Below the pieces are notes generated by a model, which saw nothing but the letters and a program-made list of their open reading frames with translations, was not told the origin of the DNA and did not search any database. 64,000 bases of DNA, taken from assembly GCA_004193555.1 (NCBI GenBank), contig RPGP01000040.1, positions 625,127 through 689,126 on the forward strand, read 5' to 3'. Below, in pieces: positions 1-64,000 of the stretch. The DNA is from Desulfobacteraceae bacterium Eth-SRB1 (lineage in GTDB: Bacteria; Desulfobacterota; Desulfobacteria; Desulfobacterales; ETH-SRB1). Every line of letters starts with the position of its first letter. Position 1 is the stretch's first letter. A program made the translations under genes and the position numbers.

Positions 1-603
1 TTCCAACTTCAAAAGAAACGGATGAGCCAGGACAGGAATGCCTCCTGCTCCAAGTATTATTTCAATCGCATCCTTGCAGTCGATACGGTATTTATCAACA
101 TAGGCCGGCTTGCCTCCGGCAAGGTATTTGTCAAATGCTTCTTTAATAGATCCAACAAAACCTTTTTTCAGCATTATCTGCGCAATATTAGGTCTGCCAA
201 GCTGCTTATCGCCAAACTCATCTATAAGATCACTAAAAGAAATATCCATCCCAAGTTTATTAAGTTTGTCAATAATCTTGGGATTCCGGCTTCTTCTCGC
301 ATCCTGGAGCCGGCCAAGTGTTTGATTTAAAAACGGATCGTCAATTCTTATCGAATATCCTAACATATGGAAACTTCCGGAACAGGTAAAGGCTGGGGGT
401 GGGGTAGCGCTTATTTCAACACCGGTTAAAAATTTAATGGAAGGTGGTATTCCATGGGCAATAGCCTCTCTTGAGCCCTCTATAGTATCATGATCTGTAA
501 TGGATATGGCGCCAAGGTTAAGATTGCCGGCCAGGCTAAGAATTTCAGATGGAGAAAGTGTTCCGTCCGAAGCAGTCGAGTGAATGTGAAGATCAATCCT
601 CAC
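1..603 (-). CDS. PHP-domain phosphoesterase (3' part cut by window edge)
   Basis: The reverse strand reads open from a GTG at 603 to the window edge, giving 201 residues without a stop. The start VRIDLHIHSTASDGTLSP carries the PHP metal-binding HxH (H6, H8). ITDHDT follows at residues 35-40, GVEIS with a likely metal-ligand Glu at 63, and a conserved VLAHP His near 194. This matches the PHP family of metal-dependent phosphoesterases (YciV/RnaAM-like: 3',5'-nucleotide bisphosphate or short RNA hydrolysis). The exact substrate cannot be told from sequence. The GTG is favoured because the overlapping ATG at 605-603 runs straight into TGA. The gene starts 7 bases after the stop of the DksA-like gene, so the two are probably co-transcribed. 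The C-terminal end lies outside the window. Confidence 0.85.
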   Translation of the reverse strand, partial: MRIDLHIHSTASDGTLSPSEILSLAGNLNLGAISITDHDTIEGSREAIAHGIPPSIKFLTGVEISATPPPAFTCSGSFHMLGYSIRIDDPFLNQTLGRLQDARRSRNPKIIDKLNKLGMDISFSDLIDEFGDKQLGRPNIAQIMLKKGFVGSIKEAFDKYLAGGKPAYVDKYRIDCKDAIEIILGAGGIPVLAHPFLLKLE

Positions 604-610
604 ATGTTTA

Positions 611-973
611 TTATAAACCAAGAGCTTTTTCTACAGCCTCCTCTTTTGTTTTACAATTAATACACTGGGTGGTAACCGGCCTGGCCTTCAGACGTTCGAT
701 AGTTATATCCTCGCCACACTTATCACAAATTCCGAATGTGCCGTTATCAATACGCTCAAGCGCTTTTTTAATCTTTTTAATAAGTTTGTTTTCCCTGTCC
801 CTTATTCGAAGCATAAAATTCCGGTCCGATTCAAGGGAGGCTCGATCCGTAGGATCCGGAAAATTCTCTTTAGGGGCGGTCATGCCTGAAACAGTATCAT
901 CCGCATGAGATAGCAATTCTTTCAGCCGGTCTGTCAAAAGTTCTCTGAAATATTGAATGTCTTTCTTTTTCAT
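611..973 (-). CDS. DksA/TraR-family zinc-finger regulator
   Basis: A 120-residue protein with an N-terminal helical hairpin and a C-terminal C4 zinc finger, CDKC (about residues 83-86) and CINC (104-107). The coiled-coil tip carries DPTDRA, which fits the DxxDxA motif that DksA inserts into the RNA polymerase secondary channel. DksA-family proteins bind RNA polymerase and modulate initiation with ppGpp. The ATG at 973 is preferred over a TTG two codons upstream because AAAGG lies just before it. The PHP gene follows after 7 bases. At 120 residues it is shorter than E. coli DksA (151), as is common for DksA/TraR paralogues, so full DksA function is not certain. Confidence 0.85.
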   Translation of the reverse strand: MKKKDIQYFRELLTDRLKELLSHADDTVSGMTAPKENFPDPTDRASLESDRNFMLRIRDRENKLIKKIKKALERIDNGTFGICDKCGEDITIERLKARPVTTQCINCKTKEEAVEKALGL

Positions 974-1203
974 AATCAAACCTTTTAAAAAATAGTTATC
1001 TTTTTGAAAATAATAATTATTGCAAATATTTTATTCTATGTAAAGAAAAAATTGATGCCGTCGTAAAAAATCGAATTCATCATCAAAATCGCCTGAAAAT
1101 AAAAATTCTTTTGTCATCATGTAAAAATTATGAAATCATAAATGGATGCGTACAGAAGTGATACAACAAATCCGCAATCCAGGCCTCGACCATGGGAGAT
1201 GTT

Positions 1204-2310
1204 ATGAAAAGCAAAGTTTATTTTATTGATCTAAGAGCCGGTTATAAGGAAAATCTGCCAAAAAAAATCGCAAGGCTTTTTAAAACAGCCGGTATTTTAA
1301 AAATTATTAAAAAAAGAGACCTTGTCGCAGTCAAGCTCCATTTTGGAGAATTGGGCAATACAGCCTTTATCCGCCCTGTATATATTCGAAAAATAGTGGA
1401 AACCTTAAAAGAAATCGGCGCCATTCCATTTCTGACTGACAGCAATACCCTGTACGCCGGCACGCGAAGCGATTCTCCCCATCATCTAACAACCGCCATT
1501 TACAACGGCTTTGCCTATAGTGTGGTAAATGCACCTGTAATTATTGCAGACGGGTTAAGGGGACAAAGTGAAACCTGTGTGAATATAGACCAGAAGCATT
1601 TTAATAAGGTTTATATTGGTTCCGAGATTATTCATGCAGATTCATTATTATCAGCAGCCCATTTCAAGGGTCATGAGCTTACCGGCTTTGGAGGAACCAT
1701 AAAAAATATCGGCATGGGATGCGCTTCACGAAGGGGAAAGCTGTCCCAGCATTCAACCGTAGCGCCAAAAGTAAAAAGAAAAAAATGTGAGGGTTGCGGA
1801 GATTGCATTCCCCACTGCCCGCAACAGGCCATTTCTTTAATTAAAGAAAAAGCGGTTATTGACCCAAAAAAGTGTATAGGATGCGGAGAATGTATCATTA
1901 TTTGTCCCAACGGCGCAATACAGATCCAGTGGAACCAGGACATACCGGTTTTTATGGAAAATATGGTCGAATACACTATGGGTGTTCTAAAAAATAAGAA
2001 AGACAGGGCGCTGTTTCTGAATTTCATTACAGATGTATCTCCGGCATGTGATTGCCTATCTCATAATGATGCCCCAATAGTTAGAAATATTGGAATAGTC
2101 GCATCAAAAGACCCTGTTGCCATTGACCAGGCCTCTGTTGACCTTGTAAACAGGGAACAGGCTCTTCCAGGATCGTGTCTTAAAAGTAATCTGAAACCAG
2201 GTGAGGATAAATTCAGAGCTTTATATCCTGAAGTGGATTGGACAATCCAACTGGAATATGCTGAAAAAATTAAACTTGGAACCCGCGATTATGAGCTTGT
2301 CGCTATCTAA
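1204..2310 (+). CDS. DUF362 domain protein with two [4Fe-4S] clusters
   Basis: A 368-residue cytoplasmic protein. The N-terminal two thirds and the C-terminal segment show the DUF362 fold features (HFGELGNTAFIRPVY, HFKGHELTGFGGTIKNIGMGC, DPVAIDQASVDLV). A ferredoxin-type insert at about residues 193-235 has two CxxCxxCxxxCP motifs (CEGCGDCIPHCP and CIGCGECIIICP), each fit to bind a 4Fe-4S cluster. Family members are uncharacterised redox proteins common in anaerobes. The ATG at 1204 is chosen over 1192 because GGGAG at 1194-1198 sits at Shine-Dalgarno distance from it. The gene stands alone, and its function is unknown beyond electron transfer potential. Confidence 0.85.
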   Translation: MKSKVYFIDLRAGYKENLPKKIARLFKTAGILKIIKKRDLVAVKLHFGELGNTAFIRPVYIRKIVETLKEIGAIPFLTDSNTLYAGTRSDSPHHLTTAIYNGFAYSVVNAPVIIADGLRGQSETCVNIDQKHFNKVYIGSEIIHADSLLSAAHFKGHELTGFGGTIKNIGMGCASRRGKLSQHSTVAPKVKRKKCEGCGDCIPHCPQQAISLIKEKAVIDPKKCIGCGECIIICPNGAIQIQWNQDIPVFMENMVEYTMGVLKNKKDRALFLNFITDVSPACDCLSHNDAPIVRNIGIVASKDPVAIDQASVDLVNREQALPGSCLKSNLKPGEDKFRALYPEVDWTIQLEYAEKIKLGTRDYELVAI

Positions 2311-2451
2311 ACAACTTGTCCGAATTTCAGCTAATGTTTAGATTGACATATTCCGATAATATTAGATATATATCCAAGTTAGCGGGCATTTTACTGCCGC
2401 TGACATCAAGTTCTAACACCTGAGGTTGTAGTTTTTTTTTAAGAGCTTAAC

Positions 2452-2554
2452 TTATAGACTGTCACACATTAAATTGTACAATAGAGGGAGAAGGCTGTAT
2501 TGTAATACGCTGGCGACCGATAACGCAGTGAAATTTATTATGTGACAGTCTATA
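2452..2554. repeat. Inverted-repeat pair upstream of ppsA
   Basis: TATAGACTGTCACA at 2452-2465 is the exact reverse complement of TGTGACAGTCTATA at 2541-2554. The 75-base interior has no convincing ORF. The right arm ends 28 bases before the ppsA start, so the arms could form a leader hairpin or be the ends of a small non-autonomous element. No target duplication is obvious. Confidence 0.6.
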
Positions 2555-2582
2555 TCAAAACAAGACGGGAAGGAGATCAAAG

Positions 2583-5030
2583 ATGGCTGAAAAACATGAT
2601 AAAGCACTGATTCTCTGGTTTGAGGGTATTTCTATCGGGGATATTCCCATGGTTGGCGGAAAAAACGCTTCACTTGGGGAGATGTATCAAAAACTCACTT
2701 CCAAAGGTATAGCTGTACCGAACGGCTTTGCAGTCACCGCATATGCATATCGGTATCTTCTTAAAGCAGCAGGTATTGAAGATGCTATAAAGGATGCGCT
2801 GGCCGGACTGGACACCCATGACATGAAAAATCTCCAGGAGCGGGGCAAAAAAGCCAGAAATATCATCAGCACTGCCGAGTTCCCGGACGATCTCAAACAG
2901 GCTATTGTTGAATCATACAAAAAAATGGAGGATGAATACGGTCCCAATGTAGATGTGGCTGTCCGGTCCTCCGCCACTGCAGAGGATCTGCCTGACGCAT
3001 CCTTTGCGGGCCAGCAGGAAACCTTCCTGAATGTCCGGGGCCCTGACGCTCTGATTGAAAACTGCAAGAAATGTTTTGCCAGCCTGTTCACAAACCGCGC
3101 CATTTCATACAGACACGACAAGGGCTTCGGCCAGTTTGACGTATATCTCTCCATCGCAGTCCAGAAGATGATCCGAAGCGATTCCGCATCTGCCGGAGTA
3201 ATATTCTCCATTGACACTGAAAGCGGCTTTAAAAATGCGGTCTTTATTACTGCTGCCTGGGGCCTTGGCGAAAACGTGGTGCAGGGAGCTGTTAATCCTG
3301 ATGAATATTATGTCTTTAAACCCACCTTAAAGGACGCCAAATGTTCTATAGTCGGGAAAAGAGTGGGAAGTAAAGAAATCAAGATGATCTATAATACATC
3401 CGGGGGTGGCGAGGAGCCGGTCAGAAATATTGATACCACACCCGAAGAACGGGGATGCTATGTAATAAATGATGATGAAATCATCCGGCTTGCCAAATGG
3501 GCCTGCATTATCGAAGATCATTATGAAAAAGCCATGGACATTGAATGGGCCAAAGACGGCGATGGCGTTAACGTAGGTTCAGGCAAACTTTATATTCTCC
3601 AGGCCAGGCCCGAAACCGTTCATTCACAGGAAACAAAAAAGGTTCTGGAAACTTATGTGCTCAAGGAAACCGGCAATGTTATTGTAACAGGGCAGGCTGT
3701 GGGAACCAAGATCGGCCAGGGCAAAGCCCATATCATTGAAGATACCGCCCACATACATGAATTCAAAAAAGGTGAAATTCTTGTTACAGACATGACAGAT
3801 CCTGACTGGGAACCGATAATGAAGATTGCCGGCGCCATCGTAACCAACCGTGGCGGGCGGACATGCCATGCGGCTATCATCTCGCGTGAACTGGGAATTC
3901 CATGCGTAATAGGCACTGTGAACGGCTCGGAAGTTATAAAAACCGGCACAGACATTACCGTTTCCTGCGCGGAAGGTGAAACAGCCAACATATATGAAGG
4001 GTTATTAAAATTCGAAATAGATAAACTCGATCTTGATACAGTGCCCGCAACCAAAACAATGATCATGATGAACGTTGGAATACCTGAAAAAGCCTTTACC
4101 GAATGCCAGATTCCAAATGAAGGTGTGGGGCTTGCGAGAGAAGAGTTCATTATTAATTCACATATCGGAATTCATCCGCTGGCTCTGTATTACTTTGATG
4201 ATCTCAAAGCAAAAGCCGCTGCCGGCGACGCTGAAATAGCTGAAATTGTAAAAAAGATCGAAGCGCAAACCACGGCTTATCCTGATGACAAAAAACAGTT
4301 TTTTATAGATAAACTTGCTGAGGGTGTAGGTCGTATCGGCGCAGGCTTCTATCCTAAGGATGTAATTGTCCGATTGTCTGATTTTAAAAGCAACGAATAT
4401 GCAAATTTAATCGGCGGAACACTCTATGAACCTGTGGAAAGCAATCCCATGATCGGCTGGCGGGGGGCCTCCCGTTATTATGACGAAAAATACAAGCCGG
4501 CCTTTGAGTTGGAGTGTATGGCTTTGCTCAAGGCGCGCAATGATATGGGGCTGACCAACATTAAATTGATGGTGCCGTTCTGCAGAACCCCGGAAGAGGG
4601 ACGCAAAGTAATTGAGGTTATGAAGGAATTCGGCCTTGTTCAGGGTGAAAATGATCTTGAAGTCTATGTGATGTGCGAGATACCGAGCAACGTGATCTCA
4701 GCAGATGCCTTCTTTGATGTCTTTGACGGGTTCTCCATCGGCTCCAACGATTTAACCCAGCTTACCCTGGGACTTGATCGTGATTCAGATCTTGTTGCTC
4801 ATATATTTGACGAACGGAACGATGCTGTGAAAACAATGGTGCGCTCGGTAATTGACGTTGCCAAACGACGCGGCAAAAAGATCGGGATCTGCGGCCAGGC
4901 TCCAAGTGATTTTCCGGAATTTGCCACATTCCTCGTCGAATGCGGCATTGATTCCATCAGCCTGATTCCTGATACTGTTATTAAAACAAGGCTTGCTGTA
5001 GCCGCAAAGGAAAAAGAATTAGGGATATAA
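2583..5030 (+). CDS. ppsA: Phosphoenolpyruvate synthase (pyruvate, water dikinase)
   Basis: An 815-residue enzyme that makes PEP from pyruvate and ATP (with AMP and phosphate), the entry to gluconeogenesis from C2/C3 substrates. The N-terminal ATP-grasp domain starts with VGGKNASLGEM and contains VRSSATAEDLPDASFAGQQ. The central phosphohistidine domain has GGRTCHAAI, with the catalytic His near residue 431. The C-terminal PEP-utiliser barrel carries FSIGSNDLTQLTLG and GICGQAPSD with the catalytic Cys. The length is normal for PpsA. The start has a strong GGAAGGAG box at 2569-2576. PEP synthase is typical of anaerobes that assimilate acetate or acetyl-CoA. Confidence 0.95.
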   Translation: MAEKHDKALILWFEGISIGDIPMVGGKNASLGEMYQKLTSKGIAVPNGFAVTAYAYRYLLKAAGIEDAIKDALAGLDTHDMKNLQERGKKARNIISTAEFPDDLKQAIVESYKKMEDEYGPNVDVAVRSSATAEDLPDASFAGQQETFLNVRGPDALIENCKKCFASLFTNRAISYRHDKGFGQFDVYLSIAVQKMIRSDSASAGVIFSIDTESGFKNAVFITAAWGLGENVVQGAVNPDEYYVFKPTLKDAKCSIVGKRVGSKEIKMIYNTSGGGEEPVRNIDTTPEERGCYVINDDEIIRLAKWACIIEDHYEKAMDIEWAKDGDGVNVGSGKLYILQARPETVHSQETKKVLETYVLKETGNVIVTGQAVGTKIGQGKAHIIEDTAHIHEFKKGEILVTDMTDPDWEPIMKIAGAIVTNRGGRTCHAAIISRELGIPCVIGTVNGSEVIKTGTDITVSCAEGETANIYEGLLKFEIDKLDLDTVPATKTMIMMNVGIPEKAFTECQIPNEGVGLAREEFIINSHIGIHPLALYYFDDLKAKAAAGDAEIAEIVKKIEAQTTAYPDDKKQFFIDKLAEGVGRIGAGFYPKDVIVRLSDFKSNEYANLIGGTLYEPVESNPMIGWRGASRYYDEKYKPAFELECMALLKARNDMGLTNIKLMVPFCRTPEEGRKVIEVMKEFGLVQGENDLEVYVMCEIPSNVISADAFFDVFDGFSIGSNDLTQLTLGLDRDSDLVAHIFDERNDAVKTMVRSVIDVAKRRGKKIGICGQAPSDFPEFATFLVECGIDSISLIPDTVIKTRLAVAAKEKELGI

Positions 5031-5544
5031 AAATTAGTAACCGTTCACGGTTTACAGTTGAAATCAATATCCAAAATGCTTCAATCGTTGCATAGTTCAT
5101 TGAAAAAACTGTGAACTGTGAACCGACAACCGTAAACGGTTACTTACTTTTTAACAGTTCTTTTCTTGCCGGGAGTAACCCTGATTTCCTTTTCATAATT
5201 TCCGCTATATAGACAAAAAACCGTAACACTTTATTCTTTTGAAACTGTTTGTAACGAGAATTCTTTTTCTCTGTCTAAGAGAAATATTTCAACACCTCCC
5301 TCCCTTTCAAAAATACACCTTTTTTGAAATATATAATTATCAAAAAAGCACCGCTTTCCCCGAGAAAAATCAATCCTGAAATCCAGAACTTCACGCTTTG
5401 CCAGACAAGAGAATTAACATATAAAAGATACTTGACTGTTTTGCCTATCTGACTTAGTTATTAAAAATTATAGTTTTAAAATTAAGCATAACGCAAAAGT
5501 TGGACTTTTTACAACACCATCAAGTTTTAGATAAGGATAATATA
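5031..5544. other. Gap between ppsA and cooC
   Basis: It holds the four-helix-bundle gene remnant at 5036-5143 (separate entry) followed by about 400 bases of AT-rich sequence with no supported gene. There is an AT hairpin at about 5304-5328 (TTTCAAAAA and its complement). TTGACT near 5430 could be a -35 box for cooC. A copy of the ACTTTTTAC-type repeat lies at about 5500-5525. Confidence 0.5.
5036..5143. pseudogene. Remnant of a four-helix-bundle protein gene with inverted flanks
   Basis: An open stretch at 5058-5114 encodes LKSISKMLQSLHSSLKKL and then stops. The same peptide, with W for S, ends the small ORF at 23261-23380. It resembles the C-terminus of four-helix-bundle (S23/23S rRNA intervening-sequence) proteins. 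The stretch is bounded by inverted arms: GTAACCGTTCACGGTTTAC on the left and the related complement of ACCGTAAACGGTTAC on the right. The body of the gene is missing. The family assignment is from memory of the C-terminal pattern and is tentative. Confidence 0.5.
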
Positions 5545-6294
5545 ATGCCTTTTTCAATTGCCCTGGCAGGGAAGGGAGGCACAGGAAAAACTACTTTGTC
5601 AGGCATGTTTGTCAAATATCTATTAATTAAGGGTAAAACCCCTGTCCTTGCGATAGATGCTGATTCCAATACAAATCTTAATGAGGTTCTTGGACTTGAA
5701 GTCACCGACACACTCGGAAGTATTCGCGAAAAGATGAAAAATGGAAATGTCCCCAAAGGTATGACCAAGAACATATTTATGTCAATGAAACTGGGGCAGG
5801 CCGTAATTGAAGCAGAAGGATACGACCTTCTTGTGATGGGACAACCTGAAGGGGCGGGTTGCTACTGCGCTGCAAATAATCTTCTTGCGACATATATTGA
5901 GCAGCTAACCGTCAATTATCCTTATATTGTTATGGACAATGAAGCAGGCATGGAACATATCAGCCGCCTAACCACAAGAAATGTCGATATCCTCCTTATC
6001 GTCTCTGACACATCGAAACGCGGGATTCAAACAGCTATCAGGATCAATGAACTCGCAAAGCATCTCAACATTGGGGTCGGCAAAACTTATATTGTAATTA
6101 ACAGGACAAAAGAAGCTCTGTCCGATACGGTCATTAATATGATTAGAAGTGGAGGCCTTGAATTAGCCGGAATAATACCTGAGGATAATACTGTATATAA
6201 ATACGACTTAATTGGCCGTCCAACAATAGAAATACCCGAGGACAATAATGCCGCTAAAGCAGCGTTTGTAATATTTGATAAAATTCTTAATTAA
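5545..6294 (+). CDS. cooC: CooC-like nickel-insertion ATPase (CO dehydrogenase maturation)
   Basis: A 249-residue MinD/ParA-type P-loop ATPase with a deviant Walker A GKGGTGKTT at residues 9-17, DADSNTNL after the second strand, and GCYCAANN around residues 105-112. The CxC is the CooC signature that binds nickel at the dimer interface. CooC delivers Ni to the C-cluster of CO dehydrogenase, the key enzyme of the Wood-Ljungdahl pathway. The ATG at 5545, with AAGGATAA before it, gives the family N-terminus MPFSIALAGKGG. The longer 5500 start adds 15 unlikely residues. No CODH gene is in the window, so the partner enzyme is elsewhere. Confidence 0.85.
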   Translation: MPFSIALAGKGGTGKTTLSGMFVKYLLIKGKTPVLAIDADSNTNLNEVLGLEVTDTLGSIREKMKNGNVPKGMTKNIFMSMKLGQAVIEAEGYDLLVMGQPEGAGCYCAANNLLATYIEQLTVNYPYIVMDNEAGMEHISRLTTRNVDILLIVSDTSKRGIQTAIRINELAKHLNIGVGKTYIVINRTKEALSDTVINMIRSGGLELAGIIPEDNTVYKYDLIGRPTIEIPEDNNAAKAAFVIFDKILN

Positions 6295-6392
6295 GCCTAA
6301 GTTGAGTGTTTTTTGCGAAGATATGTGCTGAGATCGGCGCAGATCAAGTAAAAAATTGCTCAATTTAGGTATTGAAAAGTGAAGAGAGGGAT

Positions 6393-7352
6393 ATGAAAAA
6401 AACTGGCTTTTTATATGATGATAGATATCTGCTTCATGATACCGGTTCATATCATCCTGAAGTGCCCGCAAGAATTCAGGCTGTTTATAAAGGCATTTAT
6501 GATGCCGGTCTTATTCCCTTGCTTACTTTACTCAAGGCCAGCCGGGCGGATTTAAAGCGTATTGAGGCTGTTCATGATAAAGAATATATTAAACGCTTTG
6601 AGGAAGCATGCCTTTCAGGAAAAAAAACATTCGGCGGCCCGGACAACCAGATGTGCCCGGAAACTTTTGAAACCGCGCTTCTCGCTGTCGGGGGTATCCT
6701 TGATGCAGCCCGTCTTGCCATGAGCGGCGAAATCGATAACGCCTTCTGTGCTGTGAGGCCTCCGGGGCATCATGCTGAAACAGACAAAGCCATGGGATTC
6801 TGTTACTTCAACAACATAGCGATTACAGTCAGGTATCTGCAAAATGAATGGGGCATAAAAAAGATTGGTATCGTGGATTTTGATGTTCATCACGGCAATG
6901 GCACCCAGCATATATTCGAAAATGACCCTGATGTGTTTTATTACTCAATCCATCAGCATCCGTCGTTTGCTTTCCCCGGGACCGGCCGGGAATTTGAAAA
7001 AGGAACAGGGCCAGGGCTGGGGTTTACAAAGAATTCTCCTGTGTTGCCGGGCAAGGAAGACAGCGAATACAAAAAAATGATGGAAAAAGACCTTTTCCCG
7101 GCCTTTGAATCATTTAAGCCTGAAGTAATTCTTGTATCAGCCGGATTTGATGCTCATGTTGACGATGATATGTCGGATATCAAACTTTCAACTGAAGGAT
7201 TTTCCTGGATAATGGAAAAGATTGTTGAAATGGCCGACCAATATTCAAATGGAAGAATAATTTCCATATTTGAGGGGGGGTACTCTCTTAAACGTCTCCC
7301 CGAGCTGGCTAAAAACCATATCGAAATTTTATTAAATAAGATGAATTCGTAA
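6393..7352 (+). CDS. Histone deacetylase-family (AcuC-like) amidohydrolase
   Basis: A 319-residue class I/II HDAC-like protein. Conserved pieces appear in order: the rim YHPEVPARI, RPPGHHAE with the paired His near 124-125, FCYFNNIAI, DFDVHHGNGTQ with the Zn-binding Asp and His, HPSFAFPGTG, the Zn-binding Asp in SAGFDAHVDD, and EGGYSL with the catalytic Tyr. Bacterial homologues deacetylate acetyl-lysine enzymes such as acetyl-CoA synthetase (AcuC) or acetylpolyamines. The ATG at 6393 is chosen because GAGAGGG precedes it. A CBS protein of AcuB type follows 59 bases downstream, as in the Bacillus acu operon, which supports a role in acetate metabolism control. The true substrate is inferred. 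Confidence 0.88.
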   Translation: MKKTGFLYDDRYLLHDTGSYHPEVPARIQAVYKGIYDAGLIPLLTLLKASRADLKRIEAVHDKEYIKRFEEACLSGKKTFGGPDNQMCPETFETALLAVGGILDAARLAMSGEIDNAFCAVRPPGHHAETDKAMGFCYFNNIAITVRYLQNEWGIKKIGIVDFDVHHGNGTQHIFENDPDVFYYSIHQHPSFAFPGTGREFEKGTGPGLGFTKNSPVLPGKEDSEYKKMMEKDLFPAFESFKPEVILVSAGFDAHVDDDMSDIKLSTEGFSWIMEKIVEMADQYSNGRIISIFEGGYSLKRLPELAKNHIEILLNKMNS

Positions 7353-7411
7353 AAGTCAAATTCATCAATATTATGGGAAGATAAAACCAAGAAAAAAAAT
7401 TGGAGGTTAAT

Positions 7412-8089
7412 ATGTTTGTCAGCAAATCGATGTCCAGAAAGGTCATAACCATTGAACAGGATGCTGATATTCTGGAAGCAAAGAAAAAAATGTCTGAACA
7501 CCGCATACGTCATCTTCCTGTTGTGGGAAAAGATAACCGCTTAATAGGAATCGTTTCAGACCGTGATATAAGAAGCGCTGTTCCGTTTGGGGCTTTGCGC
7601 GATTACGACAAGATGAAACAGGACAAAAAACTATCAGCATTAAAAATCAAAGATATAATGACAATAGATCCTGTTACTATATCCCCGTTCAATACTATTC
7701 AAGATGCTCTTGTCCTTATGCAAAATACACGTGTTGGAGCTTTCCCCGTTGTGGATGAACAGGGGAAACTCAAAGGCGTTATTTCTGTGCGCGATCTTCT
7801 GCGGGCGTTTATTAATGTTATGGGCATGAATGACCCGGGGACGTTAATATGTATAGTTGTTGAAGAAAAACTTGGTCAGATGAAGAAAATTGTCGATATA
7901 ATAAGCGAGGAAAAGATTTCCTTTGGTAGTATTATGGTTGCCAGACACTGGGATGAAGGAAAACGGGCTGTCTTTCCATACCTTTTGACTCAAAATATAA
8001 GCCCTTTAAAAAGAAAATTCGAGAAAATGGGTTATACGATCATTGATCCCATGGAATGGTATATAGATCAGTTGCCTGAAAAAGAATAA
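7412..8089 (+). CDS. CBS-domain protein with C-terminal ACT-like domain (AcuB-like)
   Basis: A 225-residue protein with two CBS domains (about residues 1-60 and 80-140; HLPVVGKDNRLIGIVSDRDI and FPVVDEQGKLKGVISVRDLL). A C-terminal region after residue 148 (GTLICIVVEEKLGQMKKIVDIISE) looks like an ACT domain. This is the AcuB architecture. CBS pairs bind adenine nucleotides, so an energy-sensing role is likely. The ATG at 7412 has a clean GGAGG at 7402-7406. The in-frame TTG at 7400 would place the ribosome site inside the gene. It lies directly after the AcuC-like gene and is probably in the same operon. Confidence 0.85.
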   Translation: MFVSKSMSRKVITIEQDADILEAKKKMSEHRIRHLPVVGKDNRLIGIVSDRDIRSAVPFGALRDYDKMKQDKKLSALKIKDIMTIDPVTISPFNTIQDALVLMQNTRVGAFPVVDEQGKLKGVISVRDLLRAFINVMGMNDPGTLICIVVEEKLGQMKKIVDIISEEKISFGSIMVARHWDEGKRAVFPYLLTQNISPLKRKFEKMGYTIIDPMEWYIDQLPEKE

Positions 8090-8181
8090 AATAATGTAAA
8101 AGTTCAACCACTAAATCACAAAAGTTTAAAGGCCTTATGCTTGGCAGTCTTTAACTGTCATTGCATTTCGGGGAGATAGGA

Positions 8182-9717
8182 TTATGAGAAATGTTTTCCC
8201 CTGTCCAGGGATCTATATTGAATCGCCTCGGAAATATGATCTGCCCGAATATCAGGCTCACCTTCAAGATCGGCAATAGTCCGGGAAATTTTCAGGATAC
8301 GGTTGTATGCACGGGCCGAAAAACCCAGCTTGTCGATGGCGGATTCAAGAAGATTACATGAGTCCTCATCAATTTTACAGTGTTTTTTAATATGCCGGCT
8401 GCTCATCCTGGCGTTGCAGTAAATCTTGGCGCGCCTGAATCTCTCCGACTGGATCGCCCTGGCTGCTGTTACCCGCTTCCGTATATCTTCAGAAGGTTCA
8501 GCCTGGGCATCTCCCATGAGATCCTTGTACGGAACAGCAGGCACTTCCACGTGAATATCTATCCGATCCATCAAAGGACCGGAAATTTTTGACCTGTACC
8601 GGTGGATCTGTGGGTAGGTGCATCTGCACTCATGCTTTGGATCAGAAAAATATCCGCATGGGCATGGATTCATTGCAGCTATCAGCATAAAACTTGAAGG
8701 GTAAGTAATGGTTGAAGAAGCCCGTGAAATAGTCACCTTAAGATCTTCCAAAGGCTGGCGCAGCACCTCTAACACATGTTTTTTGAATTCCGGGAGTTCA
8801 TCCAGAAAAAGCACACCATTATGAGCCATGCTGACCTCGCCCGGTCTCGGGTTATGACCGCCTCCTATTAAGCCTGCGTCTGATATTGTATGATGGGGAG
8901 ACCTGAAAGGTCTTTTTGTCACAATGGCCTGCTCTTTTGAGAGCATTCCAACGACAGAATAGATTTTTGTAGTTTCTATTGCTTCATCAAATGATATTGG
9001 AGGGAGAATGGTTGGAAGACGCTTTGTCAGCATGGTCTTACCTGAACCAGGAGGGCCGATCATGATAAGGTTGTGGCCTCCTGCGGATGCGATTTCCAGC
9101 GCGCGCTTTACATGTTCCTGACCCATGACTTCTGAAAAATCGACTTCGGAACTGTTGTCTTGATCAAAAATGGCGGAAATGTCGGTTTTTTCCGGTTCTA
9201 TCTGAGAAAATCCTGTAAAAAAGTTTACTGTTTGAGATAATGTTTTTACAGGGAGAACAGCGATTTCATCGACTATGGAAGCTTCCTGTCTATTATCGTA
9301 TGGGACAATAATTCCGGCATAGCCTGCATCTTTTGCAGCAATGGCCATAGGAAGAGTACCGTTTACAGGTTTAATGCGGCCGTCAAGTGAAAGCTCACCT
9401 AAAATAAGGTATTTGGAAGTTATTCCTCTGGAAATGATCCCTGTTGCAGATAATATCCCTAAAGCTATGGGCAAATCAAAACCGGTTCCTTCCTTTTTGA
9501 TATTGGCAGGCGCTAAATTCACCGTTATCCTGTCATCAGGGAATGTATAGCCGGAGTTATTAATTGCGGATTTAACCCTTTCTTTGCTCTCTTTTACAGA
9601 TGCTTCCGGGAGTCCAACTGTTGTAAATGTGGGAAGTCCCTGTGCTATATCCACTTCCACTTCAACAAGATACGCATCTATTCCGATAACGGCGCTGCTT
9701 AATATTTTTGCTATCAC
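8182..9717 (-). CDS. comM: YifB/ComM-family Mg-chelatase-like AAA+ ATPase
   Basis: A 511-residue protein of normal family length. The N-terminal Lon-like (ChlI) domain (about residues 1-180) begins [23 protein letters not shown]. The AAA+ core has Walker A GPPGSGKT and the signature [16 protein letters not shown]...[38 protein letters not shown] and the C-terminal Mg_chelatase_C helical domain follow. ComM is a hexameric helicase that promotes branch migration during natural transformation and recombination. The start is a GTG with GGAGGA just upstream. It converges with the CBS gene, leaving 93 bases between stops. Confidence 0.93.
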
Positions 9718-10048
9718 TCTTCCTCCTCAGTCTCTATTTGTATGCCTAACTACGATGGCTGGATTTTATGAAAAATACACTTCAAGTTTTTGGTTGATTA
9801 GTTGTTGTATTTTTTTATAAAAAAATTGTATTTATTAAATCAGACTTTTATTAAACTATCAATAGTGATGAATTCGTAAAAAATCGAATTCATCAGGTGT
9901 AAAGTGTTAGATGTTAAAATAAAACATTTAATTGTTATATCAAGCTCTTAACACTTAACACCTGACACTTAACACTGTTCGTAAAAAGTGGTTTTCCGAC
10001 TTTTTACAAAACTATCAATACTAACATATTAAATATTATATATATTAT
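9718..10048. repeat. Hairpin-rich gap between comM and lpxC
   Basis: No gene is seen in this divergent gap. GATGAATTCG at 9867-9876 pairs perfectly with CGAATTCATC at 9885-9894. GTAAAAAGT at 9981-9989 pairs perfectly with ACTTTTTAC at 9999-10007. Between them lie oppositely oriented copies of the heptamer phrase GTGTTAAGTGTTAG and its complement. Both hairpin types recur elsewhere in the window. One of them may sit in the lpxC leader. Confidence 0.7.
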
Positions 10049-10966
10049 ATGTATATAAATCAAAGAACCATTGCGAAACAAATAAAATTCTCAGGTGTGG
10101 GTATTCATTCGGGGAAAAAGGTAAATCTGAAAATAAAACCCGCGCCAATAAATCATGGAATCAAGTTCAAAAGGACAGACCTTCCGGACAGTCCATGCAT
10201 ATCAGCCCATTTTAATATGGTTATAGATACAAGCCTCGCAACCGTTATTGGGTATGATGGATTTATTGTTTCAACAATCGAGCATCTCATGGCAAGTTTT
10301 GCCGGGCTGTCGATTGATAATGCTCTTGTTGAAACTGACGGTTATGAGATGCCGATCATGGATGGCAGCGCCGGTCATTTTACTTCATCAATTATAGCTG
10401 CGGGTATAAAGGATCAGGCAGGCCCGAGGTGTTTTTTTGTTGTTAAAGAGCCTATTGAACTGAAAGAAAACGGAAAAATTGTCGGAGTATATCCTGAAGC
10501 AACATTTAAAATTACATGTACCATTGAGTATGACCATCCTTTGGTAAGAAAACAATCCTATACCGCGGAAATGTCGGATAAGGTTTTTGAGCATGAAATA
10601 TGCAGAGCCAGAACTTTTGGTTTTTTAAATGATTATGAAGACCTCAAACGTTACGGTCTTGCACGTGGGGGGTCTCTGGATAATGTTGTTGTAATTGATA
10701 AAAATAAAATTCTTAATAAAGAGGGTTTACGCTACAAAGATGAGTTTGTGCGGCATAAAGTTCTCGACTCTATCGGCGATTTTTCCCTCCTTGGAATGCC
10801 GATTTTAGGCCATGTTGTATTGAACAAATCCGGCCATTTTTTTAATCACGCCTTTCTTAAAAAATTCTTTGCTCAAAAAGGATCATGGGAAACCCGTATA
10901 ATTGGGGATATAAATGATCTACCCCGCTCAGACCTAAGGTCAGAATCAAAACCTCTTGCCATTTAA
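10049..10966 (+). CDS. lpxC: UDP-3-O-acyl-N-acetylglucosamine deacetylase
   Basis: A 305-residue zinc deacetylase that commits UDP-acyl-GlcNAc to lipid A synthesis. It starts with the family phrase QRTIAKQIKFSGVGIHSGKKV. STIEHLMASFAGLSIDNALVE holds the first Zn-binding His. HKVLDSIGDFSLLG holds the second His and the Zn-binding Asp. GHFFNHAFLKKF contains the catalytic His region. The length matches LpxC. There is no clear Shine-Dalgarno before the ATG, which sits in a run of A and T. Its presence shows an LPS-bearing outer membrane. Confidence 0.95.
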   Translation: MYINQRTIAKQIKFSGVGIHSGKKVNLKIKPAPINHGIKFKRTDLPDSPCISAHFNMVIDTSLATVIGYDGFIVSTIEHLMASFAGLSIDNALVETDGYEMPIMDGSAGHFTSSIIAAGIKDQAGPRCFFVVKEPIELKENGKIVGVYPEATFKITCTIEYDHPLVRKQSYTAEMSDKVFEHEICRARTFGFLNDYEDLKRYGLARGGSLDNVVVIDKNKILNKEGLRYKDEFVRHKVLDSIGDFSLLGMPILGHVVLNKSGHFFNHAFLKKFFAQKGSWETRIIGDINDLPRSDLRSESKPLAI

Positions 10967-11042
10967 AAAGCTATCAGCTATTAATTGACATTATGTAACA
11001 TTTTAGCTTTTTGAAAAATATTCGCTACGGCCCTCAAGCATC

Positions 11043-11130
11043 AGCGGTTTAAGGCTTTTTCAGGAAGGAGATATCTTTATCATTCCCGGGCATTATTGAT
11101 ATCGACTGGATGAAAAAGGCTTAAACCGTT
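11043..11130. repeat. 20-bp near-perfect inverted repeat downstream of lpxC
   Basis: The arm at 11043-11062 (AGCGGTTTAAGGCTTTTTCA) pairs with 11111-11130 with one mismatch, across a 48-base loop that itself holds GATATC-type complementary pieces. It lies in the lpxC-DUF4390 gap with no T-run after it, so it is not a simple terminator. It may be a palindromic dispersed element or a structured leader of the downstream operon. Confidence 0.6.
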
Positions 11131-11208
11131 GGCGCGCAAGCCATAACTAATTTTAAAACAACTAACATATTACAATATTATACTATTCTCAATCACCATA
11201 AATTAATT

Positions 11209-11778
11209 ATGTCGTCATTTATTAAACGTAAAGGATATATCACGCTTCTTTGCATGATATTTTTATTACAGCATTTAGCTTTTGCGTATGATGTGAGGCT
11301 TACGAATATAATTGTCACCAACACACGTGATGATCTTCTGGTTTATCTAACTGTTGAGGGGGCTTTTAGTGAAAAAATGAAAAAGGCTGTTTTAAACGGT
11401 GTGGCGGCCGATTTTTCATTTTATATTAACCTGTATCAGTCTCGCAACTGGTGGATAGACAAGAAAATAGCCGGTCTAAAAATAACCCACACGATTAAAT
11501 ACAATAACCTGAAGAAGGAATTTCATATTAAGCGCTCATGGGTAAGCGACAAGACCATTGTTGCACAAACCTTTGAAGAAGCGCAGAAATTGATGTCTGA
11601 AATTAACAGCTTGAAAATCGTTCCGCTTGGCAGTCTGCAAAAAGGCGGACAGTATCAAATAAGAGCTAAGGCTGAAATCGGAAAACTAACTCTTCCCTTT
11701 TATCTGCACTATGTCCTGTTTTTTGTTTCTTTATGGGACGTTGAAACTGATTGGCATACAACAGATTTTATTTATTAG
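11209..11778 (+). CDS. DUF4390 domain exported protein
   Basis: A 189-residue protein with an N-terminal signal-like segment (LLCMIFLLQHLAFAYD, likely cut after residue 26) and a beta-rich body (VRLTNIIVTNTRDDLLVYLTVEGAF, RNWWIDKKIAGLKITHTIKYNNLKKEFHI, WDVETDWHTTDFIY). This is the DUF4390 pattern. In Desulfobacterota this gene commonly precedes an NtrY-like kinase, as here, with 21 bases between them. Function is unknown. A periplasmic accessory or sensor partner of the kinase is a reasonable inference. Confidence 0.75.
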   Translation: MSSFIKRKGYITLLCMIFLLQHLAFAYDVRLTNIIVTNTRDDLLVYLTVEGAFSEKMKKAVLNGVAADFSFYINLYQSRNWWIDKKIAGLKITHTIKYNNLKKEFHIKRSWVSDKTIVAQTFEEAQKLMSEINSLKIVPLGSLQKGGQYQIRAKAEIGKLTLPFYLHYVLFFVSLWDVETDWHTTDFIY

Positions 11779-11799
11779 AATCCTCTCCCTGCGACTATT

Positions 11800-14034
11800 A
11801 TGAGCAATAACATATTCAAAAGCCCAAAATCTATTATCTCAGAAGAAGAACGTAAAAGGCGTAAGCGTGAACGGATACTGATAGTAGTAATAATCGCTGT
11901 AATTGCCATTCTGACTTATATTGAGAACAGGATAATATATTTTGGAACCGATATCCCTGTTTCCAACACGATATTGATGTTCATATTGATAAACATTAAT
12001 TTGCTGCTGCTTATCCTGTTAATATTCCTTGTGTTCAGAAATCTGGTAAAGTTGCTTTATGATAGAAAACGTAAAGTAATGGGGGCAAAGCTTCGCACGA
12101 AGCTTACACTCGCATTTATAGCTTTAACACTTTTACCCACAACAATACTTTTTTTCTTTTCCATTAACTTTATTACAACAAGCATTGAGTTCTGGTTTAA
12201 TGTCCCGGTAGAGCAGGCGCTTGAAAATTCCCTGCTTGTCGGAAGAGACGTATATAAGCATGCCGAGGAAAACAACAGGTTTTTTCTCGAAAGAATTTCA
12301 TACCAGATAAAAACAAAAAAGCTTTTAGATGCAAAAAAAAGGAAAGCGCTTTCCCGCTATGTCCATGTTGTTCAGCGTGCATTTAATATTCATGCCGTTG
12401 AAGTGTACGATGTAAATTCAAATCGTCTGACATTTGCTCTTGCACCGGAACTGGGAGACAAGCCTTTTAAGGTCGTTTCTGCAGGTAATTTTCAAAAAGA
12501 TATGGAGTCAAAAAAAGTCAGATCAATATATGAAAAAATGCCGTCAGGTGAGCTCATAAGAACTATTGGGACTGTTCCCTTTGGGGTAAGACACAAAGAT
12601 GCTGAAGCGTTTGTGGTGTCAACCGTTTTGATTTCTCTGGATCTTTCTGAAAATATGGCATCTATTTCAAGGGGTATTGAAGAATACCAGCAGATAAAAC
12701 TTCTTAAGAAACCGATCCAGATTACATATTTAATAACACTTTCAATAGTGGCACTATTGGTTGTATTTTGTGCAATATGGTTTGGTTTTTATATGGCAAA
12801 ATCGATTACTATTCCGATAATGGAGCTTGCTAAGGGGACCCGCAGGATTGCTGGAGGAGATTTAAAATTCAGGATTTCTATGGTTGCCGATGATGAAATC
12901 GGCAGTCTTGTCGATTCATTTAACAAGATGACACGTGATCTGCAAATCAGTAGAGAGCAGCTGGAACTTTCAGCAAAGACACTTCGTGAACAAAATGTCG
13001 AGATTGAAGAAAGACGGCGGTATATGGAAATAGTATTAAAGAACGTTTCCACCGGCGTAATAACTCTTGGCGCAACCGGACTGGTAACAACGATTAACAG
13101 GTCTGCTGAAAAGATGCTTAACCTTCGTTCAGAGGATATCCTGAATAAAAGCTATAAAAATTTGTTGGAAGGACAGCATTTGAACCTTGCAACAGAAATA
13201 ATGGATAGTATTACTATCTCCAAGGAAAATGATATAACACTCCCATTAAGATTAACAATTACAGGACGCCCCAAAAGCTTTATGGTGCATGTTAATACGC
13301 TAAAAGATGATACAGGGCGACACATGGGTATTGTAATGGTCTTTGATGATCTTACAGAACTGGAAAAGGCTCAGCGCATGGTTGCCTGGCGTGAGGTTGC
13401 GCGCAGGATTGCGCATGAAGTAAAAAATCCTTTAACTCCGATAACCCTCTCAGCTCAGCGTCTCAAAAGGAAGTATTCCGACCGGGTTAAAGAACCGGTT
13501 TTTGATGAGTGTATCCGTATGATTGTTGATCATGTGGATATGATTCGAAATCTCGTAAACGAGTTTTCGGCCTTTGCCAGATTTCCAACAGCAAATCCAA
13601 AGCCATGCGATTTACCGCCAATAATTGAAGAAACCATAGCTCTCTATAAAGAAGGGCATCAAAATATTAACTTTGAAATCAAAGTTACGGATAAAATTCC
13701 GGTTCTTAATATTGATCGGCAGCAGATCAAACAGGCTATGATTAATCTTGTTGAAAACGCTATTGCATCGATAAAAAAACAGGGCAACATTAATATTACT
13801 ATAAACCATGATCCGATTTTAAAGATGGTTCGGGCAGAGATTTCGGATGACGGCGTTGGCATTTCCGACGAAGATAAGACACATCTTTTCGAACCTTATT
13901 TTTCCACCAAAAAGGCAGGCATGGGTTTAGGATTGACTATAGTTAATACGATTATTGCAGATCATAATGGTATGATACGCGCACAGGACAACCAGCCTCA
14001 TGGGGCAAAATTTGTTATCGAGCTGCCGGTGTAA
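11800..14034 (+). CDS. ntrY: NtrY-like membrane sensor histidine kinase
   Basis: A 744-residue kinase. The N-terminal membrane helices lie near residues 25-45, 55-80 and 108-130. A periplasmic sensing region follows, then another helix at about 308-330, HAMP (to about 380, ending TRDLQISREQLELSAKTLRE), a PAS domain (about 405-515), HisKA with the phospho-acceptor in RRIAHEVKNPLTP, and HATPase_c with NLVENAIASI, DDGVGISDED and GMGLGLTIV. The order is the NtrY type. It pairs with the sigma-54 regulator 172 bases downstream. Signals for NtrY-like kinases in this phylum are unknown, with nitrogen or envelope/redox status as candidates. Confidence 0.9.
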   Translation: MSNNIFKSPKSIISEEERKRRKRERILIVVIIAVIAILTYIENRIIYFGTDIPVSNTILMFILININLLLLILLIFLVFRNLVKLLYDRKRKVMGAKLRTKLTLAFIALTLLPTTILFFFSINFITTSIEFWFNVPVEQALENSLLVGRDVYKHAEENNRFFLERISYQIKTKKLLDAKKRKALSRYVHVVQRAFNIHAVEVYDVNSNRLTFALAPELGDKPFKVVSAGNFQKDMESKKVRSIYEKMPSGELIRTIGTVPFGVRHKDAEAFVVSTVLISLDLSENMASISRGIEEYQQIKLLKKPIQITYLITLSIVALLVVFCAIWFGFYMAKSITIPIMELAKGTRRIAGGDLKFRISMVADDEIGSLVDSFNKMTRDLQISREQLELSAKTLREQNVEIEERRRYMEIVLKNVSTGVITLGATGLVTTINRSAEKMLNLRSEDILNKSYKNLLEGQHLNLATEIMDSITISKENDITLPLRLTITGRPKSFMVHVNTLKDDTGRHMGIVMVFDDLTELEKAQRMVAWREVARRIAHEVKNPLTPITLSAQRLKRKYSDRVKEPVFDECIRMIVDHVDMIRNLVNEFSAFARFPTANPKPCDLPPIIEETIALYKEGHQNINFEIKVTDKIPVLNIDRQQIKQAMINLVENAIASIKKQGNINITINHDPILKMVRAEISDDGVGISDEDKTHLFEPYFSTKKAGMGLGLTIVNTIIADHNGMIRAQDNQPHGAKFVIELPV

Positions 14035-14205
14035 AGGGATTAGAGGTCGGAGGTCGGAGGTCATAAGAGCTAATTTAATAGTATAGGAATTTCCATTTTA
14101 TGCCTAATAAATTCGGATCATTTCCAAAATGAGTCGGCAGGATCAAAATGATTCAATGGGTTAGTAATTTAAATCGAGTAATTCTCAATATAGGAGTTAA
14201 AGCAT

Positions 14206-15561
14206 ATGTTTCCATCTATTCTGATCGTTGATGATGAGCCTTCCATACTCCAGTCTCTTGGCGGCCTTCTTTCTGATGAAGGTTTTGAAGTCATAACTGC
14301 CACCAATGGTTACGAGGCATTGAAGCTAATAGTAACAGAATTTCCTGATCTTGTTTTACTTGATATATGGATGCCCGGCATTGACGGTATCGAAACCTTA
14401 AAAGAGATCAAAAAGGATAACCCGTTTATCCAGGTAATAATAATATCAGGCCATGGGACAATAGAAACTGCTGTTAAAGCCACAAAGCTCGGCGCATTCG
14501 ATGTTATTGAAAAACCGCTTTCAATAGACAAGGTTATAGTTGCTATTAATAATGCGCTTAATTTCAGGAGGCTTGAAGAAGAAAACAGATATCTGAGAAA
14601 AAAGACTTTGGAAAAGCATGCTATAAATGGAAACAGTCAATCTACCCTGGAGCTTAAAAAGCAGTTGGCGGTTGCAGCGCCGACAGATGCGTGGATTCTT
14701 ATAACCGGAGAAAACGGTACAGGCAAAGAACTTGTAGCCCGCACTATCCATAACTTAAGCTCCAGAGCAGATCAACCGTTTATTGATGTAAGTTGTGCCG
14801 CAATTTCTGAGGAATCCATTGAAAGCGAGCTGTTTGGTCATGAAAAGGGGGCCTTTACAAAAGCGACTACAAAGAAAAGAGGCAAATTTGAATTGGCAAA
14901 TAATGGAACAATTTTTTTTGATGAAATAGGGGATATGAGTTTAATGACTCAGTCCAAAATTCTCCGCGTACTACAAGAACAGAAATTCCAGCGAGTGGGA
15001 GGGGGCAGGACATTGAGTGCTAATGTCAGGGTAATAGCGGCCAGCAACAAGGACCTCGAAAAAGAGATCGAGAAAGGCAGGTTTAGAGAGGATCTTTACT
15101 ACAGGTTGAATGTTATACCTATAAAAGTCCCTAAATTGAGGGATCGTCATGAGGATATTCCGCTTCTTGTAACAACATTTCTTGAGGAAAGCGCTGTACA
15201 GAATCGAAATAAAAGGAAGGAAATAACCCAGAAAGCGCTCGACCTCTTATGCAATTACGCATGGCCGGGAAATGTAAGGGAACTCAAAAATTTAGTGGAA
15301 CGGCTGGCAATAATGGCAGGCAAAAATGTTATCGATGTCGCCGATATTCCTGTTCCATATAATCCAGGTGTTGGTGATGGCATGGAGTCGGTCGAATCGG
15401 AGCTTTTTTTAATCGATAATTTCAAGGATGCTGTTGAAGTTTTTGAAAAAGCATTTATTAAAAGGAAGTTGTTGCAATACAATAACAACATTACTAAAAC
15501 AGCCGAAGCAATAGGTGTTAAGCGGGGTTATTTGTCTGGAAAACTAAAAAAAATGAATTGA
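14206..15561 (+). CDS. ntrX: NtrX-like sigma-54-dependent response regulator with altered GAFTGA loop
   Basis: A 451-residue regulator with a receiver domain (phospho-acceptor Asp53 in LLDIWMPGIDG), an AAA+ sigma-54 interaction domain (Walker A GENGTGKE near 168-175, FFDEIGDMS, R-finger region YYRLNVIPIKVPKLRDR) and a C-terminal Fis-type HTH (NITKTAEAIGVKRGYLSGKLKKM). The sigma-54-contacting L1 loop reads GAFTKA (residues 215-220) instead of GAFTGA. This substitution could weaken or alter sigma-54 contact. The strong box TAGGAG precedes the ATG. It probably acts with the upstream NtrY-like kinase. Confidence 0.9.
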   Translation: MFPSILIVDDEPSILQSLGGLLSDEGFEVITATNGYEALKLIVTEFPDLVLLDIWMPGIDGIETLKEIKKDNPFIQVIIISGHGTIETAVKATKLGAFDVIEKPLSIDKVIVAINNALNFRRLEEENRYLRKKTLEKHAINGNSQSTLELKKQLAVAAPTDAWILITGENGTGKELVARTIHNLSSRADQPFIDVSCAAISEESIESELFGHEKGAFTKATTKKRGKFELANNGTIFFDEIGDMSLMTQSKILRVLQEQKFQRVGGGRTLSANVRVIAASNKDLEKEIEKGRFREDLYYRLNVIPIKVPKLRDRHEDIPLLVTTFLEESAVQNRNKRKEITQKALDLLCNYAWPGNVRELKNLVERLAIMAGKNVIDVADIPVPYNPGVGDGMESVESELFLIDNFKDAVEVFEKAFIKRKLLQYNNNITKTAEAIGVKRGYLSGKLKKMN

Positions 15562-15586
15562 TAATGAGAAGCATTTTTTAGCAGAC

Positions 15587-15949
15587 TTATTTACTTTCGT
15601 AAATTTTACCGCATTCTTTGCAGCGCCCGTCAGGACCGATTACCCCGATACAGCCTTCGTCACTGCATAATACACGATTTTTCCACTCGGAATAAATATC
15701 TGTTTGGATTGTTTCTTCTTTTTCTTCTATTGCTTCCCGTGAATCAGGCTCAGTCTCGGGCTCAGGCCTGGATTCAGCCGTAGCCTGCCGGCTTTCATTG
15801 TCGGATGAATTTTCATGACCTTCATAGATTTTTCCGCATTCATTGCAACGCCCGTCAGGACCGATTACACCGATACAGCCTTCGTCACTGCATAATACAC
15901 GATTTTTCCATTCAATGTCTATTTGTGATCCGGTTTTTTCTTTTCCCAT
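15587..15949 (-). CDS. Small protein with two near-identical zinc-ribbon repeats
   Basis: A 120-residue soluble protein made of two copies of a block of about 35 residues, (E)WKNRVLCSDEGCIGVIGPDGRC(N/K)ECGKIYE, joined by an acidic linker rich in Glu, Ser and Thr. Each block has four Cys (C-x4-C-x9-C-x2-C) fit to bind one zinc. The duplication is also visible in DNA (about 15605-15690 and 15825-15910) with few differences, so it is recent or under conversion. The stop is 25 bases from the convergent stop of the ntrX-like gene. No family is recognised beyond zinc ribbon, and function is unknown. Confidence 0.75.
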   Translation of the reverse strand: MGKEKTGSQIDIEWKNRVLCSDEGCIGVIGPDGRCNECGKIYEGHENSSDNESRQATAESRPEPETEPDSREAIEEKEETIQTDIYSEWKNRVLCSDEGCIGVIGPDGRCKECGKIYESK

Positions 15950-15989
15950 TTATATTATAAACTCCAATTTTTCTATTATACGTTAAATA

Positions 15990-16024
15990 AAAATGGCCAA
16001 CCGAAAATGTTTCGGTTAGCCATT
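15990..16024 (-). terminator. Rho-independent terminator (minus strand)
   Basis: On the minus strand AATGGCTAACCGAAA pairs with TTTCGGTTGGCCATT (one G-U pair) around a CAT loop and is followed at once by TTTTATTT. It would end minus-strand transcripts coming from the regulator at 17770-16403, just before the zinc-ribbon gene. The plus strand has no T-run. Confidence 0.75.
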
Positions 16025-16200
16025 AAGGAGGAAAAAACAGATAAAAAATATTTGGTTGTTTTATGATAATGCAAACTTCTTGCCAGAATTGTAAATATTA
16101 TCAACATGGTTAAGAAAAATACCTTACTTGTTGAAGTTATTAATAAATTGATATCTATAATTTAGAATCCTGCCATTACATAATCCAGCTTATATCTTCA

Positions 16201-16244
16201 ATAGTTTCCTTTTGGAAATCAACGGGTTTCCAAAAGGAAACTAT
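16201..16244. repeat. Perfect 18-bp stem-loop
   Basis: ATAGTTTCCTTTTGGAAA at 16201-16218 is fully complementary to 16227-16244, with the 8-base loop TCAACGGG. No T-run flanks it, so it is not an obvious terminator. It lies in the regulator 3' region and could be an RNA processing or stability element. Confidence 0.7.
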
Positions 16245-16402
16245 ACCCGTAAAAAATGGCGATTTTCATTTTACACGTTAGGCCCTCTCCCTTGAACTTG
16301 ACACAGGGGATATTTCCGGGAGTTATTGAATTGCCCCAAACATGGCTTTTAAATGCGCTTTTTCCTAACAGTCTTCAGCCTTCAGCCTATCCACCTGAGT
16401 AG

Positions 16403-17770
16403 TTACAACATCCCATACTTGTTTAATTTTTTATTAAGACCGCTTTTTCCTACGCCAAGCAGTTCAGCAGCTTGAGACTGAACGTTGTTTGTCAGTTTCA
16501 AAGCTCTTTTGATCATCATTTTTTCAATCATTGTAACTGTTTCGTATAATTGTGCATCCTGAGGAATGCTGTCAAGAATCTGCTCATCATGGACACTATT
16601 CATGAAATCCTTTGGAAGATCTGACCCCTTAATTTTATCACCAGGACATAAAACCATGGCACGCTCAATAACGTTCTCAAGCTCACGGATATTTCCCGGC
16701 CAGTTGTATTCATAGAGCAGCCTTTCAACCTCCGGGTCAAGGCCCCTGACAGGTATATCAGAGCTGCGTTCATCCGAATATTTATTTGTGAAGTGGTTAA
16801 CAAGGATGTTGATATCCTCCTTATGCTGCCTCAGGAGTGGAAGGATAATGCGAACTACATTTAACCTGTAATACAGGTCTTCCCTGAAACGCCCCCCTTC
16901 AACCTCATTTTTCAGATTTTTATTTGTGGCTGCAATAATTCTGATATTAACCGAAATCGGTTTGACTCCTCCGACCCTTTCAAAACTCTTTTCCTGAATA
17001 ACGCGTAAAAGCTTTACCTGAAGGCTCTGCGAAAGCTCGCCAATTTCATCGAGAAACAGAGTCCCTCCATCAGCCAGTTCAAACCGCCCCTTCTTCATGG
17101 CAACAGCGCCTGTAAATGCTCCTTTCTCGTGTCCAAAGAGTTCGCTTTCAAGAAGACTCTCAGCAAGAGCGCTGCAATTCACGGCAATAAAAGGCCGGCC
17201 TCGCCGCAGGCTGTTAAAATGAATAGATTTTGCTACAAGCTCCTTGCCGGTGCCGCTTTCCCCTTCGATCAATACAGTGGCATTAGTCGGAGCAACTTTT
17301 CGAATTGTTTCAAAAACATCCTGCATTATTTTGCTTTTCCCTATGATGTTTCCAAAACTGTATCTTGTTTCAACAGCATTACGCAGGTATCTGTTTTCTT
17401 TAACCACCCGGTACATTGCAATGGCCTTGTTTACATAAAGGACCAGTCTCTCATTGTCAAACGGCTTGAGTATATAGTTATCAGCGCCCTTCTGCATCGC
17501 CAGCACCGCCTTTTCAACTGTGCCGTATGCTGTCATCATTATAACAGGAAGGTCACGATCCTTTTCTTTTATATGTTCAAGCAGTTCAATGCCGTCCATG
17601 GAAGGCATTTTCATGTCCGTAAGCACCAGGTCAACATCAGAGTTTTCCAGAATTTCAAGCGCCTCACGACCGCTGAAAGCGGTTAGCGTTTCAAAGCCTT
17701 CTTCTTCGAGAACAGCACTTAATATTGGCGGATAATTTTTTTCATCATCTACGATTAGAATGGTTTCCAT
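16403..17770 (-). CDS. Sigma-54-dependent response regulator (AtoC/ZraR type)
   Basis: A 455-residue regulator with a receiver domain ([11 protein letters not shown]; phospho-acceptor Asp in [13 protein letters not shown] near 52-55), an AAA+ domain (GESGTGKE, intact GAFTGA in [36 protein letters not shown]) and a Fis-type HTH at the C-terminus ([27 protein letters not shown]). It should bind upstream activator sites and drive sigma-54 promoters. It lies downstream of a histidine kinase gene on the same strand but is separated by 626 bases of repeats. Pairing with that kinase is likely but inferred. Targets are unknown. Confidence 0.92.
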
Positions 17771-18395
17771 TGATCATACACCTCAAATTAACGCACTTTT
17801 GGTGCTAACATAAGTGCCTAAAGTGAGCTAAAGTATATTAAAGTGCCTAAAGTTAAGGAATACGCCTTTGGCGCTGCCAATTTCAATTTTTTCCCTACAG
17901 CTATGCTCACTTTATTTACAGCTGAAGTTATAACCAAACCCTGAATGTAAAGAATCCTGGCCCAGAGAACCAGGCTTTGGCTAACCCCAGAGGGGATTTG
18001 CTTTGTTGGCAGTTCATTGATTTATCAAAATTCCAATTATCAAACAAGGAAAAGACGAACGTCGAACATCGAACGCTCAACATCGAACATCGAACATCGA
18101 ATGTGGATGTCGCTTCGCTCTTTCTTTTTTAATCACTTAGCCACCGATCTACGCTGATTATCACGGATGTTTTTTTTGTTTTTCTTTGTGCCACTGTGCC
18201 TGAACAGCAACTATTTAAACCTGTCTGCGTTCATCTGTGTGAATCTGTGGCTGAATATTTACCTTTTTTAATTAAATCGAAACGCCGAAGGCGTACCACA
18301 ACTTTAGGCACTTTAGCTCACTTTAGGCACTTTTTTACTCATCTATCCTATGGTACCAATTTCAATTTTTTCCATACGTTCTAATCTCACAATTC
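17771..18395. repeat. Nested inverted repeats between kinase and regulator genes
   Basis: Outer arms of 23 bp at 17812-17834 and 18310-18332 are perfect complements (GTGCCTAAAGTGAGCTAAAG core). A second pair, TACGCCTTTGGCG (17861-17873) and CGCCGAAGGCGTA (18283-18295), lies inside. Within these is a pair of GCCACcGAT...CGCTGATTA-type phrases (about 18134-18170 and 18222-18255) in opposite orientation. There is also a direct repeat CAATTTCAATTTTTTCC (near 17879 and 18358), a tandem CATCGAA(CG) run (18056-18105), and an AATCCTGGCCC hairpin (17947-17978) that recurs at 31638-31670. No gene is seen. Confidence 0.7.
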
Positions 18396-19832
18396 CTAAA
18401 TTTTAGCCATTACAGGCAACTCAATTGCAACACATGCTCCGCGCACAGGTTTATTGTCAATCCGGATGCTTCCCCCGTGTGCTTCGATAATATTTTTAAC
18501 TATTCCAAGGCCAAGCCCTGTCCCCTTTTCCTTTGTGGTAAAAAAAGGATCCCATATCTTGTCCACAACATCCTTATGTATACCTTCTCCTTCATCTTCA
18601 ATATTGACTACAATAAACTTGTCTTTTAAGCCGGTTTTGATACAGATTTCCCCGCCATCCGGCATTGCCTGCATTCCATTTATTAAAATATTAAGAAACG
18701 CTTGATGCAACATGGCGGAATCGGCCATTATTCCCGGAAGATTATTATCATAATGCCTCTTAATTATATATCCCTCTTTCTCTATCTGTGCCGCAAGAAA
18801 GCTGACATTTTTTTCAAGGACTTCGTTAATTAGACATGGAGCCGGGTTTGGATTTTTAGGTTTCGCAAAATTTAAAAAATCGCCTATTATATCATTTAAC
18901 CGGCCTGATTCTTCGACTATAATATCCGGAATAGTATTTGCCAGAATAGTATTCGATGGATCAACAGCCTTTATCTTTTTCTTTAACAGAGAGGCTGAAC
19001 TCCTTATGATGCCTAATGGATTGCGTATTTCATGAGAAACACAAGCCACCATTTCACCAAGCATAGACAGGTGCTTGGCGCGGCTTAACTGTTCCTCAAG
19101 TTTGAGCCTCTCCTCGGCGCGCCTTTCAATGATACCCTCACCTCTCTTAACCACAAAAATAAGAACTAATAACAAAGATATCATAACTGCGGTTATGGTT
19201 ATAACGACGAGTATCTGAAATCTGAAAATAGTTTTATACTCTTGTGACATGTCCTGAACAATTTCAACAACACCGAGAACCGGACCCGATATCTCAGACA
19301 GCGGCTTTTCTGCGCGCAGAGGGGCAAAAGTAATCATTTTCACCTCTTCAGGAAAGCCAAACATAATTTCCAGCAAATTACCTCTTTGAACAAGATCTGA
19401 TGCTGATTTGCCCAAAACAGCATTTTGATAGCCTGTACCCGCGATATTCTTAGCGCCTATCACATCCTTATTAAAACTATATGAAATTGTATTATTTTTA
19501 TCGTAAATATTGACCATATCCACTTTAAAGCTATGAAGAGTACTGCGAACGACTTTATCCATCCGCTCAAATTGGTCCGGATCCCTGAGCTGGATTCTGC
19601 CGAATTTCATGACAACAGGAATTACGAACTGTATAAAAACCTGATGGTTAAGGTTTTCTACAAGCAGGTTGGCATAGTCCCGGCTTTTCTCAAGCTGCAT
19701 CTGTCTGGCCCAGTGTGTGCTGAATGAAGAAAGAATAAGGGTGCCGATAAAAATTAATACAAGGCTTGTAAAGGTAAAGTACTTAACCAGTCTGAAAGGT
19801 TTAATCTTTTCGTCTAAAGCCCGAGGATTCAT
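18396..19832 (-). CDS. Membrane histidine kinase
   Basis: A 478-residue kinase. It has an N-terminal membrane helix (about 18-38), a periplasmic sensor of about 170 residues, a second helix (about 208-230, ILVVITITAVMISLLLVLIFVV), a short linker helix, HisKA with CVSHEIRNPLG, and HATPase_c with NILINGMQAM, DEGEGIHKDV and GTGLGLGIV. No HAMP or PAS is clear. It begins only 9 bases after the mlaD stop, so it is very probably part of the mlaEFD transcript. This suggests that it senses envelope or lipid state, which is inference. Confidence 0.9.
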   Translation of the reverse strand: MNPRALDEKIKPFRLVKYFTFTSLVLIFIGTLILSSFSTHWARQMQLEKSRDYANLLVENLNHQVFIQFVIPVVMKFGRIQLRDPDQFERMDKVVRSTLHSFKVDMVNIYDKNNTISYSFNKDVIGAKNIAGTGYQNAVLGKSASDLVQRGNLLEIMFGFPEEVKMITFAPLRAEKPLSEISGPVLGVVEIVQDMSQEYKTIFRFQILVVITITAVMISLLLVLIFVVKRGEGIIERRAEERLKLEEQLSRAKHLSMLGEMVACVSHEIRNPLGIIRSSASLLKKKIKAVDPSNTILANTIPDIIVEESGRLNDIIGDFLNFAKPKNPNPAPCLINEVLEKNVSFLAAQIEKEGYIIKRHYDNNLPGIMADSAMLHQAFLNILINGMQAMPDGGEICIKTGLKDKFIVVNIEDEGEGIHKDVVDKIWDPFFTTKEKGTGLGLGIVKNIIEAHGGSIRIDNKPVRGACVAIELPVMAKI

Positions 19833-19841
19833 GTGTGAGTA

Positions 19842-21341
19842 TTAATTCTTAGGAATAGGGACGTTTGTTAAAAGGGTTTTAATATCTTCATCTGAAAAGC
19901 TGATCCCGGCTCCGACAAAAAATGATTCTTTCCCTTGATTACTAATAAAATCATCAAACCCGGCGGTAAGATAGATATGCTGAAAGGGAGTAAAGTCAGC
20001 CTTGAATTTCAGGTGGGCATTTCTGTCAGGATCAAAATCAAAAGCTTCCATTGAAAGAGTTAAACGGTCATCAAGAAAGTAATAATCAATAGCCAGACCG
20101 CCTGTTGACTCAAAAAGACCGCCTCTAAATGCAATATCATAATATCGTTTTGCTATCTGCGCTGAAAACTTGAGCGCATCCTTATCGGTTTCTACTCTAT
20201 GCTCTGTGGTTGGCCCACTGCCGGGGGTTGTCGTCGTAGTGTCTGTCACCTTATCTTTTCCGCCTGGGTCATCTACAATCTGCAGCAGATAATACTTATC
20301 CTCCTTCGGCTGAACACGAAGAGAAAGATAGGATTTTGCCTCATCGCTGTCAAAAAGATATTCTCCCCTGTAATCTACATAAGTGCGGAATGTCTCCTGC
20401 TTTTGCAGATAATCGTTTATGCTGGTAAGCGAAGTATTTATATTTTCTACTGTCTCATCTTCATTAACCAGTTTCCCGAGAGTTCCTTCCCCCTTCTCGA
20501 TCTTGTCTGTAATTTTGTTAAGAGAAGTGAGCGCTCCTGTTAAATTATCGATCATTTCATCCTTATTAACCAGTTTCCCCAAGCTTCCTTTTCCTTCATT
20601 AATCTTTGCAGTAATATTGTTTATTCCGGCAATAAGATCTTCCATTTTTTCAGAGGCTTTGCGCATATTAGCTGCAATAGCATGAATATCATCGCTGTTG
20701 GTATCTCCCATGTCCTTTAATATTTTTGAAAAATCTGAAAAGTTGGCAATTATTTTTGTAATATCCTCGTTGTTTTGCTGAACAGTTCTGTTCATGGTTT
20801 CGCTCATCTCTTGCATAGAGTCCATTATTGAACGAAGCGAAGCTTCTCCCTTTTCGCCGGCAAAAACATTTGCCATGGAATTTGTCAATTTGTTGATGTT
20901 TTTTGCCACTTCTCCCATAGTACTCATAAGAGCGTCCATATCAGTCGCAGGGACTGTTTTGACAATCACGTCCCCACCTTTTAGCTCGGGAGCAGAAGGG
21001 GAGCCCTGGACAAGTTCAATATATTTATCACCCAGGATACCTTTAGTCCTGATAATAGCCTTTACATCCTTTGTAAGCTTTACATTTGAATTAATCCTTA
21101 AAACAACCAGCGCTTTTCCGTCTTCGAGAGAAATCCTGCGTACCCTGCCAACCTCCACACCTGCAATTTCTACCTGAACATCCTCTGCAAGACCTGCTGC
21201 TGAGTCAAAATATACAGTTACATCATACCCTTTTGCTCTTGTAAAACTCAGTCCTCCAACCTTCATCGACATATATGTCAGCAGGAGAATGCCGATTACT
21301 ACAAAAACACCTACTTTTGCTTCAACAGTTAGTTTTGACAT
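19842..21341 (-). CDS. mlaD: MlaD-like MCE-domain lipid transport protein, long form
   Basis: A 499-residue protein with one N-terminal membrane anchor (VFVVIGILLLTYMSMKV, about 11-28). One MCE domain (about 36-118) contains YFDSAAGLAEDVQVEIAGVEVGRV, IRTKGILGDKYIELV and the substrate-channel region. A long helical region (about 135-330) holds two related LGKLVN(K/E)DE repeats. The C-terminal segment is beta-rich (YVDYRGEYLFDSDEAKSYLSLRVQP ... VGAGISFSDEDIKTLL). MlaD hexamers carry phospholipid between the MlaFE complex and the outer membrane. E. coli MlaD is about 180 residues, so this form has an extra helical and beta extension that may bridge the periplasm. It overlaps mlaF by 13 bases. 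Confidence 0.88.
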   Translation of the reverse strand: MSKLTVEAKVGVFVVIGILLLTYMSMKVGGLSFTRAKGYDVTVYFDSAAGLAEDVQVEIAGVEVGRVRRISLEDGKALVVLRINSNVKLTKDVKAIIRTKGILGDKYIELVQGSPSAPELKGGDVIVKTVPATDMDALMSTMGEVAKNINKLTNSMANVFAGEKGEASLRSIMDSMQEMSETMNRTVQQNNEDITKIIANFSDFSKILKDMGDTNSDDIHAIAANMRKASEKMEDLIAGINNITAKINEGKGSLGKLVNKDEMIDNLTGALTSLNKITDKIEKGEGTLGKLVNEDETVENINTSLTSINDYLQKQETFRTYVDYRGEYLFDSDEAKSYLSLRVQPKEDKYYLLQIVDDPGGKDKVTDTTTTTPGSGPTTEHRVETDKDALKFSAQIAKRYYDIAFRGGLFESTGGLAIDYYFLDDRLTLSMEAFDFDPDRNAHLKFKADFTPFQHIYLTAGFDDFISNQGKESFFVGAGISFSDEDIKTLLTNVPIPKN

Positions 21342-22072
21342 GCTTTTGCGGTTTCCCTGTTAATGAACTGTTTAATAACAGGATTATTTGATGATCGTAT
21401 TTCTTCGGGAGTTCCTGTTTTGATAATTTTTCCTTCATACAACATAGCCACCTTATGCGCAATCTTGAAAGTAGATCCGATGTCGTGACTGATAACGACA
21501 AAGGTTGCCCTTGTGCTACGCTGTGTATTTATAATAAGTTTGTCGATGCTTTCGCACATAATAGGATCGAGACCGGTTGTTGGTTCGTCAAACAGCACAA
21601 TTTTAGGATTAAGCGCTATAGCTCTTGCAAGCCCGACGCGCTTTCGCATTCCTCCTGAGAGCTCTGAAGGCATCTTGTGCGTTACATTTTTTAAACCAAC
21701 CTCTAATAATTTTTCTTCTACAATTTTATCGATTTCCTTTTTAGATAGTTTTGTATGCTCTTTGAGAGGAAATGCAACATTTTCTCCAACCGTCATTGAA
21801 TCAAAAAGCGCTGCGTCCTGAAAGAGCATACCAAAGACTTTTCGTGTTTCGTTAAGCTCCTTATCGTTCAGCTTTGCAGTGTCAATTCCGTCAACAAGCA
21901 CCTGGCCTGAATCAGGTTTAATAAGGCCGATAATATGTTTTAAAAGAACACTTTTGCCTCCGCCGCTCCTGCCGATAATAACGGTAATCTTCTCAGGCTC
22001 AATCTTAAGATCAAGATTATCTAAAACCTTTTGGCCTTTAAATGATTTGCATATTTTTATAAGTTCGATCAT
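21329..22072 (-). CDS. mlaF: MlaF-like ABC transporter ATP-binding protein
   Basis: A 247-residue ABC ATPase with Walker A GRSGGGKS (34-41), the Q-loop region MLFQDAALFDSMTVGENVAFPL typical of MlaF/Mkl ATPases, the signature LSGGMRKRVGLARA, Walker B IVLFDEPTTGLDP and the H-loop VVISHD. It powers lipid movement by MlaE across the inner membrane. Its start overlaps the mlaE stop (22072) and its end overlaps the mlaD start, so translation is coupled. Confidence 0.93.
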   Translation of the reverse strand: MIELIKICKSFKGQKVLDNLDLKIEPEKITVIIGRSGGGKSVLLKHIIGLIKPDSGQVLVDGIDTAKLNDKELNETRKVFGMLFQDAALFDSMTVGENVAFPLKEHTKLSKKEIDKIVEEKLLEVGLKNVTHKMPSELSGGMRKRVGLARAIALNPKIVLFDEPTTGLDPIMCESIDKLIINTQRSTRATFVVISHDIGSTFKIAHKVAMLYEGKIIKTGTPEEIRSSNNPVIKQFINRETAKACQN

Positions 22073-22860
22073 TAGAACATAAACGACGTAAGAAAATAAT
22101 CGCTGATAAAGATTGTTATCGATGACAAAACTACCGACTGGGTGGTTGCCTTTCCAACCCCTTCGGCTCCGCCTGCTGTATTAATTCCTTTATAACATCC
22201 TATCAGGGAAAGTATCAGCCCAAAACATGCGGCCTTGATAAGACCGTTGAAAATATCTTCAAGCTCAACGTATTCCACAATCTTGGCAACAAAAATTCCG
22301 GAATTGATTTTCAGCAACTCTACACCGACAAAATAGCCGCCTAAAATGCCGATAAAATCGGATACTACCGTCAGAACAGGCAGCATAAGTATTGCGGCAA
22401 CTATGCGCGGCATCACAAGATAGTGAATCGGATTGACCGACATGGTATGCAACGCATCAATCTGCTCTGTAACCTTCATGGTCCCTATTTCAGCGGTCAT
22501 TGCCGAGCCGACACGTCCTGTAACCATTAAGGCGGTGAAGACAGGCCCAAGCTCACGTGTCATACCCAATGCCACTGTTGAACCTACAAGACTTTCACCT
22601 CCGAATAGTCTGAAACCATGATATGATTGAAGGGCAAACACCATGCCGGTAAATGCTCCTGTTATTAACACAACAAAGATAGAATTGACCCCGACAAACT
22701 CCATCTGCTTGAAAATAAGCTGGAAACGAAACGGCGCGCGGAACATCCAGATGGTTGCAGACATTAAAAGCAGCATAATTCTGCCTGCTTCTTCAACAGC
22801 AATTATAAAGGGTTTTCCCGCAAGTTCAAGTAAACGTATCATCGGATTGCATTTAACCAT
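22072..22860 (-). CDS. mlaE: MlaE-family ABC transporter permease
   Basis: A 262-residue inner-membrane permease with five or six predicted helices and the family phrases GAFTGMVFALQSYHGFRLFG, LGPVFTALMVTGRVGSAMTAEIGTMKVTEQIDAL, MPRIVAAILMLPVLTVVSDFIGILGGY and GCYKGINTAGGAEGVGKATTQSVV. It forms the lipid path of the Mla/MCE system. It is the first gene of the minus-strand mlaEFD-kinase cluster. MlaB (STAS) and MlaC homologues are not adjacent. Confidence 0.93.
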   Translation of the reverse strand: MVKCNPMIRLLELAGKPFIIAVEEAGRIMLLLMSATIWMFRAPFRFQLIFKQMEFVGVNSIFVVLITGAFTGMVFALQSYHGFRLFGGESLVGSTVALGMTRELGPVFTALMVTGRVGSAMTAEIGTMKVTEQIDALHTMSVNPIHYLVMPRIVAAILMLPVLTVVSDFIGILGGYFVGVELLKINSGIFVAKIVEYVELEDIFNGLIKAACFGLILSLIGCYKGINTAGGAEGVGKATTQSVVLSSITIFISDYFLTSFMF

Positions 22861-23077
22861 ATTGTACCTGTAACAGGAATAAACATCCAGTAATTACTTA
22901 TCCTTGCAATCATATATGGAAACTGTCCCTTAAAGTCAAGGCCAAAGCTTTATTTGAAGATTTCCTGATTTCACGAAAATTCTTGTTAGGGGCTATCCAC
23001 TTCGCTACCCCCCTTTTTTTGTTTTTTTTTAAAAAATACAACATATAGAGGCTAAATTAAATACAACACAATATAAG

Positions 23078-23126
23078 ATAATTATGCATAGTTATAGATA
23101 AAAGATATATAATTATGCATAATTAT
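23078..23126. promoter_or_regulatory. Twin 18-bp palindromes, candidate operator pair
   Basis: ATAATTATGCATAATTAT at 23109-23126 is a perfect palindrome. At 23078-23095 the same 18-mer appears with one change. The two are 31 bp apart, about three helical turns, so a dimeric regulator could bind both on one DNA face. A TTGACT box at 23128-23133 abuts the right copy, with a weak AATTAT -10 (23151-23156) at 17-bp spacing reading toward the pil operon. The arrangement suggests repression or autoregulation. The regulator is unknown, and the HTH protein at 23436 is a candidate. Confidence 0.5.
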
Positions 23127-23172
23127 CTTGACTTAATTATAAATTTAAACAATTATCAAAAAATGTAATGCA

Positions 23173-23410
23173 GCTTTGTAGCCGTTCACGGTTTACAGTT
23201 ATCGGTTCACGGTTGAAAAAATAGATTGTACAAGAATCAGATGCGGAGCTGAGAACACAAATGTACATTTCACGAAAGGTTAATATATTTTTTGATTTAG
23301 ATGCGGAAGAATTAATTCAAGAGTTGAAATCAATATCCAAAATGCTTCAATGGTTGCATAGTTCATTGAAAAAACTGTGAACTGTGAACCGACAACCGTA
23401 AACGGTTACA
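23173..23410. pseudogene. Second four-helix-bundle remnant with inverted flanks
   Basis: A 39-codon ORF (23261-23380) encodes a C-terminal fragment ending LKSISKMLQWLHSSLKKL, nearly identical to the remnant downstream of ppsA. The flanks are inverted arms: GTAGCCGTTCACGGTTTAC on the left, and the complement of GTGAACCG...ACCGTAAACGGTTAC on the right. About 95 bases (23316-23410) match the copy at 5058-5143. It looks like a truncated, mobile-style gene cassette. It separates the candidate promoter from the HTH gene. Confidence 0.5.
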
Positions 23411-23435
23411 AATTTATTTATAGAGAGCTACATCT

Positions 23436-23633
23436 ATGAGCAGGAATTCCTTAAAAAAAATTAGAGAATCACTTCTGATGAGCAAATCCGAACTCGCTAG
23501 AAAAGCAAATATTTCGCCGATTACAATTGCTCGCATAGAAAAAGGTATGGGGTGCCGCATGGAAACCAAAAGAAAAATTATTTTAGCATTAGGCTATAGT
23601 CTTTCTGATAAAAACAAGATATTTAGCGATTAA
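23436..23633 (+). CDS. Small XRE-type helix-turn-helix protein
   Basis: A 65-residue protein that is a single HTH_3 domain: LKKIRESLLMSKSELARKANISPITIARIEKG spans the helix-turn-helix. No other domain is present. It starts the pil operon, 9 bases before pilM, and so may regulate the operon or itself. A small HTH gene before pilM is recalled from related Desulfobacterota, which supports it being real. The twin palindromes 310 bases upstream are a candidate target. Confidence 0.8.
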   Translation: MSRNSLKKIRESLLMSKSELARKANISPITIARIEKGMGCRMETKRKIILALGYSLSDKNKIFSD

Positions 23634-23642
23634 GAGAATATT

Positions 23643-24698
23643 ATGCTGTTTGGAAAAACTTCAAATATCGTAGGCCTTGATATTGGCTCAAGGACTTTAA
23701 AGGCCGCTGAAATCATAGAAACGAAACAAGGTCGCAGATTGAAGAGTTTCGGCATGCTGGATATTACATCAGGGGCAATCGAAGACTCTGGAATAAAGGA
23801 TGCTGAGACTGTCGCAGATTCACTCCGTCAGCTCTTTAAAGAAAACAACATAAGGATGAAGAATGTTGCAATATCAATCGGCGGATATTCTGTTATTGTA
23901 AAGAAGATTGCTGTGCAGGCCATGACAGAGGATCAACTCCAGGAAACAATTAATGTTGAGGCGGAACAGTATATCCCGTTTGACATAAGTGACGTCAACA
24001 TTGATTATCAGATACTTGGTGAAAATAAAAACAATCCAAACCAGATGGATGTGCTTCTTGTTGCAGCTAAAAAGGATATGGTTAACGACTATGTCAATCT
24101 TGTTCGAATGGCCGGACTTAATCCCTGCATCGTAGATATTGACGCTTGTGCTCTGCAAAATATCTTTGAAATAAATTATGACGCAACTGATGAGAATATT
24201 GCTTTAATAGATATTGGGGACTGTAAGACATCATTAAACATCTTGAAATCAAATTCTTCTGTATTCATGCGTGATGTTTCGCTTGGATGCAATATGATAA
24301 ATCGGAAAATAATTTCCCTTGTTGATTGTTCTTTTGAAGAGGCCGAACAGATTAAACACAGCGACCAGACAGACAAAATTTCTGCTGATGATTTAAGAGA
24401 AATTGTTTCATCGGTAGTCGCTGACTGGTGCACTGAAATAAAACGGGCGCTTGACTTCTTTTATTCTGCTTATCCTGACGATCAGATAACAAAAATAATT
24501 CTTAGCGGAGGTGGAGCTAATATTAAGGAATTCCGCCAGCTTTTGGCCTTGGAAATTTTATCTGAAATCGAAATAATTAATCCTTTTAAAAATTTTGAAG
24601 TAAACAGCAAAAGCTTTGACGCTTCTTATCTTGAAGAAATAGCGCCCCAGGCTGCTATCTGTATGGGCCTGGCTATCAGAAAGGTTGATGACAAATGA
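23643..24698 (+). CDS. pilM: Type IV pilus inner-membrane assembly protein PilM
   Basis: A 351-residue actin-like ATPase fold protein: VGLDIGSRTLKAAEI at the N-terminus (phosphate 1), the SHS2-type insert region YIPFDISDVNIDYQIL, ALIDIGDCKTSLNIL (phosphate 2) and IILSGGGANIKEFRQLL (adenosine motif). PilM sits on the cytoplasmic side and binds the N-terminus of PilN, linking the motor ATPases to the PilNOP alignment complex. The stop overlaps the pilN start by 4 bases. Confidence 0.93.
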   Translation: MLFGKTSNIVGLDIGSRTLKAAEIIETKQGRRLKSFGMLDITSGAIEDSGIKDAETVADSLRQLFKENNIRMKNVAISIGGYSVIVKKIAVQAMTEDQLQETINVEAEQYIPFDISDVNIDYQILGENKNNPNQMDVLLVAAKKDMVNDYVNLVRMAGLNPCIVDIDACALQNIFEINYDATDENIALIDIGDCKTSLNILKSNSSVFMRDVSLGCNMINRKIISLVDCSFEEAEQIKHSDQTDKISADDLREIVSSVVADWCTEIKRALDFFYSAYPDDQITKIILSGGGANIKEFRQLLALEILSEIEIINPFKNFEVNSKSFDASYLEEIAPQAAICMGLAIRKVDDK

Positions 24699-25270
24699 TA
24701 CGAATCAATCTGCTGCCTTTTCGCGCTGCACGTAAAAAAGAGAATGTTCGCCAACAGATCTCCATTTTTTTTCTCTCTTTTTTATTTATTTCTGCCTCCA
24801 TGTTTTATTATAATATGATTTTGAATAGTAAAATAAAAGTTCTGGGAAATAAAATAGCAACCACAACAAAAGAGCTAAATAAATATAACGAGATTAATAA
24901 AGAAATTACATCAATAAAAAAGAAGCTTGCTATACTGAAAAAGAAAACAGATGTGATAAAAAATCTTGAGGTAAGCCGTGAAGAGAGCGTTCGTCTGCTG
25001 GATGCTATGACAAACATGGTAATAGAAAAACGGATGTGGCTTACCAGCCTGGGAGCTAAAGAAGGTGGGGTTAATATAAAGGGGATTGCATTAGACAATA
25101 AGACAGTAGCCGATTTTATGACCTGTCTTGAAAAATCAAAACTTTTTAAAAATGTAAACTTAAAAATTACAAAACAACAAAAGTTCAAAAAAAGTATTAA
25201 TCTTAAAAGTTTCGAAATCACATGCGAAAAGGCGTCTTTGCAAAAAGAGACTGCAAGCAAGGCAAAATAA
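24695..25270 (+). CDS. pilN: Type IV pilus alignment protein PilN
   Basis: A 191-residue bitopic protein. The short cytoplasmic N-terminus MIRINLLPFRAARKKE is the conserved PilN peptide that binds PilM. One membrane helix follows (about 23-45), then a coiled-coil (about 48-90) and a ferredoxin-like periplasmic domain. It partners PilO in the alignment complex. Its start overlaps pilM, and pilO begins 3 bases after its stop. The sequence is very Lys-rich in the coiled-coil. Confidence 0.9.
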   Translation: MIRINLLPFRAARKKENVRQQISIFFLSFLFISASMFYYNMILNSKIKVLGNKIATTTKELNKYNEINKEITSIKKKLAILKKKTDVIKNLEVSREESVRLLDAMTNMVIEKRMWLTSLGAKEGGVNIKGIALDNKTVADFMTCLEKSKLFKNVNLKITKQQKFKKSINLKSFEITCEKASLQKETASKAK

Positions 25271-25273
25271 TTC

Positions 25274-25903
25274 ATGAAGAAAATTAATTCATCTTTAAAA
25301 TCTCTCGGTCCTGTTTTTGAAAAAATCGAAAAAGTATCCAAAGCACAAAGGATTCTTATATGCTCAGGAGCATTCCTGCTTCTGACAGGAGCCTTTGTAT
25401 ATTTATTTTATCTTCCAAAATCTCAAAAAATCGGTGAATTAACCACAGATTATGAAAATCGCGCGCAGGAGCTTGTTGCGGCAAAAAGAAACGCTATGCA
25501 ACTTGAAAGATTTAGAAATGATATAAAAAAAGCGGAAAAGGAATATAAAATAGTAATGAAAGCCCTTCCTGACAAACAGGAAATACCATCGTTGCTGTCA
25601 GGTATTTCCCAGGCAGGGCAAGCCGTCGGTTTAGAGTTCGTTGAATTTCAGCCTCAACCGGAAACTCCTAAAGATTTTTTTGCAGAAATACCTGTTTCAA
25701 TTGTTGTTTCTGGGAGCTATCATAATGTCGGCTTTTTTTTCGACAGGGTGGCGAATTTACCAAGGATCGTAAATATTAAAAACATTAAGATGATCCCCAA
25801 AAAAGATAGTGACGAACTTAGAACAACATGCACTGCTGTTACTTACAAGTTTATAGAGGCTGCTACGGTAAAGCCAAACACCCAAAAAACCAAAGAAAAA
25901 TGA
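25274..25903 (+). CDS. pilO: Type IV pilus alignment protein PilO
   Basis: A 209-residue bitopic protein with a cytoplasmic tail, one helix (about 28-48, ILICSGAFLLLTGAFVYLFYL), a coiled-coil (to about 95) and the PilO core (ALPDKQEIPSLLSGISQAGQAVGLEFVEFQPQPE ... VSIVVSGSYHNVGFFFDRVANLPRIVNI). It forms the PilNO heterodimer in the periplasm, which links the inner-membrane platform to PilP and the secretin. It lies in a tightly packed operon, 6 bases before pilP. Confidence 0.92.
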   Translation: MKKINSSLKSLGPVFEKIEKVSKAQRILICSGAFLLLTGAFVYLFYLPKSQKIGELTTDYENRAQELVAAKRNAMQLERFRNDIKKAEKEYKIVMKALPDKQEIPSLLSGISQAGQAVGLEFVEFQPQPETPKDFFAEIPVSIVVSGSYHNVGFFFDRVANLPRIVNIKNIKMIPKKDSDELRTTCTAVTYKFIEAATVKPNTQKTKEK

Positions 25904-25909
25904 TGACAC

Positions 25910-26695
25910 ATGCATAAATATTTTATCATAGTCCTCAATATTGCCTGTTTTATGTGTTGCGCTTTCCTCATAACGAGTTGCGACAATCAGGCTGAATCAC
26001 CACAAAAACCGGTTGTTATAAGCAAAAAGATTGTTGCTGCTAAAAGCAGCGGCCGGAAACCCGAAGAACAAAAAAAAGCAGAGACACCAAAGCCTGTCGC
26101 AAAAAAACAGGTTTCAAAACACGAAACCAAACAACCTGAAAAAATTACACCATTAAAACCTGAATCCAAAAAAGAAGCTGTTACCGCTGTTTTGTACAAC
26201 CCCGAAGGAAAGATTGACCCGTTTGCTCCTTTGTTCAGAGAAGAAAAGCTGGTTCTCGGAGATGAAGAAACCATGAAAACGGGAAAAGCAGGGATATGCA
26301 TTCCGCATACCCCTCTGCAAAAAGTGGATTTAAGCCAGTTAAAGCTTGTGGGAATAATTCGCGCATCAAGCGGAAACAAGGCAATGGTGGAAGAGGCTTC
26401 CGGCAGGGGATATGTTATTGAAAAAGGCATATTCATCGGAACAAATTGCGGCAGGGTAGGCTGGATATTAAAAGACAGGATAATTGTCGATGAGCCTTTG
26501 TTGCCTGTTGATGATATAGATAAGGGTAAAATATACGATGTTGATGGCAAAAGCTTTTTTATAACCGAAATCGACGGTAAAAGGTTTATCAATATTGACG
26601 GCAAACAGTTTGAAGCCAAAATTAACAAAATTAATGGCACGGCATATTATATTGATCCACAGGAACTGAAACTTCAGAAACCGTCTGGAGAATAA
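25910..26695 (+). CDS. pilP: PilP-like pilus assembly lipoprotein
   Basis: A 261-residue protein with a type II signal peptide (lipobox LITSC, Cys24). A Lys/Pro-rich linker (about 30-90) precedes the PilP homology region (GKIDPFAPLFREE, LQKVDLSQLKLVGIIRASSGNKAMVEEASGRGYVIEKG). It links PilNO to PilQ. It is longer than typical PilP (about 170-180). The extra C-terminal 60 residues contain two short DGK(S/R)F(F/I) repeats and may be a small added domain. Confidence 0.88.
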   Translation: MHKYFIIVLNIACFMCCAFLITSCDNQAESPQKPVVISKKIVAAKSSGRKPEEQKKAETPKPVAKKQVSKHETKQPEKITPLKPESKKEAVTAVLYNPEGKIDPFAPLFREEKLVLGDEETMKTGKAGICIPHTPLQKVDLSQLKLVGIIRASSGNKAMVEEASGRGYVIEKGIFIGTNCGRVGWILKDRIIVDEPLLPVDDIDKGKIYDVDGKSFFITEIDGKRFINIDGKQFEAKINKINGTAYYIDPQELKLQKPSGE

Positions 26696-26698
26696 AAA

Positions 26699-29128
26699 AT
26701 GTTTTACAAAATTACAAAGTTTTCAAAAAGTTGGGTTCAGTCAATTCTGCTGATAATTCTGCTGATGCTTTTTGCAGGATGTGCTTCAAGCAAGGCGCCA
26801 AAGCAGGCAGATCAGAAGCAGACAGAGCAAAAAGTCGGGGAGTATCTTAATCTCATCACGGATATCAGCACGGCAGAGGGTTCGGAATCGCTTGCCATAT
26901 TAATTAAAGCAGAGCGGCTGCTGACTTATACTTCTGTGAAGCAGCCTGTGCCTCTGGGGGTGGCGCTTTACTTTCCTGAAACAGCTCTTGGAAAAATCAA
27001 AACCGCTCAGGCTCTGGACGGCGATATTGTTGCGTCAATTAAAGCTTCCGAGCTGACTGAAAACGGGCATACCTCCAGGATTGAAATTGCATTAAAAAAG
27101 GATGCTCCTTATGAAGTATTCCGTGAAGGAAACGGCCTTCAAATATCATTTGCAAAAGGAATTGGAACAAAAGCTTCTGCTGAACCGGTTGCGGAAAAAG
27201 AGAAAAACCAGGAAGACAAATTGAAAATAAAGCCGGCTGAAGTGAAGATGCCGGCAGAAATCGCCCCGGGAGAGGATAAATATAAAAAACCTGCGTTGGT
27301 TAACCGGCTGGATTTTTCAAGCGAAGATGCCGGCAAATCAACTATTATTATAGGAACAACAAAACCTGTTAAATACAAAATGGATAAGGCCGCAGAAAAA
27401 AGGCTTAAGCTGATACTTTTCAATACCAGCCTTCCCGATTATCGCAAAAGGCCGCTGATAACCACCCGTTTCAACAGCGCTGTTAACCGTATTACGCCGA
27501 TGCAGACTCCTGCTTTAAAAACCAGATCAGCGATTGTAATTGAGCTGCGCGAATCGGTTCCCTATTATATCGAACAGGCAAAGGATCTTTTGTTGGTCCA
27601 TTTTGATGCATCTTCGATCCCTCCCAGACCGGCTGAGCAGGCCGATCTTCCATCCTGGAAGAAAGTTGTAACGCAGGCAACTGCCGGGGCGAAACCAATT
27701 GAAGATAAAGGATTGCTGCCGAAAGTTACACGGAAATATACAGGAGAAAAAATAGCTCTGGATTTCTATGATACTGATATTAAAAATGTGTTTCTTATTT
27801 TAAGGGAGGTAAGCGGGAAAAATTTTGCAATAGATAAGGATGTGACCGGAAGAGTTACTATAACCCTGGCAAAACCTGTGCCGTGGGACCAGGCGCTCGA
27901 TCTGGTGCTGAAGATGAACCAGCTTGGCAAAACATCTGAAGGAAACATAATACGCATTGCCACACTTGAAACGCTCAAGAAAGAAGAAGGATTCAAACAG
28001 GCTGAGATAATCGCGGCGCAAAAAGTTAGAAAAGAGCAAGAAGCCCTTGAACCACTGATTACCGAATATATTGATATTAACTATGCCACTGCAGAAATCC
28101 ATATACTGCCGCATCTTGAAAAGATAATAAGCAAAGATCGTGGAAGTGCCGCTGTGGATGAAGGTGATAAATCCACAGGGAAGGTCTTTGGCGGCGCAAG
28201 TGTCAGCGCTGATGAACGTACCAATACGATCATTATGACCGATACAGTCGCAAAAATAAGACTGGCCAGAGAGATAATCAAAAAATTAGACAAGGTAACA
28301 CCACAGGTAATGATTGAAGCAAGGATAGTTGAAGCCAGCACAAATTTCTCAAGGGAAATAGGTGTTGATTGGAGTGCAAAGGGAGGTATTCAGGGAGATG
28401 CTCCTAATGCCGGAATAGGCCCACAAAGGAGTTATGATACCCTTGGAGGTACTTATGGCTATGATATTGCAATGAATTTTCCAATTACAGCAGTTAATCC
28501 TGCAAGTGTAGGTTTTAATTTTCTCAGGATAGCCGGCAGTCCGCTTTTACTGAATGCTGAATTGCTGGCGTCTGAATCCGAGGGAGAAGTTAAGATTATT
28601 TCTTCCCCGAAGATTTTAACTCTCAACAAGAAGACAGCTACGATTGAGCAGGGATTAGAATATCCACAAAATACAAGGGACGATGCTGGTAATATAATAC
28701 CAGGCGAATCTAAAGACCTCACTCTTAAACTCGACGTTACACCGCAGGTAACACCTGACAATCGTGTTTTAATGAACATAAATATCCAAAACGACGGACT
28801 TGGTAGTTTAGCGCCGGATGGTACGCAAATATTTACTACAAAGAGCGCTAACACAGATCTTCTGGTTAATGACGGAGAAACAATTGTAATTGGAGGGATT
28901 AGAAAAACAACAAAAAGTGCTGGTGAAATCGGATTGCCCTGGTTATCAAAAGTTCCCATTTTGGGGTGGCTTTTTAAATCACAAACCAAGTTAGACGACA
29001 AGGAAGAGCTGCTGATATTTATTACACCAAAAATAATCCGGCTTGAGCAACGTGATATGCAGAATTTGTCAAATGACCTGAGCAGTTCACGAGAACCTGC
29101 GCCATGCAAAGGCCGGTGTATTATTTAG
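26699..29128 (+). CDS. pilQ: Type IV pilus secretin PilQ
   Basis: An 809-residue outer-membrane secretin with a lipobox (LFAGC, Cys28), AMIN-type beta domains (about 40-165 and 195-310), a secretin N-terminal domain (GEKIALDFYDTDIKNVFLIL, about 350-420), an N1/NolW domain (about 445-545) and the secretin core (about 545-790; VMIEARIVEAS, SANTDLLVNDGETIVIGG, LPWLSKVPILGWLFKS, LLIFITPKII). It forms the pore for pilus exit. It ends the pilMNOPQ set. No pilB, pilT or pilin genes are in the window. Confidence 0.94.
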   Translation: MFYKITKFSKSWVQSILLIILLMLFAGCASSKAPKQADQKQTEQKVGEYLNLITDISTAEGSESLAILIKAERLLTYTSVKQPVPLGVALYFPETALGKIKTAQALDGDIVASIKASELTENGHTSRIEIALKKDAPYEVFREGNGLQISFAKGIGTKASAEPVAEKEKNQEDKLKIKPAEVKMPAEIAPGEDKYKKPALVNRLDFSSEDAGKSTIIIGTTKPVKYKMDKAAEKRLKLILFNTSLPDYRKRPLITTRFNSAVNRITPMQTPALKTRSAIVIELRESVPYYIEQAKDLLLVHFDASSIPPRPAEQADLPSWKKVVTQATAGAKPIEDKGLLPKVTRKYTGEKIALDFYDTDIKNVFLILREVSGKNFAIDKDVTGRVTITLAKPVPWDQALDLVLKMNQLGKTSEGNIIRIATLETLKKEEGFKQAEIIAAQKVRKEQEALEPLITEYIDINYATAEIHILPHLEKIISKDRGSAAVDEGDKSTGKVFGGASVSADERTNTIIMTDTVAKIRLAREIIKKLDKVTPQVMIEARIVEASTNFSREIGVDWSAKGGIQGDAPNAGIGPQRSYDTLGGTYGYDIAMNFPITAVNPASVGFNFLRIAGSPLLLNAELLASESEGEVKIISSPKILTLNKKTATIEQGLEYPQNTRDDAGNIIPGESKDLTLKLDVTPQVTPDNRVLMNINIQNDGLGSLAPDGTQIFTTKSANTDLLVNDGETIVIGGIRKTTKSAGEIGLPWLSKVPILGWLFKSQTKLDDKEELLIFITPKIIRLEQRDMQNLSNDLSSSREPAPCKGRCII

Positions 29129-29187
29129 GGACTCGGAATTAATCACGAAAACGCGAAAGTACGAAAACACGAAATAAAGGGATCATT

Positions 29188-31620
29188 ATGAAATTCAAAT
29201 GCGCCAATATTGCTATTTTGATAGTTTTCATGGCTTTTCTCTCAGCGGGTTGCGGGTCAAGCGGGGGTGGAGACGACTCGACGACAACTGCCGCCAGCGG
29301 TAGCGGTGGTGGCACAAGCGGCAGCACTGCCACTGCATCCTCGATACAACTTTCTGCGAATCCCATTGCCGTAAAATCCGACAACTCGGACAGTTCTATC
29401 ATTACCGCTAGGGTTCTGGATGCAAGTAATGCCGTTATAGAAGGAATTACGGTAGCATTTAGCGCCGGAGGAGGTCAGATAAGCGCATCATCCGCTGATA
29501 CAGATGCAAATGGCCAGGCGCAAATTACCCTTTCATCAGGAACTTCAGACCCGAGCAATCAGGTTGTTACGATTACCGGCACTGTCTCTGGGCTTTCTTC
29601 GCAGGTGCCGGTACAGATTACAGGCTCAACCCTTACCCTTTCTACCGACAATTCGAACATTACAGATGACGGCTCAACTACTGCTGTCCTGACAATAACG
29701 GCAAAGGACGCGGGTGGAACCCCTGTCTACAATATTCCGGTGACACTGAGTGTCAACGGAACCGGTGTAGCCACCCTGTCGGCATATACAGGCAATACAG
29801 ATATTAACGGCGAGCTTCAAGTGACAGTAACAGCCACAGGAGCCGGCTCAGTAACGGTAACAGCCACAGGCCTGGGGACAACAGGCACTCAAACATATAC
29901 CGTAAGCCCTGTTGGAGCGCTTTTTGGTATTACCTCACCAACAACCGATCCATATTCCCTCTCTACCAATACCAATCTTACCATTACTGTAAATGCCCCT
30001 GCGCTGGCAAGTGTTCAGTTTGCCACAAGCCTCGGCACGCTGACCGGGGCAATAGATGGCAACACGGGACAGGTGATAGAAGAGTCTGTTTCTGTTGCAA
30101 ACGGAACAGCTTCAGCAGTCTTCAGTTCAAGTCAGGCAGGTCTTGCAACCATTCAAGTGTTTGATCCAAACAATTCTTCAACTTCGGATACTTTGGGAGT
30201 AGCTATCACGGCACCGGCCGTGAATGCAGCGCGCGTTACGCTCCAATCCAGCACATATGTGCTTGCACCAAGTTCAGGGGGCATCAGCAATACAGCTACC
30301 CTGACGGCAACCGTGCGAACATCTGGTTCTCCTCAACAGGTTGTCGGTAGCGCTCCCGTGGCATTTTCGATTGAGAATCCCACAGGCGGCGGGGAGACTG
30401 TATCCCCTGTTGTTGTGTATACAAATGGATCAGGCGTTGCGACCACAACATTTACTTCCGGCTCACTACCTTCTGTAACGCCTGTTATCGTAAGTGCCCG
30501 GGTTGTCGGTGAAGGAACCACCGGCCTCTTGACCAACGTCCTTTCATTTAATAATTCAGATCCGGATACCATCACGCGGTCCGATGGAGGATCATTTGTA
30601 ACAGATGGTTTTGAGACTGGTGAACAGATCAGGGTTCAAGGCTCGGCAAGCAATGACGGTATCTATATCATCGAAACTGTGGTTGCCTCCGCCCTGGCCC
30701 TGAATATCGGCGAAACCTTGGCCGCAGAAGCGGCAGCGCCGGGAGTAACAGTGACCATAACAGCCGTATCCTCGGCGCTTGATCCAGGCATTACCATCGG
30801 CGGGACAGCCGGCTCAGTGGTAATCGGCAGAGGTTCCGAAATTACTGTGCTCAACGCGACCAGTTACGCCCTGCCGATGTCGGTCTTGGTAGCGGATTCA
30901 AACGGCAATGCCGTATCAGGCGCTGTGGTCTCTCTCAGCGCATGGCCTGCCCAGTACTCATCAGGCACCTGGTATGATGAAGACCCTGAACCTGATTCGG
31001 AGAAATTTGTGCCATATATTTCAGGCACCTTTGATAATGAAGACTTAAATGAAAATACTTTTCTCGATCCCGGGGAAGACACAAGTGGAGATGGCCTGCT
31101 GACGCCACCTAATTCTGCGGCAGGCACTTTGCCTGCAACGGTGACCACAGGTGAAAATGGGGTAGCCAATTTCGATCTGGTCTATCTAAAGGATCATGCC
31201 AACTGGATCAGAGATCGAATCATGGCAAGCAGATTTGTCTTGGGAACAGAGACCACATCATCCATAATCTTCCGCCTTCCTTATGCGCTGGAAGAAGGAG
31301 AAGCAGGGGATTTAAACGATTCTCCTTATCCCGTAGGCCTGATAGTAGCAATAGGGGGAGTCACCACCTCTTATACCTTTCCTGTCTTTACAAACATTGG
31401 GACCGATACTTTCACACCAATTCACGGTGATATTGCTGTAGGCACACAACGTAAATATACATTTGACCTCCCAACGTACGATACTGAGCAGAGCACCATA
31501 TCTGTTGTTGGCGATGTTATTACCGACTGGGTCACCATAATAGGAAGCGCTGTAGATCCAGAAACCGGCGCAAGCAGCCCGATCGGCACAATCGTGCCTG
31601 TGCAGATTATTGTGAAATAG
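29188..31620 (+). CDS. Large Ig-like (Big-1) surface lipoprotein
   Basis: An 810-residue protein with a type II signal peptide (lipobox LSAGC, Cys22) followed by a Gly/Ser/Thr linker and at least four Big-1/invasin-like Ig repeats. Examples are ITARVLDASNAVIEGITVAFSAGGGQISASSADTDANGQAQITLSSG, TITAKDAGGTPVYNIPVTLSVNGTGVATLS and ATVRTSGSPQQVVGSAPVAFSIENP. It is probably exposed on the cell surface as a stalk or adhesin. It sits 59 bases after pilQ and may share its transcript. Composition is Thr/Ser/Gly-rich, unlike the pil genes. Confidence 0.85.
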   Translation: MKFKCANIAILIVFMAFLSAGCGSSGGGDDSTTTAASGSGGGTSGSTATASSIQLSANPIAVKSDNSDSSIITARVLDASNAVIEGITVAFSAGGGQISASSADTDANGQAQITLSSGTSDPSNQVVTITGTVSGLSSQVPVQITGSTLTLSTDNSNITDDGSTTAVLTITAKDAGGTPVYNIPVTLSVNGTGVATLSAYTGNTDINGELQVTVTATGAGSVTVTATGLGTTGTQTYTVSPVGALFGITSPTTDPYSLSTNTNLTITVNAPALASVQFATSLGTLTGAIDGNTGQVIEESVSVANGTASAVFSSSQAGLATIQVFDPNNSSTSDTLGVAITAPAVNAARVTLQSSTYVLAPSSGGISNTATLTATVRTSGSPQQVVGSAPVAFSIENPTGGGETVSPVVVYTNGSGVATTTFTSGSLPSVTPVIVSARVVGEGTTGLLTNVLSFNNSDPDTITRSDGGSFVTDGFETGEQIRVQGSASNDGIYIIETVVASALALNIGETLAAEAAAPGVTVTITAVSSALDPGITIGGTAGSVVIGRGSEITVLNATSYALPMSVLVADSNGNAVSGAVVSLSAWPAQYSSGTWYDEDPEPDSEKFVPYISGTFDNEDLNENTFLDPGEDTSGDGLLTPPNSAAGTLPATVTTGENGVANFDLVYLKDHANWIRDRIMASRFVLGTETTSSIIFRLPYALEEGEAGDLNDSPYPVGLIVAIGGVTTSYTFPVFTNIGTDTFTPIHGDIAVGTQRKYTFDLPTYDTEQSTISVVGDVITDWVTIIGSAVDPETGASSPIGTIVPVQIIVK

Positions 31621-31688
31621 GCTCATGAAAACACGAAGTAAAGAATCCTGGCCCAAAGGACCAGGCTTTTCAGGACAAAATAAAACCT

Positions 31689-31733
31689 GGAAAGCAAGGT
31701 TGCCGTCTAATCACGCCGACATGGTCGGCTCTA
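31689..31733. repeat. Degenerate REP-like unit after the Ig-like lipoprotein
   Basis: AAAGCAAGGTTGCCGT followed by TCACGCCGACATGGTCGGCT. The GCCGAC-ATG-GTCGGC hairpin is intact but the outer ends are lost. It marks the left limit of the family in this window. Confidence 0.65.
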
Positions 31734-31847
31734 AGTATTCAGCGCCTGAACGAAAAACAGTTCAGGCACAATTTTAAATTTTGAATTGTAAGTTTTGAAT
31801 TAAGAAAAAACAAAAATATTTTATATGAAGAAGTCTTCAGCTTCTCG

Positions 31848-31988
31848 CAATCAACGCTTTTTCTTGTTTTACCCTTTCGTGTAGCCAGACCTTGATCAAA
31901 GCCCCTCGGTCCACGCCTATGGTATCTCTGATGCCCTCGATTTCTCTAACCAGTTCTTCCGCCACATCAAGTGTGATGAGACCTTTGA
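31848..31988 (-). pseudogene. Fragment of a CopG/BrnA-type antitoxin gene
   Basis: The minus strand reads TLDVAEELVREIEGI, then IGVDRGALIKVWLHERV and KQEKALIARS, and then a stop. The GVxRxxLIKVWxxERV pattern matches the ribbon-helix-helix C-terminus of BrnA/CopG-like type II antitoxins. A TGA lies in frame just upstream, no start or ribosome site is present, and no toxin gene adjoins. It is therefore a decayed remnant. The family call is from the motif alone. Confidence 0.55.
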
Positions 31989-32118
31989 AAAATGTTCAAT
32001 TTTGTTCGAGTACAAGCCTGCCTGTGCGTCGCACGCAGACAGGAAAGGCGACCAAATTTTAAATCAGGTTCAACCACAGGAATACATTGAGTATTTCGAG
32101 GATTGAAATTTTTGCACG

Positions 32119-33039
32119 TCACTCCTGTCTGTCTATATCATCGTCGTCTTCATCTTTATAATCAATTTTTTTCTTCATATACCTTATAAATCCAACTATT
32201 GTCAGCAGGGCAGCAAGAAAAAAGAGAATTCCGTAGACGTTGTTGCTCAGATATATAAGCCAGGTAAGCCTTTTGCTGAGGCGGGCGCGCCATTGCTTTT
32301 CCAGTTCATAAAGAGAAATTGAAATGCCCTTCTCTATTGCCTGGTTGATATCATAACCATCCTTTAAATTTTCCAGAATTGCAACAATACTGTCGCTTCC
32401 GAATTTACCGGCAATATATTCAATCAAGCTCTTGCTCTCATCATAAGCCAGAACAAGCGCCTGCCTCTCTTTCGGAAACCTTACAGTCAGCTCACTTACA
32501 GGTATATACTTTCCTGTCAGGACAGCCCTGATAAGGAAAGACTTGCTTCTATCCATTATTATTTCCCCAAAGCCGTCACTTACCCACTGGGCAACCCCTT
32601 CATCAAGCCATTTCGGCAATCTTCCCTCTTGAATATGGCGATGAAGCAGAAGATGACACAATTCATGTTTTAAGGTTATTCTCAGGGTAAAAGGGGTGTT
32701 GTTCATTCTCGAATAATCTATGACAACCAGCCCTCTCCGGGGAACTGCATACGCGACAACAAGCTCACTCCCTGCCATCTTCTGAAAGGTCTCTCTCTCC
32801 TTAATAAGGATAACTCCGGGCGTGTAATCCAGTTTCCATTTGAGCGTTTTTTCAAGTTCCGCAATCAGCGTGGGATAGATATTGGCAACCTCCTTTGCGG
32901 CATTTTTCAGAGGTTCTTCAAACAGCACGCTGACTCCATTTCCTTTAAGCGCACTGAACTGTTTTCCATATAGGGGTTTAGAAGAAATGATAAGAAAAAC
33001 AAGCAGAGAGAAAAGAAATATTTTTTTCGGTTTTTCCAT
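32119..33039 (-). CDS. Peptidase MA-family membrane-anchored metalloprotease
   Basis: A 306-residue protein. It has a signal or anchor segment (about 7-25), an exported domain with the zincin motif HELCH (H125, E126, H129) and the downstream WLDEG (E147, a likely third Zn ligand), and a C-terminal membrane helix (about 265-290) followed by a basic then acidic tail. This is the gluzincin pattern of the peptidase MA family. The ATG at 33039 is preferred over a TTG at 33066, and neither has a clear ribosome site. It lies downstream of a cohesin-like gene (62 bases) at the end of the secreted-protein cluster and might process those proteins, which is inference. Confidence 0.8.
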   Translation of the reverse strand: MEKPKKIFLFSLLVFLIISSKPLYGKQFSALKGNGVSVLFEEPLKNAAKEVANIYPTLIAELEKTLKWKLDYTPGVILIKERETFQKMAGSELVVAYAVPRRGLVVIDYSRMNNTPFTLRITLKHELCHLLLHRHIQEGRLPKWLDEGVAQWVSDGFGEIIMDRSKSFLIRAVLTGKYIPVSELTVRFPKERQALVLAYDESKSLIEYIAGKFGSDSIVAILENLKDGYDINQAIEKGISISLYELEKQWRARLSKRLTWLIYLSNNVYGILFFLAALLTIVGFIRYMKKKIDYKDEDDDDIDRQE

Positions 33040-33100
33040 AAAACGGCAGTTGTGCAAAGATCTCAAAGCAGTTGCGTTTTGAGGCCGGCGTTAAAGACAT

Positions 33101-33580
33101 TCAGTGTGAAACACTCAGGGGATTTACCATGATGCCGCACTTAATCTCTTTCAGTTTGTCACTCATCAACTGCACATCAGTAATCTTTATACTTATGGCA
33201 TGATTTCCGGTAAGACCTTTTTTGATTTCAAAGGCAAGTGTAAGAATCGGAAAGTTCTTCCCTTTAATCCCCTTTGCGCCTGCCATGACAATAATCAATC
33301 TGCCGGGTTTCTTGTCATTAACGATATGCATCAGGGAATTGCTTTCCTTTGTTTTTTCGCCTTTTTTGAAGGTAAGAATTTTGCAGTCATATTCCACGAT
33401 TAGTTTTACGCCGGCCAGATTCTCGACATGGTCGATCATAACAGGGATTTCAACCATTTGTCCCGGGTTTGCTTTTAAAGCAGGAATGTAAATCTCGGTT
33501 GCAAATACAGGAGAAGTCCAAAAGATTGCGGCAGCCACACAAACGATCAGGCAGGCACGTTTTATCAGAATCCGATTCAT
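33101..33580 (-). CDS. Cohesin-domain secreted protein
   Basis: A 159-residue protein with a Sec signal peptide (cut near TSPVFATE, about residue 28) and essentially one domain. IPALKANPGQMVEIPVMIDHVENLAGVKLIVEYDCKILTF, then GRLIIVMAGAKGIKGKNFPILTLAFEIK is the cohesin pattern (jelly-roll that binds dockerin). No membrane anchor or sorting signal is visible. A dockerin-like protein is encoded two genes upstream on the same strand (37567-38238). Free cohesin proteins occur outside cellulosomes, and their roles are poorly known. Confidence 0.75.
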   Translation of the reverse strand: MNRILIKRACLIVCVAAAIFWTSPVFATEIYIPALKANPGQMVEIPVMIDHVENLAGVKLIVEYDCKILTFKKGEKTKESNSLMHIVNDKKPGRLIIVMAGAKGIKGKNFPILTLAFEIKKGLTGNHAISIKITDVQLMSDKLKEIKCGIMVNPLSVSH

Positions 33581-33640
33581 TTAATTCATCCCTCAGGGCT
33601 TTGGATTGTTGATTGTTGATTTTTCTCACGTTACTCATTT

Positions 33641-33703
33641 ATTTTGGAGCAAGGCATCCGTCATGCCGTACTCTACGCCGACATGGTCGGCTCGCTCCAT
33701 ATT
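33641..33703. repeat. REP-like unit (head plus tail)
   Basis: Head TTTTGGAGCAAGGCATCC followed by gtcATGCCGT, then spacer, then tail ACGCCGACATGGTCGGC and TCGCTCCATA. The tail hairpin GCCGAC-ATG-GTCGGC is perfect, and the ends GGAGC / GCTCC are complementary. Confidence 0.85.
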
Positions 33704-33710
33704 TGCGCAT

Positions 33711-33838
33711 CTTCGCACTTTCGCACTTTCGCACTTTCTCACTTTCTCACTTTCTCACTTTCTCCCTTTCTCCCTTTCTCCCTTTCTCCCTTTCTCCCTT
33801 TCTCACCTTCTCACCTTCTCACCTTCTCCCCATTCTTA
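33711..33838. repeat. Tandem 10-bp repeat (CTTTCTCCCT-like)
   Basis: About a dozen head-to-tail decamers drift from GCACTTTCGC through CACTTTCTCA to CTTTCTCCCT and CACCTTCTCA. The run overlaps the last codons of the 1215-residue protein gene. A shorter run of the same type ends the 38457-38861 gene (38410-38456). Being a pyrimidine-only tract, it could vary in copy number. Confidence 0.85.
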
Positions 33839-36800
33839 CTCCCCAACGAGCCCTTATCAAAAAGATAAGGAAAAACATTAATACCAGGGTAGTTACAGGC
33901 CCGAACTTCAGAACGATCCAGCTCATGCCTACAACCGGCAAGAGACTCAGGCGGACAAATGCCTGAAGGTTAGCGTGCCCGTCTATGAACCCGGCTATGG
34001 CCGGAGAATAGGTATAGTAGAATTTCACGAATCTTTTGCCGGCAGTATTGTCAAGCAAAAAACGATCCCTGAAGTCCCGCAGTATCCTGACGTGCGGCTC
34101 TATTTTTGAACCATAGGCTGCGGTAGCAATGAAGCAGCCGCCGCCGCCACCATCAGCGACACCGATACTGTTTGAGCTATTGCCTGGAAGACCCGGAGGG
34201 GGTGGGGGCTGATGAGCAGAGTTTCCGTCCGCATAGCATGTTGAGGCGATAACATCCATGAACCTGTGCAATGACCTCCGTGCATGCCATATCATCTTCT
34301 TGTAAAGCAACGGCACATTCTGTTGAAGCGCAATGATCGATGACTCATCAAACCGGATAATTATATCAGAGGATTTGTAGTTGTATATCCAGCAGCCTTG
34401 ATATGGGTCCATCGATGCGTTATCAAGAGATATCTCGGTGTACCAGATGGTATTTCCCTGGCCGTCATCGTGCGGATCAAATTTAAAGATATAGTTATCG
34501 GTAAGCCCGGTAGTTGATAGAGAATCAAAGTTCACGCCGTCATCACTTACTGTGATGGCATCAGAATTGATAGTTTCATTGTAAGGATTTGCAACCATGT
34601 TCCAGCCGGGATGAAGCGTGGTTTCAAAAGGGACTTCCTTATTCAAAGTAAGCCCCTTGACATTAAGGAGCTTATCATACCTTGAAATAACCCAATAGGC
34701 TCTCCCTGGTTCTAAGGGGTGCATGTCGGCAAAATCTGAAGCATTGGCTTCATCATATTCCATGGAGCTGTTATTATATACAGCGCACCGCCAGATGCGG
34801 GTATCATAGTTTCCAAAAATGGTGGAAAGATTGGCCACAAGATCAAAATTATCAGGATTGCACGGGAAGGAAATCATACTGTAATCCTCGGTATTAGTGC
34901 CGCCGATCACAGGTGTGCCAAGCTCTTCCGCTTGTCCTACAGTAAACAGGGAAAAATGTGTAGTCCTGAAACTGATGGTTTCATCTTCGGTATTAACGGT
35001 ATAGTCAGAAACAGGCGTCCAGCGGTTCAGGTCAGGATTAAAAGTATAGACTCTGAGATCTTGAGGACGATCAATATTTGGGATATTTCCATACGGCAAT
35101 GTCACTTCAATTGCAACGCCAAAGGTTACTTTGTTACCGTTTGCCTTTCTGGCATTCATATCTATCACATCGCCGAATACGGCAGATGTGTTAGGTTTTG
35201 CTTGATCGCTTGTCACCTTATTGCAAGTAAAAGTAAAAAGATCTGTTGATGAGCCGGCAGGAACGACAACAGTCGCTCCATTGTAAACCGTTCCTGCATC
35301 CATTACCGTAAGCGCTGCTTCATATTCTGCAACATTGATTTGGCCGGCAACGTCCATAGTCATTGAAACTGCTGTTATCTCCCTGATCTCAATCAATCCT
35401 GATATGGTCGTAAAATTTCTTTCGTCAGTGACTTTGAGCCGGTATGATCCGGTTCGATCGACAGTAGAGAAGGTATAGTAATCACCAGTAGTTGCAGCAG
35501 TTATATTGCCGGTATCGTTATTGATAAGTTCGCAAGAATAGAAAGGTGTTGAGCCTTCAAAAAAACCACCGCTGATAATAAAATCCTTATCAACATCAGT
35601 TTCATTGATGCGCAGCAGCCTCTGAGAATTGGGTGTAATAACAAGGGGGTTCAGCGCCCTTAAATCATAACTCAATGTATCGGTCTTCTCACCATCCGAA
35701 ACCTCGATTTCCAGAGGTATGGTCCTGCCTGCATCTGCATCACCCGGGACCCATCGAATACGCGCTCCGAAATAGCCGGCATCTAAAGGTTTGATATTCA
35801 TACCCGCAGGCGGTGTGCCTTTGAGTGTATAAACAAGATTTTCATTTTGAGTTTCCTCATCCTCTGCCTCTATCATAAATGTATAAACATGACCGGGCAT
35901 GGCAAGAGTGTCGCAGGTATCAGTTTCAGGTAAGACCGTGGTAAAGTATGGAGCGTCATTTACAGAAGCAACAATGAGCGTAAAGATCTGGATAGCCTCA
36001 AGTCCCCATTTATCCGTTGCTTTGACTGTAATGGTGTGAGGGCCTGCATCTACATCAGAAGAGGGTTCATAAGTAATTTTGCCATCCGAATCGATCATCA
36101 TTCCTGAAGGATAAGTATCTACAAGGGTGTATGTAACATCAGCTCTATTGGTTGCAAGCATGTATATATATGTTTCATCTTCAACGGCTGTGATTACAGG
36201 CGATGATGTAATCTCAAGGGGTGTATTGTCGAGCTGGAACTGCGATGAAAGTGGATAATTGCTGTGGTCATACGCGTCCTCGACCTTTAACCGAATCTTG
36301 TAATCACCCGATGGCCAGGAAGAAGCGTCTACAACAACAGTATACGTAGTTCCTGAAGAGGAAAAACCCATTGGTTCAAATGCTGTGTGGGCAGGGTCAG
36401 TGGTTACAAAGACCAGAGGATTATAAGTATCATAGTCAGGTCCGGATGTGTAGCTGCAATAGGATCCATACCATGTTACGTCATCATTTTCAGCATCGGT
36501 TCCGGTAAATACAACATCAAGGTAGCCGCTGCCATCTGTTCTCTGCGTTACAGATACAAAGTCAATGATAGGGGCATTATTTCCTTCATATTCGTAGGCC
36601 CCTATATCAAGGACATATCCCATATCAACAGTCCATATTGGTGGTACTTCAGAAGCCGCAAACGAACCCGTGGGAGAACCTGGAGTAAAAAGCAGGTTGC
36701 CCCCTTCATATTCCACACCTGTGCTTTTGTCCCATACCTTAAAAGTGAGCTCATCCCCGTCAACGGCTCCTTCATCACCGGCAGTTTCGGAATCGTCCCC

Positions 36801-37466
36801 GTAAACCTGTATTATTCCATATTGACCTGCCGTGGTGATGCGAACATGCCCGCAAAGAACACCGGTTTGATCGAATATTGCCACTTCGTCTCCTATGTCC
36901 GCAGGCGCCCCGAGTATTGTAAGGTTTCCTATATAGTTGCATACATATGGGGTACCGACAGGCTCGGCAAAGTGTGCGGGAGTATCTATGTTCAAAACAT
37001 AGCCTGCCTGATCCTGCCATACTGGGGGAACAGAAGATGTAACAAAAGATGATCCTGACGGCGGACTCCCTCCCGACAGGTGAAGATCAGCCCCTGTCAG
37101 TTCAATATTTTCACTTGCATCCCATATCCTGATTGTCAGCACATCTTCAGGGCTCGCCCCTTCATCCACCTCTGATGTCGTGTCATCTCCATAAATATGA
37201 ACAACCCCATACTGACCGGAATCGTCCACAACATAGAGCCCGCACAGGACACCCTGTGGATCGAAAAAGGCCACCTCATCCCCTGTCTGGGCATCCACTC
37301 CGTCGATTTTGAACGTTCCCATATAATCGCAGTACACAGGTGATGTGAGGGGTGATGAGAAATGAACGCCATTTGCACCTGCTGTCGGCAAATACACAAC
37401 TATGGCTAACAACCAGATTGCCAAAAAAATCTGCCAGGACCTTCTTGTAACGGTGGAATATCTCAT
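33819..37466 (-). CDS. Surface protein with two GDEV domains, cadherin-like repeats and CFI-box C-terminus
   Basis: A 1215-residue exported protein. A signal peptide is followed by two copies of the [15 protein letters not shown]...DEGA domain (about 32-150 and 165-290). Cadherin/He_PIG-like Ig repeats follow (about 300-640; [24 protein letters not shown]), then a GWNMVANPY / YQGCWIY segment (about 960-1060) and a Gly-rich linker. A C-terminal box starting [10 protein letters not shown] (about residue 1108) is followed by [23 protein letters not shown], a hydrophobic helix and an Arg-rich tail. That end is the CFI-box-CTERM pattern, a putative sorting or anchoring signal known only from sequence. 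The cohesin gene follows. The stop lies in the decamer repeat tract. Confidence 0.85.
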
Positions 37467-37497
37467 TTTAGATTCTCTCTTTAAATCATTGCTTGTT

Positions 37498-37560
37498 TAT
37501 TTTGGAGCAAGGCAACCATGATGCCGTACAGACGCAAACATGGTTTGCTCGCTCCATATT
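37498..37560. repeat. REP-like unit with GCAAAC tail variant
   Basis: Head TTTTGGAGCAAGGCAACC with ATGATGCCGT, then tail GACGCAAACATGGTTTGC and TCGCTCCATA. The second hairpin is GCAAAC-ATG-GTTTGC, a compensated variant of GCCGAC-ATG-GTCGGC. Confidence 0.85.
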
Positions 37561-37566
37561 TGCTGC

Positions 37567-38238
37567 TCAACGCAATCCAGCCAAGACCTGGCAAATATAA
37601 ATAATCTCGGCAAGCCCAATCTTATCATCACCGTTCACGTCGGCTTCTTCGTAAATGCCCTCTGCCGGTTCAATACCGCTTATGATTTGGAGGACCAGGA
37701 TGACGTCAGTGAGATTAATTTCGCTATCTCCGTTGATGTCGCCAAAGTGGACTGTTGTATCTATGTTCAATCGAAAACCATCATTCTCACTTGTCCATAG
37801 TGGTGGAATATTGGAAGAAGCTGATTCTCCCAGAGGAAGACCCGGTGTAAGCAATACACTATCACCCTCGTATTCGAGACCGGCACTTGCATCCCATATT
37901 TTAACGGTCAATGGATCTCCAGGGTCAGCTCCTTCATCCTTAGGGGTACCAGTATCGTCCGGATAGACATGAAGGAATCCGTATTGACCAGCTATGCCGA
38001 CAGGCAAAACGTAAAGTCCGCACAAGACACCATCCGGATCAAAAAAGGCTACCTCATCACCGGGCTGACCATCTACACCATTGATCTTAAAACTTCCGCT
38101 ATAGTAACAGGAGGGCCCTGTCGAAACCGGCAAAGGAAAATGCCCCGCCTTTGCAGTGCCCACAAATACAACGCTAAAAAGTAGCCCTGTTATAAAACAT
38201 ATAGTCCAGCATCTCCTTATGGCACGGTTTGATTTCAT
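37567..38238 (-). CDS. GDEV-domain protein with C-terminal dockerin-like module
   Basis: A 223-residue exported protein. It has a signal peptide (to about residue 31, VGTAKAGHF), one [18 protein letters not shown] ... GQYGFLHVYPDDTGTPKDEGADPGD domain (about 32-150), and a C-terminal pair of EF-hand-like repeats. GDINGDSEINLTDVILVLQI and ADVNGDDKIGLAEIIYICQ match the two Ca-binding F-hand motifs of type I dockerin. A dockerin would dock onto a cohesin, and a cohesin-like protein is encoded 4 kb downstream on the same strand. No carbohydrate-active domain is present, so a cellulosome is unlikely. Confidence 0.8.
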   Translation of the reverse strand: MKSNRAIRRCWTICFITGLLFSVVFVGTAKAGHFPLPVSTGPSCYYSGSFKINGVDGQPGDEVAFFDPDGVLCGLYVLPVGIAGQYGFLHVYPDDTGTPKDEGADPGDPLTVKIWDASAGLEYEGDSVLLTPGLPLGESASSNIPPLWTSENDGFRLNIDTTVHFGDINGDSEINLTDVILVLQIISGIEPAEGIYEEADVNGDDKIGLAEIIYICQVLAGLR

Positions 38239-38282
38239 TGCTCGTTACTCGTCACTGGTTACTGGTTTCTCGTTGCTCGTTT

Positions 38283-38408
38283 ATTTTGGATCAAGGCATC
38301 CATGATGCCGTCCACGTTACGCAAACATGGTTTGCTTGATCCATAGTTTTTGGATCAAGGCAACCATGTTACCGTATTATCACGCCGACATGGTCGGCTC
38401 GCTCCATA
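38283..38408. repeat. Two tandem REP-like units, GGATC outer-stem variant
   Basis: Unit 1 (38283-38345) begins TTTTGGATCAAGGCATCC and ends GCTTGATCCATAG, so the outer stem GGATCAAG / CTTGATCC is fully compensated relative to GGAGCAAG / CTTGCTCC. Its tail hairpin is GCAAAC-ATG-GTTTGC. Unit 2 (38346-38408) has a GGATC head but a GCTCC tail, giving a mismatched outer stem, and ACCG for GCCG in the head. Confidence 0.85.
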
Positions 38409-38456
38409 GTTGCGCATCTTCCCACTTTCCCACTTTCTCACTTTCTCACTTTCTCC

Positions 38457-38861
38457 CTATTCCCTCCTAAAATCCACCTTCTTCCTCTGCCGATCTCCGG
38501 TCCAATAAATATCTACATCTGACAGGAGGAATTCCCCGTTCAGCTTAAATGTCAGTACGTCCCCAGCTTTTGCCCCCTCATCGACACTGGTGTTCGGATC
38601 ATCCGCATAGACATGAAGGAATCCATATTGACCAGCTTTGTTAACTGTAAACTCACCACACAATACACCATCAGAATCAAACACTGTCACATTATCTCCC
38701 GCCACAACACCATCAATATAGCCAAAAAAGTCCATACTGAATGGGGTGGGCCGTACCTGATCTTGTGCCCATGCAAGACCTGTATTGGCGGTGAAGAGCA
38801 ATAGCCCAAGGACCGCTACAATCATGTACATCCTGGATTTATGGAGCTTCCCGTTTAACAT
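38457..38861 (-). CDS. Small exported single GDEV-domain protein
   Basis: A 134-residue protein with a signal peptide (cut near TGLAWAQD, about residue 32). A single domain follows: MDFFGYIDGVVAGDNVTVFDSDGVLCGEFTVNKAGQYGFLHVYADDPNTSVDEGAKAGDVLTFKLNG. This is the shortest member of the domain family that recurs in the neighbouring large proteins, so it defines the domain limits (about 85-100 residues). GAGGAGGAAAT lies upstream at ribosome-site distance. The last codons run into a CACTTTCTCA repeat tract. Confidence 0.8.
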   Translation of the reverse strand: MLNGKLHKSRMYMIVAVLGLLLFTANTGLAWAQDQVRPTPFSMDFFGYIDGVVAGDNVTVFDSDGVLCGEFTVNKAGQYGFLHVYADDPNTSVDEGAKAGDVLTFKLNGEFLLSDVDIYWTGDRQRKKVDFRRE

Positions 38862-39203
38862 GGCACATTTCCTCCTCTACAAAACCTAAGGTTATTACTT
38901 ATCATCGGCTCTTGCTCGTTTCCATGCACCAGCATAGAACACCATATGGTATGCATTCCCACGCTGGAGCATGGGAACGAGGATTCCTGTCTCCTGGCAG
39001 GCAGGTACATCCGGATACTCCATAGTTTGGATCAAGGCATCCATGATGCCGTTTAATACGCCGACATGGTCGGCTTGCTCCATATTTTGGATCAAGGCAT
39101 CCATGATGCCGTCTTGTTTTACGCGAATCCGCCTCAGGCAGACTCCGACCTCCGACCTCCGACCTCCGACCTCCGACCACTCGACCTCCGACCACTCGAC
39201 CAA
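38862..39203. repeat. Gap with palindrome, REP-like units and heptamer tract
   Basis: A degenerate copy of the large palindrome of 58288-58348 lies at about 38914-38982 (the right arm CCCACGCTGGAGCATGGGAA is intact). REP-like pieces with the GGATC outer stem lie at 39013-39024, 39025-39084 and 39086-39112. A tandem CCGACCT tract (about 39143-39200) ends at the stop of the 2421-residue gene. No gene is seen. Confidence 0.75.
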
Positions 39204-42200
39204 TTAGTATGACAGCGTATCCACAGTTTTCATCTTAATCCACATGCCATAACCAGGGCCGAAATACTCCAGATCATTAAAGGTACCGAGCATGGGGTCA
39301 TAGGTATGGGCGCCACTATCATACGACCTGATGACTGCGTAGTTGCCGCTTATCGCTGACAGCACGTCGCCCATGTCATTCACCTCGGTAAATTGTGTAG
39401 CATCGGGCGGAAATGCCACATCAAGAGGTTTCGTCCCTGTGTACTGGATATCGGGATGCCAGTATCCCGCAAGGTTCCATCCTGTATGAAGATCAAGCGT
39501 ATCCGCAGGCAAGGCCCTGAGACCGTTTAGCTCCAGATTGCCTGCTGTGTTCATCTTGATCCAATACCCGTAACCTCCGGCCACATATTTGAGGTCGCTA
39601 TAAGATGGGATAACCGGATCAAACGTGTGGGCGCCAATGCTGTCAAAGCTGCGCACAACATCGTAAAGGCCGGCTATAGACGAGAATACGTCTGCAATGC
39701 TGGTTACTTGTGTATAGACTGTGCCTGGCAGCATGGGCTCAGCAGGAGGCCCGTCAGCATACCCCGAAACTCCGTCAGCATAGTAACATGTCTTTACACT
39801 AAAACTGATAAGGTTCCATCCCTCATGCAGAGGAATCGTTTGCATACCTGAACCGTTTAAGTTCACTTCGAATCTATCTTTATCAAAGGTCCATGACGGG
39901 GGAGAACTGCCGGTAATCACAGTGGTTGTTGTATCCAGTTCTACCCCGGCGCCGGCATCCCAGATACGGAATGTTAATTCGTTACCCGGTTCGGCCCCTT
40001 CATCAACTTCTGTTGTACCGCTATCATCCCTGTAAACATGCATAAAGCCATATTGACCTGCAGTGTTTACAGTAAACTGTCCACAAACCACCCCGTCAGG
40101 GTCAAACACGCCGACTTCATCACCTGCTTCCGCAGGAACGCCATCGACGTTTACATTGCCATAGAAATCCATGGATTCGCTCGTGGCGCCGGCAATTTGG
40201 AAGTGTTTGGTCAATATCGGTATTGTGCCGTCTGTATATTCATCAAGATTGGCAACCCCGTCTCCGTCATTGTCCTGAGCGGCATCACCGGCATACAATG
40301 GGTCGAGTCCAAAACCTGTCTCCCATCCATCCGGCATTCCGTCATTATCGCTGTCGCTATTGTTTGGATCCGTTCCCTGTGTATATTCCTGAAGATTAGT
40401 CAGACCGTCACTGTCTGTATCAAGCGATGCATCCGAAGCATCCTCAGAATTCAAACCGTGGTCATCCTCCCACGCATCAGGCATGCCGTCACCATCGGTA
40501 TCTCCCAATAATCCTCCGGAAAGAACAGCATAGGCGGTAAATGAAACAGGAGAGCCTGTTAATCCTGCAGAACTCGCTGAAACAATCGTGGTTCCGGTAT
40601 CAGGTCCAAGCGTGAGCGTATTGGATGCAAAACCAGAATCATCTGTAGGTACAGGATCAGTGTTCGCAAGTATTCCGTCACCTGAAATCACGCTGAAAGT
40701 TACATCTGTCAATGAAACAGGTTCTCCAAGTATATCGGTAATCTTTACAACCAGTGAATTAGGTAGAAGATTGTCGATATTATCCACCTGCTTATCTCCA
40801 GAGACCTTACTCAATTTCATTGCCTCGCCCGCAGCATAGCCTGTTGCGGAAAAGGTAACCGATTCTGTAGTTTCAGCTATGGTTGCAGAAACGATATTAA
40901 TGCCTGCCGTTGTTCCAAGTGTCAGCGTGTTTGATACCAAACCGTTTGCATCACTTATCCCGGTTTCAGATGACAGGCTTCCATCGCTGCTTTCAATTAC
41001 AAAGTTTACCAATATTCCGGATCTGGTTTTACTGTCGGAATCATACACTCTGGCTACAAATGAATCAGGCATAACAGTTCCTGTCTGTCCTACCTGCCCG
41101 TCACCGGAGACCTTCTGAATATAGCTCGGGATATTTTCGTCTTCACCGATCCGCACATCGTCAATTGTCCAGCCTGGCTTTCTGTAGTTGATAGTTTCGT
41201 CCATCGTATCACTCATCACAAACTTTATCCGCACGTTGGGCAATCCGGCCCAGGTACTTAAATCTATCTGCTTATACGTCCATGTTGTCTGATCCCCCTT
41301 GAACGATGCCAGTTGCGTCCATGTACCGGGCTGACCATTATATGTGGAGAGGTAAACACAAGCATAGTCGTAATCCTTCTGAGAATAATCGCAACCGCCG
41401 TCGGATGAAGAATCCGGGCAGTTTCTGGTATCGTACTTGTGCCAGAAGGTAAGCTGCGGGTGAACGGCGCCACTCAGAGCTATGCTGTTGGCCATGATAA
41501 GCTCGGAACTTACAAGTGAACCGTAATCCCCTTCAGGGCTGTCCGTAAAGGCATAGATGCCGCTGATGCCGCTGTACCCATCCGGCGCCAGCGCCCATGA
41601 TGAACTGTGCCAGTTCGCTAAGGTGGCTGCTCCACCTTCCATGTTGTCAGTAAATGGATAGGAAAATGGCGATCCCTCGGTCTCTGCTATCATGATGTCA
41701 TCAATATACCACCCATCAGACTGAACGCCGTTGGTGTCCGATGTCAACCTGAAACGGATTTCCACCTGTTTCCCTGCGTATCCTGACAGATCAATTCTCT
41801 CTTTAAACCATGCAGCAGAAGTGCCGGTTATAAAATAAAGCCTCTTCCACGTGGAGCTGCCAACCTCCCTCACCTCCACATATCCATGGTCCGAGTTGCT
41901 CTCCAGGGCATATTTCTGCCAGAAGGTGAGTACAGGCATCACTGCCGCCCCAAGATCTACGGTTATGTTAAGCGAACTATCCTCTCCCCCGGAATATGAT
42001 CCCTGTGGTGAGTCTGTCCATACTGTGGATGTTTCCCCTGTGTGAGATTCTGCCGACCCAATAGTAATCAATCCCCATGGTGAATCATAAAACCACGGGA
42101 CGCTCCCGCTCTCCATGTCATCAAAGAAAGGATAGAGAGCCAGAATCGATTCTTCTTTGATTTGTAACCCGTCCATATACCAGCCGTCCTGCTGGTTCGT

Positions 42201-45200
42201 ATCGTTGGAAGTCAGGCGGAATCTAAACCCGAGGTTGGCGTTGCCTGCATAGGCGGTTAAACTGATACGTTCATGGTTCCATGTACTTTCAGCGCCAGTA
42301 ATTGACCGGATTGTGGTCCACGTCTGACCATTATCGGTAGAGACTTCGATCTTTATAAAGTCGATGCCATCCTCAAGAGAATAGCGGTGCCAGAATGTCA
42401 AAACAGGGGCGGTTGTTCCGCCAAGGTCAATAAACGTTGCAAGGCTCGTATTGGCATTGGCCGGATAGTTGGCCCCAGGCGAATCTGTCCAGCAATATGT
42501 TCCTTCATAGGGCATTGTGTCCGTCAGGCCCCACGGCGTTCCATAAGACCATTGAGACGTACCGCTCTCGCTCTCACCGTCTTCAGAAAAAGGGAAGCTG
42601 TTGCTCGGAATAGAATAAGTTGCCTGCACCTCATTGCCTCCCATGGAAACATTACTGTCCGTGTCAACAACCCACATCTTGTAGTAATAGGTCCCAGGCT
42701 GAATCATTGCCACTGCATCAATATAAATTAATTCAGTCTTTGTGGTGATGCTTGCAACAAGGGTATCGCTGCGGGTGACACCTGAAGCTGAAGAGCGGTA
42801 AAGCTCATAACGGGCAAAGTCTGAATCAGTATTTTCACCCCACTCGATGGAAACGCTGTTCTGAGAAGAGGCAGTAATAGATAGAGTTACATCAACAGGG
42901 GCCTCTTCAATAGCAACATCATCAATTGTCCAGCCTGGCTTTCTGTAGTTGATAGTTTCGTCCATCGTATCACTCATCACAAACTTTATCCGCACGTTGG
43001 GCAATCCGGCCCAGGTACTTAAATCTATCTGCTTATACGTCCATGTTGTCTGATCCCCCTTGAACGATGCCAGTTGCGTCCATGTACCGGGCTGACCATT
43101 ATATGTGGAGAGGTAAACACAAGCATAGTCGTAATCCTTCTGAGAATAATCGCAACCGCCGTCGGATGAAGAATCCGGGCAGTTTCTGGTATCGTACTTG
43201 TGCCAGAAGGTAAGCTGCGGGTGAACGGCGCCACTCAGAGCTATGCTGTTGGCCATGATAAGCTCGGAACTTACAAGTGAACCGTAATCCCCTTCAGGGC
43301 TGTCCGTAAAGGCATAGATGCCGCTGATGCCGCTGTACCCATCCGGCGCCAGCGCCCATGATGAACTGTGCCAGTTCGCTAAGGTGGCTGCTCCACCTTC
43401 CATGTCGTCAGTAAATGGATAGGTAAGAACCGCTGTCTCTGTCTCGTCTATGTTAATGTCGTCTATGTACCATCCATCGGACTGTGTGCCATTGGTGTCG
43501 GCTGCCAGCCTGAAACGGAGTTCTATTTGTTTGCCTGCATAATTGGACAAATCTACCCTTTCTTCAAACCATGCAGCGGTCCCTGTTGCAAAGTAGAGCC
43601 TTTCCCACGTGGCACTGCCAACCTCCCGAACTTCTATATATGCATGGTCAGAGTTGCTTTCCAGTGCATATTTCTGCCAGAAGGTAAGCACAGGCATCAC
43701 TGCCGACCCAAGGTCTATGGTCATGCTAAGAAAGGTATCAGCTCCCGCTGAATAGGAACCTTCAGGAGAATCTGTCCATACAATTGATGCTGCATCTGAG
43801 TGAGAATCATAAGCTGCCAAAGTCATTAAACCCCATGTAGAATGATAAAACCACGGAATGATCCCGCTCTCCATGTCATCAAAGAAAGGATATGATGCAT
43901 GAATAGACTCTTCTTTGATTTGCAGGCCATCCATATACCAGCCATCCTGCTGGTTAGCGCTATCTGAGGTCAGGCGAAATCTGAGGCCAAAATTTGCGTT
44001 GCCGCTATAGGCAGCAAGGTTCATCCGCTCCTGGTTCCATGCGGTCTCTATGCCTGTAAATGTCCTCAGCCCGGTCCAGGTCTGACCATCGTCAGCAGAT
44101 ACCTCCAAATATACAAAATCTGTCCCCTCTTCTAAAAAGTAGCGGTGCCAGAATGTCAAAACAGGGGCGGTTGTTCCGCTGAGGTCAATAAACGTTGCAA
44201 GACTCGTATTGGCATTGGCTGGATAGTTGGCCCCAGGCGAATCTGTCCAGCAATATGTTCCTTCATAGGGCGTTGTGTCCGTCAGGCCCCACGGCGTTCC
44301 ATAAGACCATTGAGACGTACCGCTCTCGCTCTCACCGTCTTCAGAAAAAGGGAAGCTGTTGCTCGGAATAGAATAAGTTGCCTGCACCTCATTGCCTCCC
44401 ATGGAAACATTACTGTCCGTGTCAACAACCCACATCTTGTAGTAATAGGTCCCAGGCTGAATCATTGCCACTGCATCAATATAAATTAATTCAGTCTTTG
44501 TGGTGATGCTTGCAACAAGGGTATCGCTGCGGGTGACACCTGAAGCTGAAGAGCGGTAAAGCTCATAACGGGCAAAGTCTGAATCAGTATTTTCACCCCA
44601 CTCGATGGAAACGCTGTTCTGAGAAGAGGCAGTAATAGATAGAGTTACATCAACAGGGGCCTCTTCAATAGCAACATCATCGATTGTCCAGCCTGGCTTT
44701 CTGTAGTTGATAGTTTCGTCCATCGTATCAATCATTACGAATTTTATCCGCACATTGGGCAATCCGGCCCACGTGCTGAGGTCTATGATCTTCTTTTCCC
44801 ATGTGGTCTGACTCCCTTTGAACGCTGCTAATTCTTTCCACGTTCCAGGCTGACCATTATATGTGGAGAGGTAAACACGAGCGTAGTCGTAATCCTTCTG
44901 AGAATAATCGCAACCGCCGTCGGATGAAGAATCCGGGCAATTTCTGGTATCGTACTTGTGCCAGAACGTAAGCTGGGGATGAAGTGCGCCATTCAAATCA
45001 ATGCTGTTGGCCATGACAAGCTCGGAGCTTACTAATGAACCATAATCCCCTTCAGGGCTGTCAGTAAAAGCGTAGCTCCCGCTACAGCCATCCACAACTA
45101 AATCCCATGATGAACTGTGCCAGTTGGCGGCTGAGGTTGCCACTCCTTCCATATCGTCTATAAATGGATAGGTAAAAGCAACAGTCCCTGTCTCGTCTAT

Positions 45201-46469
45201 GTTAATGTCATCTATGTACCATCCGTCGGACTGTGTGTCATTGTCTGATACGAGTCTGAAACGGATATCAATTTTTTTCCCAGCATAATTAGACAAGTCC
45301 ATCCGCTCCTCAGTCCATGAAGCGATGGTGCCTGTCACAAAATAGAGTCTCTTCCAGGTAGTGGTTCCATCTTCCCTTACTTCTATATAGCCATAGTCTG
45401 AGTTGTTATCAAACGTACACTTGTGCCAGAAGGTAAGCACAGGCATATTCGCTGCTCCAAGATCGACTGTTATCTGCAAAGAAGTGTCGGCTCCCGCCGC
45501 GTAAGAACCTCCGGGGGAATCTGTCCATGAATATATGCCAGAATGCTTATGCGCATCGGTAAGACCCCACGGCGAGCCTGCTGTCCAACCGCCAACAGAT
45601 CCTTCCAGATCGTCAAAAAAGGGATAGTGAAACTCTGCGATACTCGTTATGCCGGATTCTTCCTTGCTTCCGGCAGCCAGATCATTTGTGTCAAAAACAT
45701 ACACTTTATAGTAGTATGTGGTTTCAGGGGTTAAATCCGTGTCTGTATATAATATAGTGTTTGGATCAGTGATTGTAGTCACAAGAGTACTGGAAGGGCC
45801 GACACCCGCTGTTGTGCTTCGATATATCTTGTAGCCGGCAAAATCAGCGCTTAGATACTCTGTCCATGCAAGATCAAGTGTTGTTGCAGTCGGATTGTCA
45901 ACCGCGAGTTCGGCAACCGCGTTAGGCGGTTCGGATATGGCGACGTCATCAATGTACCAGCCGTCCCATACAATAGTCTTATCGGTTTCAAGCCTGAAGC
46001 GGATTAGAACATTTGCCTGACCTGCATAATCAGATATATCAATCTGCTCCCGTGTCCAGTCGGAAATGCCGGTATATGAAGCTAGTTCATGCCAGGTTGA
46101 GCCTCCATCAGTAGAAAGCTCCAGATACCCAAAATCGAAATCTGTTTCTATTTGGCGTTTATGCCAGAAGACCAGTTGAGGATTAGTTACAGTTGCAGAT
46201 GAAAGATCGAGAGATGCGGCAAGTATCATGGAAATGTCAGCTTCATTGGCATAATAGGCGCCCGGGCTGTCTGTCCAGGCGGTGGAAGCGCTGTGATACT
46301 CTGATGTGGTCGTGGACCATGGACTTTCACCTGTCCACTTAGCCGTGCCTTCCATATCATCGCTGAAATAGGCTCCTGCCCATGATACCGAACTCATCCC
46401 CAGACAAAACATGACTCCAATGAGAGATAAAATGACTGTGGTCTTCAGGTAATGCGCTGCCTTTTTCAT
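39204..46469 (-). CDS. Giant modular surface protein (nine MAM-like modules, FnIII, Big-1, TSP3-like, GDEV)
   Basis: A 2421-residue exported protein with a signal peptide (to about residue 31, VSWAGAYF). Nine MAM/choice-of-anchor-J-like modules follow, each with FxDDMEG, (W/F)TDSP, LTFWHK and GW(Y/T)IDD(I/V). Three FnIII domains lie between modules. Then come two Big-1-like domains (SKVSGDKQVDN), a Ca-binding TSP3-like stretch (DTDGDGMPDAWEDDHGL, DSDNDGMPDGWE), one GDEVGVFDPDGVVCG...DEGAEPG domain and two GWNL...YGYWIKM segments. It is probably a calcium-stabilised adhesin or matrix protein. It has no CFI box. The middle carries a tandem duplication of about 1.76 kb (separate entry). Confidence 0.85.
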   Translation of the reverse strand: MKKAAHYLKTTVILSLIGVMFCLGMSSVSWAGAYFSDDMEGTAKWTGESPWSTTTSEYHSASTAWTDSPGAYYANEADISMILAASLDLSSATVTNPQLVFWHKRQIETDFDFGYLELSTDGGSTWHELASYTGISDWTREQIDISDYAGQANVLIRFRLETDKTIVWDGWYIDDVAISEPPNAVAELAVDNPTATTLDLAWTEYLSADFAGYKIYRSTTAGVGPSSTLVTTITDPNTILYTDTDLTPETTYYYKVYVFDTNDLAAGSKEESGITSIAEFHYPFFDDLEGSVGGWTAGSPWGLTDAHKHSGIYSWTDSPGGSYAAGADTSLQITVDLGAANMPVLTFWHKCTFDNNSDYGYIEVREDGTTTWKRLYFVTGTIASWTEERMDLSNYAGKKIDIRFRLVSDNDTQSDGWYIDDINIDETGTVAFTYPFIDDMEGVATSAANWHSSSWDLVVDGCSGSYAFTDSPEGDYGSLVSSELVMANSIDLNGALHPQLTFWHKYDTRNCPDSSSDGGCDYSQKDYDYARVYLSTYNGQPGTWKELAAFKGSQTTWEKKIIDLSTWAGLPNVRIKFVMIDTMDETINYRKPGWTIDDVAIEEAPVDVTLSITASSQNSVSIEWGENTDSDFARYELYRSSASGVTRSDTLVASITTKTELIYIDAVAMIQPGTYYYKMWVVDTDSNVSMGGNEVQATYSIPSNSFPFSEDGESESGTSQWSYGTPWGLTDTTPYEGTYCWTDSPGANYPANANTSLATFIDLSGTTAPVLTFWHRYFLEEGTDFVYLEVSADDGQTWTGLRTFTGIETAWNQERMNLAAYSGNANFGLRFRLTSDSANQQDGWYMDGLQIKEESIHASYPFFDDMESGIIPWFYHSTWGLMTLAAYDSHSDAASIVWTDSPEGSYSAGADTFLSMTIDLGSAVMPVLTFWQKYALESNSDHAYIEVREVGSATWERLYFATGTAAWFEERVDLSNYAGKQIELRFRLAADTNGTQSDGWYIDDINIDETETAVLTYPFTDDMEGGAATLANWHSSSWALAPDGYSGISGIYAFTDSPEGDYGSLVSSELIMANSIALSGAVHPQLTFWHKYDTRNCPDSSSDGGCDYSQKDYDYACVYLSTYNGQPGTWTQLASFKGDQTTWTYKQIDLSTWAGLPNVRIKFVMSDTMDETINYRKPGWTIDDVAIEEAPVDVTLSITASSQNSVSIEWGENTDSDFARYELYRSSASGVTRSDTLVASITTKTELIYIDAVAMIQPGTYYYKMWVVDTDSNVSMGGNEVQATYSIPSNSFPFSEDGESESGTSQWSYGTPWGLTDTMPYEGTYCWTDSPGANYPANANTSLATFIDLGGTTAPVLTFWHRYSLEDGIDFIKIEVSTDNGQTWTTIRSITGAESTWNHERISLTAYAGNANLGFRFRLTSNDTNQQDGWYMDGLQIKEESILALYPFFDDMESGSVPWFYDSPWGLITIGSAESHTGETSTVWTDSPQGSYSGGEDSSLNITVDLGAAVMPVLTFWQKYALESNSDHGYVEVREVGSSTWKRLYFITGTSAAWFKERIDLSGYAGKQVEIRFRLTSDTNGVQSDGWYIDDIMIAETEGSPFSYPFTDNMEGGAATLANWHSSSWALAPDGYSGISGIYAFTDSPEGDYGSLVSSELIMANSIALSGAVHPQLTFWHKYDTRNCPDSSSDGGCDYSQKDYDYACVYLSTYNGQPGTWTQLASFKGDQTTWTYKQIDLSTWAGLPNVRIKFVMSDTMDETINYRKPGWTIDDVRIGEDENIPSYIQKVSGDGQVGQTGTVMPDSFVARVYDSDSKTRSGILVNFVIESSDGSLSSETGISDANGLVSNTLTLGTTAGINIVSATIAETTESVTFSATGYAAGEAMKLSKVSGDKQVDNIDNLLPNSLVVKITDILGEPVSLTDVTFSVISGDGILANTDPVPTDDSGFASNTLTLGPDTGTTIVSASSAGLTGSPVSFTAYAVLSGGLLGDTDGDGMPDAWEDDHGLNSEDASDASLDTDSDGLTNLQEYTQGTDPNNSDSDNDGMPDGWETGFGLDPLYAGDAAQDNDGDGVANLDEYTDGTIPILTKHFQIAGATSESMDFYGNVNVDGVPAEAGDEVGVFDPDGVVCGQFTVNTAGQYGFMHVYRDDSGTTEVDEGAEPGNELTFRIWDAGAGVELDTTTTVITGSSPPSWTFDKDRFEVNLNGSGMQTIPLHEGWNLISFSVKTCYYADGVSGYADGPPAEPMLPGTVYTQVTSIADVFSSIAGLYDVVRSFDSIGAHTFDPVIPSYSDLKYVAGGYGYWIKMNTAGNLELNGLRALPADTLDLHTGWNLAGYWHPDIQYTGTKPLDVAFPPDATQFTEVNDMGDVLSAISGNYAVIRSYDSGAHTYDPMLGTFNDLEYFGPGYGMWIKMKTVDTLSY
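41161..44743. repeat. Large near-identical tandem duplication inside the 2421-residue gene
   Basis: Positions 41161-41667 match 42922-43428 (offset 1761 bp) almost base for base, with one difference noticed near the end. Positions 42387-42985 match 44145-44743 (offset about 1758 bp). Together they show that a unit of about 1.76 kb, two MAM-like modules plus an FnIII, was duplicated in tandem and part of it has stayed nearly identical while intervening parts diverged. Confidence 0.85.
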
Positions 46470-46967
46470 GTTCTTGTCCCCCCTTTTTTAGCCACGGATA
46501 AACGCAGATAAAACCATATCTACGAAGAACCACTCACTTTTTTGAGTTTGTAAATTTCTGGTTGAATAATACCTAAATTGAGCGATTTTTTATAGGTAAT
46601 AAGCACTTAACCACTCGACTAGTAACTTCTCAAAAACTTGGGGTATTTGTTGCCCTCCGTTGTTCCGGCAACATGGTCGGCTCGCTCCATAGTTTGGAGC
46701 AAGGCAACCATGTTGCCGTTGGCTTTACGCAAACACGGTTTGCTTGCTCCATAGTACGCCGACATGGTCGGCTTGCTCCATATTATTTGGAGCAAGGCAA
46801 CCGTGTTGCCGTAAAGGGTTTGGGTGACAAAAACACAACATCTACCCAGACTTTTTGAGAAGTTACCTCGACCACTCGACGATGTCTGGAAATTAACAAA
46901 AAAAACAGCTTGTATCCGCGTTTATCTGCGTTTATCTGCGGCCAATTTGTCTTTTTCTTTTGAGCTA
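46470..46967. mobile_element. MITE-like element carrying REP units, within a repeat-filled gap
   Basis: The element spans 46622-46866. GTAACTTCTCAAAAA at 46622-46636 is the exact complement of TTTTTGAGAAGTTAC at 46852-46866, and the pairing extends imperfectly to about 24 bp. Inside lie REP tails (46665-46692, 46755-46784), a full unit (46693-46754) and a head (46787-46813). The phrase ACCACTCGAC flanks both ends and may be a target duplication, though it is itself repetitive. Outside the element, GCAGATAAACGC-type phrases (46491-46515 and 46914-46940) are in opposite orientation. There is no gene. A second copy is at 58509-58768. Confidence 0.75.
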
Positions 46968-49900
46968 TTATGGCGACCCTGGAGGTGAAGGAAGCTCCGA
47001 TATACCGGGCAACGCTACACCTGCGCCGGTGCCGGAGAAGTTGTTGCTGCTGTATTGTCCGGCCGCGGCACCGCTCATATTGATATCATGATCGGCTACC
47101 GTTCCTGAACCGGTAACGCCGGCAGCCCACTGGTTTGTATCCCATTTTTGCACATCAAAATTCGCATTTATGTTACCGCTTGTTCCAATCAGCGGCACAC
47201 TCGTACCTACAGAAGGATCAGAAGTATAACTTCCACTTACGTCTCCTGTTGCCCAGATTCTGGGCGCAGCGCCGTTAGAATAGGCAAAAAAGGTTGTATC
47301 ATTCATGTTGACAGTCATGCCATCAGCGCTGCCTGTGAGATTTGTCCTTCCCACCTCAATGCAGGGGATATTGAGTTGCGCGAGCTTATCTTTCCCCAAA
47401 TCGGTGTCTGTCATGGCAAGGAAAGTTCTTGTGTCTATACCGGCCCACATGGCGGCTGTCTGCCAGGTAGCGTTGAGCGGGTTGAAAGTGCCTTTGAGGT
47501 CTGCTCCGCACACACCTGTCACCACCTCATCCAGATTGACCCAGGCTCCGACCCCCTTGCCGGAGATCATGTTGTCAGACCACGATCCTGCTGCATCAGA
47601 AGAACTTAAAAGATAACACTTTCTTTTTGTTGTTCCGTCATCAAAAGAAAATGGAAGATACCAGTGATCGGATGTGTTTCCGTCAAATTCAGTATAGGTA
47701 CCACCATAAATCGTTGATGTTACGGAGAAATACTGGTTATAAAACTGGCCGCCTATCTGCAGCGTGCCGGTTGTCTTGACGGCAGCGCTTTTTTTGCGTC
47801 CGTATCTCCGGTGTATATCACCACCAAACAGCCCAGTTGAAGCATTAAAGAACTCTCCATGAAATTCTGCAGAACCTTCTAAGTAAGTTTGCCTTATAAG
47901 ACCTCCGCTATCAGGATGAAAATCAGATGCATTAAAACCGGTAGCCTGTACTATTTCAACAGGATAGATTCCTCCTGTTCCATCCCACATCTCGGCATCA
48001 GGATAGATATCTCCGTCAAAACTTCCCTTGAGAAAGCCCATATTCCCTGACTTGTCGAGATAAAGCGCTAACATCCCGCCTTCCAGTGTATTGTTTGCAA
48101 GGGTACGCCCACCCATGTAGCCGTAATATGCTCCGTTTTGAGAATTGTCATCCTGGTTCCAGATGGTGCAACTGCCATCATAGGGATTGTAGCTCTTAAT
48201 GCCCATGGAAAAAACCGACGGCAGCACCTCGTCATACCATGCATCATATTCGCCGATGAAACGGATATTGGCTTTGTCGCCGGCAGAGGCTGTCCAGAGA
48301 TCATCAAGACCGCCCATGAAACCGTCAAGCCAGCCTCTTCCTCTTAAGTTGTAGGTGGGATTTTCGTTTCGTAAAACTTCCCCAGTCACAGATGCCCCAT
48401 CCTTCAAGTATTCCTCATACAAGCCCAAATCAACACTCCAGGTGCCCTCACTGTAAGAGAGTGCTCCATTGTCATCAACCCATGTCTCGGTAGTTCCATC
48501 CGCGTTATAGTTAATATGGGTGGTTTTAGTGCCATCATACTCAACAGACCATCCTGCTTCAACTCCGGTCTCGTAGCTGTAGTGATAGTGAGAACCCTCG
48601 GGAGTTCCGTCATCCCACTGTCCTTCGTATTGTTCCATCATCCTTGTCAGATCAGCACCGTCAAGAATTCCGTTGAACTTGAGTTTCTCGCTGCTCTCCC
48701 AGTAGCCGGAGGAAACTGCCTGCCAGCCGCCGTTGGTACTTTCAACATCATAAGCGTAAGTGCCTGTAATTTCTCCGGCAAGCTGCCCATAGTCGGCAAG
48801 AGTAAGAAAGTTACCAGTGTAGCTGCTTGCAAACGCACCACTTCCACTGTTTTCAAATGTTCCGTTTATCTCATCTGTCAGCCATATCCCTGTATCAGTA
48901 TATCCACTGGCTCTTGCCGACCAGGTAGTTGATGAATCGGGATTATAGAAACAATTGTTATAACCGAACATAAGCCGGTATACTCCCAGGCCTTCACCAC
49001 TGAGGGAAAGTGTCTCCCCCCATCCTAATTCGCTGAAGATTTCAGAGTTAGAGTCGCCAAAATCTCCGGAGAGCCACCCGGCAATCGTTCCTCTGTCCAG
49101 ATTTGTGCTGAGATCTGCTGGTAAGATGCCGGTGCTTTGGATTGTGGTTGTCACCGGAGAAACAGTCCCTGAAGCATTCCACATTTCCAGGTCAGGATAA
49201 ACAGTTCCTGAAAATCCTCCTTTGAGAATACCTGCATTCTGCGAAGGATCGACATAAACAGCGTATATATCGCCATTCATGTTATCAGTAATACCGCTTA
49301 AATATCCGGCATAAGCTCCTGTAGTGATATCACTGCTTTGAATACTGAATCCGAATATGGATGGTTTGTTATAATCTCCGTCCGTGGGATTATACATGCC
49401 CATCAGACTTATGCCCGCAGGATTCGAATCAGTGGCGCTCCACAGATCACCGGTTCCACCCATAATGCCGGAAATTGCCCCGCTATTTGCAAGGCAGAAG
49501 GAAGACCTTTCTTCATACCAGTGGCGTTCCCAGGTACCTCCGTCATCTGGAGGCTCGGAAAAGTAGGCAGAATTAGAATCATAGGCACCGACAGTCCACG
49601 ATCCTCTGGTAAAAGTCAAAAAATCATCCTCTATTATGCCGACACGCGTGCCATCGGGAAGATAGATATCTCCAGATTCACTATCGCTCTCATAATAGTC
49701 TTCCCAATTTTCGCCATACAGAAGAACGTCCTCATCGGAGACAAAATAGTCGTAATCATAACGTGCGTCATAATATGGATCCCCTGTTGTTGTAACCCTT
49801 CTTCCAAAACTGCCAGCATAAAGAGTGCCGCCAACGGTCCTGTAAGTGTCTCCGCCAAATGAGCTGCTGAAGGTCAGAGGATCGCCGGTGAATGTGCCGA

Positions 49901-52900
49901 GGCTTTCACCGATCCATGTGCCTGACTCCCCTTCTTCCACTGCATTGATACCGTAAAATGATCCTCCAATGGAACCGGTATGTGTGCTGGTGAGGAATGT
50001 TCCAACAAGAGATCCTGTTATCTCTCCTTCTCCTGTCCAATCGCCACCTGCATCGGCAAGCCAGTAACCATAACTGTCAGCCACATATTCAAGTTCCATG
50101 TTTCCACCCACCCTGGCCGACCAGGTGGTATCACCGGCAGGTTTGCCATTATATACATTTTCATATCCGAGCTTCAAATCATAGATTCCGCACAAAGGGG
50201 CGGCTTCTGTGCTATAGTCAACAATATAAAAAATATTCATCAACCACTCATACTCATCTTCACATCCCCCATTACCCAGGATAAAACCAGCGCTTTCATC
50301 AAAATTTCCGGATAAGCGGGAACTAATATAGCCATAACCTGCATCAATGGAATCGTAATCAGAGTAGATTTGCGTACCAGAAGGGGTCAGAGTGCCTTCA
50401 GCCATCCACATCTCAAGCTCTGGATAGTAGAGCCCGGAAACATCGCCTTTGACATAACCGGCGGTAACAGATTCGTCCTCCAAATCCATATTTACCATAT
50501 TTAAATAAAGAGCCACAGCCGTCCCTTCCATGGCGCCGTTTTCCCAGATGCCGCCGGTAAAACCCATGAATGCCTCTGTTTCTCCTTCGTCTGAAATACC
50601 AAAGGCATAAATCTCCGAATTCCACAGATAGTGATCTTTTCCTTCAAGCCCATCTTCATGATAATATTCACCCATGGCTAAAAACTCGGCAGGGCCGTCC
50701 CACGGCGCGCTGAGACCTCCGATAATGCCATATTCCTCACCTGCCCAGTCCATATTGCCGTTATTATTATAGTAAAGACTGGCGCCCTCCCAATACCCGC
50801 TGAAGGCAAGTGGTTCGCCTTCATATACGCCCAGAGATGTTGCGGCCCAGTGTCCTGAGTCATCATAAAAACCAATGATATCTCCTCTAATCTCACCCAT
50901 CTTAACTGAGGTCAGAAATTTTCCGTTGCTCAGGCTGCCGGAAATCTTATTTTCGTCCCATGCACCGGCAGTTATATCGGCAAGCCAGTAACCGTTATCT
51001 AACAAATAATCATCATCACCTTCATAAGTTCCAAAATCGGCGCTGCCACCTGTCTTTGCAGACCACGTAGTTGCTCCATTCGGGTTATCATAGCCTTCAT
51101 CATAACCATTTAAGACAATATCGTATATCCCCCAATTCCATCCATCTATGTATCTGGTCCACCCGTAGCAGAAGCTGCCCTCGCAGTGTTCCGCCCCGGA
51201 TATATAGCCATTTCCGCTAAAATCACCTGAAAGATTGGCGTGTATGCTCGTATCCGTGCGAACCTCATCGCAGAAGTCAGCAGGGTTAATTCCGCTATCA
51301 GGAGACATCATGGTCGCTGCCCAGATGCCATCCGCATCGAGCATAGCTTTATAATTTTTATAGAGTTCAGGATAGTATGTTCCCGTGAGGTTTCCAGTTA
51401 TATAACCGGCATTTCCACCAGGGTCCATATAGAGACTGACAATTCTTCCATCGATTAGACCGTCATTCAAGACACCACCTATAAAGCCATTAAATGCACC
51501 GCCATCATAAGTTGTGCGATTTTCATCAATGGCATTAAAGCTGTATATATTACTGCTCCAGAGAAGTGGATATGGGTCGTCAACACCAGAGCAGGATCCA
51601 CCCATATAAGCCACATTAACAGTCTGAGTCTGCCAGGCGATCCCATCCCACATCCATGGCGATGTTATGCCTCCGGCAAGAGCTTCAACATCATCACATG
51701 TTTCAAAATAATAGTCTCCATCATCTTCACGACCGGCATAAAGACCCCAGTCCGGGCCATCATTCAAATCAGAAGCGCTTTCAATTAACCCGCTGAAGGC
51801 GAGCTCCTGCTCGCTGAATGTGCCTGATGCCAGGGCTTCCCATGCGCCTGTAGAATATGTATCGTAACTTCCAAAAATCTTGCCTGTTATTAAACCAAGC
51901 GCTGTATTTGTAAGATATCTTCCTTCAATTGCATTTCCTTCTATAGTATGATCAGGGTTCCAGAAACCCTCCTCTATATGGGCAATCCAGTAATCGTTCC
52001 AATTATTTTTCCAGTAACCACCTCCACAGACTATTGAAAAGGTCGAGGTGGAATCGGGATTATCATAGTATCCGCCAAGTTCCAGTTTGTATATTCCCCA
52101 GGGTTCATCTTTATTTGTTTGGGGATTTGTAAGCCAGGTGGTTTCTGCTGCCTCAAGACTATCGCCTGCATTAATAAAACCATATCCATTAAATGTTCCA
52201 TAAATATCACCGTCAGGGTTTCCGGAATTCGTATATGATGAGAGGTCGGAGCCGACATCGTAATCAGCGGTTAATGATTTTTTATCAGCGGTTAATGTTC
52301 CATTTGCCTCCCACATTTCAATTTCAGGATAATGCGGGCCTGTAAATAATCCTGAAAGAATGCCGGCATAACCTGAAGAATCTATGTAAAGTCCATTTAT
52401 CATGCCTTTTACTGTGTTATCATGCGTTACGCCACCAATCCAGCCGCTCCACTGGTTTTCAGTTTCTACATAATCGTTTCCGGATATATTCGTCCACCAG
52501 GTAGTGTAAGCACTCGGATATGTTTTTCCTATGAGCCTGGTTTCAACAGGTATTCCGGGCAACTCAAAGGGGGAGTCAATTACGCCAATGCCTCCTTCTA
52601 TTGAATAATCATAGCATTCCATGCCATCATAGTCAGAACGATAGTAATAATAAGCTCCGTCAATATCTCCGCCAAAGGCCAAGGGAGTTTCTGTTAATGT
52701 GCCAATACCCGAATCCGTTGCTTGCCATGTCCCATCATTAAATGTAGCGTCGACAGCGCCTGTACCTGTGCCCAATGTCGTATGTGTTAAATAAGTAAAG
52801 TTTGATGCACCCTCTGTGCCGTTGATTGTTTCAATCCAGTAACCATTCGTATTAGCGGAACTGTCCAAGGTCTGACCCCCGGCAGTCATCTCCCAGGATG

Positions 52901-54455
52901 AAGAATGCGCGCCGGTATATGTGCCCTCTAATTCTAATATCCACCCACCCCAGTTCTGGTTCGCAACAGCCGAAATATCGCCGTCCGCAGATCCTTCTAT
53001 GGTGCTGCCTGTGCCACTTACAGAACCGGTCAGTGCGTATGGGTGCAGATCAAAGGGCAATGTGTCGGAGGAAGTGTTTCCCGCCTCGTCCGTGGCCGTG
53101 TATTCAAATATGTGCTCGCCCTCCCCCAATCCGCTAAAACTTGTAGTAGTCACTGTTGCATCGTCAAGGTTGCAGGAATAGGTCACAGTTTCGTTGCTTG
53201 AGAGGTCAAGGTTTACTGCGGTTAAATTATCTGTTTCAGGAGATGCTGCAGATGCTATCGTTATAACAGGGGGTGTTGTATCCACTTCTGTCTCAGGAGG
53301 AATATAAGGTTCCAAATTCTCTGTCGTTGGATCAATGTCACCTGTTTCTATGACCGGGCTATCTGCTATACCACCACCAGCCGTTCCTAAATCAACATCA
53401 GCAGAAGACCCGGAAATAAATCCTGTGTCAGTTTCAACAGAAAGTTCAGTAGCTGGTTCCGGTGCGGTTGAAACTGATTCCGGTGCTGCTTCGGAAGGAA
53501 CAGCCTGTTCCTCTGCCGCAGGCAAAGGTGCTTCTCCTGCTTCTTCCGGTCCAGGAGCGGCTTCTTCGGCAGGAGCCTCCTCAACAGGCGCTTCTTCTGC
53601 TGTCTCTATTTCTTCGGCCGGAGCCTCCTCAGCGACCTCTCCTTCCTCAACAGGCGCCTCTTCTTCAACGGCCGCCTCTTCCTCAGCAGGCGCTTCTTCC
53701 TCAGCGACCTCTTCCTCCTCAACAGCCTCCTCTTCTTCAGCCTCAGCCTCCTCTTCTACCGCTTCAACCTTCTCTTCTTCCTCTTCCTCGGCCTCCTCCT
53801 CTTCTTCCGAAGGAGCTGTATCCTCTGTATGCTGCTGAAGTTCAATATCTGTGGCCGGCTTTATAACAGGGGGCTGGTCAGGACTTATAACTATCATGGC
53901 CTGGCCTGCTTTGATGGTTTTCACCACATCGGGCCTGTTTACACTATAACCATAACCGCTTCCTTTTTTGAATATTGCGCCGCTTGTATTCCTCTGATGA
54001 AAGACAAAAAAGTTGGTGCCTCTAACCCCGCAAACAGCCGTGGGGGTTTGAACCTCATAGAGATTTTGCGTTTTACGCCCAAAAGTCTTTGCTGCTGTTT
54101 TCTTTACAATATTCTGGATCTTTCCTCTAAAAAGCTTCAGAATCCCTCTGGTCTGTTTTTTCTCTACCATATATTCATTAATCTTTACCCGGCTTTTCTG
54201 GGCAAAACGGAGGATGCTGCCATCTATAAGAGCAATTTCTGCTTTTGAGTTGCTCTTGGTCCGTATAATATCGCCCACATTTACATCATCTCCCTTGTGG
54301 GCCGGCACAGCCTTCATGCCGGGAGCGGTGATATCCACCCTCCCCTTAACATAAGTAAATGTGCCGACAGTCTCTGACAGAGCAACCACAGGAAACATAA
54401 TGAGAACGGTCAGAGAAACCATAAAAAATATTATAAGAGAGATTATGCGTTTCAT
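46968..54455 (-). CDS. Giant FecR-domain repeat protein
   Basis: A 2495-residue exported protein. A signal peptide precedes a FecR domain (about 28-185; VNVGDIIRTKSNSKAEIALIDGSILRF, TPTAVCGVRGTNFF). A Glu/Ala/Pro-rich linker (about 215-345) and an Ig-like segment (about 390-470) follow. Then come roughly five long repeats with shared phrases: W(G)IY.L.LG, TTWSA..GG, G.ITG...G.Y, EPLAFSG, GNAGY..G..SG.YYPE.EMW.A.GTL. The C-terminus is Gly-rich with no obvious anchor. FecR domains elsewhere contact peptidoglycan or outer-membrane partners. The repeats are not recognised. AGGAGG stands before the ATG. A TPR/beta-barrel gene lies upstream beyond the REP transposase. Confidence 0.82.
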   Translation of the reverse strand: MKRIISLIIFFMVSLTVLIMFPVVALSETVGTFTYVKGRVDITAPGMKAVPAHKGDDVNVGDIIRTKSNSKAEIALIDGSILRFAQKSRVKINEYMVEKKQTRGILKLFRGKIQNIVKKTAAKTFGRKTQNLYEVQTPTAVCGVRGTNFFVFHQRNTSGAIFKKGSGYGYSVNRPDVVKTIKAGQAMIVISPDQPPVIKPATDIELQQHTEDTAPSEEEEEAEEEEEEKVEAVEEEAEAEEEEAVEEEEVAEEEAPAEEEAAVEEEAPVEEGEVAEEAPAEEIETAEEAPVEEAPAEEAAPGPEEAGEAPLPAAEEQAVPSEAAPESVSTAPEPATELSVETDTGFISGSSADVDLGTAGGGIADSPVIETGDIDPTTENLEPYIPPETEVDTTPPVITIASAASPETDNLTAVNLDLSSNETVTYSCNLDDATVTTTSFSGLGEGEHIFEYTATDEAGNTSSDTLPFDLHPYALTGSVSGTGSTIEGSADGDISAVANQNWGGWILELEGTYTGAHSSSWEMTAGGQTLDSSANTNGYWIETINGTEGASNFTYLTHTTLGTGTGAVDATFNDGTWQATDSGIGTLTETPLAFGGDIDGAYYYYRSDYDGMECYDYSIEGGIGVIDSPFELPGIPVETRLIGKTYPSAYTTWWTNISGNDYVETENQWSGWIGGVTHDNTVKGMINGLYIDSSGYAGILSGLFTGPHYPEIEMWEANGTLTADKKSLTADYDVGSDLSSYTNSGNPDGDIYGTFNGYGFINAGDSLEAAETTWLTNPQTNKDEPWGIYKLELGGYYDNPDSTSTFSIVCGGGYWKNNWNDYWIAHIEEGFWNPDHTIEGNAIEGRYLTNTALGLITGKIFGSYDTYSTGAWEALASGTFSEQELAFSGLIESASDLNDGPDWGLYAGREDDGDYYFETCDDVEALAGGITSPWMWDGIAWQTQTVNVAYMGGSCSGVDDPYPLLWSSNIYSFNAIDENRTTYDGGAFNGFIGGVLNDGLIDGRIVSLYMDPGGNAGYITGNLTGTYYPELYKNYKAMLDADGIWAATMMSPDSGINPADFCDEVRTDTSIHANLSGDFSGNGYISGAEHCEGSFCYGWTRYIDGWNWGIYDIVLNGYDEGYDNPNGATTWSAKTGGSADFGTYEGDDDYLLDNGYWLADITAGAWDENKISGSLSNGKFLTSVKMGEIRGDIIGFYDDSGHWAATSLGVYEGEPLAFSGYWEGASLYYNNNGNMDWAGEEYGIIGGLSAPWDGPAEFLAMGEYYHEDGLEGKDHYLWNSEIYAFGISDEGETEAFMGFTGGIWENGAMEGTAVALYLNMVNMDLEDESVTAGYVKGDVSGLYYPELEMWMAEGTLTPSGTQIYSDYDSIDAGYGYISSRLSGNFDESAGFILGNGGCEDEYEWLMNIFYIVDYSTEAAPLCGIYDLKLGYENVYNGKPAGDTTWSARVGGNMELEYVADSYGYWLADAGGDWTGEGEITGSLVGTFLTSTHTGSIGGSFYGINAVEEGESGTWIGESLGTFTGDPLTFSSSFGGDTYRTVGGTLYAGSFGRRVTTTGDPYYDARYDYDYFVSDEDVLLYGENWEDYYESDSESGDIYLPDGTRVGIIEDDFLTFTRGSWTVGAYDSNSAYFSEPPDDGGTWERHWYEERSSFCLANSGAISGIMGGTGDLWSATDSNPAGISLMGMYNPTDGDYNKPSIFGFSIQSSDITTGAYAGYLSGITDNMNGDIYAVYVDPSQNAGILKGGFSGTVYPDLEMWNASGTVSPVTTTIQSTGILPADLSTNLDRGTIAGWLSGDFGDSNSEIFSELGWGETLSLSGEGLGVYRLMFGYNNCFYNPDSSTTWSARASGYTDTGIWLTDEINGTFENSGSGAFASSYTGNFLTLADYGQLAGEITGTYAYDVESTNGGWQAVSSGYWESSEKLKFNGILDGADLTRMMEQYEGQWDDGTPEGSHYHYSYETGVEAGWSVEYDGTKTTHINYNADGTTETWVDDNGALSYSEGTWSVDLGLYEEYLKDGASVTGEVLRNENPTYNLRGRGWLDGFMGGLDDLWTASAGDKANIRFIGEYDAWYDEVLPSVFSMGIKSYNPYDGSCTIWNQDDNSQNGAYYGYMGGRTLANNTLEGGMLALYLDKSGNMGFLKGSFDGDIYPDAEMWDGTGGIYPVEIVQATGFNASDFHPDSGGLIRQTYLEGSAEFHGEFFNASTGLFGGDIHRRYGRKKSAAVKTTGTLQIGGQFYNQYFSVTSTIYGGTYTEFDGNTSDHWYLPFSFDDGTTKRKCYLLSSSDAAGSWSDNMISGKGVGAWVNLDEVVTGVCGADLKGTFNPLNATWQTAAMWAGIDTRTFLAMTDTDLGKDKLAQLNIPCIEVGRTNLTGSADGMTVNMNDTTFFAYSNGAAPRIWATGDVSGSYTSDPSVGTSVPLIGTSGNINANFDVQKWDTNQWAAGVTGSGTVADHDINMSGAAAGQYSSNNFSGTGAGVALPGISELPSPPGSP

Positions 54456-54472
54456 TTTAATCCTCCTTTATT

Positions 54473-54667
54473 TCTGGAGCAAGGCATCCGTGATGCCGTA
54501 TTTTGGAGCAAGGCATCCGTGTTGCCGTTGCATTTACGCAAACACGGTTTGCTTGCTCCATAGTACGCCGACATGGTCGGCTCGCTCCATAGTTTTTGGA
54601 GCAAGGCATCCGTGATGCCGTATCACACCGACATGGTCGGTTCGCTCCATATACACATGTTGCCGTA
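54473..54667. repeat. REP-like cluster downstream of the transposase gene
   Basis: Heads lie at 54473-54500, 54502-54527 and 54594-54621. Tails lie at 54536-54563 (GCAAACACGGTTTGC type), 54564-54591 (GCCGACATGGTCGGC) and 54627-54651 (ACCGACATGGTCGGT, again compensated). A partial head lies at about 54655-54667. The cluster fills the gap between the FecR gene start and the transposase stop. Confidence 0.88.
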
Positions 54668-54674
54668 CAGCAAT

Positions 54675-55217
54675 TTAATGATCATTTTTTATATTTATCT
54701 TGTCAAACGGATATGCTTCCCTCAATCGTTCAAGATATTCTTTTTGCTCTTTATATCTATGAAAATAGCTTCCCCATTGATAATCTTGTGCTTTCTTTAC
54801 GTAACCATGCTTTACAGGATTGAAGTAAATGTAATTTAGCCTTGCATAATAAGATCTTTCGTAAGTGATACAGGTGTCCCAATAATTGTCGAATATTTTC
54901 GGAAAGGCATTATATTGTGGATATTCTTTTTTTATAAACATTGCTGTAAATTTGTGATACTCTGATACAAATTTTGAAATATCAGCTCCTTTTTGGGGCG
55001 AGTTGACCATAATGTGGTAATGATTATCCAAAATCACCCAATCCTCAAGTGTCCAGTCATAATTCCGGTATGCGATCTTGAGAGACGATAGCAGTTTTTG
55101 TTTTGAGTTATCATCAAGTATTTTTATCTTTTTATATGTTGACGCTGTAATAAAATATTTCGCAGAGTCTTTGTGCAAATGAGGTGGAGTATGAACATAT
55201 GTCTTGTATTTTTCCAT
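54675..55217 (-). CDS. REP-associated tyrosine transposase (Y1_Tnp family)
   Basis: A 180-residue protein of the IS200/REP-associated (RAYT/TnpA_REP) family. The HUH motif is in WVILDNHYHIMVN (about residues 62-74), and YFITASTYKK near the start is the family phrase. The Tyr in ERSYYARLNYIYFNPVKHGYV (about residues 120-140) fits the catalytic Tyr helix. RAYTs are single-copy domesticated transposases that nick and move REP/BIME hairpins. It is flanked on both sides within 10 bases by the REP-like clusters at 54473-54667 and 55225-55362, the expected arrangement. It lacks IS200-type ends. Confidence 0.9.
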   Translation of the reverse strand: MEKYKTYVHTPPHLHKDSAKYFITASTYKKIKILDDNSKQKLLSSLKIAYRNYDWTLEDWVILDNHYHIMVNSPQKGADISKFVSEYHKFTAMFIKKEYPQYNAFPKIFDNYWDTCITYERSYYARLNYIYFNPVKHGYVKKAQDYQWGSYFHRYKEQKEYLERLREAYPFDKINIKNDH

Positions 55218-55224
55218 TTGTTTT

Positions 55225-55362
55225 TACGCCGACATGGTCGGCTCGCTCCATATTATTTGGATCGAGGCATCCATGTTGCTGTATTATCACGCCGACATGG
55301 TCGGCTGGCTCCATGTTTTTTGGGCAAGGCTGGCTCCATATTTTTGGAGGTCGGCTCGCTAC
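55225..55362. repeat. REP-like cluster upstream of the transposase gene
   Basis: Tail at 55225-55253 (ACGCCGACATGGTCGGC), head at 55256-55282 (TTTGGATCGAGGCATCC), tail at 55288-55316, then degenerate pieces to 55362 (GGGCAAGGCTGGCTCC, GGAGGTCGGCTCGCT). It lies directly before the start codon of the transposase and may contain its promoter or leader. Confidence 0.85.
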
Positions 55363-55438
55363 AAAAGTAATAATATGATAAATTGCAAATTCAGGAATTA
55401 AAAATCCCTAAATCCGTGTAATCTGCGTAATCTGCGGA

Positions 55439-56956
55439 TCAAAACCGGTATTCAACGCCCGCTGTGTAAAGATCCCGCTTATAGTCATATACGCCTATAT
55501 TTGAGTCTGCCCTGGTCTTTGAATACTGAACCACAAGATTTGAATGCTCAATAAACTCCCATGTAAATCCTATTGATCCCGTATAGATATTATCTTCTCT
55601 TTTTGTATTAAATGTTGTGTTAATATATTTAAAATCCTGCAGATAGGCTTGTCCGCTCACCTGTAAGCTCACTTTATCAAATATTGGCTTGGAAATATTC
55701 AGCGAAAACTTGTGGGCATTATTTTCCCAGTTTATGCCGTCAGCGTTCTGATCGATAAATTCATATTTAAGATTGAAAAAAGCATTATTTTTAAACAGCC
55801 ATACCCAACTGATATATGTGCTCAGCCCGTTTGAATCCCTGTCTTCTTCCGGAGTCAACGATGGCTTAAAGTATTCATTCCGGTTATAACCGGCAAATAC
55901 TTCCAGTATATGGTTCTGATTAAGAAGCGCTCGAAGCAGCGGGCCCACGCTTAAAGAGTCCACATATCTTTTGTAGCTCTCATCTCTAACCATGGTACTG
56001 CTGTAAGTAGCGGTTAGATTCAGAGCAAACCTGCCGAAATTATAACCCGGACAAACAGAAACACTGTTTCCGATAAAATCGTGAGAATGGGTGTTTTTCT
56101 GATGAAGACTGGAAATAAAAGAGTACCGGGCATTGAAAAGCCAGGGGCCTTTCAGGATCGGCACATAATTGGCCCTGAAAGTAGTATTCATGACATAGCT
56201 TTCTTCATCGGTTACCTCTATCGCTGACTCAGTCGGTTTGAGCACCATATTGGTATCGTACTGGCCAAAAAGTCCAAAGGTAAAGCGAAAAGGCCTTTCA
56301 AGGAATATTCTCTTTTCTACCATGTCCTGATATTGCCGGGCAAAACTTCCCAGGTCCGACTGGGGATCAAAAAGCACGGCCGCCCTAAAGCGATCTCTCG
56401 CTGCTTTAAGCTTTTTTTCCTTCATGTAACAAATGGCGATCTGGAATTCTGCTGACTGGGTAAGTGCCTTGTCGAGAGACACGGCATTTTCAAAGGACTC
56501 TATTGCCTCAAGATTCTTTCCCTGTTTTTGAAAAAGCATCCCTTTTAGAAAAGCTGTTCTCGCAGGGAAAATTTCTTCTTCTTCGGCTGTCTGTATCCAT
56601 TTTCCCGCTTCTTCGATTTTTTCCAATTGCAGTGAAATATCTATCAGCTCAACCACAGCCTCTTTAATTTTGGGAGTTAGAGTAACGGCGTCCTGCAAAT
56701 GTTCTAATGCTCTGGGGTAATCCATCACCTGCTTGTAAGCAAGCCCTAAAAAGAAAGCAGCGGTGGAAGATTCCGGATCTTGCTTGCGCGCCTCGACCAG
56801 AATATCAATGGCCTCTTCATAATTTTCCTGTTTGTATTGTTCCAGACCTTGCCGGATAAGGGGCTCAACGTTCTGACAATAAACACTGCCTGGTAAAAAA
56901 ATTAAGATGACGACGATAAGGCTAACTGCAAAGAAACATCTGGAACTGGAATACAT
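55439..56956 (-). CDS. TPR protein with C-terminal outer-membrane beta-barrel
   Basis: A 505-residue protein. It has a signal peptide (cut near PGSVYCQNV, about residue 29), about five TPR motifs (30-195; EQYKQENYEEAIDILVEARKQDPESSTAAFFLGLAY), and a barrel of about 290 residues of alternating strands from FRFTFGLFGQYDTNMVL to the terminal VEYRF. The C-terminal Phe is the usual BAM signal. The layout resembles Slam/DUF560-type surface assembly proteins, though identity is unproven. The ATG at 56956 is favoured over GTG at 56962 by the AGGGGGC box. It is near the FecR giant and may export or hold it, which is inference. Confidence 0.8.
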   Translation of the reverse strand: MYSSSRCFFAVSLIVVILIFLPGSVYCQNVEPLIRQGLEQYKQENYEEAIDILVEARKQDPESSTAAFFLGLAYKQVMDYPRALEHLQDAVTLTPKIKEAVVELIDISLQLEKIEEAGKWIQTAEEEEIFPARTAFLKGMLFQKQGKNLEAIESFENAVSLDKALTQSAEFQIAICYMKEKKLKAARDRFRAAVLFDPQSDLGSFARQYQDMVEKRIFLERPFRFTFGLFGQYDTNMVLKPTESAIEVTDEESYVMNTTFRANYVPILKGPWLFNARYSFISSLHQKNTHSHDFIGNSVSVCPGYNFGRFALNLTATYSSTMVRDESYKRYVDSLSVGPLLRALLNQNHILEVFAGYNRNEYFKPSLTPEEDRDSNGLSTYISWVWLFKNNAFFNLKYEFIDQNADGINWENNAHKFSLNISKPIFDKVSLQVSGQAYLQDFKYINTTFNTKREDNIYTGSIGFTWEFIEHSNLVVQYSKTRADSNIGVYDYKRDLYTAGVEYRF

Positions 56957-56962
56957 AATCAC

Positions 56963-57312
56963 GCCCCCTAAGGCGGCAAAGCCGCAATCAGAATTCAGAG
57001 ATCAGAAGTCAGAAGTCAGAGATCAGAGATCAGCCGTAAAGATAAAAAATTATTCAGCTTTCATTCTGGATTCTGACTTCGTTCACTTTATTCGTGGGAA
57101 AAACTTTTAATTAGTATATTTGCATAGTTAATCAGGAAAATCAAGCAATATCCGAACCCACATAAGAGGCTGCCCGAGAATGAGAAATTTTTTGCAAGGT
57201 CAAGGAAGACGAAGATTTTAACCGCAGGAATACATTGAGTATTTTGAGGATTAAAATCTGAGTCTGACACAGAGATTGCGAAAAATAGCCATTCTCGAAC
57301 AGCCTCCTGGGC
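56963..57312. mobile_element. Gap with a 141-bp inverted-repeat element
   Basis: GAGGCTGCCCGAGAATG at 57166-57182 and the complement-like run ending ACAGCCTC at 57306 form imperfect terminal inverted repeats (about 28 bp, with several mismatches). Inside is a palindrome, GATTTTAA...TTAAAATC, around CAGGAATACATTGAGTATT. The core also occurs at about 32076-32112. The rest of the gap holds a tandem AGATCAGAAGTCAG tract (56998-57035) and GCGGCaaaGCCGC. No gene is seen. It looks like a non-autonomous element. Confidence 0.6.
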
Positions 57313-58014
57313 TCAACGGGGCAAACGGGCAAGAAATATATCTGTTGTAAGTTTATTACCCTCATACCGTTTCCCTGCTTCATTTAATACATAATGATGC
57401 CTTGCTGATACTGTGCCGTTATCGTAATTGAAACACAATTTATCCGTTGTAAGAACGCTGATACCAGATGTTGCCCTGACACCTCCCTTAAAGAGAATAT
57501 CACGGTGTTTCAGACGAAGAGATGCGGATGCCGCTGATATTTCCGTAATAACAGATTCTTTATCATCGCGAAGTCTTACACATATGGGTTCAATAATAAC
57601 GGATGCTACCCGTTTACTGACATTGGATGGGAGGAAATCACCTGAAAATACATTCTTAAATATTGATTTATATTTTCCGGAATCTGAAGATTCTTTTTTC
57701 AGGCCGTAGATATCAATAACTGCATTTTTAAACCTCGCTACATTGATCAGACCAAACCTGAAAAAACCCAGCTTTTTCTTTTCGATTGCAAAACTGTCCG
57801 CCTTGATCGAAATAGCGCTGTTATCCTCATGGACACTATGAAGACTAAAACCCTTGATCCGAAGGCGGTAATTCGAGTGTTTAATAGCTGCGCGGGCATT
57901 TTGATTTTTCAATGCATAAGATGCACGATGTTCGTAATACAAAAACGCAAGCCCCGCAAAGCAACTCAGAATAAAAAATATGAGAAAAATCTTATAAGGT
58001 TTCGTGTTTTTCAT
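57313..58014 (-). CDS. LptC-like membrane-anchored periplasmic protein
   Basis: A 233-residue protein with an N-terminal membrane helix (about 8-28, IFLIFFILSCFAGLAFLYYEH) and a beta-rich periplasmic region (YRLRIKGFSLHSVHEDNSAISIKADSFAIEKK ... ILFKGGVRATSGISVLTTDKLCFNYDNG). The pattern of a single anchor plus repeated short beta-strands with a late GGVRATS-like strand resembles LptC/YrbK-type LPS transport proteins. It lies upstream of the TPR/barrel gene but is separated by the repeat-rich gap. LptC function is plausible but not proven, and no lptA or lptB is nearby. Confidence 0.6.
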   Translation of the reverse strand: MKNTKPYKIFLIFFILSCFAGLAFLYYEHRASYALKNQNARAAIKHSNYRLRIKGFSLHSVHEDNSAISIKADSFAIEKKKLGFFRFGLINVARFKNAVIDIYGLKKESSDSGKYKSIFKNVFSGDFLPSNVSKRVASVIIEPICVRLRDDKESVITEISAASASLRLKHRDILFKGGVRATSGISVLTTDKLCFNYDNGTVSARHHYVLNEAGKRYEGNKLTTDIFLARLPR

Positions 58015-58287
58015 GTATAATTATGTTATAATTTGCTCAAGTAAAAATCAATCGGTATATGGTGCATTCGTAAAAAAGCGAATTCACCAGGTGTTAGGTG
58101 TTAGGTGTTAGGTTGATAGGCTGAAGACTGTTAGGGAAAAGCGCATTTTAAAGCCATGTTTGACGCAAGAATCAGACCCGCCCGCCTCGCCTGAGAGAAA
58201 GCTCGAACTGTGTTGACTGTTTTTTTGGGCGAGAGCGATGGCGGGCAGGTATTTCCACCAAAATACGGTTATCGTACTCTTTTTCTC

Positions 58288-58348
58288 GTTCCCATGCTCC
58301 AGCGTGGGAATGCATACCATATGGGTTCCCACGCTGGAGCATGGGAAC
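58288..58348. repeat. Perfect 23-bp inverted repeat
   Basis: The arm 58288-58310 (GTTCCCATGCTCCAGCGTGG and GAA) is the exact complement of 58326-58348, with a 15-base loop. The right arm recurs with a decayed left arm at 38914-38982. It is a dispersed palindrome with no coding content. Confidence 0.85.
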
Positions 58349-58508
58349 CAGGCAGTCTGCCAAAGGCCTCTGACAGACTCGAAATAACAGCTTTGGTTAG
58401 TTTTCGTTCAGGCACTAAATAGGCTGAAGGCTGTTAGAAAAAAGCGAATTCACCGGGTGTTAAGTGTTAGGTTAAAGTAATTATCTGTTTTATCAGTCTC
58501 TTAACACT

Positions 58509-58768
58509 GTAACTTCTCAAAAACTTGGGGTATTTGTTACCCTCCGTTGTTCCAGCAACATGGTTGCCGTATTATCACGCCGACATGGTCGGCTCGCTCC
58601 ATATTATTTGGAGCAAGGCAACCGCGATGCCGTATTTTGGAGCAAGGCAACAGTGTTGCCGTCTTTGGAGCAAGGCAACCATGTTGCTGTCTTTGGAGCA
58701 AGGCAACCATGTTGCCGTAAAGGGTTTGGGTGACAAAACACAACATCTACCCAGACTTTTTGAGTTAC
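58509..58768. mobile_element. Second MITE-like element with internal REP array
   Basis: The left end GTAACTTCTCAAAAACTTGG (58509-58528) is identical to the copy at 46622. The right end TACCCAGACTTTTTGAGTTAC (58748-58768, written in two parts TACCCAGAC and TTTTTGAGTTAC) lacks three bases of the first copy. Both copies share the phrases CCTCCGTTGTTCC on the left and AAAGGGTTTGGGTGACAAAA on the right. Inside are a partial head (58553-58570), a tail (58574-58604) and four tandem heads (58607-58718). TTAACACT on the left and TTAACACTT on the right flank it, consistent with a target duplication. Confidence 0.75.
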
Positions 58769-58830
58769 TTAACACTTAACACGTTTCGTAAAATTTTTAC
58801 GAACGCATCAAATTTAAGGAGGTATTTTTA

Positions 58831-59718
58831 ATGAAACACATGAAGGCAGTCGGCATTTATCTTATTATCCTGGCGTTTATCACTACTGCAATTGCAATTA
58901 GCGGAGGAGCTGTATTTGCTAAAGAAAACAGCAGTAAAAAAATCCTCGCCAAAGTGGGAAAAATTAAAATCACAGAGGCTGATCTTAATGCAAGACTTAA
59001 CCTCTTGCCCACTGAATATCAAAAACGCTTCAAAGATGAAAATCAGAAAAAGGCATTTCTTGAAAGACTTGTTCAGATTTATCTGTTTGCCATGGAGGCC
59101 CGGGCTGAGAAAATTGATAAAGCCTTGAAAGTCCGGATTGAAGATGCGATCAACAGTATCCTTGCGCAGGAATACATGAAGCGTAAATTTGCGGATTCAA
59201 CTACTATATCTGAAAAAGAAATCAAAGAGTATTTTGATGGGCATAAGGCTGAATTTGCGCGACCTCCGATGGTAAAAGCCCGTCATATCCTGATAAAGGC
59301 GGGCCCAAAAGCCAAACCACGGGAGATTTCCGCAGCCCTGGCAAAGGCAGAAAATATTAAAAAAGAGCTCGATAAGGGCGCTGATTTCGCCAAACTTGCC
59401 GCTCAGTACTCTGATGATCCCGGCACCAAAAATAAAGGAGGAGACCTGGGATTTTTCCCAAGACAGCGCATGGTTCCTCCCTTTTCAAGGGCAGCCTTTG
59501 CATTAAAAAAGGGGGAAATCAGCAACCCTGTAAAAACTCCATTTGGATTTCACATTATCAAGGTAGATGACAAAAAGGCTGAAGTGAAATTGACTTATGA
59601 AGAGGCAAAGCCGCGCATCCGTTCCATGTTGATTAACATGAAGCGAAAAGCAGCAATGGATAAAGAAATAAAGAGGCTTGAAAAGAAGTATAAAGTAAAA
59701 ATTTATACACAAAAATAA
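58831..59718 (+). CDS. Periplasmic parvulin-type peptidyl-prolyl isomerase
   Basis: A 295-residue PpiC/SurA-like chaperone. It has a signal peptide (cut near GGAVFAKEN, about residue 31), a SurA-N-like helical region (about 38-140) and a parvulin domain (about 144-248) with VKARHILIKAG, the QYSDDPGTKNKGGDLGFF loop, FSRAAFALKKGEIS and TPFGFHIIKV. It catalyses prolyl isomerisation and assists folding of exported proteins, apt next to a cluster of giant surface proteins. The start has AAGGAGG. A palindrome (58785-58803) lies in the leader. Confidence 0.93.
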   Translation: MKHMKAVGIYLIILAFITTAIAISGGAVFAKENSSKKILAKVGKIKITEADLNARLNLLPTEYQKRFKDENQKKAFLERLVQIYLFAMEARAEKIDKALKVRIEDAINSILAQEYMKRKFADSTTISEKEIKEYFDGHKAEFARPPMVKARHILIKAGPKAKPREISAALAKAENIKKELDKGADFAKLAAQYSDDPGTKNKGGDLGFFPRQRMVPPFSRAAFALKKGEISNPVKTPFGFHIIKVDDKKAEVKLTYEEAKPRIRSMLINMKRKAAMDKEIKRLEKKYKVKIYTQK

Positions 59719-59728
59719 CTCTTCAAAA

Positions 59729-59748
59729 TTTTGGAGCAAGGCAATTAT
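59729..59748. repeat. Truncated REP-like head
   Basis: TTTTGGAGCAAGGCAA only, ending at ATTATA. It is the most distal member of the family in the window. Confidence 0.6.
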
Positions 59749-59753
59749 AAAAA

Positions 59754-59784
59754 AAGGGATGCTGCTCTGCAACATCCCTTTATA
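59754..59784 (-). terminator. Rho-independent terminator for the Uma2 gene
   Basis: On the minus strand AAAGGGATGTTGC pairs with GCAGCATCCCTTT around AGA (one wobble pair) and is followed by TTTTTTTATA. It lies 28 bases past the stop of the Uma2-family gene. Read on the plus strand it may also stop PPIase transcripts, with a weaker T tract. Confidence 0.8.
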
Positions 59785-59811
59785 TACTTCTATTTTTTCA
59801 ATTAATAATCT

Positions 59812-60378
59812 TCAAACCATAGAGTCCTCAAAAACCTTCTGTAGCGGAATTTTTACCTCATCCATGACAATTAACTGCAAGGTCTCATCAGGCCCAAGAA
59901 TTTGAGCGTTCCCAAAAGAACCATCTTGCTGCAATATGTATCGTTCTACATATTGATCCAATGGATATACAAGGATATATTCTTTTACACCATATTTTTC
60001 ATAGAGAGCCTTTTTCTCCCGCCTGTCCTTAAGCGCTGTAGATGGAGAAAGCACTTCAATAACCAAATCAGGCGCTCCCTGGATATTTGCCTCAGTGATT
60101 TTCTTCCGGTCACATACAATCAGGAGATCCGGCTGCACAACGTCATGTTCTGAAAGCACCACATCAAGAGGCGCAATCCCCACAAAACATTCTGTTTTTC
60201 TTTGAGGGTGTGTAGATATAATATTGTACATGTTGCCCAATATTTTCTGATGTTTGATAGATGGAGCCGGCGACATGTTGTATGCCTCGCCGTCAATCAA
60301 CTCCCAATGTTCATCATCCGGCCATGTAGCATAGTCGGAATAGGTAAATTTTTTTTCTTTTTCTTTAATTAGTGGCAT
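59812..60378 (-). CDS. Uma2-family (DUF820) PD-(D/E)XK nuclease-like protein
   Basis: A 188-residue protein (199 from an upstream start at 60411). Conserved pieces are WELIDGEAYNMSPAPSIKHQKI, VVQPDLLIVCD, GAPDLVIEVLSPSTALKDRREKKALYEKYGVKEYILVYP, the DUF820 core with the D...E-V/I-x-S and Lys of a PD-(D/E)XK fold. Function is unknown. The family is abundant in cyanobacteria and environmental genomes with mobile elements. The start is uncertain: ATGs at 60387 and 60378 are both possible and no clear ribosome site is seen. Confidence 0.85.
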   Translation of the reverse strand: MPLIKEKEKKFTYSDYATWPDDEHWELIDGEAYNMSPAPSIKHQKILGNMYNIISTHPQRKTECFVGIAPLDVVLSEHDVVQPDLLIVCDRKKITEANIQGAPDLVIEVLSPSTALKDRREKKALYEKYGVKEYILVYPLDQYVERYILQQDGSFGNAQILGPDETLQLIVMDEVKIPLQKVFEDSMV

Positions 60379-60471
60379 GATTACCATAAAAGCTTGAAGG
60401 TGAAAGCTCAAAGCTCAAAGCTGAAGGCTGAAGACCGCAAACTAACAGCCTTCAGCCTAAATGCCTACAGT

Positions 60472-63400
60472 CTATCTACCTGAGCAACGTCTAATCGCTA
60501 AATATCCGCCTGCAAAAAGACCAAACATCAAAAACATAATCAGTATCTTCTGCGCAGGCGTCGTATGAAGGGCTACATAACTCGCACCAACTGCCGGCAT
60601 CAACCCGACACGAACCACCGCGCGAAGAGCATCATGGTCTGCAATGAAGCCCGCTATCGGAGGCGAATATTTGTAATAAGTATCCACAAATGCATGACCC
60701 AACCTGCTCGGAAGCAGATACACATCCCTGAAATCACGCAGGATCTCGACATGGCTTTCAAAAAGCGATCCATAAGCTGCCGTGGCTATAAAGCAGTTAT
60801 CATCATCACCACCGCCACCGCCACTGCTGCCGCCTATTCCGAAGACGGAAAGGCTGCTCACATAGAAGGTGACCGAACCGATTGAACCGTTGCCAATGTA
60901 GTCGGTACTGATGATATCGCTGGCTGGTACGGCTGTTCCGCTACCAGCCTCCAGTTCAGCCAGACTGTCGGCATGATAGATAACAAAAACACCGTCCTCC
61001 AGGTCACCCGGACTGACAACACTCAAATCAATAGGAAGTGTGATTTCAACGCGGTTGATTTCATCACTCGTAAGCTCGGTCCCGGTAGCGCTGTCAGCGG
61101 CTGTGACTTCGTATACATAGGTAAGTGATGCCTTAGTAGATGTTGATGTTGTGTCATCTTTTGGGATCTGTTTTATGACAATTGTGGCATCCTTTGTCAG
61201 TCCGCCTACAGGAACTTCAACCTCGGTAGTCTGCGAGTTGGCCGTTACCTTTCCATCTCCGGAACTGACAGCCGCTACATCAACCTGTGCGGTTGCGGTT
61301 GCGGTATCCCCCGCCACGTAGCTGAAAACACGTGATGCGTAATACCCGGTTGTCGGATCTTTATCTTCGCTGGTATCGGCTTTAATCACAACGGTAAAAT
61401 CTTCCACCATGTCGTAGACTACCGATACCGTACCACCGGCAAATGAAAGTGCTCCGAGTGTTCCATCGCCTTCGATCAATGATACAGACGCTTCGCCGAC
61501 CGCGGCAAACGCGGGGCTGGCCGTAATATCCAACCGGACAGTAGCGCCGACAACAACGGCCTCTACCGTCTCAATTGTCGTTTTCGCCTGCAGGCCGTAT
61601 GCACCCGTAAAGTTCACAGCAGTATCGACTGCCTGGTCTGCCTGAGATACTGTCACAAAGTTAGTAAGGCTGGCAACAACCGTCCATCCACTTTCTGCGG
61701 CTCCATTCGGCAGGTTGATAGTATAAGTGCCGTCTCCGGCCGTTGTAGCCTGGTATTTCGTTGTAACATCCGAGGGCTGGTAGGCTGTTACAGTAGCGCC
61801 GCCCTTGACCGCACCTAAGGTGTCTTCAACGGTACCGGTAATGGTATCGCCGATAGCTTCCAGCGTGACTGTCACTTCCTTAGACGCGGAGGAAACCTCC
61901 TGTCTCACCTTGTTGGTTGCGGTTACCGTATAGGAATACGTCCCACCGGCATCCGGCAGGGTAAAGACTGCCTCCCCGTCCACGTCGGTAATCTCAGCAG
62001 CTATCGGAGTTGAAGTATTCGGATCAATGTAATCCACGCTTACGTTCGCGCCGGCAATGGCGGTCTCATCCGAATCGCTCACTGTTACCGTAAAGGTATC
62101 TACTGGAATGATGTTGAATGGTCCGAAAACCCTCTTGTTTAACCCGTTGTCCTCGGTCAAAGCAGCATCGCTTTCCACAGTAACCCGGACATAGAACTTC
62201 TTGACGGCATCCACATCTGCCGGAGTAAAGATTTCAATCGCGGTACCTGAAGCACTCCATGTACCGTAGTCCGCAGGCGCATCAACTTCAGATGTCGCTG
62301 TTTCCGAATCCAGGATTTCCCATGTATAATCACCATCGGCCCCGGACAACGTCAAGGTCTGCGGATTAGCGCTGCCGTCCAGTTTAGTCTCGGTAAATGC
62401 CTTGCTGTCCGGTGTTAACTTAATCGGTACATTTACCTCAAAGGAATCCGTAAATCCCGCATTATCGGTCACTGTAATCGTGTACACACCGGCAAATGCC
62501 CCTGTAGATGGTGCAACAAAAGCGTAGGATGCGCCGGTACCACCAGTTACAGCAACAGGACCGGTCACAGACCAGGTATAAAGTGTGTCGTCACCGCCTT
62601 CCACGGTATAGGTAGTCGAGGTTGCACCTGATTCAATAGTCGGGGTTTCTGTTGGTTTGTTCGTAATTTCCACCGTAGCATAGACGGTAACAGTCGCCGT
62701 ACCCTCAATATCGTATCCATCCGTCGCTGTAATGGTGGCTGTCTGTGTAGCAGTCACAGCCGCCGCTGTAAATACACCTGTCTCCGCATCAATAGCGCCG
62801 GCATCGGCGTTATCGCAAGTCCAGGTATAACCGCCAGCCTTACCACCCGTTGCGGCAAAGGTCTGGGTGCCTGAGGCCTCCAAGCTCTTCGTAGCCGGGG
62901 TGACGCTAATCGGATCGACAATCTCAATCTGAGGACTTACTGCATAGAAACCGTTCTCTGTACCAAAAACGCCGTATGTCGCGTCTCTTACCTGAATATT
63001 ACAAGTCCCGACCGCAACCGGAGTTACACCGCCGCCGTCAGCGTCGACAGTAGCCACAGCAGTATCGTTGCTCTGGAACTTATATGTGCCAGTGCCACCG
63101 GTTACGGTAACACCTTTAGTCGTATCACCAATAGCGATACCTGCCTCAGATGTCGGCCAGGTAACGGCAAGAGGATTGTAGATATAAATATCAATTGTAT
63201 CGGTCAAATTGTCAGGATCATTTAAGTCAGTGAGCGTCAGCGTATCCTTCTTAAAGGTTTCGCCTTCGCCAAGACTAATGCTTGCCGGGGCTGTATAATT
63301 AACAGTATCGGCGGTTGTGCTGTCGATTGCACCCACACTTGCCAGGTTCCAACGATAATTTCCGTCGGTGCCACCCACGCCACTGAAGGCTGCCGTAGTC

Positions 63401-64000
63401 GGTGTCGAACCGCTGGTCACAAGATGAACACCGGTTCCGTCAACAAAAAGAGCTGCGGGCGAATCCACATTAATTGAAAAGTTGACCAGAGTGAACAAAA
63501 TGTCACCAGAGTTTGTCAACCCTGTAGATTCCGCATGGACGTTAGTATACTGTGGTGGATCAGTGACATCTCCCGTTTTGGTTGTAATCGTTGCCGTGGC
63601 CACACCTTGAGCATTAGTAGTAGGCGAGGCATCATCAATGACTACATAAGTATTGCTGCTTATAATCAGGTTGATAGTAGTGCCCGCATTAGCCACCTGA
63701 TTGTCAAACTCGTCATAAAGCGTTGCAGTCAAAGTTGCACTGCCTTTTTGATCACTTGCCAGAGTCGTCTTAGTAGCGATAAGTCCTACTTTAGAAACAT
63801 TTGCAGCATTAACCGTGATCGCTGACTGAGTACCGGTGATCGTGCCTGTTGTAGCATCCGTAGCGGTTACGGTCTGTTCACCGGCGGTCTTGAGGGTCAC
63901 GCCACTTGCAAAGGTTTTTGTGCCTGAATCGCCGCCAACAAAGGGATAATTACCAGGCAACGTAGCATTGGTATCACCGGATGTGAAGGCAACTGTCCCG
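60472..64000 (-). CDS. Giant Ig-like surface protein with CFI-box C-terminus (5' end outside window)
   Basis: It is open from the window edge for 1176 codons, so the N-terminus and signal peptide are not seen. Visible modules are Big-1/Big-2-like Ig repeats ([46 protein letters not shown]), carboxypeptidase-regulatory-like domains ([45 protein letters not shown]) and a ZU5-like or similar stretch. The end is [42 protein letters not shown], a membrane helix and basic RRCSGR. That C-terminus matches the CFI-box end of the 33819-37466 protein. It is probably a surface adhesin or stalk anchored or sorted by this box. Confidence 0.85.

Follow-up and report, generated by a model that had tools for sequence, protein, structure and literature searches.

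It is very probable that the unit at 38287-38343 is a BIME-1/REPIN-type doublet of a small family of REP elements, probably mobilised by the RAYT gene at 54675-55217, and that its outer stem is not separately selected. The system found in the window (the whole stretch of 64,000 nucleotides that was analysed) is a real, ordinary REP/RAYT system with doublets, in which the hairpins are constrained and the outer stem is not. What the paired changes preserve is the fold of the individual REP. Within a doublet, each end varies on its own.

The unit reads TGGATCAA-GGCATC-CAT-GATGCC-GT-(7 nt)-AC-GCAAAC-ATG-GTTTGC-TTGATCCA and consists of two copies of one 25-nt palindromic repeat, placed head-out and separated by a 7-nt spacer. 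The 25-nt core of the repeat is TGGAKCRA-G[4 nt]C-CRT-G[4 nt]C-GT, that is, a leader TGGA[G/T]C[A/G]A, a 6-bp hairpin made of G-nnnn-C, a loop C[A/G]T and again G-nnnn-C, and a final GT, for which the relatives mostly have GG. The stems fall into three classes: A (GGCAAC or GGCATC), B (GCCGAC), and C (GCAAAC). All six stem pairs are intact in 35 of the 44 copies of this genome, and the stem is imperfect in nine (e.g., GGCAAC/GATGCC at 37503 and GGCATC/GTTGCC at 54504). The variant hairpins quoted in the initial annotation are all present: GCCGAC/GTCGGC (e.g., 38382-38406), GCAAAC/GTTTGC (38319-38343), ACCGAC/GTCGGT (54625-54649), GGCATC/GATGCC, and GGCAAC/GTTGCC. Its description of the sequence was correct as written but omitted the imperfect stems and the mismatched outer ends. 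The REP copies of the window, all located by anchored scan, and the RAYT gene are as follows.

33645-33669, plus strand: REP class A, imperfect stem (GGCATC/CATGCC)
33675-33699, minus strand: REP class B
37503-37527, plus strand: REP class A, imperfect stem (GGCAAC/GATGCC)
37532-37556, minus strand: REP class C
38287-38311, plus strand: REP class A (GGCATC/GATGCC), left half of the unit described above
38319-38343, minus strand: REP class C (GCAAAC/GTTTGC), right half of the same unit
38351-38375, plus strand: REP class A, imperfect stem (GGCAAC/GTTACC)
38382-38406, minus strand: REP class B (GCCGAC/GTCGGC)
39028-39052, plus strand: REP class A
39058-39082, minus strand: REP class B
39088-39112, plus strand: REP class A, third REP of the 39028-39112 group
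46665-46689, minus strand: REP hybrid, class B left arm and class A right arm, pairing broken
46695-46719, plus strand: REP class A
46727-46751, minus strand: REP class C
46756-46780, minus strand: REP class B
46788-46812, plus strand: REP class A
54475-54499, plus strand: REP class A, RAYT-flanking array
54504-54528, plus strand: REP class A, imperfect stem (GGCATC/GTTGCC), RAYT-flanking array
54536-54560, minus strand: REP class C, RAYT-flanking array
54565-54589, minus strand: REP class B, RAYT-flanking array
54597-54621, plus strand: REP class A, RAYT-flanking array
54625-54649, minus strand: REP class B, basal pair A-T (ACCGAC/GTCGGT), RAYT-flanking array
54675-55217, minus strand: RAYT/TnpA_REP gene, 180 aa, NHYH and YIYFNP motifs (NF047646, PF01797, PDB 4er8)
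55226-55250, minus strand: REP class B, RAYT-flanking array
55258-55282, plus strand: REP class A, imperfect stem
55289-55313, minus strand: REP class B
58577-58601, minus strand: REP class B
58609-58633, plus strand: REP class A, imperfect stem
58638-58662, plus strand: REP class A, in direct tandem array
58666-58690, plus strand: REP class A, imperfect stem
58694-58718, plus strand: REP class A

These sequences are short imperfect palindromes, repeated and extragenic, as REP elements are. They depart from the canonical form, in which a 5' GT[AG]G tetranucleotide stands 0-2 nt from the hairpin foot: GTAG or GTGG was found within 2 bases of the foot in none of the 70 REP copies, where the leader is TGGAKCRA. 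The conserved element is TGGA, which lies four bases further out than the canonical tag position and is followed by KCRA. The GTAG/GTGG tag was used to find canonical REPs in PMC6006769, which also describes, next to certain tnpA_Y1 subclasses, atypical structures lacking this tag; hence, GT[AG]G is treated here as the canonical, not the sole, form of REP. An Rfam scan of the 64-kb window gave no match at the gathering threshold.

At least 44 REP copies are carried by this genome (3.34 Mb), 30 of them within the window. Contig C40 carries 35, spread over 658771-722290 and none more than 50 kb from the RAYT gene; the remaining nine are on contig C1, distant from it. None of the 30 copies of the window overlaps an ORF of at least 120 aa, though such ORFs span 87% of the window (35 of the 51 ORFs were counted; the other 16 touch no REP). 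A whole-genome pattern search with up to one mismatch gave 45 hits, of which C29:236988 and C40:552339 were set aside as chance, a reversed control pattern having also yielded two hits; the addition of the copy at 54625 from the anchored scan makes the total 44. The anchored scan covered the window and the loci L015, L016, L017, and L019, and more degenerate copies elsewhere would escape it. Loose scans for REP-like sites returned mostly chance hits, and the near-exact ones alone were retained.

When 389 genomes of the order were searched with the strict pattern, three matched, this genome included. The strict pattern demands CGT after the stem and therefore misses copies that end in CGG, such as those of G056 and G004. 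A loose pattern matched 16 of 58 related genomes; this genome, G003, G004, and G056 were accepted, and the other 12 were judged by eye to be chance. The relatives G003, G056, and G273 carry at least 2, 13, and 7 REPs of this family, respectively.

The surroundings of the REPs have further features. Degenerate short repeats of the type GTTACTCGTTGCTCGTTTATTTT lie ahead of several class A REPs (window 38240-38286 and 37486-37502; L059:700-729; L019:10240-10261 and 17160-17200) and occur also in another genus (G003); they may mark a preferred insertion context. Simple tandem repeats (GAGAAAGG, CTTTCTCA, and CGACCTC units) stand beside REPs in the same intergenic regions (33748-33842, 38415-38460, 39143-39196). 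The minus strand of 33819-54455 encodes very large putative surface or secreted proteins of 1215, 2421, and 2495 aa, with a dockerin-type protein at 37567-38238 among them. A domain scan of two of these gave an Ig-like match for the 1215-aa protein and MAM, reelin, and fn3 matches for the 2421-aa protein. Three ORFs (33819-37466, 38457-38861, and 39204-46469) contain diverged copies of a 105-nt repeat.

The product of 54675-55217 was identified as a RAYT, a Y1 HUH transposase with an NP-type Y motif. It scores 91.4 bits against NF047646 (cut-off 80) and exceeds the cut-off for PF01797 (Y1_Tnp), and its sole PDB match is TnpArep 4er8 (E 6.7e-10). The gene lies 16 kb from the unit at 38287-38343 and has REP arrays on both sides, at 54475-54649 and 55226-55313. 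This 3.3-Mb genome has 14 Y1_Tnp matches (L001-L014; three with an internal stop codon, some partial), and when positions were compared, only 54675-55217 had REPs of this family within 50 kb. In G004, from the same family but a different genus, REPs with the hairpin GGCAAC/GTTGCC, also found in this genome, stand on both sides of a RAYT of 53% identity. Genomes can thus have REPs and yet no intact close relative of this RAYT: in G056 they are accompanied by just a 34-aa RAYT-like fragment (65% identity), and in G003 and G273 by weak matches only (20-27% and 20-26% identity, respectively). A RAYT-based contig search returned one distant Chromatiaceae locus (28% identity), which was left unused. 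We infer recognition of the REPs by this RAYT from position only, because RAYT substrates described so far have the GT[AG]G tag, and the leader here is a different one.

Covariation in the hairpins was assayed on an alignment (A2) of 68 of the 70 REPs, 44 of them distinct; L015:12392-12416 and L058:563-587 were excluded for three anchor mismatches each. It was observed that 95.5% of the hairpin cells were paired compared to 79.5% in shuffles, and none of 500 shuffles was as high. Both sides had changed at five of the six hairpin pairs, which was attained by 7 of 500 shuffles. The tree-aware null redistributed per-column parsimony substitutions over a FastTree tree of the 25-57-nt sequences, such trees being weakly resolved; the four variable pairs covaried beyond this null with an overall p of 0.0007, the floor of 1,500 simulations. 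The compensatory changes that had been claimed for the hairpins are thus borne out. Eight of the 70 REPs had been admitted partly because they pair. When the test was repeated without them (62 rows), the same result was obtained, with p of 0.004, 0.006, 0.006, and 0.011 for the four free pairs and again 0.0007 overall. It was likewise the same for distinct sequences only (38) and for this genome only (42), with p of 0.002-0.023. On the G statistic alone, one of the four free pairs of the REP alignment had a p of 0.07. For the 14 aligned doublets taken by themselves, p was 0.0007 for the right hairpin and 0.074 for the left. Since only 1-3 substitutions per column were inferred in the four free stem pairs, the covariation amounts to a handful of changes together with differences between classes. 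The results support a constraint on the hairpins, either selection on the hairpin itself or a copying process that preserves it.

Exchange between hairpin arms could give the same pattern of covariation. The copy at 46665, in which a class B left arm and a class A right arm are joined at the CATG loop, indicates recombination between classes, and the few substitution events per column are also in keeping with recombination or template switching between arms and REP classes. As the cause of the covariation in place of selection, however, such exchange is unlikely, given that all six pairs are kept in 35 of the 44 copies, that identical hairpins are found in other genera, and that mismatched intermediates exist (37503, 54504).

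Sixteen head-out doublets were found, 13 of them in this genome. The spacer between the 25-nt cores is 3-7 nt in 14 of the 16, which are inverted pairs of the BIME/REPIN kind. Every one of the 16 joins class A with class B or C, for which random pairing would give a probability of about 1e-4 (common descent being left out of account), and in the scanned arrays of this genome A occupies one strand and B/C the other, except for an A/A pair at L017 within a TIR element. Nine pairs of neighbours are head-to-tail (seven in this genome), direct tandem REPs are present at 58609-58718 and 54475-54528, and single REPs also occur. An identical doublet with near-identical flanks was seen at L016:3780-3836 and 8130-8186, 4.35 kb apart; its origin is therefore probably segmental duplication, not transposition.

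When folded as single-stranded DNA, the unit at 38287-38343 was more stable than all of 200 shuffles (z -4.33). The DNA MFE on 65 nt was a long hairpin of -15.3 kcal/mol; on the 57-nt core the long hairpin had -14.9 kcal/mol compared to -13.1 kcal/mol for the junction, and each individual hairpin had a probability of 0.03. As RNA, the junction was the MFE (-22.3 kcal/mol, 2.8% of the ensemble), and the centroid was the long hairpin. Among eight doublets folded as DNA, the MFE was a long hairpin in five (38283, 37499, 46691, 54500, 55254) and junction-like in three (33641, 39024, L016:3776). The doublet 55254-55317 was the only one of the eight that was no more stable than chance (z -1.31; 28 of 200 shuffles as stable). 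Both hairpins had a probability above 0.9 in 3 of 13 doublets folded and about 0.7 at 39028, and for the doublet at 46695 the junction equalled the MFE (-14.6).

The long-hairpin MFE of five of the eight doublets, one of them (55254) no more stable than shuffles, and the short spacer of 3-7 nt would suit a REPIN proper, in which the doublet is the replicative unit and acts as one long hairpin with REP paired to REP. We think this improbable for the present family: all 16 head-out doublets combine halves of unlike class, giving mismatched arms, several doublets favour separate hairpins, and nine neighbour pairs are arranged head-to-tail.

Two REP groups of the window lie within TIR-bounded miniature elements, as given below.

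46622-46866, unstranded: TIR-bounded miniature element, 24-bp ends, 8-bp flanks CTCGACTA/CTCGACCA (7 of 8 alike), holding the REPs 46665-46812
58509-58768, unstranded: second TIR-bounded element, holding the REPs 58577-58718, right end shortened, TTAACACT on both sides (right end by eye)

The ends of these elements are GTAACTTCTCAAAAACTTGGGGTA, with 8-bp target duplications. With up to one mismatch, they were found in 22 of 58 related genomes, this one included, and a reversed control gave no matches. Other TIR elements that enclose REP pairs are at L017:2907-3073, L047:721-879, and L050:636-795; G056 and G273 are among the genomes with such elements. Besides this REP family, ends of this one kind surround several unrelated palindromes in related genomes: the CGTC type, GGATTCC...GGAATGAC, GGTTCCCA...GGGAACC, and others. 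From the fetched loci, 34 distinct elements of 105-300 bp were collected by script, many chosen for both visible ends, so that the counts are no census: 7 or 8 of 8 target bases match in 23 of the 34, and the core folds at z of -3.0 or below against mononucleotide shuffles in 32 of the 34. Sorted by short motif, under type names coined in this analysis, the cores are CGTC-type (10), GGATTCC type (8), this REP family (6, 4 of them with duplication), GGGCGGGTTTATCC (2), GGTTCCCA (1), CCCCC (1), and of no type (6). At L045:659-1022, two TIR elements stand back to back with a shared 8-bp boundary and matching GACTGGTG outside both, like a compound element. IS66 was considered as the source of the TIR element on account of its ends. 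PF03050 was present in none of six TIR-bearing relatives, and IS66 was rejected as far as tested; the one IS66 gene of this genome has no such ends within the 4.4 kb of sequence covered there.

REP pairs lie between the 24-bp inverted ends in this genome, G056, and G273, and 7 or 8 of 8 flanking bases are duplicated in four of the six REP-type elements collected. Nevertheless, we find it quite improbable that the REPs are cargo of the TIR-bounded element, spread by its transposase, with the RAYT incidental. No such ends were found at the unit at 38287-38343 or at the other displayed doublets of L016, L019, and L059; this genome has 10 end matches against 44 REPs; and 35 of the 44 copies cluster at the RAYT.

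Tentatively, and as a somewhat doubtful possibility, TIR elements with one end type (24-bp inverted repeat, 8-bp duplication) may be interchangeable carriers of palindromic repeats, such that REPs move as cargo between sites and species and a resident RAYT of the non-GTAG-leader kind amplifies them locally. REPs within TIR elements have a precedent, because section 7 of PMC3733652 reports REPs, some as dimers, inside longer palindromes in three other species. In the open PMC literature, no paper was found that reports several kinds of palindromic core sharing the same ends.

To return to the outer stem of the doublet, covariation had been claimed for all three stems, and for this one the claim fails (p 0.27 in the tree-aware test, 0.93 and 0.17 by permutation). 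In the permutation test, carried out on all 16 head-out doublets, the outer 8-nt ends were fully complementary in 3 (3.75 expected, p 0.81); the first varying position was complementary in 7 (8.5 expected) and the second in 10 (8.6 expected). The simulated power of this test was 1.0 for full compensation, 0.92 at 80%, and 0.66 at 60%. In the alignment (A1) of 14 doublets, from which those with spacers of 40 and 72 nt were excluded, only two of the eight outer-stem pairs vary. Among the 13 distinct ones, pair 5/53 is G-C in five, U-A in one, and unpaired in seven, and pair 7/51 is A-U in seven, G-C in one, and unpaired in five. The tree-aware test found no covariation in the outer stem, which was 88% paired compared to 90% in the null. 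Both sides of the outer helix have changed in two doublets, one at each varying pair, and this counts against our explanation. The compensated T:A pair noted in the initial annotation does occur in the unit at 38287-38343, as a single case, and the position is mismatched in 9 of the 15 other doublets. Moreover, other doublets of this region have GGATCAAG too, for instance 38351-38406 and 39028-39082, and there the right end does not complement it. Such complementarity as the outer ends show follows from the 5' leader TGGAKCRA, which both REPs bear in inverted orientation. With the outer-stem tests null, the combination GGATCAAG...CTTGATCC is most plausibly a chance meeting of two leaders, each varying by itself. 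It is highly improbable that selection acts on the doublet as a unit, folded into a genuine three-way junction as RNA or single-stranded DNA, and on each of its three stems: the junction MFE of the unit in RNA, the three junction-like DNA folds, the three doublets with both hairpins above 0.9, the tie at 46695, and the heterotypic halves of all 16 doublets, which disfavour a perfect long hairpin, speak for it, but the outer stem does not covary at a power adequate against strong compensation, the unit in DNA has a long-hairpin MFE with arm hairpins at 0.03 each, and REPs are found outside doublets.

For the preferred reading, a REP/RAYT system whose selected structure is the single hairpin, the following course may be proposed. 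On single-stranded DNA, for example the lagging-strand template, each REP would fold into its own hairpin. The HUH/Y1 RAYT would bind the hairpin together with the 5' leader TGGAKCRA, nick beside it, and copy or join REPs, singly or several at once, to sites close by; the clustering of REPs around the RAYT gene would follow from this. The head-out arrangement would permit either a long hairpin or a three-way 'clover', and the closing stem would arise incidentally, from identical leaders lying face to face.

The system may be compared with those already described. The work of Bertels and Rainey (2011, PMC3116915) calls compensatory changes common in REPINs, and the legend of its Fig. S11 sets a stable hairpin against a less stable 'clover' fold. 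Such REPIN folds being already published, the suggestion that the unit goes beyond simple REP hairpins is not new. Like REPINs in that source, the present doublets have two inverted REPs with a spacer, clusters beside a RAYT gene, compensatory changes, and hairpin-or-clover folds. They differ from the REPINs of SBW25 (typically identical REPs, about 430 doublets) in the pairing of A with B/C, in number (44 REP copies found), and in the head-to-tail neighbours. Mosaics of REP types in opposite orientations are shared with the E. coli BIMEs (y/z1/z2 REPs) and the Ec REPtron as described in PMC8266576, and the PDB match of this RAYT, TnpArep 4er8, is a further likeness to the E. coli system; unlike there, the present REPs have no GTAG tag and no bulge, and have a 6-bp stem and a CRT loop. 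The GTAG/CGTC-tagged palindromes of PMC3733652 similarly form head-out and head-in homo- and heterodimers that may fold separately or as one, but the leader here is TGGAKCRA. Among the TnpA_Y1 subclasses of PMC6006769, 2.2 and 2.8 resemble this RAYT in size (180 aa) and in the Y motif (YIYFNP here, YIHYNP there). The NHYH of this RAYT is the motif given for subclass 2.8, which differs in having GT[AG]G tags and, in that sample, in occurring in Cyanobacteria only; subclass 2.2 differs in DHLH and in long REPs with a bulge.

Complementary ends are automatic for inverted repeats that share a leader, and only association within doublets can reveal a selected stem. The test of that association fails here, which corrects an attractive over-reading of the doublet as a junction. 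The locus adds a RAYT/REP pair with a 5' leader that departs from GT[AG]G. A REP hairpin common to genera whose RAYTs are 53% identical is a useful natural comparison for substrate recognition by RAYTs. If the carrier reading of the TIR elements is true, REP families would travel between genomic sites or species as cargo and be amplified locally by the RAYT.

Follow-up and report, generated by a model that had tools for sequence, protein, structure and literature searches.

In the genome of Desulfobacteraceae bacterium Eth-SRB1, a gene coding for a REP-associated tyrosine transposase (RAYT) and the short hairpin repeats (REPs) around it very probably constitute a RAYT-REP system (REPtron), in which the RAYT would copy or move inverted pairs of repeats (REPINs), for the most part over short distances. 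The analysis was centred on a stretch of 64,000 nucleotides from contig RPGP01000040.1 (C40; positions 625,127 to 689,126 of the forward strand), hereafter called the window, whose own numbering is used unless a contig is named. Since the same pairing of gene and repeats is found in a relative, the system belongs to a type of mobile-repeat system already known from bacteria, of which it would be a variant in view of a foot that departs from GT[AG]G and of a protein motif set unmatched in PMC6006769.

The RAYT gene and its product

A Y1/HUH transposase gene had been predicted at 54675-55217, and the minus strand indeed carries there an ORF of 180 aa whose product is a RAYT, or TnpA-REP. This protein reaches 91.4 bits against the RAYT model NF047646 of NCBIfam (cut-off 80), whereas it obtains 25.3 bits against the IS200 model NF033573 (cut-off 55), and it contains the Y1 transposase domain PF01797. 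Both histidines of its HYH motif (H66 and H68), W113, the catalytic Tyr Y129 and N133 are invariant across 12 homologues. The single match of a PDB sequence search was the E. coli TnpA-REP structure 4ER8 (E 6.7e-10), in which position 115 aligns with Y129, and the fold predicted from a 12-sequence alignment (pLDDT 85) also has 4ER8 as best match, the IS608 and ISDra2 transposases coming behind. The motif set, namely NHYH, WD and YIYFNP, corresponds exactly to no row of the table in PMC6006769.

On account of the Y1 domain and of the hairpins present on both sides, the gene could be regarded as a recent IS200/IS605 insertion sequence having these hairpins as its ends, which the original prediction had named as a possible refutation. 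This is almost certainly not so, given that the gene exists as one copy, that its score lies far below the IS200 cut-off and above the RAYT one, and that many hairpins occur without any gene. The expectation of a single RAYT gene accompanying the repeats also holds, the remaining Y1 proteins of the genome being at most 25% identical to it.

Anatomy of the repeat unit

Each REP unit of about 28 nt consists of a T-rich lead, the foot GGA[G/T]C[A/G]A, a 6-bp stem, a C[A/G]T loop and a final GT, the hairpin repeat proper being 22 nt long, and tandem units are spaced by 28-31 bp. While the foot and the C-[CRT]-G loop are common to all units, the stem exists in three kinds: H (GGCA[A/T]C), always on the plus strand within the window, and K (GCAAAC) and T (GCCGAC), both always on the minus strand there. 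Kinds H and T had initially been described as the head and tail of one repeat, a reading that has to be abandoned: each is a REP unit of its own, the two lying on opposite strands with feet facing outward, and together they form an inverted pair, or REPIN.

The stems have changed in a compensatory manner under this fixed foot and loop. In 45 distinct sequences, 97% of the stem cells are paired versus 79% after shuffling, and both sides have changed at five of the six pairs; the covariation score is 0.453 versus 0.149 and, although such scores are inflated by related sequences, slid controls still fall far below the observed value, the signal being lost when the alignment is slid or shuffled. 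When folded as single-stranded DNA, each stem kind forms a hairpin. In two H-T pairs, the complementary feet close a structure of two hairpins, with energies below those of 200 out of 200 shuffles, and a longer mixed hairpin is also possible for H-K pairs. The conservation of foot and loop together with the variability of the stems suggests that the RAYT reads the foot and the loop.

The foot, being GGAG or GGAT, deviates from the canonical GT[AG]G. As subclasses 2.6 and 3 likewise lack this tetranucleotide, which is the consensus of most REP classes (PMC6006769), the GGA foot marks a variant rather than a non-member.

Copies in the window

Searching the window with the degenerate pattern GGAKCRAGSNNNCCRTGNNNSC, one mismatch being allowed, gave 29 matches versus 0.03 expected in dinucleotide shuffles, and a covariance model, for which 45 distinct copies from this genome (G000), G004 and G056 were used, retrieved 30 full units, all located between 33.6 and 58.7 kb. 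Neither search found any REP unit at 1-31.6 kb, in line with the earlier remark that no repeats were noticed in the first 31 kb. As is characteristic of REPs, these hairpins with conserved pairing are intergenic in the window relative to the larger ORFs, only short spurious read-through ORFs overlapping them.

The RAYT gene is bordered on both sides by REPs of mixed orientation. The array on its stop-codon side (54472-54652) comprises units at 54476(+), 54505(+), 54538(-), 54567(-), 54598(+) and 54627(-), and the one on its start-codon side (55226-55316) has units at 55228(-), 55259(+) and 55291(-), with degraded pieces up to about 55360. The gene had been said to be bracketed within 10 bases; this is correct for the start-codon side (about 10 bp), but beyond the stop codon about 26 bp separate the gene from the nearest REP. 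Further away, two REPINs are found at 33642-33702 (units 33646(+) and 33677(-), two hairpins closed by paired feet) and 37500-37559 (37504(+) and 37534(-)), and arrays at 38284-38409 (38288(+), 38321(-), 38352(+) and 38384(-), with 7-mer and 8-mer simple repeats alongside) and 39025-39112 (39029(+), 39060(-) and 39089(+)). The array at 46665-46812 (46667(-), 46696(+), 46729(-), 46758(-) and 46789(+)) is carried by a MITE-like element with the TIR GTAACTTCTCAAAAA (46622-46866), and the one at 58577-58718 (58579(-), 58610(+), 58639(+), 58667(+) and 58695(+), plus a partial unit at 58552) by a second MITE-like copy (58509-58776; left TIR at 58509, right end damaged). Ten repeat-filled gaps had originally been listed: full units are confirmed at 33.6, 37.5, 38.3, 39.0, 46.7, 54.5, 55.2 and 58.6 kb, whereas 31.7 and 59.7 kb hold truncated remnants only, namely a decayed stem at 31713-31731(-) and a foot with the first stem arm at 59729-59745(+).

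Relatives and RAYT phylogeny

The association of gene and repeats recurs in another genus of the same family. In that genome (G004), an intact RAYT, 53% identical and set in a different gene neighbourhood, is flanked on each side by one REP of the same covariance model, inverted and with the feet (GGAC and GGAT) outward, out of four REP copies in total. In G004 as in the window, the gene lies between inverted REPs, and the Eth-SRB1 genome has one full-length gene per REP type. In G056, a member of a different family within the order, there are 12 REPs and the RAYT is present as a fragment only; two, one and one REPs are present in G003, G015 and G008, where no cognate RAYT was detected; these may be relics or reflect gaps in draft assemblies. 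In 52 of the 58 genomes, including G001 of the same genus, there is no REP match better than E=1e-4, so that the repeats are not equally common in relatives lacking the gene, as the original prediction had required of a refutation. A contig scan for close relatives of the RAYT returned just one distant match. No clean empty site was found in G001, because the FecR-like and TPR genes are kept there but two other ORFs lie between them. The latter point, along with the low copy number, the foot other than GT[AG]G and the RAYT-less REPs of G003, G015 and G008, speaks against the RAYT-REP reading.

In a tree of 21 RAYTs, which is small, comes with a long-branch warning and relies on feet read by eye from the flanks, the 11 members associated with REPs of GGAG-type foot fall on one side of a branch (support 88/92, 95% of bootstraps), and GTAG-foot RAYTs from the same order are placed elsewhere. 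Within the GGAG clade, the REP pattern of G252 matches about 685 times across its genome, and that of the GTAG-type G077 matches 64 times, with many of these matches piled at its RAYT. The literature searched yielded no report of a REP-associated tyrosine transposase in Desulf- taxa, although an earlier notice of GGAG feet is possible.

Genome-wide distribution and clustering

Hundreds of copies had been anticipated, which the genome does not bear out: its draft assembly of 3.34 Mb contains about 45 REP copies at 15 loci, clustered around the gene, whereas the usual REP copy number is above 100 (PMC2817692) and REPs are typically spread genome-wide. Ten loci lie on C40 between 658.8 and 722.3 kb, the RAYT being at 679.8 kb, and five on contig C1, at 532.6, 542, 549, 553 and 1183 kb; 35 of the approximately 45 copies are at most 43 kb from the RAYT and the remainder are in two places on C1. 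The presence of 10 of the 15 loci within 43 kb has a P of about 3e-13 under uniform placement, bearing in mind that this radius was picked after the data had been seen and that the loci are not fully independent, because the 549 and 553 kb copies share a duplicated segment. A similar pile-up near RAYT genes is known from some marine gammaproteobacteria and Thauera, where it was interpreted as spread following acquisition (PMC2817692; PMC8266576), the concentration of REPs near the RAYT having a published precedent in Nunvar 2010 (PMC2817692). No convincing RAYT remnant was found beside the C1 clusters.

As a rival explanation, the RAYT might be a resident nuclease that serves some other purpose, the repeats having been spread by ordinary local recombination, gene conversion and duplication instead of by the RAYT. 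In favour of this, arrays grow as tandem units of 28-31 bp, the 548.8 and 553.1 kb copies on C1 belong to a 96% identical duplicated segment, and the ten C40 arrays near the gene share one polarity, though the surrounding genes face both ways. We nevertheless consider it unlikely: the intergenic flanks of the near-gene arrays look unrelated, simple repeats and MITE aside, compensatory stem changes under a fixed foot and loop are not selected by duplication alone, and the pair of RAYT and REPs recurs in another genus. Replication strand is not supported as the cause of the shared polarity, as GC skew tracks gene strand in the stretches taken and polarity differs by contig. Target availability was dismissed as the cause of the clustering, because (GTTRCTS)2 is found at about 19 places on three contigs and almost none of these places is close to REPs.

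Alternatively, the repeats would be passengers of the MITE with TIR GTAACTTCTCAAAAA, spread by a different transposase, since four REP loci (46.6 and 58.5 kb of the window; 532.6 and 1183.5 kb of C1) are in copies or ends of this element. As a general explanation this is refuted by the 11 of 15 loci without MITE, and it is made very improbable altogether by the MITE relatives at C40:954871 and C40:755622, which hold no REP, and by the G004 RAYT, flanked by REPs and no MITE.

Comparison with known systems

The E. coli TnpA-REP (RayT/YafM, 4ER8; Y and Z REPs, BIMEs) has in common with the present system the HUH-Y1 fold with aligned H, W, Y and N, and the presence of one gene surrounded by inverted REPs that form BIMEs and belong to more than one subfamily. 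It differs by its foot (GTAG versus GGA[G/T]), its motifs (EHMH, WE and YIYINP versus NHYH, WD and YIYFNP), the long bulged stem of its REPs versus a perfect 6-bp stem with a 3-nt loop, and several hundred copies versus about 45 clustered ones. The group 3 REPtron Mb of Marinomonas MWYL1 (PMC8266576) is alike in its short perfect stem a few bases from the tetranucleotide, in the importance of loop identity and in the concentration of REPs near tnpA, but has a GTAG foot, a 5-bp stem, a 4-nt loop and a RAYT from the group of Xanthomonads and Pseudomonads. The GGAGTGC-footed REPs found here around the RAYT homologues from this class (G252, G219, G133, G335 and G117) share the RAYT clade and the GGAG foot, G335 even showing several stems under one foot and loop; in contrast, their foot abuts a longer stem, and the matches are far more numerous in G252. 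Finally, the REPINs of Pseudomonas fluorescens SBW25 (PMC3116915) are also inverted REP pairs, apparently the mobile unit, with clusters adjoining the RAYT. They fold as one long hairpin, whereas the REPs paired here usually have different stems, which is why an H-T pair gives two hairpins connected through the feet.

Proposed mechanism

In the RAYT-REP reading, the RAYT, a Y1 HUH single-strand nuclease, would recognise single-stranded REP hairpins by their 5' foot (GGAG or GGAT) and their C-CRT-G loop, the stem being read mainly as structure. It would nick beside the hairpin through Y129 and rejoin the ends, and REPINs would thereby be copied or moved into other intergenic sites, where adjoining REPs could then expand or contract as 28-31 bp tandem units. 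For the single-strand cleavage, the foot as guide sequence and the copying by the RAYT, the inference is drawn from TnpA-REP proteins already characterised (PMC8266576). Dispersal in this genome would have stayed largely local, as it has in other REPtrons described as young or weakly active, and would have left a few distant copies, of which some lie within an unrelated MITE; the concentration around the gene may then be a snapshot of early or weak dispersal.

More tentatively, the RAYT clade of this bacterial class might rely on a GGAG foot rather than GT[AG]G and recognise REPs through foot and loop alone, with no constraint on the stem sequence, so that several stem types would coexist per RAYT, and REPINs here might preferentially enter (GTTRCTS)n and disperse mainly in the vicinity of the gene. 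The present system extends RAYT-REP systems to a group in which the guide tetranucleotide and the transposase clade differ together, where nature itself offers a way to test if cleavage-site choice depends on the foot, and the free change of stems under a fixed foot and loop gives a natural-sequence view of what SELEX probed earlier.

Simple repeats and other elements

Besides, REPINs are found within 7-bp simple repeats (GTTRCTS)n or next to them at 38241-38281 of the window, at 715.3 and 722.2 kb of C40, at 549 and 553 kb of C1 and at about 6300-6400 of L149, and a REPIN from another genus (G003) has the same flank. Nine of the 15 GTT[AG]CT[CG]GTT sites in 284 kb are at most 60 bp from REP arrays, and (GTTRCTS)2 is nearly one-stranded per contig (26/27 on the minus strand in C1; 10/10 on the plus strand in C29 and C40). 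The window also contains numerous short tandem repeats, whose 7- or 8-bp units differ (9947, 14043, 18056, 33712, 39143, 56986, 58089 and 60389). The MITE-like family, with the TIR GTAACTTCTCAA[A/T]AA, has further members at C1:1183406-1183572 and C40:954871-954975, some copies holding REPs and others none. Other intergenic repeats, at 57175-57297 and 58282-58360, recur dozens of times at 80-100% identity in G001, G003, G004 and G005, and are thus widespread in the family. Lastly, two adjacent very large genes, of 2421 and 2495 aa, occupy 39204-54455; the second has, by inspection, a FecR-like N-terminus, the only part of it that is conserved in the same-genus relative.
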